This document shows, in pieces, positions 1 to 32,121 of a stretch of 32,121 nucleotides of DNA. This stretch comes from Planctomycetota bacterium (GTDB lineage: Bacteria > Planctomycetota > JAJSAM01 > JAJVHW01): assembly GCA_024277065.1 (NCBI GenBank), contig JAJRVY010000160.1, positions 1 to 32,121 on the forward strand. The letters run 5' to 3'. The translations under genes were made by a program, and so were the position numbers. The first letter of the stretch is position 1. Every line of letters begins with the position of its first letter. Below the pieces are notes generated by a model, which made no database searches, had not been told where the DNA came from, and worked only from the letters and a program-made list of their open reading frames with translations.

Positions 1-443
1 TGCAGTGCGTCGAGTTCGGGGACGGAGGCATAGTCCACGTCGATGCGCTGATCCACGTCACCGGCGATGACGTAGAAGATGCGCTCTCCGTTCGCGCGCC
101 TGTCCGCAGCGCCCTCGGAGGCCGAGTACTCCGCGGCGAGCGAGTCGTAGTTCGCATCCAGGACGGCAGCGTAGAGGCGCACGATCTGGGACTCGTCGAG
201 CTCGAGCTCCCCCTCGAAGCGATGGCGGCGCGGCGCGCGGACCGTCGTCTCGTACATCACCTTGCCGGTGCGCTCGATCTTGATCACGTAGTCCACCGGC
301 GGGCTCGTGGCCTCGAGCACGCGCAGCCCGATGAAGAAGTTCGGCGGCATGACGGGCGGCAGCGACGGTCCGCCCGAACCGAAGAGGCCACACGCAGGCA
401 GCAACGCGAGGAGGGAGACGAGGAGAGCGTGGGACCAGCGCAT
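1..443 (-). CDS. Putative lipoprotein, 3' end outside window
   Basis: This gene is absent from the ORF track because its stop lies beyond base 1. Reading minus from the ATG at 443 gives a short basic start, a hydrophobic run and the lipobox LPAC at about residues 16-19, so Cys19 would be lipidated after signal peptidase II cleavage. The mature part begins GLFGSGGPSLPPVMPPNF and continues for about 130 residues with mixed charged and beta-type sequence. No domain is recognised. A purine-rich ribosome binding site, AAAGGAAGG, sits a few bases upstream of the ATG, supporting this start. It diverges from the dGTPase gene across about 180 bases. The lipoprotein call is firm; the function is unknown. 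Confidence 0.8.
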   Translation of the reverse strand, partial: MRWSHALLVSLLALLPACGLFGSGGPSLPPVMPPNFFIGLRVLEATSPPVDYVIKIERTGKVMYETTVRAPRRHRFEGELELDESQIVRLYAAVLDANYDSLAAEYSASEGAADRRANGERIFYVIAGDVDQRIDVDYASVPELDAL

Positions 444-623
444 GGCGGACCTTCCTTTGGGGACGCGTCGCGGGGATCACTGCCGACGCAAGCCCGGGAT
501 CCTAGCGATTCGTGCTGAATTCGGTCGGCAATCGTCGCCGGGCCGCCGAGCGTCGGGGTCGCTCGGTACTCTCGCGGCTCCGGATCGGGAGGGCCGCGGA
601 CGGCACGGAGAGCAGAGAACGCC

Positions 624-1763
624 ATGCGCACACGACAGCAACTCGAGGATCAGGAGGACCGCGCCCTCGCCCCGTACGCCATGCGGAGCGCGGACTCGGC
701 GGGCCGCGAGCATCCCGAGCCCGAGCACGAATACCGAACCGTCTACCAGCGCGACCGCGACCGCATCATCCACTGCTCGGCGTTCCGGCGCCTCGAGTAC
801 AAGACGCAGGTCTTCGTCAACACCGAGGGCGACTACTACAGGACGCGCCTCACACACACCATGGAGGTGGCCCAGATCGCGCGCACGATCGCGCGTACGC
901 TCGGGCTCAACGAGGACCTGACCGAGGCGCTGGCGCTCGTCCACGACCTCGGGCACGCGCCGTTCGGACACTCCGGCGAGGCCGCCCTCGCGAACCGGAT
1001 GGCCGCGCACGGCGGCTTCGAGCACAACGGCCACGGCCTGCGCGTGGTCACCTATCTCGAGCGCCGCTACCCCACCTTCCCCGGGCTCAATCTGAGCCAC
1101 GAGACGCGCGAGGGCATGGCGCAGCACGGCGGGCACGTCCGCAAGGGAGCGGCCGCAGCAATCCGTCCCGGCGCATGCCCGCTGCTCGAGGCCCAGGTGG
1201 CCGATCACGCCGACCGGCTGGCGTACAACCACCACGATCTCGACGACGCGCTGACGTCGGGCATCCTGCGCGAGCGTGACGTGCGCGAGGTGCCGCACGT
1301 GGACGCCGCGTTCGCGACCGTGGACGAGGCGTCGCCCGGGATGCCGTTCCAATTGCGGGTCAATCAGGTTTTCATCCGTCTGATGAACCAGGCGGTGACA
1401 GGACTCGTGCGGGAGTCGGCGCGCCGGCTCGCCGACGCCGCGCCGGCATCGGTCGCCGACGTGCGCGCGGCGTCCGCTCCGCTGGCCGCGCACGACGACG
1501 TGGGCGCCGCGCGGCAGCAGGCGCTCCACGAGTTCCTGTTCGAGCACTTCTACAGCCACTGGCGCGTGGCCCGCACGCAGGAGAACGCCAAGCGCTACAT
1601 CCGCGCTGTATTCGACTACTTCGCCGACCATCCCCGCACGCTGCCGCCGGGCGCGCGCGAGCGGATCGCCACCGAGGGGCTGCAGCGGGCCGTCTGCGAC
1701 CACATCGCCGCGATGACCGACCGGCAACTCTACGACGAGTATCGCCGCATCATCCTGCCCTGA
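624..1763 (+). CDS. dgt: dGTPase-like deoxynucleoside triphosphate triphosphohydrolase (HD domain)
   Basis: Predicted cytosolic HD-domain hydrolase of the dGTPase family, which removes tripolyphosphate from dGTP or other dNTPs. The 379-residue length fits the shorter, dGTPase-like subfamily. Family motifs appear in order: FRRLEYKTQVF (about 54-64), RTRLTHTMEVAQ (73-84) supplying the first metal histidine, HDLGHAPFGHSGE (107-119) with the central HD pair, and a later ADRLAYNHHDLDDA segment supplying the final Asp. All expected metal ligands look intact. A GGAGAG purine stretch lies upstream of the ATG at 624, and the MRTRQQLEDQEDRALAPYA opening is typical of the family. The gene stands alone on plus. 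The stop TGA lies inside a 15-base tandem duplication. Substrate specificity cannot be read from sequence. Confidence 0.93.
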   Translation: MRTRQQLEDQEDRALAPYAMRSADSAGREHPEPEHEYRTVYQRDRDRIIHCSAFRRLEYKTQVFVNTEGDYYRTRLTHTMEVAQIARTIARTLGLNEDLTEALALVHDLGHAPFGHSGEAALANRMAAHGGFEHNGHGLRVVTYLERRYPTFPGLNLSHETREGMAQHGGHVRKGAAAAIRPGACPLLEAQVADHADRLAYNHHDLDDALTSGILRERDVREVPHVDAAFATVDEASPGMPFQLRVNQVFIRLMNQAVTGLVRESARRLADAAPASVADVRAASAPLAAHDDVGAARQQALHEFLFEHFYSHWRVARTQENAKRYIRAVFDYFADHPRTLPPGARERIATEGLQRAVCDHIAAMTDRQLYDEYRRIILP

Positions 1764-1788
1764 TCGCGTCACGCCTGATCACGTCACG
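1759..1788. repeat. 15-base tandem duplication over the dgt stop codon
   Basis: CCTGATCGCGTCACG is followed directly by CCTGATCACGTCACG, differing at one base. The first copy contains the TGA stop of the dGTPase gene. It looks like a recent slippage duplication; no function is evident. Confidence 0.7.
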
Positions 1789-1884
1789 GGGGCGCGGTGA
1801 CGGCTACGGGTGGAGGCGGGTACGCTCGACGGGCGGTCCCGGCCACGAGGGGGGGGGCGCAGGAACGTCCCCGGAACGCAGCGC

Positions 1885-2015
1885 GGCCCCCGGGGGAGTT
1901 GGAGAGTCCCCGGGAGCCTGCCGGCTGCGGTCGGAGAGAGGTGACCGCTTGAAGGGATGCGTTGGTCTGTCGAAGTTGGGAGAGAGACGAACCAGAGTCA
2001 ACGCCTAACGTTGTT
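1885..2015 (-). ncRNA. Candidate small RNA with pyrimidine-rich loops
   Basis: This 430-base gap between dgt and etfA holds no convincing gene. A strong minus-strand promoter (2022-2050) would start a transcript near 2015. It would contain three hairpins: CAACG/CGTTG (1999-2013, 5 bp), GCGGTC/GACCGC (1927-1948, 6 bp, loop ACCUCUCUCC) and a GC-rich stem CCCGGGG/CCCCGGG plus GGC/GCC (1885-1918). Pyrimidine motifs of the CUCUCC type sit between stems at about 1978-1986 and inside two loops; they are complementary to GGAGAG Shine-Dalgarno sequences. The 3' end is not defined, and a run of nine Cs (minus) lies further downstream. It matches no family I recognise (not tmRNA, SRP or RNase P RNA). 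The RNA itself is inferred. Confidence 0.35.
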
Positions 2016-2021
2016 GAGGGA

Positions 2022-2050
2022 ACATTACTGTGCGTCCCTAGGTACGTCAA
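2022..2050 (-). promoter_or_regulatory. Sigma70-type promoter reading leftward
   Basis: On minus, TTGACG (2045-2050) and TAATGT (2022-2027) are separated by exactly 17 bases. The patch is AT-richer than its surroundings. No protein gene follows in this direction before the convergent dgt gene, hence the small-RNA proposal. Confidence 0.55.
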
Positions 2051-2153
2051 CCCGGCGCGTGCGAAAAAGTCGATAATCTCGTCCATCGAGCCTGCGCCGA
2101 GAGAGAACGGGGGCGGCGCGGCGCGAGATTCGGGACGCCGGAGACCGATGGCG

Positions 2154-2189
2154 GGCCGCGCGCGCTCGCTGCCACGTGCGCGCGCGGCC
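2154..2189 (-). terminator. GC-rich hairpin terminator after etfA
   Basis: Four bases past the etfA stop lies a perfect 12-bp stem, GGCCGCGCGCGC with GCGCGCGCGGCC, and a 12-base loop. There is no U-tract, so the terminator role rests on stem strength and position. Confidence 0.55.
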
Positions 2190-2193
2190 GGCT

Positions 2194-3177
2194 TCAGGCG
2201 CTCTTGGCTGCCTCGACGGCCTCGATCAGGGCGGGCAGCACCTCGAAGACGTCGCCGACGATGCCGTAGTCCGCGACCTTGAAAATGGGCGCCTCGGGGT
2301 CCTTGTTGACGGCCACGATGCACTTGCTGGACGACATGCCGGCGAGGTGCTGGATGGCGCCCGAGATGCCGCAGGCGACGTAGAGCCGGGGGGAGACGGT
2401 CTTGCCGGTCTGCCCCACCTGCTCGGAGTGCGGGCGCCAGCCCGCGTCCACCACGGCGCGGCTGGCGCCGACGACGCCGCCGAGCGCCGCCGCCAGCTTC
2501 TCGACCAGCTCGTAGTGCTCGGCCGCCTTCAGGCCGCGGCCGCCGGCCACGATGATCTCGGCCTCGGTCAGATCGACCTCGCGCGTCTCGGGAGCCTTGA
2601 CCTCCTCGACACGGGCGGCGGGCGCGTCGCCCGCAGCCGGCAGGTCGTGGGTCTCGGTGCGGCCGGGTTCGCCCGCCGCCATCGCCGGGAACGCGTTCGG
2701 GCGCAGGCCGATGCAGAACGGGCTGCGCCGAGCGACGAGGACCTGCAGTGCCTTGCCGGCGTAGACGGGGCGCGTGATCTGCACGTCCCCCCCATCGGCG
2801 ACGTCGATGGCCGTGGCGTCCGCGGCCACGCCGGCACCCATCGCGCCGGCCACCGTCGCGAGGAGGTCGCGGCCGAGAATCGTGGCCGGGAACAGCATCC
2901 AGCTCGCGCCCGCGGCCGCGGCGGCGGTCTTCACGGCGCGGCAGTGCGCACCCGCGAGCGACGTCGCCAGGTCGGCGTGCTCGATGACGTGCACGACGGT
3001 GACGCCCAGCGGCCGCGTGGCCGCGGCCACGGCGGACGCGTTCGGCGCGGCGATCACCGCGTGCAGTTCGACACCGAGCGCCGCCGCCAGCGCGGCGCCG
3101 GCTCCGAGTCCCTCGAACGCGGGCTTGCGCAGCCCCTCACCCTCGGTCTCCAGGTAAACAAGGACGTTGCCGCTCAT
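2194..3177 (-). CDS. etfA: Electron transfer flavoprotein alpha subunit
   Basis: Alpha subunit of the soluble FAD-containing electron transfer flavoprotein, which takes electrons from acyl-CoA and related dehydrogenases and passes them to ETF:quinone oxidoreductase. At 327 residues it has full length. The N-terminal half is the variable nucleotide-binding-like domain. The C-terminal half carries the FAD-binding signatures in order: [20 protein letters not shown], the [13 protein letters not shown] loop, and [19 protein letters not shown]. The start ATG at 3177 follows a GGAGAGAAGCG ribosome binding site. It lies 78 bases after etfB in the usual beta-alpha order, and a strong hairpin follows it, which suggests a two-gene operon. 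No dedicated dehydrogenase is adjacent, so a general beta-oxidation role is inferred. Confidence 0.96.
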
Positions 3178-3255
3178 CGCTTCTCTCCGCTCTCTCGTGT
3201 CTCTCGGTCTCGACGGGGTTCTGGGTCTGGTAGGGGCGCGCAGTGCGGCAGGCTG

Positions 3256-4008
3256 CTAGAGCACGCCGACGTCGTCGCGCAGGATGCGCACGAGCTCCGG
3301 CACGGCGGCCGCGCCCTCGCCGACGATGCGGCCCGCGGGACGCGCCGGCGGCGGGGTCAGCGCCACGAGTTCCGAGGCGTTCTCGGCGGCCGCCGGCGCC
3401 TGCTCGGCGAGCGGCTTGCGCTTGGCCTGCATGATGCCCTTCAGCGACGCGAAGCGCGGCTCGGCGAGTCCGCGCTGCGCGGTGAGGACGCACGGCGTCG
3501 GCACGTGCACGATCTCCTCGCAGCCCTCGACCTCGCGCGACACCCGCAGGCCACCGTCCGCGCCCTCGACCTTGACGACGAACGACGCATAGGCGTAGTC
3601 GAGACGCGCGGCGAGGAGGCCGGCGACGGCCGAGGAGTCGTCGTCGATGGCCTTCCAGCCACAGAACACGACGTCGGGCGACAGCCCCTCGAGCGCCGCG
3701 GCGAGCGCCTCGGCCGTGGCTGTCGGATCCCGGAAAGGACGGTCCTCGAGCACGAGCACGGCGTCGTCGGCGCCCATCGCCATGGCCTTGCGCAGCTCCT
3801 TGGTGGACTCCTTGGGACCGAGGCACAGCACGGTCACCTGGGAGGCGACGCCGGCCTCCTTGAGCTGCACGGCAGCCTCGAGCGCGATCTCGTCATAGGG
3901 TGAGATCACGTTCTCGACGCCCTGCGTGTCGATGGACTGGCCGTCCGCCGCGGGCCGGATCTTGGCCGCGCTGTCGGGGACGCGCTTGGCGCACACGACG
4001 ATCTTCAT
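3256..4008 (-). CDS. etfB: Electron transfer flavoprotein beta subunit
   Basis: Beta subunit partnering EtfA; it carries the AMP site that stabilises the heterodimer. The protein opens MKIVVCAKRVPD, the classic family start. It contains ISPYDEIALEAAVQLKE, the AMAMGADDAVLV segment, and near the C-terminus RFASLKGIMQAKRKPL, corresponding to the beta signature. The ORF track starts two codons earlier at 4014, but the GGAG ribosome binding site is almost abutting that ATG and is 8 bases from the ATG at 4008, so 4008 is preferred. The stop is TAG. A 14-base tandem repeat lies directly upstream of the ribosome binding site. The length of 250 residues is normal. Confidence 0.95.
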   Translation of the reverse strand: MKIVVCAKRVPDSAAKIRPAADGQSIDTQGVENVISPYDEIALEAAVQLKEAGVASQVTVLCLGPKESTKELRKAMAMGADDAVLVLEDRPFRDPTATAEALAAALEGLSPDVVFCGWKAIDDDSSAVAGLLAARLDYAYASFVVKVEGADGGLRVSREVEGCEEIVHVPTPCVLTAQRGLAEPRFASLKGIMQAKRKPLAEQAPAAAENASELVALTPPPARPAGRIVGEGAAAVPELVRILRDDVGVL

Positions 4009-4020
4009 CTGCATCTCTCC

Positions 4021-4056
4021 GTCCGGGTCACTGGGTCCGGGTCACTGGGTCCGGGG
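4021..4056. repeat. 14-base tandem repeat in etfB leader
   Basis: GTCCGGGTCACTGG occurs twice head-to-tail (4021-4048), followed by a partial third copy (GTCCGGGG). The array directly abuts the etfB ribosome binding site on the upstream side and would lie in its 5' untranslated region. Confidence 0.75.
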
Positions 4057-4228
4057 CGCCGGACAGCCGGCGCGGCGTCGCCATCAGCGGCGAGGGCGCC
4101 GAATGTAGCCGCATCGCGGCAGACGCCCGGACCGAAAGACGATGCGCGGCGCGATCGTCCGCGCAGGACGTGACCCACGTCGCAGACGCGAGGCCGGGAT
4201 GCCGCGGCAGCATGCGCGGCGGCGCTTC

Positions 4229-5413
4229 TCAGCAGGGCTCGTGCAGTTCGTCGTCGCCGACCCTGCGGTCGCTGCGCGCCGAGACCAGGGGCGCGAAGAT
4301 CTCGCCCTGCTCACAGAGATCCAGCAGCGCGTCCACGATCACGGGCTCGAAGTGCGCGCCCTTGCCGGCGACGATGATCTCTCGCACGGTGGTCTCGGGC
4401 AGCCCGAGACGGTACGCGCGGTCGCTGTAGAGCGCGTCGCAGACGTCGGCGATGGCCAGGATGCGCGCGAGCTCCGGGATGTCCTCGCCGCCGATCTTGT
4501 CGGGATAGCCGGTGCCGTCCCAGCGTTCGTGGTGGCAGCGCACGGGTGTGCACACGTCGGACAGCGCACTGATCGGCGCGAGGATGTTGGCGCCGACGAT
4601 GGGGTGCAGGCGAATGCTGTCCCACTCCGACGGCGTCAGCGACGAGGGCTTGTTGAGGATGGCGTCCGGCGTACCGATCTTGCCGATGTCGTGCAGCGTC
4701 CCCGCGCGGTAGAGCAGTTCGACGTCACGCTCGTCGCGGCCCATGTGGCGCCCGACCTTGGCGGCGATCATGCCCACGCGCTCCATGTGGCCACGGGTGT
4801 AGCTGTCCTTGGCGTAGACGGCCTCGACGAGCGCCCGCACGGCCTGCTTGGCGTGCTCGTCGGCCGCCTCCATGCGCACCATGAGCGTGTGGTACTCCTG
4901 CGCCTCCCGGTTCAGCCGCCGGCGCTCGAGCAGCCGCTTGACCGTGAACGTCATGGCGTCGAACGAGAACGGCTTCGCGAAGTAGTCGTACGCGCCGCGC
5001 CGCAGCGCCTCGACCGCGACCTTCTCGCCCGGCCGTCCGGTCACGATGATCACGTCCGGGCCGTGACCGTTCATCTGCGTGGTGATGGCCTGGATCTCGG
5101 ACAGCAGCTCGAGACCCGACAGCCCGGGCATGCCGACGTCGGTGATGACCAGGAAGTAGCCGCCGACCTTCAGCAGCTCGAGCGCACTCTCGGCGTCGGG
5201 CGCCGACTCGACGTCGAAGCCGAGGCGCGAGAGGAACACCGTCAGCATCGTGCGGATGGCCGGCTCGTCGTCCACGACGAGGATGCGCCGCTCCGTCGCC
5301 GTGGCGATCTGGATCGCCCCCTGCTGCGCCTTGCCGTCGGTCGCCGTGGTGGTGGGTGTGGTCATGGTTCGAGCCGTCACGCGGCGCGAACTCCCAAGTT
5401 CTCCGGAGCGCAC
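4229..5413 (-). CDS. HD-GYP response regulator (c-di-GMP phosphodiesterase type)
   Basis: Two-component output protein with a receiver domain followed by an HD-GYP domain, a family that usually degrades cyclic di-GMP. The receiver has ILVVDDEPAIR with the acidic pair, phosphoacceptor Asp in VITDVGMPG (about residue 92) and the conserved Lys in DYFAKPFSFD. A short helical linker leads to HD-GYP with YTRGHMERV, HDIGKIGTPDAILNKP and HHERWDGTGYPDKIGG, so metal and signature residues are present. The ORF track begins at 5437, but AAGGAGG sits 5 bases before an in-frame GTG at 5413, which I prefer. A second possible start is the ATG before TTPTTT. No histidine kinase is adjacent, so its partner is encoded elsewhere. 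The activity is inferred from motifs. Confidence 0.92.
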   Translation of the reverse strand: MRSGELGSSRRVTARTMTTPTTTATDGKAQQGAIQIATATERRILVVDDEPAIRTMLTVFLSRLGFDVESAPDAESALELLKVGGYFLVITDVGMPGLSGLELLSEIQAITTQMNGHGPDVIIVTGRPGEKVAVEALRRGAYDYFAKPFSFDAMTFTVKRLLERRRLNREAQEYHTLMVRMEAADEHAKQAVRALVEAVYAKDSYTRGHMERVGMIAAKVGRHMGRDERDVELLYRAGTLHDIGKIGTPDAILNKPSSLTPSEWDSIRLHPIVGANILAPISALSDVCTPVRCHHERWDGTGYPDKIGGEDIPELARILAIADVCDALYSDRAYRLGLPETTVREIIVAGKGAHFEPVIVDALLDLCEQGEIFAPLVSARSDRRVGDDELHEPC

Positions 5414-5504
5414 CGCAGCCTCCTTCTCATTCGGCATTCCGGGCCGCGCACTCCAGTCTCAGAGGGCGTGGACGAAGGAAACGGGACCGGCGCGCGTCTC
5501 CGTC

Positions 5505-6230
5505 TCACATCCGGAACCCCTCACCGAGGTAGATCTTGCGCACGACCTCGTCCTCGACGAGGTCGGTGGACGAACCCTCGCGCAGGATCTCCCCGTCGTG
5601 GATGACGTAGGCACGATCGGTGATCGAGAGCGTCTCGCGCACGTTATGGTCGGTGAGCAGGATGCGCATGCCGCGCTCGCGCAGCCGCAGCACGATGTCC
5701 TGGATCTCGGAGACGGCGATGGGATCGACACCGCTGAAGGGCTCGTCGAGCAGCAGCAGTTTCGGCGACGTCACGAGCGAGCGCGTGATCTCGAGTCGCC
5801 GGCGCTCGCCGCCCGACAGCGAGTGCGCCGTGGTCTTGCGGATCGGAGTCAGGCCGAGCTCGCCCAGGGACTGCTCCAGCAGCTCCCGGCGCCTGCGCCG
5901 ATCGACGGGCAGCGTCTCGAGGATCGCCAGTACGTTCTCCTCGACCGTGAGGTTGCGGAAGATCGACGGCTCCTGGCTCAGGTAGCCCATGCCGAGGCGC
6001 GCGCGGCGGTACATCGGGCGCCGCGTCACGTCCTCGCCGGCGAACATCACGCGGCCCTCGTCGGCGCGGATCATCCCCACCGTCATGCGGAACGAGGTGG
6101 TCTTGCCGGCGCCGTTGGGGCCCAGCAGTCCGACGATCTCACCGGGCGAGACGGAGTACGAGACCTCCTTCACGACGCGGCCGCGACCGCGGTAGGACTT
6201 CACCAGCTTCTGCGCGTCGAGGAGCGGCAT
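5505..6230 (-). CDS. lptB: LPS export ABC transporter ATP-binding protein
   Basis: ATPase of the LptB2FG complex, which drives lipopolysaccharide extraction from the inner membrane. At 241 residues it has family length. Motifs: Walker A GPNGAGKTT (37-45), Q-loop region YLSQEPSIFRNLTVEEN, which is characteristic of LptB, signature LSGGERRRLEI, Walker B LLLLDEPFSGVDP and switch histidine in LTDHNVRETL. The C-terminal LVEDEVVRKIYLGEGFRM is also typical of LptB. The start lies 9 bases after the stop of the S41 protease gene, implying co-transcription. No lptA, lptC, lptF or lptG is in the window. Together with eptA it supports an outer membrane with lipid A. Confidence 0.93.
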   Translation of the reverse strand: MPLLDAQKLVKSYRGRGRVVKEVSYSVSPGEIVGLLGPNGAGKTTSFRMTVGMIRADEGRVMFAGEDVTRRPMYRRARLGMGYLSQEPSIFRNLTVEENVLAILETLPVDRRRRRELLEQSLGELGLTPIRKTTAHSLSGGERRRLEITRSLVTSPKLLLLDEPFSGVDPIAVSEIQDIVLRLRERGMRILLTDHNVRETLSITDRAYVIHDGEILREGSSTDLVEDEVVRKIYLGEGFRM

Positions 6231-6239
6231 CCCTGGATG

Positions 6240-7745
6240 CTACTCGCGCGCCAGCTCGACGGCGCGGTCGAGAACGGGGTCACTGAGGGTGCCGGCCCCG
6301 CAGCGGCCCGGATCGACGACGACGTCGGGAGTGACACCAACGCCCTCGATGCACCGTCCGTCGGTGCCGAGCGCCTGCCAGCGGGAAGCGAAGACCGTCA
6401 CGCCGGGGAGCACCGCGAACGCCCCGGGGTTGCCGCTCGCGCCGCGCGAGGGCTGCCCCACCACCGTCACGCGCGGCAGCGCCTTGCACATCAACAGGAA
6501 CCCCTCGGTGCTGCTGACGCACCCGGGGCCCGAGAGGACGAAGACCTTGCCCGCATAGCGCTGCGCCGCCGGCGCCGGCTCCAGCACGCGGCTCTGTGCG
6601 GGCCCGAACCCGGTCAGTCCCGGAAGGGTCGCGTCCCGCCAACGCTGGCGCGCGTACTCCACGCGCTCGTCCGTCCAGCGCCCCGCGAGCGCCTGCCCGA
6701 AGCGTTCGTCGCCGCCGCCGTTCGGGCGCACATCGACGACGAGCGCCGGCGCGTCCGCGAACTCGGCCAGCGCGTCCTCGACCAGCGGCCACTCGGCGCG
6801 CGCCGCGACGAAGCTCGCCGTCAGCAGGTACCCGACGCGCTCGGCGCCCTCACCGATCCACCCGGCCAGGACGTTGCGACCGTGCACCAGCGGCTCGCCG
6901 TCGATCCGCCGCAGGACCGCGCGCACGTCGAACTGCGCACCCCGCGCCGGCGGCGCCGTCCCGACGCGCCCACGAGGCGTGTCCAGCCAGACATGCACGT
7001 CGTTCAGTTCCGCGAGCATGGCGCGCAGCGCGCCGCCGAAGGCCGTCACGTCCTTCGCCGCCACGGCGGCCGGACGGTGCCCGGCGAACAGCGCCTCGGC
7101 GGCCGGCTTCCCGTCGAGGCCCCAGAAGGAGTACGTGCGGCGCAGGTGGTCCGCGAGCGCGTCGAACGCGGCCGCGCGCGCCGGCTCGTCGAGTGGAGCG
7201 GTCGGCGTGACGCGGACGCGCACGTCGTCGAACCAGGCCGTGCCGGTCATCGAGTGGAAGACCCCGACCTCCGCGGAGACGGCCCCCGGCGGGGCGAGCC
7301 CGTCCACGATGAGATCCACCCAGTCGCGGTCCCCGCTGAGGACGGCGGTGGTCAGGAGAGCGAGGCGGTTGCCAGCCGCGTCACGAAAGAGCAGGGTGCC
7401 GTTGGAGTTGGCGTACTGGCGGCCTTCGCGCGCGACGCCCTCGCAGCGTGCTGCGATGCGCAGGGACACGCGGTCTCCCGGGCGCACGTCGATCGGCTGC
7501 GACAACATCGGCCAGAGCACGGCGCCGGCGCTGCCGGTCACGCGCAGCGACTTCGCGCCGTCACGCGCGACGGAGGCGTCGATGTCGATCCGCGGGCGCA
7601 CGCCGCCGTCGCCGGTCGTCGCTCCGACGGCCTCCGTCCAGCCGACCGTGCCGTCCTCGAACGACGGATTGACGAGCTGCGTCCCCGCGGACGCGGCCGT
7701 CGCGGCGAGCAACAGCGGGACGAGACTGAGAGCGGCGACGCGCAT
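6240..7745 (-). CDS. Secreted S41-family protease with N-terminal carbohydrate-binding-like module
   Basis: Predicted exported serine peptidase of the C-terminal-processing family. From the ATG at 7745 (GGAGGG about 9 bases upstream) there is a signal peptide, MRVAALSLVPLLLAATAASAG. The ORF track adds 12 codons that lack a better site. Residues about 20-190 resemble a jelly-roll module (NPSFEDGTVGW start, WFDDVRVRVTP end). A helical S41 domain follows with LNDVHVWLDTP, VVDVRPNGGGDERFG, and SGPGCVSSTEGFLL, in which the Ser of SSTE would be the nucleophile. A GQPSRGASGNPGAFAV segment and GVGVTPDVVVD close the fold. No PDZ domain is obvious. The stop is TAG. It sits between the MauE-like gene and lptB in one operon. 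The substrate is unknown. Confidence 0.85.
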   Translation of the reverse strand: MRVAALSLVPLLLAATAASAGTQLVNPSFEDGTVGWTEAVGATTGDGGVRPRIDIDASVARDGAKSLRVTGSAGAVLWPMLSQPIDVRPGDRVSLRIAARCEGVAREGRQYANSNGTLLFRDAAGNRLALLTTAVLSGDRDWVDLIVDGLAPPGAVSAEVGVFHSMTGTAWFDDVRVRVTPTAPLDEPARAAAFDALADHLRRTYSFWGLDGKPAAEALFAGHRPAAVAAKDVTAFGGALRAMLAELNDVHVWLDTPRGRVGTAPPARGAQFDVRAVLRRIDGEPLVHGRNVLAGWIGEGAERVGYLLTASFVAARAEWPLVEDALAEFADAPALVVDVRPNGGGDERFGQALAGRWTDERVEYARQRWRDATLPGLTGFGPAQSRVLEPAPAAQRYAGKVFVLSGPGCVSSTEGFLLMCKALPRVTVVGQPSRGASGNPGAFAVLPGVTVFASRWQALGTDGRCIEGVGVTPDVVVDPGRCGAGTLSDPVLDRAVELARE

Positions 7746-7777
7746 GGCGGATGTCCCTCCAGGTCGTGACGCGCCGT

Positions 7778-8257
7778 TCACGCCCCGCGCGCTGCGCGGC
7801 GATCGGCGACGAACATGTATACGAACAGGAGCGCCAGAAGGGCCGCATGTCCGCCGTTGACGTACAACTCGCGATCGACGGAGGCCGCAGCGGTGGCGAA
7901 GAACGCGAAGCAGCCGCAGGCGAGCGCGCCGCCCCCTGCCGCCTTGGCGACGATCAGGAGCCCCGAGAACGCGAGCAGGAGCGCGAGCTAGAGAGCCACG
8001 CCGCGCCGCAGCGGGACGGCGCGGGCGAGCAGCGCCAGCCCGAGCAGCACCTCCAGCACGACCGAGGCGACGACGACGGACTTCGCGGGCATCCCGCCGC
8101 CGACGACGCGCGCCGCGAACTCGTACGCCGCTGTCGGCGCCAGCGCCTTGGCGACTCCCGCCCAGGTCCAGAACAGGCCTAGGTACACGCCGGTGAGGCG
8201 CAGCGCGGCTGCCCGTCTCCCGCCCGGCGCGGCGCCCCCCGCGGCGGCCGCCGTCAA
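7778..8257 (-). pseudogene. MauE/DoxX-like membrane protein with one in-frame TAG
   Basis: The frame runs 159 codons from a TTG at 8257 to TGA at 7778 but meets a single TAG at 7988-7990 (codon 90). Sequence on both sides is one coherent four-helix membrane protein. Before the stop is LTGVYLGLFWTWAGVAKAL and a second helix ending VPLRRGVAL; after it come LALLLAFSGLLIVAKAAGGG, ALACGCFAFFA with the CGC pair typical of MauE proteins, and a last helix LALLLFVYMFV. The TTG overlaps the upstream TGA as TTGA, with GGAG 8 bases before, so the pair is translationally coupled. MauE relatives act in disulfide or redox maturation at the membrane. It may be a pseudogene, a sequencing error or a readthrough gene. 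Confidence 0.7.
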
Positions 8258-8640
8258 CGTGCGTTCTCCGCGATCTCGACGTCGTAGGTGCGATCGACGC
8301 GCCCCTTCTGTGTTACGCGAACCGCCGCCGGCACGGGCGTGTCGGCGGAGACGCTGACGCGCGCCCGATACCGGGCGTCGGGCGAGAGCTCGAGCGTGCG
8401 TCCCGGCGGTGCCACCCGCGCCGCGCCGCGCAGCACCTCGACCACGACCTCGTCGATCGTCTCGCCGCCGCGCGGCGACACCCGCACCTCGTAGACGTCC
8501 TGGGCCTCGTCGTGCAGCCGGTGCACGATGTCGATCTCGAGCTAGGGCTCGAGCGGCGCCACGCGCGCCGCGGCCACGCCCCCCGCCGCGAGCGCGAGCG
8601 TCGCGCAGACGATGATCCGGAGACGGGGGGAGAAGACCAT
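8254..8640 (-). pseudogene. Small exported protein with one in-frame TAG
   Basis: From ATG 8640 the frame encodes a signal peptide or anchor (MVFSPRLRIIVCATLALAAGG), then VAPLEP, a TAG at 8542-8544, and continues in the same frame as LEIDIVHRLHDEAQDVYEVRVSPRGGE to TGA at 8254. The ORF track splits it into 8254-8526 and a longer unrelated upstream frame. The C-terminal part looks like a small beta-rich domain, with no family recognised. No Shine-Dalgarno is seen; TATGCT lies 6 bases before the ATG, which would suit a leaderless transcript. It is the first gene of the apparent operon with the MauE-like gene, S41 protease and lptB. Whether it is functional depends on the TAG. Confidence 0.6.
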
Positions 8641-8733
8641 CGGTTGAGCATAACCCGGCCCGCCGTCCGCCCGGCAGCCCACGGCACCGACGCAGCCGGA
8701 TCCTGAGCGTGCGGCTCGGCGGAGGTGGGTGTC

Positions 8734-8761
8734 TTGCTTGGCTGCCGGGCTCTCGTACACT
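8734..8761 (+). promoter_or_regulatory. Sigma70-type promoter for doxX
   Basis: TTGCTT (8734-8739) and TACACT (8756-8761) are spaced by 16 bases. Transcription would start about 10 bases before the GGAGG ribosome binding site of the DoxX gene. The divergent small-protein gene starts at 8640. Confidence 0.5.
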
Positions 8762-8778
8762 TCCGCGCGGAGGTGGCG

Positions 8779-9186
8779 ATGGCGGCGAGCAAGGCGACGC
8801 TGATGGACGCGGGGCTCCTGATCGTGCGGATCGGCGGTGCGTTCCTCGCCGTGCACGGCTGGGGGAAGGTCGCCGCGGGCTTCGGCAGCTCGACGTGGGG
8901 GTTCGTGAGCGACGTCCGCGCCCTCGGGTTCCCGGCGCCGCTGGCCTTCGCGTGGGCAGCGGCGGTCGCCGAGCTGGCCGGGGGCGTCGCCGTCGTGCTC
9001 GGCGTCTACACGCGCTTTGCGGCGCTCACCTGCGCGTTCACGATGTTCGTCGCGGCGTTCATGGCGCGCGGCACGGACCCCTTCGCCGCCAAGGAGTTGG
9101 CGCTGCTCTACCTGGCGATGATGCTCGGCCTGGTGTTCACGGGCGGTGGCAAGCTGACGCTCGACGCTCTCTGGCGGAGGCGCTGA
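8779..9186 (+). CDS. DoxX family membrane protein
   Basis: Four-helix inner-membrane protein of the DoxX family. Segments in order: LLIVRIGGAFLAVHGWGKVA (helix 1, with the conserved His-Gly), APLAFAWAAAVAELAGGVAVVLG (helix 2, with the family Glu-Gly-Gly-like pattern), YTRFAALTCAFTMFVAAFM (helix 3) and ALLYLAMMLGLVFTGGGKLTLD (helix 4, ending in the common G-G-K-L-D-type motif). The ORF track starts at 8725, but GGAGG lies 5 bases before the ATG at 8779 and the proposed promoter lies between these positions, so 8779 is chosen (135 residues). DoxX proteins are linked to quinone or thiol redox at the membrane; the exact role is unknown. It is followed 5 bases later by the EVE gene, likely co-transcribed. 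Confidence 0.88.
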   Translation: MAASKATLMDAGLLIVRIGGAFLAVHGWGKVAAGFGSSTWGFVSDVRALGFPAPLAFAWAAAVAELAGGVAVVLGVYTRFAALTCAFTMFVAAFMARGTDPFAAKELALLYLAMMLGLVFTGGGKLTLDALWRRR

Positions 9187-9191
9187 ACGGC

Positions 9192-9662
9192 ATGGCACGG
9201 ACGAAGCGGTACTGGCTGTTCAAGAGCGAGGCGAGCGCCTTCTCGATCGACGACCTCGCGGCGGCGAAGGACGAGACGACACCCTGGGACGGCGTGCGCA
9301 ACTACCAGGCGCGCAACCTCCTGCGCGACGAGATCCGCAAGGGCGATCGCGTGCTCTACTACCACTCGAACTCGAGGCCCACGGGCGTCGCCGGCGTCGC
9401 GCGCGTCGTGCGTGACGCGTACCCGGATGCGACGCAGTTCGACCCGGCCTCCAGGTACCACGACCCCAGGTCGCCGCAGGACGCGCCGCGCTGGCTCTGC
9501 GTGGACGTCGCCTTCGTGAGGAAGCTGCCGCGCGTCATCGAGCTGTCCGAGCTGAAGGCCAACCCGGCGCTCGCGGACATGATGGTCACGCGACGCGGCG
9601 CGCGCCTCAGTATCCAGCCGGTGACGAAGGCCGAGTACGAGACCGTCCTCGCGATGGTCTGA
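9192..9662 (+). CDS. EVE domain protein (thymocyte nuclear protein 1-like)
   Basis: A single EVE domain, a PUA-like fold that binds modified nucleobases in DNA or RNA. The 156-residue length fits the stand-alone bacterial and human Thy28-like form. Diagnostic pieces are KRYWLFKSEASAFSIDDL at the start, WDGVRNYQARNLLRDEIRKGDRVLYYHSN, then GVAGVARVVRDAYPDATQFDP, and PRWLCVDVAFVRKLPRVIEL. The conserved WLFKSE, WDGVRNYQARN and YYHS stretches are intact. The start ATG at 9192 lies 5 bases after the doxX stop, with a GGAGG about 11 bases upstream inside doxX. No restriction genes are adjacent, so a housekeeping role is more likely than a defence role. It converges with the next minus-strand gene. 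Confidence 0.93.
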   Translation: MARTKRYWLFKSEASAFSIDDLAAAKDETTPWDGVRNYQARNLLRDEIRKGDRVLYYHSNSRPTGVAGVARVVRDAYPDATQFDPASRYHDPRSPQDAPRWLCVDVAFVRKLPRVIELSELKANPALADMMVTRRGARLSIQPVTKAEYETVLAMV

Positions 9663-9701
9663 CGACGGCGAGGATGTGGCGGGGACCGGCGACCGACGCC
9701 C

Positions 9702-10175
9702 TCACGCGTCCGACGACGGGCGCTGACGCTCGCGGATGCGCTCCTCGATCCTCGCCAGGATCTCGTCGCGCTTGCGACGACGGCCGGCGAGCGTGCCCTC
9801 GACGTGACCGCGCACACCGTCGATGCGGAAGCGCGTGATCCCGCCACGACGTCCGGAGTAGAAGAGCGGCAGCGAACAGAGCAGCGTCGTCACACCGACG
9901 ACCGACGCGATCGCCGCGCCCTCGCCCTCGAATCCGAGGACCGCCGCGGCGCCGAGGGTCAGCGCGCCGGCGGCGAGCAGCGCGACCGCGACCCAGCGCA
10001 TGCCGGAGCGCCGATCGGACCAGACCAGCATCCGCCGCGCGTCGCGGTAGGCCACCCGTGAGAGCCGCTCCGTGAAGAGCGGGCCCACGTGCCCCACCTC
10101 GATGCGATCCTCGTGGAGATAGACGCAGACGCACCCACCGAGCGTCGCCGTGACCATGACCGCACGCTCGCTCAT
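9702..10175 (-). CDS. Two-helix membrane protein of unknown function
   Basis: A 157-residue protein starting at ATG 10175, whose first bases overlap the TGA of the upstream gene (ATGA). An N-terminal beta-rich part (VCVYLHEDRIEVGHVGPLF) precedes two hydrophobic helices, WVAVALLAAGALTLGAAAVLGF and IASVVGVTTLLCSLPLFY. A basic cytoplasmic tail follows: ITRFRIDGVRGHVEGTLAGRRRKRDEILARIEERI. The alternation of strands around a helical hairpin resembles small bacterial PH-like membrane proteins, but I cannot assign a family. It is the last gene of a three-gene set with two zinc-module membrane proteins and probably works with them. Confidence 0.75.
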   Translation of the reverse strand: MSERAVMVTATLGGCVCVYLHEDRIEVGHVGPLFTERLSRVAYRDARRMLVWSDRRSGMRWVAVALLAAGALTLGAAAVLGFEGEGAAIASVVGVTTLLCSLPLFYSGRRGGITRFRIDGVRGHVEGTLAGRRRKRDEILARIEERIRERQRPSSDA

Positions 10176-10714
10176 CGGTACGCCCTCACGAGCAGCAGCC
10201 CCGCGATCGCCAGCATCGGTACGACGACGATCGCGATCGCCGCGATCGGCGGCCACGGTGAGAGCCACGGCTCCTTGCGCCGCCGCCACAGCGCGAACAC
10301 GGCGAGCGCGAGGGCGACCGGCGCGAGCGGGCCGCAGCCCACGAGTCCGAGCAGGAGCGCCGGCACGCACATGCGATCCCAGCGCACGCGGCGCGTCCGC
10401 GTGGTCGCGAGCTCCTTGCGATCGTGCAGGAGATCGAAGCACGCCGGACAGAGCAGGTGCTCCCCGGTGCGCGTGACGCAGACGTCGCAGACATAGGCGC
10501 CGCAACGCCCGCAGGCATCGACGGCGTCCTTGCGCGGGTGCGTCAGGCAGCGGCCCTCACCGGCGGCCAGCGCCGCAGCACTCAGCAACGGCCGGAAGGT
10601 CGCGACCGAGACCACCGCGTCGCAGCCGGGGCAGGCCTCGCGGCCTGCCGTGAACGGCAACGGTCCCGCGCAGACGGGACACGCGATCGGCAACGGCGGC
10701 ACGTCCACTGTCAC
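10172..10714 (-). CDS. Zinc-ribbon/B-box-like membrane protein
   Basis: A 180-residue protein from a GTG at 10714. It has an N-terminal zinc ribbon (CPVCAGPLPF...CPGC, about residues 12-31), then a B-box-like module CLTHPRKDAVDACGRCGAYVCDVC with LLCPACFD (about 56-92). Two transmembrane helices follow (ALLLGLVGCGPLAPVALALAVFAL and IAAIAIVVVPMLAIAGLLLV). Cys and His spacing is regular, so metal binding is likely. It lies 13 bases after the YIP1 gene and overlaps the next gene by 4 bases. The module closely parallels those in the YIP1 protein and in the first protein of the MoxR operon. The function is unknown; a protein-interaction role for the zinc module is an inference. Confidence 0.78.
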   Translation of the reverse strand: MTVDVPPLPIACPVCAGPLPFTAGREACPGCDAVVSVATFRPLLSAAALAAGEGRCLTHPRKDAVDACGRCGAYVCDVCVTRTGEHLLCPACFDLLHDRKELATTRTRRVRWDRMCVPALLLGLVGCGPLAPVALALAVFALWRRRKEPWLSPWPPIAAIAIVVVPMLAIAGLLLVRAYR

Positions 10715-10727
10715 GGCCCGCCGCGGC

Positions 10728-11567
10728 TCAGTTCTGCGAGGCCACCGCGACGACCAGTGCGACGACGACCGCGTACGCGCCGACGGACAGGACGCAGCAG
10801 AGCACCATCCACGAGAGCACGGACATCCACGCCATGCCCCACGTGCTCTTGTGAACCTCCTTGACCATCACGACCGACGTCCAGATCGTCCAGAAGAACG
10901 CAACGACGCTTCCGAGGAAGGGGATCACGGCGAGGATGTTGGGCGCCTGCGCGTAGCAGTAGCCGCGCAGCGTCTGGTGGTACGGCGCGCCGACCTTCCC
11001 GGTCATCATCAGGAAGAGGTGCATGAGCCCGGCGACCATGAATGCACCGAGGATCGCGGCGACGGGCGACAGGAAGACCCCGATGCACGCCCCGAACGTC
11101 CCGCTGAACATCTGCGGCAGGACCATCTGCGATGCGTCGTCTCCCATTCCGCCTCCCATCTGGGAGAGGAACGCCATCATGCCGCCCATGATCGTGAGTT
11201 GCAGGATGCCGCTCACGATGGCGCCCAGAACCGCGAGAACGCACGGCACCGCGAGGCAGTCCCAGGTCGTGACCGACGTGTCCATGCGGCGGAAGAACCT
11301 GGCCGGGTCCGTCATCACCGCCTTGATCGTCTGCCAGAACGCGGACGCCATGCCCAGCTCCGCGCGGCGCTCCCACGCGGGCAACTCTAGGTCGCCGGAC
11401 GACGCCGTCGTGCCGCCCGACTCCAGCAGCCCCACTGCTTCGGCCTTGCACCCCGCGCAGTGGGTCCGGCCCTGGAACTCGACACGGCAGTCGTCGCAGA
11501 AACTGAACCCGCAACGATGACAGTGATCGAGACCGCTCTCGATCTGTGGGTGATTCCTGCAGGGCAT
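10728..11567 (-). CDS. YIP1-family membrane protein with N-terminal B-box-like zinc module
   Basis: A 279-residue protein. Residues about 3-41 form a Cys/His module: CRNHPQIESGLDHCHRCGFSFCDDC followed by HCAGC. After a linker comes a YIP1-type membrane domain beginning AFWQTIKAVMTDPARFFRRM, the usual amphipathic lead-in with P-x-x-F-F. Hydrophobic segments follow at LAVPCVLAVLGAIVSGIL, GACIGVFLSPVAAILGAFMVAGLMHLFLMM, NILAVIPFLGSVVAFFWTIW and SWMVLCCVLSVGAYAVVVALVV. A LRGYCYAQAPNILAVIP stretch matches the conserved Y-x-x-x-P region of YIP1 domains. Start ATG 11567 has GGGAG upstream. It is the first gene of a three-gene unit. The bacterial role of YIP1 proteins is poorly known. Confidence 0.85.
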   Translation of the reverse strand: MPCRNHPQIESGLDHCHRCGFSFCDDCRVEFQGRTHCAGCKAEAVGLLESGGTTASSGDLELPAWERRAELGMASAFWQTIKAVMTDPARFFRRMDTSVTTWDCLAVPCVLAVLGAIVSGILQLTIMGGMMAFLSQMGGGMGDDASQMVLPQMFSGTFGACIGVFLSPVAAILGAFMVAGLMHLFLMMTGKVGAPYHQTLRGYCYAQAPNILAVIPFLGSVVAFFWTIWTSVVMVKEVHKSTWGMAWMSVLSWMVLCCVLSVGAYAVVVALVVAVASQN

Positions 11568-11598
11568 GGTCCGACGCTCCCTTCCGACTCGCAGAGGC

Positions 11599-11769
11599 TA
11601 AGGGCCCGCGCAGGAATAGCTTCGGGATTCGGTCGGCTACGACGACGCGGGGCGGCGTTGCCTCTCCTCCCCGACTCGGCTCCGCAATGAGTCGCGTCGT
11701 CGAGGCGCCTTGCCCCGCGCCGTCTCGCTCGCCCTCGGTCCTACGAACTCATTCCTGCACGGGCCCTAA
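11599..11769. mobile_element. MITE-like element with 19-base terminal inverted repeats
   Basis: TAAGGGCCCGCGCAGGAAT (11599-11617) and ATTCCTGCACGGGCCCTAA (11751-11769) are inverted copies matching at 17 of 19 positions and enclosing 133 bases. TTA (read on minus) lies at both outer edges and could be part of a target duplication. Inside are further nested inverted repeats: CGACGACGCG with CGCGTCGTCG (10 bp) and CGACTC with GAGTCG (6 bp). No ORF is present. The right end contains the TAG stop of the RDD gene, so the element may have supplied that gene's last codons. A structured RNA is an alternative. Confidence 0.5.
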
Positions 11770-12560
11770 TCGGCGCGAGGCGCGAGAGGTGCGGATGGAG
11801 TTCCGAAACGTTCGCGGGCCAGCACCGAGACGATGTCGCGGAGCAGCGTCTCGTCCGGCAGGGCGCGGTGCGCGTGCAGCCCGAGCGCATCCCGATAGTG
11901 GGCCGCCAGACGCCGCGCGATCGAGAGTCGCCGCGCCGTGTCGATGTGCGGCGCGGAGGCCACGAACTCGGTGAGCAGCGCGGCCTCGCGAGCCGGAAGA
12001 CGCGAGCGGATGCGCGCCGCCGCCCGGCGGTCGTCCTGCAGGCTGTTGTGCGCCGCGGCCAGCAGGCGCAGGGCACGCGGGGGCTTGTGGCGTACTTCGC
12101 GAATTACGCGCGTGCCGGCCAGCCAGTCGCCGGCGCGTCGTCCCTCCGGATCGAGGGTGATGAGGACTGCGCCGAGCAGCGAGCCGATCGGGAGCGCATC
12201 GAGCGGGCGCGCGGCATTGCGCACGAACGCCTGCCAGGCGAGGGGCGGCGTGGCGTTGGCCTGCACCGTGCGCAGCGACATCACGCGCTTGCCCCACGTC
12301 CGGCCGCGCCAGCGCGCCTCGGCCCACCAGCGGTAACCGAGGTCGAGCACGAAGCGAGCGATGATGACGAAGGCGAGCGCCGGGAGGAGACCGATGCCGA
12401 GCGTCACGGCGCCGAAGAGCAATGCGAGCAGACAGAGCAGCACCGTCGCGACGAGCAGCAGCATCTCGTCGAGCAGCCACGCGAGCCCGCGCTCCGCCGT
12501 GCCGGCCAGCCGGAACTCCAGCGGGACGAGTTCGGGAGTGGTCACCGCGAGGCGCCTCAC
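11766..12560 (-). CDS. RDD family membrane protein
   Basis: The N-terminal half is an RDD domain: FRLAGTAERGLAWLLDEMLLLVATVLL (helix 1, with the Arg and Asp-Glu motif), IGLLPALAFVIIARFVLDLGYRWW (helix 2), then GRTWGKRVMSLRTVQANATPPLAWQAFVRN, a typical RDD stretch, and a third helix near IGSLLGAVLITLDPEGRRAGDWLAGTRVI. The C-terminal 120 residues form a soluble helical region rich in Arg and Ala, without a recognised fold. A GTG at 12560 overlaps the SpoIIM stop as GTGA, suggesting coupled translation; a GTG at 12545 is the alternative. This is the last gene of the MoxR operon. The TAG stop lies inside the inverted-repeat element, so the C-terminus may have been altered by an insertion. Confidence 0.85.
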   Translation of the reverse strand: MRRLAVTTPELVPLEFRLAGTAERGLAWLLDEMLLLVATVLLCLLALLFGAVTLGIGLLPALAFVIIARFVLDLGYRWWAEARWRGRTWGKRVMSLRTVQANATPPLAWQAFVRNAARPLDALPIGSLLGAVLITLDPEGRRAGDWLAGTRVIREVRHKPPRALRLLAAAHNSLQDDRRAAARIRSRLPAREAALLTEFVASAPHIDTARRLSIARRLAAHYRDALGLHAHRALPDETLLRDIVSVLARERFGTPSAPLAPRAD

Positions 12561-13564
12561 GCGCGCCTCCCGCGCCGCCGCAAGAGGTCCGGCGACCACG
12601 CGAACAGGTAGAACGTGTACAGGCTCCCGAGAACCGCGGCGAACGCGATCTTGGCCTCGTACGCGATGAGCGGCTCGTGCATCTGGCTGAACGTGCCCTC
12701 GATGATCCCGGCGAGCACGAGCGTCGCGGTGGCGCCGAGGAGGAGCAGCAGCGCGTCCTTGCCCGCCGCTTCCAGTGCTCTCGCACGGCCACCGAGACCG
12801 GGCGCGAAGAGCGCACGCGCGAGGATCAGCCCGGCCGCCGCGCCGAGCAGCATGGCCGGAATCTCGAGGACGCCGTGCGGCCCCACCCACGCGAGGAGGA
12901 ACTGCCCCTGCCCGGCTCCCACGTAGTCCGCGCCGACGGCGCCCAGGTACGCGCCGTTGGCGAAGATCATCAGCACCGTGCCGATGCCGCCGGTCACCGC
13001 CAGCGCGAACGCGATGTACGTGACACTGCTGTTGTGGGTCATGAGCCGTGCCGCGAACGTCGTCCCCCCGAGAGCGGTGAGCCCCACCGGCACCCTGCTC
13101 CGTTCCTCCTCGGCCACGCGGTCGCGCGGATCGACGTAGCGATGCCCGAACGGCAGCAGCACCTCGCCCGCGCCGGGGTCGCTCGCCATCGAGACGGCGC
13201 CGTACGTCAGGCCCGCGAGGAAGACGAGCGCCGCGAGCAGAACCGCACGCACGCGGCGGCGCACGACCTCGGGGAAGTCCCGCGCGAAGAAGCGCTTGAC
13301 GGCCGGCCAGATGCGCGGCGGCGTGCCGCGGTACAAGAGTCCGTGGCCGCGCCCGACGAGCGCGCGCAGGTATTCGGTGGTCGCCGAGTCGGGATCGCGT
13401 CGGACCTCTTCGAGCAGGTCCGACGAGGCTGCGCGATAGAGCGCCGCGAGCTCGCGCGCGGACTCCGAGCGCAGCCTCTTCGCGCCCCCGAACTCGAGGC
13501 GGTCGAGGAGGCGCGTGAGCCGCCCCCAGCGCTCTTGCCGTGGATCCTCTCCGGCGGCCTTCAC
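12557..13564 (-). CDS. SpoIIM-like (stage II sporulation protein M family) membrane protein
   Basis: A 335-residue protein from a GTG at 13564 that overlaps the DUF58 stop as GTGA. A soluble helical head (RLTRLLDRLEFGGAKRL, ELAALYRAASSDLLEEVRRD) leads to VRAVLLAALVFLAGLTYGAV, the first membrane helix. Next are the family motif region TTFAARLMTHNSSVTYIAFALAVTGGIGTVLMIFANGAYLGAV and the WVGPHGVLEIPAMLLGAAAGLILA segment, whose H-G-x-x-E-I-P is diagnostic of SpoIIM/DUF95 proteins. Two more helices follow. The family occurs widely in non-sporulating bacteria next to RDD and MoxR genes, as here, so a sporulation role is not implied. The ORF track's 561-residue version includes out-of-frame sequence from DUF58. 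Confidence 0.9.
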   Translation of the reverse strand: MKAAGEDPRQERWGRLTRLLDRLEFGGAKRLRSESARELAALYRAASSDLLEEVRRDPDSATTEYLRALVGRGHGLLYRGTPPRIWPAVKRFFARDFPEVVRRRVRAVLLAALVFLAGLTYGAVSMASDPGAGEVLLPFGHRYVDPRDRVAEEERSRVPVGLTALGGTTFAARLMTHNSSVTYIAFALAVTGGIGTVLMIFANGAYLGAVGADYVGAGQGQFLLAWVGPHGVLEIPAMLLGAAAGLILARALFAPGLGGRARALEAAGKDALLLLLGATATLVLAGIIEGTFSQMHEPLIAYEAKIAFAAVLGSLYTFYLFAWSPDLLRRRGRRA

Positions 13565-14796
13565 AGCAGACCCCGCGCCTTGGCGTCGAGATAGCGGTTG
13601 ACGGCCGATGCCGCGAGTTCGCCGGGCGGCAGCTCCGCGCAGTGTGCGCCCGCGTCGGACACCCGCCGCCGCACGAGGCGCTTCTCCTCGAGCAGCTCTG
13701 CCGCGGCCAGCGTGCGCGACAGCTCGCGCAGCCCCGTCGGCGGCGTCTCCGCCAGCGCCGACACGGCACGGTCCGCCGTCGTGAAACACGCCACGAGGTG
13801 TCGCCGGCGCAGGAGCGGCAGACAGCGCACGAGTTCCTCGCCCGCGACCTGGTCCGGCAGGTCCGTCAGGAAGACGACCAGCGCGCGGCGCGTCTGCCGC
13901 GCGGCGACGGCCGTGCACGCCGCGACGAACGACGCATCGGCCGGCGAGGGGGCGATGTCGTACAGCGCATCGAGGACGGCGGTGACGGTGCCGCGGCCAC
14001 TGCTCGGCGGCAGCCACGTGCGCAGCGCCGCGTCGAACACGGCCAGACCGCAGCGATCTCCTCCGGACGTGACGACGTGCGCCAGCACGAGCGCCGCGTT
14101 GACGGCCTCGTCGAGCTTCGACAGCCCCCCGGCGCGCGCCGTCATCACACGCGACGCGTCCACGGCCACGATCACGTCCTGGCTGCGCTCGGGCTGGTAC
14201 ACGCGCGTGATCGGGCGGCCCCGGCGGGCGGTCGCCTTCCAATCCACGTCGCGGTAGTCGTCGTCCACGTGGTAGTCACGCAGCCGGTCGAACTCGCGCC
14301 CGCGTTGGAAGCCGCGGCCGGCATGGATGCCGAGGGCCGTGAGGTTGCGGCTGCGCCGCAGCGTGTCGTAGCGCACGACGCCCGCGAGCGCCGGCACGAC
14401 GCGCGCCACGCTCGCGCACGGCGGCCGCGAGCGCCGCCGTGCGAGCACCCCGGTCAGCCCCACGCGCAACCACGGACCGGGGATCTCGACGCGGCCGCGC
14501 TCGCCGGGCACGACCGTGTAGCGCAGTTCGACGGCGCCCAGTGCGGGGATCGTGACGCGGGCGGGGAACAGTTCCTCGAACAGCTGCTCCGTCGCCAGCG
14601 ACTCGGGCAGGTTCTCGACGATCTGCGCGCTCACCGCGAGCCCGAGGCGGTTGCGCAGGTGCAGGACGACCTCCACCGGCTCGCCGAGGTCGAGCGTCCG
14701 CGGCATCACGCGCCGCGCCTCGACGGCGCCCTCGCGGCGGCGGGCCCGTGGCGCGAGGAACAGGCGTCCCTCGACGAGGATCGCGACGACGAGCAC
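13561..14796 (-). CDS. DUF58 domain protein of the MoxR operon
   Basis: DUF58 protein with a von Willebrand A-like fold. After an N-terminal membrane helix (LVVAILVEGRLFLAP) comes a beta-rich region, then the family core GREFDRLRDYHVDDDYRDVDWKATARRGRPITR. The vWA part has VIVAVDASRVMTA in place of a classic D-x-S-x-S site, followed by DRCGLAVFDA and LVVFLTDLPD. The GTG at 14796 is the first usual start. However, coding-like sequence continues upstream in frame (ARSAVLAAGALVGVAALEPL) to the MoxR stop at 14907, with only a CTG available there. The extension would restore the two-helix N-terminus usual in this family. DUF58 proteins are thought to work with MoxR ATPases. Confidence 0.88.
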   Translation of the reverse strand: MLVVAILVEGRLFLAPRARRREGAVEARRVMPRTLDLGEPVEVVLHLRNRLGLAVSAQIVENLPESLATEQLFEELFPARVTIPALGAVELRYTVVPGERGRVEIPGPWLRVGLTGVLARRRSRPPCASVARVVPALAGVVRYDTLRRSRNLTALGIHAGRGFQRGREFDRLRDYHVDDDYRDVDWKATARRGRPITRVYQPERSQDVIVAVDASRVMTARAGGLSKLDEAVNAALVLAHVVTSGGDRCGLAVFDAALRTWLPPSSGRGTVTAVLDALYDIAPSPADASFVAACTAVAARQTRRALVVFLTDLPDQVAGEELVRCLPLLRRRHLVACFTTADRAVSALAETPPTGLRELSRTLAAAELLEEKRLVRRRVSDAGAHCAELPPGELAASAVNRYLDAKARGLL

Positions 14797-14903
14797 GGCC
14801 TGTAGCAGCAGCGCGACGGCGCCGCTCCCGGGAGCGAGCGGCTCCAGAGCGGCGACACCGACGAGCGCGCCGGCGGCGAGGACGGCAGAGCGGGCCGGGA
14901 GCG

Positions 14904-15865
<962 letters not shown>

Positions 15866-15866
<1 letters not shown>

Positions 15867-17155
15867 CACACGTCCTCCGCAATCGTCGTGGCGGCCTCGC
15901 CCGGGCGCTCGCCCAGTACCACCCACACCTTGCTCACCGCCGCGCTCCACGAGCCGGCGAACTTCGTCACGCTCACGTCGCGGTGCTGCGGCAGCGCCGC
16001 GACAGCCGCCTCGACACGCTCCGCGCGCTCGGGGTCCCGCGCCCGCAGCATGGCGAGCACGCGCTCGTAGGGAGTGCCGTCGCCGCGCGACAGGCGCCGC
16101 GCCACCTCGGCGCGCACCGTGCGACGCACGTCGGCCGGCGTGAGGCATGCCGCGTAGAGTCCGGCGCGCAGTTCCGCGTAGGCCTCGGGACGGTAGTCCT
16201 TGCGCGGGCGCACGAGACGGTCCGGGGCGTCGCTCGGCCCCACCCGCCACCAGACGAGCAGCAGGAGCAGGAACCCGGCCAGGAGAGCGGCGCCGAAGCC
16301 CTCCTCCTGGAAGAGTGAGAGCACGCCGCGCGTGGCGCTCTGGCCCATCGCACGATCGTCGAACCAGACCTCCCCGCCCGCGGCCAGCCTCTCGACCAGC
16401 GTGCCCATCCAGGCGGCGTTGTCGCCCTGCGCGAGGCGCACGTTCGTCGCGAACCAGGGATCGGCCACGACGATCACGCGCCCCCGCCCGCGCGTGGTCT
16501 CGACGATCACGGGCTGCGCGTCGCCGTCCTCCGTGCGCGTCGCGAGCACGGTGTCCGCCGGGCGCGCGGAGACCACGTGGTAAGGCGTGATCCAGGGGTC
16601 GCCGAGCCCCGGCATCGCGTGCTCCTCGACGACGCCGCCCCCGGCGCGGGGGACGTCGGGTCGCTCGCCGAAGATGCCCTCGAGCGCCGCCGTGTTGCCA
16701 GGCACCGGGAGGGGCCCCATGGGGAACGCCGGGGTGGGCACGTCGAATCGCGCGCGGACGGCCGGGAAGCCGCTGCCGAGGGGTGCCTCGGAGGCCAGCA
16801 GCAGCACGCCGTTGCCGGCCTCGACCCAGCGCGCGAGCGCGGCGCCCGCGGACCGCCGTTCCCGCTCGGGGACGCCGCCCGTGCCGGCGCCGGGCAGCCC
16901 CTCGACGCGGATCAGCACGTGCCCCGTGCCCCGCGGCAGGCGCGCGCCGCGACGGCTGCGTACGTCCCACCCGAGGGAGTCCAGCAGCAGGCGCACGGCG
17001 CGGTGGCCGCTCTCGTCGGCGCGAAAGCTGGAGCCGGCGACGGTCGCGCGCCCCGAGCGCTCCGCGCGCTGCGCCGCGCCGACGACGACCACCAGCAGAA
17101 TCGTGAGCACGAGCGCGCCGGCGACGGCGCCCACGGTCCGCGCGCGCCTACCCAT
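15866..17155 (-). CDS. DUF4350-like membrane protein of the MoxR operon
   Basis: A 429-residue protein. An N-terminal helix, VGAVAGALVLTILLVVVVGAA, is followed by SSFRADESGHRAVRLLLDSLGWDVRSRRGARLP, a GATase-like start typical of DUF4350. Then come LARWVEAGNGVLLLASEAP and GRGRVIVVADPWFATNVRLAQGDNAAWM. A second helix, GAALLAGFLLLLLVWW, precedes a cytoplasmic region (RVGPSDAPDRLVRPRKDYRPEAYAELRAGLYAA) and an Arg-rich helical tail. The two-helix layout with an outside alpha/beta domain fits the family. The ATG at 17155 overlaps the DUF4129 stop by 8 bases, so the ORF track's longer start is not used. The position between DUF4129 and MoxR is the usual operon arrangement. Confidence 0.83.
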
Positions 17156-17966
17156 CGGTCGCCTCCCGGACGAGCGCCGCACGCACCATGTCCGCCTCGT
17201 CGATCGCACGCCGCAGACCGTCCGCGCCGGGTTCGTGGGCGCCGTACACGGCCGAATCGAAGCGCCGCGTCAGGGACAGGAACGGCGGCCGGGCGGGGTG
17301 GGCGCGGGCGAGATCGAAGACGTACGCCGTGTTCGTACGCGAGTGGTCGTAGTAGATGGCGCCTGCACGGTGCAGCCCCGCGAGCAGTTCGAGGTAGAGG
17401 GCGCGGAGCGCCTCGCCGCAGTCACCGCCGGCGGCCAGGCGCTCGGCGCGGCGGCGCCAGTCCTCCGGCGAGCGGGCGAGCGCGTCGTCCTCGCCGCCCC
17501 CCGCGTCCGCGACGGCGAGCGCCCGCGCGCCGGCGCGGCTGTCGGCGCGGGTCGCCCGCGACAGGCGCACCAGCAGCCACACGAGGACGAACACGGCCGC
17601 CACCACGACGGCCCAGAGCACGAACGTGCCGAGGACGCTCGCGCCCTCGGCCGCGCCCGCCCCGGAGAGGCCCGAGAAGAGCGAGCGGAGGGCCTTGAAG
17701 ACGCTCCCGAGGACCTTTCCGAGCGCGCTCAGGATGCCGCCGAACAGATCGGCGAAGGACCGCGCCAGGGCGCGCAGGAACGACGGCAGCCAGTTCATCT
17801 CCGGACGCGGCAATCGCGGCAGCCGATCAGCGTCGGCGAGCGGCTGGAACTCGGGCCGCGCGAGGACCTCGTGGACGCTCGCGCGGGCCTGCTGGGCGAC
17901 GCCCTCGGCGGCGCGCGCCGTGGCGGCGAGGACGAGCAGCAGGACGGCGCGCGACGCGTTCCTCAT
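17148..17966 (-). CDS. DUF4129-like exported membrane protein of the MoxR operon
   Basis: A 272-residue protein with a signal peptide (MRNASRAVLLLVLAATARAAEG) and an amphipathic region around FLRALARSFADLFGGILSALGKVLGSVFKAL. A transmembrane helix, TFVLWAVVVAAVFVLVWLLVRL, follows. The cytoplasmic C-terminal domain has the hallmark EDWRRRAERLAAGGDCGEALRALYLELLAGLHRAGAI, then YDHSRTNTAYV and FDSAVYG. These correspond to the DUF4129 pattern in which a helical pair is followed by T-N-x-E-Y-type and F-E-x-x-x-Y-G-type motifs. The start ATGA overlaps the upstream TGA by 4 bases. The stop is TAG. It precedes DUF4350 and MoxR as in many MoxR operons. The biochemical role is unknown. Confidence 0.85.
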   Translation of the reverse strand: MRNASRAVLLLVLAATARAAEGVAQQARASVHEVLARPEFQPLADADRLPRLPRPEMNWLPSFLRALARSFADLFGGILSALGKVLGSVFKALRSLFSGLSGAGAAEGASVLGTFVLWAVVVAAVFVLVWLLVRLSRATRADSRAGARALAVADAGGGEDDALARSPEDWRRRAERLAAGGDCGEALRALYLELLAGLHRAGAIYYDHSRTNTAYVFDLARAHPARPPFLSLTRRFDSAVYGAHEPGADGLRRAIDEADMVRAALVREATDG

Positions 17967-18886
17967 GCCGCCCGCTCCCCTGTCCGCTCCCCTGTCCGCT
18001 CTCCCGGCCGCTCCCCTGTCCGCTCTCCCGGCCGCTCTCCGGGGGCGCCGGCCGCGTCGCCCGCCGCGCGCGCCGCGGCCCGTTCGTCCAGTTCGTCCGC
18101 CAGCCGTGCGAAACGCACGCCTTCGCGTTCGGACTCGCGGTCCGACTGCCACGCGGCGCAGGCGAGCACCGCCACGGCCTCGACGAGCAGCAGCGCGAAC
18201 AGGCCGGCGAAGCCCCAGGCGGCGGCGCGATCGGGCCGCAACGCGGCGATCCAGAGGTTCAGATCGACGCCCAGACCCCCGGCGCCTAGTTGCACGAGCA
18301 GGAACGGCAGCGCGAGCAGATTGACCACCAGGAAGCCCCACGCCACGGTGAGCACGAACGCCATGCCGATGGCGCGCCCGAGGTCGGCGAAGCACGCCCG
18401 GAAGGCGTCGCGCACGAGAGCGATGCCACCGGCCTCGGTGGTACCGGCGGCCGCCGCGAGAGCACTGCACGCCGCGAAGGCCGCCACGAGCGAGAGCCCC
18501 GCGGTCAGCGGCGTGGCGAGCACGAGCAAGAGCGTCGCCGCGGCCGCGAGGAGCGTCTCGGGCGCGCGGCGCAGAACGGCCCGCCACGCGTCGCCGATGC
18601 GCGCCTCGCGGCCGCGCGCGGTACGCGCCCCCCACGCGGCCAGCGCGCCCCAGCCGAGCAGCTTGGGCACGAGCAGCAGAACGACGCCGATCGCGTCTCC
18701 CCTCGGCATCGCGCCGCGCAGATCGAGATCCACGCACCAGATCAGGGCCGCGGCGAAGAACGGCAGCGACGGCAGCACGTGGAGCAGGAGCACGGCGACG
18801 GGATCCGCGCGGACGATGTCCACGGCGTCGTCGATGAGCGAGCGTGCGCCCCGCCGCCGAGCGGTGCCCATCGCAGCGGTGGTCAC
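17963..18886 (-). CDS. Multi-pass membrane protein with C-terminal GERT/GERP repeats
   Basis: A 307-residue protein with about six hydrophobic helices, including VAVLLLHVLPSLPFFAAALIW, VVLLLVPKLLGWGALAAWGA, LLAAAATLLLVLATPLTAGLSLVAAFAACSALAAA, IGMAFVLTVAWGFLVVNLLALPFLL and AAWGFAGLFALLLVEAVAVLACAAW. The polar tail ends in six four-residue units, GER followed by P, T or A, coded by a 12-base DNA repeat. I do not recognise the family; the layout resembles the multi-pass proteins often found beside DUF4129 in MoxR operons. The GTG at 18886 overlaps the upstream TGA as GTGA; an in-frame ATG at 18871 is the alternative. It overlaps the DUF4129 gene by 4 bases. Confidence 0.75.
   Translation of the reverse strand: MTTAAMGTARRRGARSLIDDAVDIVRADPVAVLLLHVLPSLPFFAAALIWCVDLDLRGAMPRGDAIGVVLLLVPKLLGWGALAAWGARTARGREARIGDAWRAVLRRAPETLLAAAATLLLVLATPLTAGLSLVAAFAACSALAAAAGTTEAGGIALVRDAFRACFADLGRAIGMAFVLTVAWGFLVVNLLALPFLLVQLGAGGLGVDLNLWIAALRPDRAAAWGFAGLFALLLVEAVAVLACAAWQSDRESEREGVRFARLADELDERAAARAAGDAAGAPGERPGERTGERPGERTGERTGERAA
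17973..18044. repeat. 12-base minisatellite, six units, inside a gene
   Basis: Six contiguous 12-base units alternate mainly between CGCTCCCCTGTC and CGCTCTCCCGGC. On minus each unit encodes GER plus P, T or A at the C-terminus of the multi-pass protein. The unit is a multiple of three, so copy-number changes keep the frame. Confidence 0.9.
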
Positions 18887-19239
18887 CGGCCGCTGTCCCC
18901 GTCCGGTGCCGCCGCGCGCTCGAACGCGACGGCCCCGAGACGCGACAGGCGGCCCGCCGCGACACCGAACACGCGTAGCAGCCCGAGCGCGAGCAGGAGC
19001 GCGGGAGCGAGCACGAGCAACGCGCAGGCGGCGGTCACGAGCCGCGGTGCGAGCGACGGCCGCTGCCGGAGCAGCGTGTCCTCGGTGGCGCCGAGGCACT
19101 CGCGGCAGTGCAGGATGCCGTCGATGCGGATGTGGCACTCGCCGCACACCGGACGCCGGCACGCCGCGCAGCGTCCGAGCGGCGCGCGCTCCGGATGGTG
19201 CACGCACCCCGCCGCCCTTCCCGCCGTGGTCTCCGCCAT
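18883..19239 (-). CDS. B-box-like zinc module membrane protein, first gene of MoxR operon
   Basis: A 118-residue protein. The N-terminal module, CVHHPERAPLGRCAACRRPVCGEC with LHCRECLG (about residues 12-50), repeats the B-box-like Cys/His pattern also found in the YIP1 protein and in the 10172-10714 protein. A single strong hydrophobic helix (LVTAACALLVLAPALLLALGLLRVFG) and a polar tail follow. Start ATG 19239 is chosen because sequence upstream is Pro/Arg-rich and does not look coding; an ATG at 19257 is possible. The stop overlaps the next gene's GTG. A TACCCT motif 9 bases upstream could be a -10 for a nearly leaderless message. The function is unknown, but its place at the head of the operon suggests a regulatory or scaffold role. 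Confidence 0.72.
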   Translation of the reverse strand: MAETTAGRAAGCVHHPERAPLGRCAACRRPVCGECHIRIDGILHCRECLGATEDTLLRQRPSLAPRLVTAACALLVLAPALLLALGLLRVFGVAAGRLSRLGAVAFERAAAPDGDSGR

Positions 19240-19293
19240 CGTGCGTCGAGGGTACATCGCCGCGCGCGGATCAGCGCGGGGTTCGCGCCTGGT

Positions 19294-19311
19294 CCCCGGA
19301 GGTCCCCGGGG
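19294..19311 (-). terminator. Short GC hairpin between eptA and the MoxR operon
   Basis: CCCCGG and CCGGGG form a 6-bp stem around a 6-base loop, about 28 bases past the eptA stop. There is no U-tract, so this is only a weak terminator candidate. Confidence 0.3.
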
Positions 19312-19339
19312 CACGCCGCGTGGGCGCGCTGCGCAGCCG

Positions 19340-20974
19340 TCAGTCGGAGTCGCGGAAGATGTCGAGTTGCGGATCGTAGACCGACGTCCGGACCTCCATC
19401 AGACCGAGCAGTGAGTGGAACACGTACTCGTGGTCGAGCTCGTCGGCGCTGCGTCGTCGCAGGGACTCCATGCTCACGCGGCCGAACTGCGCGCCCATCC
19501 AGAACACGGCGGGGACATGGCGCTGCGCGTCCGGCGCGATGAAATCGGGCAGTCCGTGCAGGTAGATCCCGTTCTCGCCGAGGGACTCGCCATGGTCGCT
19601 GATGTAGAGCATCGCGACGTCGAACGCGTCGTCGTTCTGCGCGAGGAACTCGATGACCTTCGAGAGGAAGTAGTCGGTGTAGAGGATCGCGTTGTCGTAG
19701 GCGTTCCCGATCTCCTCGTCGCTGCAGTCCTGGAGCTGGTTGGTGCGGCAGACCGGCGTGAAGCGCTCGAAGTCGATGGGGGAGCGCTTGTAGTAGGCCG
19801 GCCCGTGGTTGCCCTTCTGGTGCAGTACGATCAGGAAATCGCCGTCCGGGCGCGCGTCGATGTAGGACTGCAGCCCCGACAGCATCCCGACGTCGCGGCA
19901 CTCCACGTCGCACACGGGGTTGTCGCGCCGCCGCTTGAAACCCTCGTTCGGAACCCGTTCCGCCACGCCCTTGGACGTCGAGTTGTTGTCCCTCCAGAGC
20001 ACGTTCACGCCGGCGCGCTGCACGACATCGAGCACGTTCTCCGTAGCGAGCGCCGTGGCGCGATCGAACTCGGAACTGTCGTAGACCGAGAACATGAAGG
20101 GCACCGACACCGCAGTCGATGTCCCGTAGCTCCAGAAGTCGGTGAACGTGACGACGTCCTTCTCGCGCAGCCGGGGGTTCGTGTCGCGCTCGTAGCCATT
20201 GAGCGAGAAACGATCGGCGCGGGCCGACTCGCCCACGACGAAGATCAGGATCTTGCGCTCGGGACGCGCCTTGACCACGCGGGCGTCCAGCCCGATCTGC
20301 CGGAACGGCACGGCCGCCGAAGCGAAGAGGCCGCGCACGTACTTCGTCGTCGCGTAGACGTAGCAGCCGGGATTGGAGTAGTAGCGCAGCTCCGAGTGCT
20401 CGCGGAGGAACGAGCTGTAGTAGTCGCTGAGCACGAACGCCAGGAGCAACGTCGTGCCCACGGCGCCGCCGACGAGCTTCGTGCGCGCCAGCACCTCGCG
20501 CCACGGCCGCGCGAACACGATCGTCGCGCGGCAGACCAAGAGCGCGGGCAGGACGCCGAGCAGAGCGACGTAGAGCGCCAGCCACGGACTGAGCAGTTCG
20601 AGTACCTCGCCGGTGTCGGTGCGCACGACGCTCTGCAGCATCTCCTCGTCGATGATCGCGTTGTAGGTGTCCATGAAGTACGCCGTGACCGACGAGATGA
20701 GCAGCACGGCCACCGCGATCGGCTTGGCCGTGCGGGGATTGCACACGAGCGCCAGGGCGATGGTGGTGACGGCGGCGAACACCCAGACGAGCGAGAGCAG
20801 GAAGCCGCTGTTCGCGAGCGTCAGGGGGTAGGCGCCCAGCACGTTCGAGAAGAACGCGACGTTGGCGAAGGCGATCTGGAAGGCGGCCAGAGCGACGATG
20901 AACTTCGTGCTCGAGATCGTCCTGCGACGGAACACCGCGCGCAGGAGGCCGGCGATGAAGCGAGGCATGCTCAT
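19340..20974 (-). CDS. eptA: Lipid A phosphoethanolamine transferase
   Basis: Inner-membrane enzyme of the EptA/MCR family, which moves phosphoethanolamine from phosphatidylethanolamine to lipid A. The start ATG at 20974 has GGAGG 7 bases upstream; the ORF track's longer start is not supported. The 544 residues comprise five N-terminal helices (from FIVALAAFQIAFANVAFF to TTLLLAFVLSDYY) and a periplasmic sulfatase-fold domain. Catalytic features are all present: FVVGESARADRFSLNGYERDTNP with the metal Glu, the nucleophile Thr in SYGTSTAVSVPFMFS, VLHQKGNHGPAYY with its His, and LYISDHGESLGENGIYLHG with Asp-His and the final His. Several Cys (CDVECRD, CRTNQLQDC) fit the family disulfides. It supports a lipid A-containing outer membrane. 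It may alter sensitivity to cationic peptides. Confidence 0.94.
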   Translation of the reverse strand: MSMPRFIAGLLRAVFRRRTISSTKFIVALAAFQIAFANVAFFSNVLGAYPLTLANSGFLLSLVWVFAAVTTIALALVCNPRTAKPIAVAVLLISSVTAYFMDTYNAIIDEEMLQSVVRTDTGEVLELLSPWLALYVALLGVLPALLVCRATIVFARPWREVLARTKLVGGAVGTTLLLAFVLSDYYSSFLREHSELRYYSNPGCYVYATTKYVRGLFASAAVPFRQIGLDARVVKARPERKILIFVVGESARADRFSLNGYERDTNPRLREKDVVTFTDFWSYGTSTAVSVPFMFSVYDSSEFDRATALATENVLDVVQRAGVNVLWRDNNSTSKGVAERVPNEGFKRRRDNPVCDVECRDVGMLSGLQSYIDARPDGDFLIVLHQKGNHGPAYYKRSPIDFERFTPVCRTNQLQDCSDEEIGNAYDNAILYTDYFLSKVIEFLAQNDDAFDVAMLYISDHGESLGENGIYLHGLPDFIAPDAQRHVPAVFWMGAQFGRVSMESLRRRSADELDHEYVFHSLLGLMEVRTSVYDPQLDIFRDSD

Positions 20975-21291
20975 CCGGCCGCCTCCGAGCGTGAGCAGGA
21001 ATCCCACGCGGCGCCGAGCACGCGGTTTGCGCGTGCGTGTCGCAGGACGAGCGTCTCGCGGCGACGGGCACCGCACGCAGGCCAACCGCCTCCGAGCGAC
21101 GAGCGCAAACCACGCGCCAGCAAACTGTTACGCCCGGAGGGCGCGCTGCGGCGTTGGCGCTCCTCCATGACTCGCTCCATGGAGTCGGGTTCGTCGCGCC
21201 GCCTTGCAGCGAACCCGCCGGACGCAATCGGCGCACAGCCGGGATTCCTGCTCACGCTCTCCGTCCATTCGAACCCCGTCCACTCGAGACG
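20975..21291. other. Non-coding stretch upstream of eptA
   Basis: No convincing gene is seen. A 69-codon minus frame (starting MERVMEERQRR at about 21180) ends on the eptA start as ATGA but has no family resemblance and a skewed Arg/Ser content. CCGTCCATTCGA and CCGTCCACTCGA form an imperfect direct repeat near 21260-21287. No good promoter was identified. Confidence 0.4.
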
Positions 21292-21331
21292 ACACGCCCC
21301 CCGCCGGGTCGCAGCCCGGCGGGGGGCGTGT
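21292..21331 (-). terminator. Perfect 17-bp hairpin abutting the tRNA-Leu 3' end
   Basis: ACACGCCCCCCGCCGGG and its exact complement form a 17-bp stem with a 6-base loop. The arm overlaps the last base of the encoded CCA. It probably terminates tRNA transcription; no U-tract follows. Confidence 0.6.
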
Positions 21332-21417
21332 GGTACCGGGAACAGGAGTCGAACCTGCACGAGCCATTGGCTCACCAGCCCCTCAAGCTGGCGCGTCTGC
21401 CATTCCGCCATCCCGGC
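21331..21417 (-). tRNA. tRNA-Leu (anticodon GAG)
   Basis: An 87-nt tRNA read on minus. The acceptor stem pairs GCCGGGA with TCCCGGT (last pair G-U), followed by discriminator A and an encoded CCA. The anticodon stem CCAGC/GCTGG closes the loop TTGAGGG, giving anticodon GAG for CUC/CUU codons. A long variable arm (TGAGCCAATGGCTCG) marks a class II tRNA, and the T arm contains GTTCGACTC. A promoter lies upstream and a perfect hairpin directly downstream, so it appears to be a single-gene unit. Confidence 0.96.
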
Positions 21418-21457
21418 ACACGCTGGAGCGCCCCTGGAGGGGCCGCTCGGACCGAGG

Positions 21458-21485
21458 ATCGTAGGATTGCACCGGGGGGACGCAA
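21458..21485 (-). promoter_or_regulatory. Sigma70-type promoter for tRNA-Leu
   Basis: TTGCGT (21480-21485) and TACGAT (21458-21463) on minus are 16 bases apart. Transcription would start about 34 bases before the mature tRNA, and the leader contains a small GCCCC/GGGGC hairpin. Confidence 0.6.
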
Positions 21486-21500
21486 GGAAGATCGCCCCGG

Positions 21501-23462
21501 TCATCGCGTCTGCGGTTCCGCCAACTCGATCACGATCGTCACGTCGAACGCGGTCCCGTCGCGGTCGCCGCGCAGCGACAGTGCGCGCAGCGCCTCGAGC
21601 GGCCGCCAAGCCTCCCGATAGTGCTCGATGGCGGCCGGGAACTCCTGCTGGTTGCGACGCTCGAGTTGCAGCGCGATGCGCTCGTTCTCGTACACCTGCC
21701 GGTCCTCGCGGGAGAGGATCGAGCCGCTGCGGTCGAGTTCGCGGCGGATGGCCTCGCGCTCCGTGCGCCAGTCGTGCCGCGCCGCCTCGTCGGCGAAGGC
21801 CCAGCGCCGATCGTCGATCGTGCGCCGCAGGGGCCCGCCGTCGATGCGCAGCGCGATCGTGCGCGCGGGCGGCCCCGCCGCCGCCGGCAGCCCACCGGCG
21901 GCGCCGTCCACCATGCCGCCCACCGTGCCGTCGATGGCCGCCGCGCGAGCGACGAGCGCGCGGCGCAGGTAGCCCTCGTGGGTACAGAAGACGAGCAGGT
22001 CATCGACGATCGCGAACGCGGGTCGCAGGAGCGCCCATTCGCCGCCGAAACCGCGCTGCGCAAGGCTGAACACGCGCGCACCGCCGGGGCCCGGCGCGGT
22101 GCGGGGCGCAACGGGCGACCCGAACAGCGCCTCGGCCTCCGCGGACAGCACGCGGATGACGGCCTCGCCCGCGGAGCGACTCCCCGTGGCGCCGCCCGTG
22201 GCGTCCCCCGTGTCGCCGCGCAGGCGGAACACCACGAGCGTCGCCGGGATCGGGTGGACACCGCCCTTCCGGGGGTCGTCCAGCTCGAGCGCGTCCGCCT
22301 CGTCGATGCGCGCGACCACGCCACCGACGCCGTCCTGAAGGTGCGTGGCGATGCGCTCGGCGACGACGTCCACGGTCACGTAGCGCTCGGCGAGGATCTC
22401 GTCCAGCAGATCGCGCCGCGCGGGAGGCTGCGCGTCGGCCAGGGCACGCACGGCGGCGGCGGCACGCACGGCAAGTCCCATGGTCGCCACGGCCTCACCC
22501 GGAACGGCAAGGCGCCGCGCCTCGGCGAGCAGTCCGTCCGCCCCGGCGCCGACGTCACGCGCCAGCAGACGCAGCGCGGCCGGTGGTTCGCCACTCCAGC
22601 CGCCGCGAAGTCGGATCGTCACACGCGCGCGCGCGCCGAGGTCGAGCTCGCCCTCGAGCGCGTCGAGCGACGCGAGCGGGAAGAACGACGACAAGAGACC
22701 GGCCAGGTCGCCGTCGCCTCCTCCCCCGGGCGCCCCGGGCGCCGCGCCCTGCGCTGCGGCGGCGAGCGCCGGCGGCAGCGCCCAGACGAGCAGGCGCGCA
22801 CGCGGATGTCGCCCGCTGTCGAGCGCGCGCGCGAACCGCGACGGCCCCCGCGCCACGTCGTGCGGGGGATCGCCGAGGGCCGTCGCCGTCTCGAGCAGCT
22901 CGCGCGACGTCGATGCGACGAGCACGTCGCGCACCCGTCGCAGGAAGACGGGCGGCGCGCCCTCGCGGTCGAGCACGGCGACCCCGGCAACGACGCGCAG
23001 GCCCATGCCGCGCAGACGCCCCGTGTCCGCGCGTGCAAGCGCCTCGAGCAGCTTGCCACGCGTGGTGAGGCGCGAGAGAAACAGCACGTCGTCGCCGCGC
23101 AGCGCCACGATCACGTCCTGGCCGATCACGTCCCGCTCGAGGCGCTGCGCGAGCCCGAGCGTGGCCGCCCCGAGGCGGTCCTCGAGATCGGCGAGGGGCG
23201 AGAGGACCCGTTCGTCCAGCCCCGCGGCGCGCCGCGCCGCGACCACGCCCGGGTGCCGCCAGAGGAGCTCGGCGGAGGGGCTACCGGCGAGCGCGGCGGG
23301 ATCGAAGCGCACGGCGGCGGCGATGCCCGGCGGCAGCAGCGTGTCCAGCGGACCGGCATCCTCCTCGAACGGATCGAGCGGCCACCAGACGAGCAGCGCG
23401 GCGAGAGAACCGAACAGGAGGACGGTGAGTGCGAGGAGCAGCGGGCGGCGGCGCGAAGTCAC
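21501..23462 (-). CDS. Large exported or membrane-anchored protein of unknown function
   Basis: A 653-residue protein starting at GTG 23462; the ORF track's longer start would run across the divergent aminotransferase start. The N-terminus is basic with one strong helix (RPLLLALTVLLFGSLAALLVWW), so it is exported or anchored with a periplasmic body. Then comes DTLLPPGIAAAVRFDPAALAGSP, which resembles bacterial proteins (DUF3352-like) that open with a statement of L-P-x-x-x-x-A-x-V. Repeated beta-alpha elements follow (DVIVALRGDDVLFLSRLT, VAGVAVLDREG, RDVLVASTSRELLETA). The C-terminal third includes DDLLVFCTHEGYLRRALVA and a helical DRQVYENERIALQLERRNQQEF stretch. No catalytic motif is seen and the function is unassigned. 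The stop is 83 bases from the tRNA gene. Confidence 0.75.
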   Translation of the reverse strand: MTSRRRPLLLALTVLLFGSLAALLVWWPLDPFEEDAGPLDTLLPPGIAAAVRFDPAALAGSPSAELLWRHPGVVAARRAAGLDERVLSPLADLEDRLGAATLGLAQRLERDVIGQDVIVALRGDDVLFLSRLTTRGKLLEALARADTGRLRGMGLRVVAGVAVLDREGAPPVFLRRVRDVLVASTSRELLETATALGDPPHDVARGPSRFARALDSGRHPRARLLVWALPPALAAAAQGAAPGAPGGGGDGDLAGLLSSFFPLASLDALEGELDLGARARVTIRLRGGWSGEPPAALRLLARDVGAGADGLLAEARRLAVPGEAVATMGLAVRAAAAVRALADAQPPARRDLLDEILAERYVTVDVVAERIATHLQDGVGGVVARIDEADALELDDPRKGGVHPIPATLVVFRLRGDTGDATGGATGSRSAGEAVIRVLSAEAEALFGSPVAPRTAPGPGGARVFSLAQRGFGGEWALLRPAFAIVDDLLVFCTHEGYLRRALVARAAAIDGTVGGMVDGAAGGLPAAAGPPARTIALRIDGGPLRRTIDDRRWAFADEAARHDWRTEREAIRRELDRSGSILSREDRQVYENERIALQLERRNQQEFPAAIEHYREAWRPLEALRALSLRGDRDGTAFDVTIVIELAEPQTR

Positions 23463-23534
23463 GTTCCGGGCAAGGTACCGTGCGCGCGGCGCGACGACGC
23501 TCGCGGATCGATCCGCGGCGGCCGCCGTGCCGTG

Positions 23535-23540
23535 TAGATT
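23535..23540 (+). promoter_or_regulatory. -10 element placed for a leaderless aminotransferase mRNA
   Basis: TAGATT ends 7 bases before the ATG at 23548, so transcription would begin at or next to the start codon. No Shine-Dalgarno and no good -35 are seen. Confidence 0.4.
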
Positions 23541-23547
23541 GCGGGTC

Positions 23548-24726
23548 ATGAGGACCAGCCAGCGCGTGCAGCAGATCCAGCCCTCGGCCACTCTCGCCCT
23601 CGTGGCGCGGACGGCCGAGCTGCGGGCCGAGGGTCGCGACATCGTCTCCTTCGGCGCCGGAGAGCCCGACTTCCCCACCCCCGCGAACATCCGCGCCGCC
23701 GGGGCGCGTGCCATCGAAGAGGGCCGGACCCGCTACACCGCGGTCGCCGGCGTGATCGAACTGCGGCGGGCCATCACCGCCGCCTATGCCTCGCGTTGGG
23801 ACCTGGCGTACGCCCCGAACGACGTCGTCGTGACGTGCGGCGCCAAGCAGGCGCTCTTCAACGCCCTGCTCGCCCTGCTCGACCCGGGCGACCGGGTGCT
23901 CGTTCCGGCGCCGTACTGGGTCAGCTATCCGGAGATGGTGAAGGCCGCCGGCGGCACGCCGGTGATCGTCCCGTGCCGCCACGACGACGGCTTCCGGCTG
24001 CGCCCGGACACGCTGCGCCGGCTCGGCAAGGGCGCACGCGTCCTGCTCTTCAACGGTATCTCGAACCCGACCGGAGCGGTCCACGACCGGGGCGAGATCG
24101 CCGCCATCGCCGAGGTCGCGCGGGAACTCGACCTCGCCGTCGTGAGCGACGAGATCTACGAGAACCTCGTCTACGACGGCGCAGACAGCGCGGCGTTCGC
24201 GGCCGTCTCGGCCGATGCGCGGTCCCGCGCGATCCTCGTCTCCGGCGTGAGCAAGACGTACGCCATGACGGGCTGGCGCATCGGCTGGGCGGCGGGACCG
24301 TCGGACGTCATCGGCGCCATGCGCAAGCTGCAGGGGCAGTCCACGAGCAACGCGTGCTCGATCTCACAGTGGGCCGCGCTCGAGGCGCTGAGCGGCCCGC
24401 AGGACGAGATCCTGGCCATGGTCGTCGAATTCCAGCGGCGCCGCGACCGCATGCTGCAGCTCCTGCGCGCGATTCCGGGCATCGACGTCGAGACGCCCGG
24501 CGGCGCTTTCTACGTGATGCCGCGCGTGGACGGCTTCTTCGGCCGCCGCGACGGCGTGGACGACTGCATGTCGCTCGCCGCCGGCCTGCTCGACGAGGCC
24601 GGCGTCGCCGTCGTCCCGGGGGCGCCGTTCGGCGCGCCCGAGCACGTCCGGCTCTCCTACGCGTGCTCGATGGAGGACATCGAGAGGGGCGTGCAGCGCC
24701 TCGCGAGCTACCTGTCCGAGCTGTAG
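23548..24726 (+). CDS. Aspartate-type aminotransferase (class I, PLP-dependent)
   Basis: Cytosolic PLP enzyme of the class I aminotransferase fold, closest to subgroup I-beta/gamma aspartate (and prephenate) aminotransferases. At 392 residues it has normal length. It opens with RVQQIQPSATLALVARTAELRAEG, typical of this group, then VSFGAGEPDFPTP (35-47), RYTAVAGVIELRRAI, NPTG (173-176), the AVVSDEIYENLVYDG segment with the PLP-ring Asp and Tyr, the Schiff-base Lys at about 236 in SGVSKTYAMTGWRIGW, and the substrate carboxylate Arg in HVRLSYACS near the C-terminus. All key residues are present. It diverges from the 21501-23462 gene; a -10 element suggests a leaderless transcript. The stop is TAG. 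Substrate preference beyond aspartate is uncertain. Confidence 0.93.
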   Translation: MRTSQRVQQIQPSATLALVARTAELRAEGRDIVSFGAGEPDFPTPANIRAAGARAIEEGRTRYTAVAGVIELRRAITAAYASRWDLAYAPNDVVVTCGAKQALFNALLALLDPGDRVLVPAPYWVSYPEMVKAAGGTPVIVPCRHDDGFRLRPDTLRRLGKGARVLLFNGISNPTGAVHDRGEIAAIAEVARELDLAVVSDEIYENLVYDGADSAAFAAVSADARSRAILVSGVSKTYAMTGWRIGWAAGPSDVIGAMRKLQGQSTSNACSISQWAALEALSGPQDEILAMVVEFQRRRDRMLQLLRAIPGIDVETPGGAFYVMPRVDGFFGRRDGVDDCMSLAAGLLDEAGVAVVPGAPFGAPEHVRLSYACSMEDIERGVQRLASYLSEL

Positions 24727-24753
24727 CCGCCCGCGGTGCGGTCAGGCGCGCCG

Positions 24754-25719
24754 TCAGGGCGCCCTGAAGCCGCCCGGATCGCGCTTGTCCGCGGCGTCCG
24801 CCACCTCGTACGTGAAGTACGCCGGCGCCGGGAACGCCGAGCCGCAGAACACGCACGGGACAGCGCCCGCCGTGTGGTCGCAGTGCGGGCAGGTGGCGAC
24901 GTTCTCGAACGCATCGTACGAGCCGTGGCACCCCGGGCACGGCCAGCAGCTCCCCAGCGGCGGCGGCTCACCGCACTCGGGGCAGCGATGGGTCACGCGC
25001 CGCGCGACGCGCGCGGCCCGCGCGCGGGCGCGGGCGACGCGCAGCCCCCGCCACGACGACATCAGACTGAAGACCGCGATCAGCACGAGCCACCAGTCGC
25101 TGATGTAGAACGCGAGCAGCAGGAACCCGCCGGCCCCGACCAGGCCGACGATGGTCGCCACGGTCAGGCTCTGGTGCGGCCCGACGAAGAACCACAGCAC
25201 CGAGCGCAGGATCTGACCGCCGTCGAGCGGGTAGACGGGCAGCACGTTGAAGATCAGCACGATCACGTTGATGACGGCGATGCTCGACGTCAGCTCCGCC
25301 AGGTCGCTCCCCGGCACCGCGTTCGACACCGCCGCCCACGCGATGACGGTGAGCGGCACGAGCACGACGTTGACGAGGGGACCGGCCGCCGACACCCACA
25401 GCGTCGCGCCGGGGCGCTGGGGCGGGCGCACGTAGGCCACGCCGCCGAGCGGCCAGAGCAGGATGTGCTCGGCCCGTCCGCCGACGGAGCGGCAGGCCAG
25501 TGCATGGCCGAACTCGTGCAGCAGCACGATGCCGAACAGCGCCACGTACTCGCTGATGTTCCAGAACAGCCCGGAGTACGCCGCGGCGCGCGCCTGGACC
25601 ATGAGCACCGCCACCAGCAGCCACGCCCAGTGCACGTGCACGTTGATGCCGAAGACACGCGCGACGTGCAGAGCACCCCTCGGCGGCGGCATCGGCGGCG
25701 GCGCGGCGGTGTCGGTCAT
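24754..25719 (-). CDS. M50 site-2 protease family metalloprotease with C-terminal zinc ribbons
   Basis: A 321-residue multi-pass intramembrane metalloprotease. The zinc motif HEFGH lies at about 68-72 within the helix ALFGIVLLHEFGHALACRSVGG. The third ligand region is NVLPVYPLDGGQILRS at about 160-175. Flanking helices (WAWLLVAVLMVQA, LWVSAAGPLVNVVLVPLTVIAWA, LTVATIVGLVGAGGFLLLAFYI) fit the SpoIVFB-like group without a PDZ domain. After the last helix comes a cytoplasmic tail with two zinc ribbons: CPECGEPPPLGSCWPCPGC and CPHCDHTAGAVPCVFC. These tails are not standard and may recruit substrates. It converges with the aminotransferase gene. No anti-sigma factor substrate is adjacent. Confidence 0.92.
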   Translation of the reverse strand: MTDTAAPPPMPPPRGALHVARVFGINVHVHWAWLLVAVLMVQARAAAYSGLFWNISEYVALFGIVLLHEFGHALACRSVGGRAEHILLWPLGGVAYVRPPQRPGATLWVSAAGPLVNVVLVPLTVIAWAAVSNAVPGSDLAELTSSIAVINVIVLIFNVLPVYPLDGGQILRSVLWFFVGPHQSLTVATIVGLVGAGGFLLLAFYISDWWLVLIAVFSLMSSWRGLRVARARARAARVARRVTHRCPECGEPPPLGSCWPCPGCHGSYDAFENVATCPHCDHTAGAVPCVFCGSAFPAPAYFTYEVADAADKRDPGGFRAP

Positions 25720-25823
25720 GACGCGTCAGATCGTGAGGTCGTGGCGGCCCGCGACGACGGATTCCCGCAGCGCAGGGCACGCCCCGCGTCGCACTCTCCG
25801 GCGTCCCGTGCTTCGATGTCGCG

Positions 25824-27824
<2,001 letters not shown>

Positions 27825-27995
27825 GGTGGTCCTCCGCTGGGGTTTGCCGCGGAGCGAGAGGGCCGGGCCCGGGGGACGCGATCGTGCGCGATTCGGACAA
27901 CTTCGACGCACCTGGCGTCCGCAATCCTCCAAGGTTATCGGTGCGGCCACGCGGTCCGGAGCGAATCGGGCGCGCAGGGCGCCGGAGACACCATC

Positions 27996-29186
27996 TCAGG
28001 CTCCCCCGCGCGCGAGCTCGGACGCCGCGAACTCGCGGATCGTCGGGTCGGGATGCCGCGCGGCGGCGCGCGCCAGGAAGGGACGTGCCTCGTGCGGCTC
28101 GGCGAACGCCCTGCCGAGCAGGATGCCGACGCGAAACGACGCCTCCTCGGCATCGACGCCGCCGGGCTCGGTGCGCAGATAGCGCCGGTACGCCTGCAGC
28201 GCCTCGTGAGGCAGCCCGCGGCGGAAGAACTCGTGCGCGATCTCGATCTGCACGGGCCCCGGCAGCGGCTTCTCGCGGTCCATCGACTCGTACCGCGGAT
28301 AGAGGTCGAGCGCCGACTCGATGCGCCCCGAGCGCACGTCGCGCGTGATGGCGTCCTCGATCGCCACGAGCTGCGACTCGGTCGGGCGGATCGACACCGG
28401 GCGCGGCCCCACGCCGTGCCACGGCGTGCGGAAGCGCTCATCCTGGGACGACGCGAATCCCGTATGCACGTCCCAGGCGTCGCCGAGCCCGCCACCGCCG
28501 ACCCGCGGCTTGAGCCAGACGCCGGCGGCGACACCGAAGACCGCCCCGCCCACGTGTGCGGCGGTCGCCACGGAGCCCGCGGCGGCACCACGTGCCAGCA
28601 CCGTCAGGACGAGATCCTGCAAGACCCATGCGCCGATGATCCACTTCGCCCGCACCGGCACGATCTGCACGAAGAAGAAGAACCAGAGCAGCATCTTGAT
28701 GCGCGCTTCGGGAAAGAAGACGAGGTACGTCCCCATCACGGCGAAGATGGCCCCGGACGCGCCGATCAGGGGCACGACTCCCTGCACGGCCTGATCGCCG
28801 ATGACCTCGCGCACCTCTGCCGTGAACGACGACGTCACCAGGTACGCCCAGGTGGCGAGAACCCCGCCGGCCAGGTAGAGCGCGCCGAAACGCAGCCGCC
28901 CGAGCTTGTCCTCGACGTTGTCGCCGACGATCCAGAGCATCCACATGTTCCCCGCGAGATGTGCCGCGCCGCCGTGCAGGAACATGGACGTCAGGATCTG
29001 GACCGAGAAGGGGTGACGCTGGTCGAAGCCCCAGTTCGCAAAGACCTCGTAGAGCGCCGCCTCCCCGCCCGCGGCGCGCGTCGGCAGGTTCACGAGCGCG
29101 AAGACGGCGACGTTGACGGCGATCAGCGACCACGTCAGCCAGGGCCTCGTGCGGCTGGGATTGTCGTCGCCGATGGGGAAGAACAC
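27996..29186 (-). CDS. Rhomboid family intramembrane serine protease with C-terminal helical repeat domain
   Basis: A 396-residue protein from a GTG at 29186. The N-terminal 230 residues form a six-helix rhomboid domain: MFFPIGDDNPSRTRPWLTWSLI opening, LTSMFLHGGAAHLAGNMWMLWIVGDNVED (the loop-1 and helix-2 motif), catalytic Ser144 in GASGAIFAVMG, and His211 in ATAAHVGGAVFG. Both dyad residues are present, so activity is expected. The remaining part is soluble, with repeated helices (SGRIESALDLYPRYESM, AHEFFRRGLPHEALQAYRRYL, EASFRVGILLGRAF) of the TPR type. It lies between the aconitase-like and LeuB-like genes, with gaps of about 170 and 230 bases, so it may be independently expressed. The substrate is unknown. 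Confidence 0.94.
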   Translation of the reverse strand: MFFPIGDDNPSRTRPWLTWSLIAVNVAVFALVNLPTRAAGGEAALYEVFANWGFDQRHPFSVQILTSMFLHGGAAHLAGNMWMLWIVGDNVEDKLGRLRFGALYLAGGVLATWAYLVTSSFTAEVREVIGDQAVQGVVPLIGASGAIFAVMGTYLVFFPEARIKMLLWFFFFVQIVPVRAKWIIGAWVLQDLVLTVLARGAAAGSVATAAHVGGAVFGVAAGVWLKPRVGGGGLGDAWDVHTGFASSQDERFRTPWHGVGPRPVSIRPTESQLVAIEDAITRDVRSGRIESALDLYPRYESMDREKPLPGPVQIEIAHEFFRRGLPHEALQAYRRYLRTEPGGVDAEEASFRVGILLGRAFAEPHEARPFLARAAARHPDPTIREFAASELARGGA

Positions 29187-29356
29187 GGCTCAGAGCAGAC
29201 CCCGGGGGCGGGAGCACGTCAACGTCCGGCCGGGCAGGGGCGGGATCGCCTGCACCCGGCGCCGCGCAACCCGGGTCGTGCATGGCGTCACGTCTCCCCC
29301 CCCGTCCCGCTGCGCACGAGAACGCCGGACGTCTCAACCATCCCGCGAATCGAGGC

Positions 29357-29390
29357 GGCCCCGCCGAGCGTCAGGTTCTCGGACGGGGCC
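29357..29390 (-). terminator. Hairpin terminator after the LeuB-like gene
   Basis: GGCCCCG-CCGAG pairs with CTCGG-(A)-CGGGGCC: 12 base pairs with one bulged A and a 9-base loop, about 28 bases past the stop. There is no clear U-tract. Confidence 0.45.
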
Positions 29391-29418
29391 GCGCGGCCGC
29401 ATTCGCCGCTGCGCGCCG

Positions 29419-30477
29419 CTACTTCGCCTGCACGAGTTCCACGACCCAGTCGCCGATCTCGTCGGTGCCGTGGGTGCCGGCGCGCAGGCTCTTGACGCGC
29501 CCGGTCGTCAGGAGCGTCTCGATGGCGCCGTCCACGGCCGCGGCCGCGTCCTTATCGCCGAGATAGTCGAGCATCATGCTGGTCGCCGCGATCGCCGCGA
29601 TCGGACAGGCCATGTTCTTACCCGCGTACTTGGGGGCCGAGCCGTGGATCGGCTCGAACAGCGAGACGCGCCCGGGGTGGATGTTGCCGGACGCCGCGAC
29701 GCCCATGCCGCCCTGGATGGCCGCGCCGAGGTCCGTGATGATGTCACCGAAGAGGTTCGGCGTGACGATCACGTCGTACCACTCGGGCTTCTTGATGAAC
29801 CACATGCACGTCGCATCGACGTAGCCATGGTCCGTCTCGATCTCGGGGTACTCCGTGGCGACCTCGGCGAAGACGCGGGTCCAGATGTCCTGCGCGCGGA
29901 TGGCGTTGGCCTTGTCCACGAGCGTCAGCCGCTTCTTCCGGCCACGTGCGCGAGCCAGATCGAAGGCATAGCGGATGACACGCTCGACACCGTTGCGCGT
30001 GTAGATCATCGTCTGCGTGGCGACCTCGTACGGCGTGCCCTTCTTGAGGATGCCGCCGATACCCGCGTAGGCGTCCTCGGTATTCTCGCGCACGACGACG
30101 AAGTCCACGTCCTCGGGAGTCTTGCCCTTCAGCGGGCAGAGTCGCTCGTCGTAGAGCTTGATGGGGCGCAGGTTGACGTACAGGTCCAGCTTGAAACGGA
30201 TGCCGGCGATGATCGCCCGCTCCATCATGCCGACCTCGACGCGCGGGTCGCCGATGGCGCCCAGGTAGATGGCGTCGTGCTGCCGCATCGCGTCCAGCGC
30301 GCTCTCCGGGAACTTCTCGCCCGTGTCCAGGTAGTGCTGCGTGCCGTAGGGGTACTCCGTGGCCTCGACGCCGAAGCCGTAGACCTCGGCGCTCGCGCTG
30401 AGGACCTTCATGGCCTCGCGCGTGACCTCGGGGCCGATGCCGTCGCCGCCGACGACCGCGATGCGGTGATTCGCCAT
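29419..30477 (-). CDS. Isocitrate/isopropylmalate dehydrogenase family protein (LeuB-like)
   Basis: NAD(P)-dependent beta-decarboxylating dehydrogenase of 352 residues, which oxidises a 2-hydroxy acid with a 3-carboxylate. Motifs: [21 protein letters not shown] at the start, [22 protein letters not shown] (substrate arginines), [16 protein letters not shown], the [14 protein letters not shown] segment with the catalytic Lys, [33 protein letters not shown] with metal Asp residues, and [29 protein letters not shown] and ENTEDAY depart from textbook LeuB and lean toward the isocitrate/tartrate/homoisocitrate branch. ATG 30477 lies after AGGTAGA. The stop is TAG, followed by a hairpin. Its closeness to the aconitase-like gene suggests a shared pathway, but the substrate is open. 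Confidence 0.9.
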
Positions 30478-30581
30478 TCTACCTGTCTCCGTCTCTCCGG
30501 GGGCGCACGCGCCGCCCGGTCTGTGTGCCCCGAACCCCGGCGTGCAAGCGCTGCCGGAGGGAGGTGCTTCCTCGGCGCCGT

Positions 30582-31382
30582 TCAGGCGCCCTTGAACTGC
30601 GCCTTCCGCTTCTCCAGGAAGGCCGCCGTGCCCTCGCGCATGTCGTCGGTGGAGAACGCCAGACCGAAGAGGTCCTGCTCCAGCCGCAGCCCGTCGTCGA
30701 GGCCCATGCCCGCGCCGTCCACGATCGCCTCGGTCGCCAGGCGCACGGCCACGGGGCCGCGCGACGCGATCTTGCGCGCCAGCTTCTCCGCCGCGGCGAG
30801 CAGTTAGCCGGCCGGCAGCACAGCGTGCACCAGCCCGTAGCGCTCGGCCGTGGCGGCGTCGATCATGTCGCCCGTGAGCGTCAGTGCCAGCGCCCGCCCC
30901 ATGCCGATGAGACGCGCCAGCCGCTGCGTGCCGCCGTAGCCCGGTATCAGGCCGAGCGTCACCTCGGGCAGCCCCATGCGCGCCGTCTCGGACGCCAGCC
31001 GCACGTGACAGGCGAGCGCCAGTTCCAGACCGCCACCCAGCGCGAAACCGTTGATCGCGGCCACCACCGGCTTGCCGCAGCGCTCGATCGTGCCGAAGAC
31101 GCCCTGCCCCTTGGCCGAGGCGGCCTTGGCCTGGATCGGCGTCATGGCGGCCAGCTCGGTGATGTCGGCGCCCGCCACGAAGGCCTTCTCGCCCTCGCCG
31201 GTGAGCACGGCGGCCTGGATCGTCGCGTCGTCCCGGATCGCCTCGAACGCCGTCTTCAGATCGTCGTGCGTGGCGTCGTTGAGTGCGTTCATCGCCGCCG
31301 GACGGCTCACCGTCACGAACGCGACGCCCTCACGCACCTCACAACGCACGTTCCGCAGCGAGTCGAGAGCGGCAGCGGTCAT
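30582..31382 (-). pseudogene. Enoyl-CoA hydratase/isomerase interrupted by in-frame TAA
   Basis: Crotonase-family enzyme, typically hydrating 2-enoyl-CoA in beta-oxidation. The frame runs 266 sense and stop codons from ATG 31382 (GGAGG 6 bases upstream) to TGA 30582, with a single TAA at 30804-30806 (codon 193). Before it are [14 protein letters not shown], oxyanion segment [10 protein letters not shown] (68-77), [15 protein letters not shown] with Glu120, and [22 protein letters not shown] with Glu140. After it, in the same frame, the normal C-terminus follows: LLAAAEKLARKIASRGPVAV, DDGLRLEQDLFGLAFSTDDMREG and FLEKRKAQFKGA. Both catalytic Glu lie upstream; the lost part forms trimer-contact and CoA-covering helices. 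Homologues commonly have Glu or Asp before the LL at this site, so one G-to-T change is implied. Confidence 0.85.
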
Positions 31383-31660
31383 CGGGGTCCTCCGGCGGCA
31401 CTTCCCCGGCAACAGTGGGGGGAGAACCTCCGAACCTACCGCCCCGCGAGCCTCCCGGGCGAGCGAAACCGCCGCCCGCCGAGACTCCACGCCCCATCCC
31501 GGCCTCGAGCGTGCGACCTAGATCACAAGCGCCTCCGTGATCCGCCTCGAACGCTCAAACCGCCCGCGTCGCCGACTCCGAGGGTCCGCCGGGCGCCTCC
31601 CCGTGCTCCTGCCACGCCGCGAGGATCTCGCGGTTCATGCACACTTCGGCGCCCATCGCC
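31383..31660. other. Non-coding stretch with fragmentary reading frames
   Basis: No intact gene is seen. A minus frame ending at 31555 (SKKCGEAMGAEVCMNREILAAWQEHG) looks protein-like for about 40 residues and could be part of an eroded gene, but it has no start of its own and matches no family I know. Confidence 0.3.
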
Positions 31661-31810
31661 TCACCGCACTTCTTGGACGGCCGCGGCCAGCAGGTGCACG
31701 CTCCCCATACTGCCCGAACCGAGCGCGCGCAGGAGCCGATGCGGCCCGATCTGCGTCGGCGCCGCGGCGTGCTCGATCCGCAGCACGTCATCAACGATGT
31801 CCAGCGGCGA
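31661..31810 (-). pseudogene. Remnant of a serine/threonine protein kinase N-terminus
   Basis: The minus frame reads SPLDIVDDVLRIEHAAAPTQ, then IGPHRLLRALGSGSMGSVHLL, which matches the start and glycine-rich loop (G-x-G-x-x-G-x-V) of bacterial Hanks-type kinases, normally I-G-P-Y-R-L-L-x-x-L-G-x-G-G-M-G-x-V-Y. It stops nine residues later (AAAVQEVR), before the ATP-binding Lys. The second Gly of the loop is Ser and the Tyr after Val is His. A related frame seems to continue at +1. This is a decayed fragment; how much kinase once existed is not visible. Confidence 0.45.
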
Positions 31811-31817
31811 CGCAACG

Positions 31818-31985
31818 TGGACGCTCCTCGCGAGCGCCGTGGCGTCCGGCGCCGCCGGCGGGTCCGTGTACGACCTCCGCATCGTCCGCGCCGCGCGAGC
31901 CGCCGGCGCGACACGCCTGTTGCCCCTCAACCCCGCCGACTTCGATCGGCTGGCACTCGACGGCATCGAGATCGACGCGGTCTAG
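31818..31985 (+). pseudogene. C-terminal fragment of a PIN-domain (VapC-type) toxin
   Basis: The plus frame reads WTLLASAVASGAAGGSVYDLRIVRAARAAGATRLL, then PLNPADFDRLALDGIEIDAV and TAG. This matches the end of VapC-like ribonucleases: G-x-x-x-x-Y-D-A-L-I, then A-G-A-x-x-L-x-T-x-N-x-x-D-F, then G-I-E-V. The N-terminal part with the first catalytic Asp and the Glu helix is absent; upstream in the same frame is unrelated sequence. No antitoxin gene is seen. It overlaps nothing intact and is read as debris of a toxin-antitoxin locus next to a kinase remnant on the other strand. Confidence 0.6.
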
Positions 31986-32018
31986 CAGCCTGTCGGAGTA
32001 GTCCCGCGGACAACGTCA

Positions 32019-32112
32019 CGCGAGTTGTGATGGCTCCTGGCAGAGGGTGACAGAACGTCGTCCGCAGCGAGTGCGATCCGGCGCTGCCCGGCGATACTGC
32101 GCACAACTCGCG
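32019..32112. repeat. 11-base inverted repeat near window end
   Basis: CGCGAGTTGTG (32019-32029) and CACAACTCGCG (32102-32112) are exact inverted copies 72 bases apart. The stretch also follows GCAGCCTGTCGGAGTAG at 31985-32001, which I suspect marks the edge of an insertion-type element. No gene is seen here. Confidence 0.45.
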
Positions 32113-32121
32113 CGCCAGCAA

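Follow-up and report, generated by a model that had tools for sequence, protein, structure and literature searches.

Two in-frame TAG codons in a conserved planctomycetal gene pair are most likely single-base errors of a draft genome

Results

Two adjacent genes each contain one in-frame TAG

The window that we analyzed (32,121 nucleotides) is the entire contig C62 of a Planctomycetota draft genome (a MAG of 4.44 Mb in 362 contigs, with 91.6% completeness). On its minus strand lie two adjacent genes whose reading frames are each interrupted by a single TAG codon. Gene 1 (8640-8254), which judging by its translation and its intact orthologues in four relatives (G001-G004) encodes a small exported or membrane-anchored protein, runs from an ATG to a TGA and carries its TAG as codon 33 (8544-8542, minus strand); no Pfam or NCBIfam family matched it. 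Gene 2 (8257-7778) begins with a TTG that overlaps the TGA of gene 1, ends in a TGA and has its TAG as codon 90 (7990-7988, minus strand), at a distance of 554 nt from the first. Pfam, the translation and intact orthologues all identify its product as a MauE-like (PF07291) membrane protein, and the profile match, which covers residues 18-145 and spans the TAG, scores 36.8 bits against a curated cut-off of 27, compared with 44.1 bits for an orthologue.

A first-pass annotation had described these genes as coupled by TTGA, with one TAG in each, an open frame on both sides and a CTC codon after both stops. This description is accurate, as is evident from the translations and from proteins of relatives that align continuously across both TAGs. 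Neither gene contains any lesion besides its single TAG, and codon usage on either side of both stops is normal (AT3 of 10/129 and 15/159, with normal GC3), which is not the picture expected of pseudogene decay.

The shared TAGCTC context was considered as a possible special motif and rejected. CTC is among the commonest codons (approximately 47 per 1000), TAGCTC occurs in the window as often as expected (5 observed, 4.8 expected), and the octamer CTAGCTCG is found elsewhere in the genome too, in non-coding frames. Separately, the tetranucleotide CTAG is scarce in the window (10 observed versus approximately 31 expected), and three of its ten copies fall inside a 560-base span of genes 1 and 2. 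Among these three is a CTA leucine codon in gene 2 (8180-8182, minus strand), a codon that is rare here (about 1 per 1000 codons) and that is CTC in G001; it is possibly a third nearby base change of the same kind as the TAGs.

The gene pair is stop-free in relatives

We compared the pair with its counterparts in one relative from the same genus (G001) and three from the same family (G002-G004). The two genes are close together and stop-free in all four, and we therefore regard them as a conserved unit. The gene order in G001 is an EVE-like gene, a DoxX gene, gene 1, gene 2 and lptB; G004 shares with the window an S41 protease after gene 2.

Both TAGs are private to this draft. At the position of the TAG in gene 1, the relatives carry Thr (ACA), Ser (TCG), Arg (CGC) and His (CAC), and at that in gene 2 they carry Ser (TCC), Ser (TCT), Thr (ACG) and Val (GTG). 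These variable codons led us to reject a conserved TAG or a conserved residue at either stop. Alignment of homologues had been proposed as a check that would reveal either a sense codon, with Glu expected, or a conserved TAG; sense codons are indeed present in all four relatives, but Glu occurs at neither site in any of them.

The lack of conservation at each site, together with the accessory look of these membrane or exported proteins, would also suit real and recent nonsense mutations, present in this strain or in part of the sampled population, that leave fragments of 32 and 89 residues and a non-functional pair. That one operon was hit twice would be consistent with loss of the pathway after the first mutation, and occasional internal TAGs occur in relatives too. 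Like genuine unitary pseudogenes, the genes contain a stop where relatives keep the gene intact. Unlike such pseudogenes, they show no further decay, core genes elsewhere in the draft are affected equally, and the base changes do not have a transition-like spectrum (see below). On this balance, we consider real mutation unlikely, while still the foremost competitor of the explanation that we favor.

Isolated stops are scattered through the draft

A stop scan based on coding potential, which sought stops flanked on both sides by coding-like sequence, was applied to 1.147 Mb of the draft; true gene boundaries were weeded out by inspection, and domains were then verified with Pfam. Together with a family search, which rather than the scan contributed the stop in nth, this brought the total to 22 isolated in-frame stops, 17 TAG and five TAA, in functionally unrelated genes. 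Core genes are among those affected, which include argB, nth and an enoyl-CoA hydratase gene. In about a dozen of the genes, MauE-like gene 2 included, a single Pfam domain bridges the stop; the others among these domains include AA_kinase (argB), ECH_1, Peptidase_M16_C, NMO, Glyco_transf_9, BPD_transp_1, FabD_helical_ins, Sigma70_ECF, HEAT_2, TIG and DUF4175. A PDB search with two more interrupted proteins gave no match.

Besides the TAG pair, contig C62 contains one more isolated stop, a TAA (30806-30804, minus strand) in the otherwise intact hydratase gene, whose ECH_1 match extends across it; in homologues with solved structures, the corresponding residue is Glu or Asn. Elsewhere, the residues that relatives carry at the draft's stops comprise Ser (in three relatives, for a PfaD-like gene), Tyr (a HEAT gene), Ala or Glu (ArgB), Thr and others. 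Such variety fits random hits and not the action of one suppressor. Outside the sample, a gene for a translation-factor-type GTPase also contains an internal TAG (G000:C2:27151-27750), and in an order-level relative a TAG was reported inside an EF-Tu-like match (G005:C99:3778-4977).

Two independent nonsense changes without other damage had seemed surprising when the pair was viewed by itself. This impression does not survive the finding that isolated nonsense codons are spread across the whole draft: at the measured density, approximately 0.9 pairs within 554 nt are expected genome-wide (0.23 in the sample), and the TAG pair is therefore unremarkable.

To set this background against that of relatives, we used a homology comparison, since the coding-potential scan, which pointed to a wider gap, is less sensitive in G001, where codon bias is milder. 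In this comparison, limited to coding frames and resting on small counts, the draft has four in-frame stops plus one probable selenocysteine TGA per 48.8k aligned codons, and relatives have two per 49.7k, an excess that is not significant. Consequently, internal stops appear to be widespread among drafts of this kind, if perhaps more frequent in this one. About 49,000 aligned codons contained a single possible frameshift, indicating that the damage consists mainly of base changes and is not general decay.

Codon usage and the substitution spectrum

The predominance of TAG follows from the GC-rich codons of this genome, which sit one base away from it: of 221 single-step nonsense opportunities per 1000 codons, 146 lead to TAG, 32 to TAA and 43 to TGA. 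The observed ratio of TAG:TAA:TGA (17:5:0) is fitted about equally by A>T (logL -5.3) and G>T/C>A changes (-5.5), followed by an even mix (-6.6), and poorly by transitions alone (-13.5) or by G>C (-14.6). Natural mutation is dominated by transitions, and this spectrum is the one described above as arguing against real nonsense mutations. We also considered loss of MutY as a source of G>T mutations and rejected it; mutY is intact in the draft, which leaves no evident mutator of the G>T type.

Suppression, readthrough and code change

The first-pass annotation had left readthrough, suppression and assembly error as candidates. An in-frame stop flanked by conserved sequence is what programmed recoding looks like (pyrrolysine at UAG, selenocysteine at UGA), and in both genes frame and homology are perfect on either side of the stop. 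TAG is furthermore the commonest internal stop in the draft. Full-length proteins would result if a suppressor tRNA, pyrrolysine insertion or programmed readthrough let translation continue past UAG in vivo. Several observations make this very unlikely. First, no tRNA with a CUA or UUA anticodon is present among 43 tRNA loci (found with Rfam, anticodons assigned by ARAGORN, in a draft that is 92% complete), and no PylS match was detected in the genome at an E-value of 0.001; on these grounds a suppressor tRNA or pyrrolysine was rejected. Second, the stop itself is not conserved, being TAG in none of the four relatives, and the selenocysteine machinery that is present acts on UGA, not UAG. Third, TAA appears internally as well, and at the TAGs and TAAs of unrelated genes the residues found in relatives differ. 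Finally, codon usage alone predicts the predominance of TAG.

Release factor 1 (prfA) is present, which disposes of RF1 loss, and TAG terminates 183 of 614 coding-like stretches (approximately 30%), both of which also count against readthrough. A global code change had been judged improbable from the outset, and rightly so. Nothing beyond the internal TAGs themselves speaks for a lineage-wide reassignment of TAG as a sense codon, and with TAG a frequent true terminator, RF1 present and the genes of relatives free of TAG, we regard it as next to inconceivable. A further reading, in which many genes of this lineage undergo low-level readthrough of UAG and UAA that the organism tolerates or puts to use, is barely credible as well; it would require a factor that the draft, at 92% completeness, lacks, and would make scattered nonsense codons nearly neutral. 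Among the candidates initially named, then, assembly error is the best supported.

Internal TGAs at catalytic or redox cysteines

Every convincing internal TGA codon coincides with a catalytic or redox Cys. Because of this placement, and because the genome contains tRNA-Sec (anticodon UCA) and SelB, the genes concerned probably encode selenoproteins. In a homologue of O6-methylguanine-DNA methyltransferase (L173:16717, contig C82), the TGA occupies the conserved Cys of the PCHRV motif, and this protein is probably a selenoprotein. Two further TGAs lie in thioredoxin-like contexts, one in a DsbD-like protein (L023:8625, contig C6; UMNC) and one in a small protein whose motif reads UGTC (L161:12758, contig C113); both are probable selenoproteins.

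Discussion

We consider it most likely that each of the two TAGs is a single-base error in the consensus of a fragmented draft. Isolated single-base substitutions would have turned sense codons into TAG in a conserved and otherwise intact gene pair, and both TAGs would belong to the genome-wide nonsense background of the draft. Most of this background is best accounted for by wrong base calls or consensus errors of the kind that low-coverage assembly produces, and the organism itself probably carries ordinary sense codons at both sites. The background, the lack of detectable suppression machinery and the absence of the stops from relatives are observed; from the isolated stops over unrelated intact genes (22 in 1.15 Mb) and the scarcity of frameshifts we infer that the substitutions are artefacts, as opposed to real mutations.

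Low coverage and low-quality reads are known to create spurious internal stops, and low quality raises the number of stops more than that of frameshifts (PMC11017572). Our case resembles the spurious internal-stop pseudogenes described there in its single stops without frameshifts, its intact genes of unrelated functions and its origin in a draft genome; it differs in that the error is deduced from the draft consensus and from genus- and family-level relatives.

Some findings sit uneasily with sequencing error as the source. The unbiased homology sample is small, and its nonsense rate is not clearly above that of relatives. Non-catalytic TGA is absent, though the G>T model predicts about 3 among 22 stops. 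The contigs carrying stops are also not the shortest of the draft, as low coverage might predict. A literature search found no direct example of G>T artefacts in a MAG consensus.

For the interpretation of such genomes, the case for consensus error carries a caution: in GC-rich drafts, most single-base nonsense errors give TAG, and TAGs in neighboring genes can mimic recoding. A genome-wide stop scan tells such scattered nonsense TAGs apart from the TGAs that probably encode selenocysteine.
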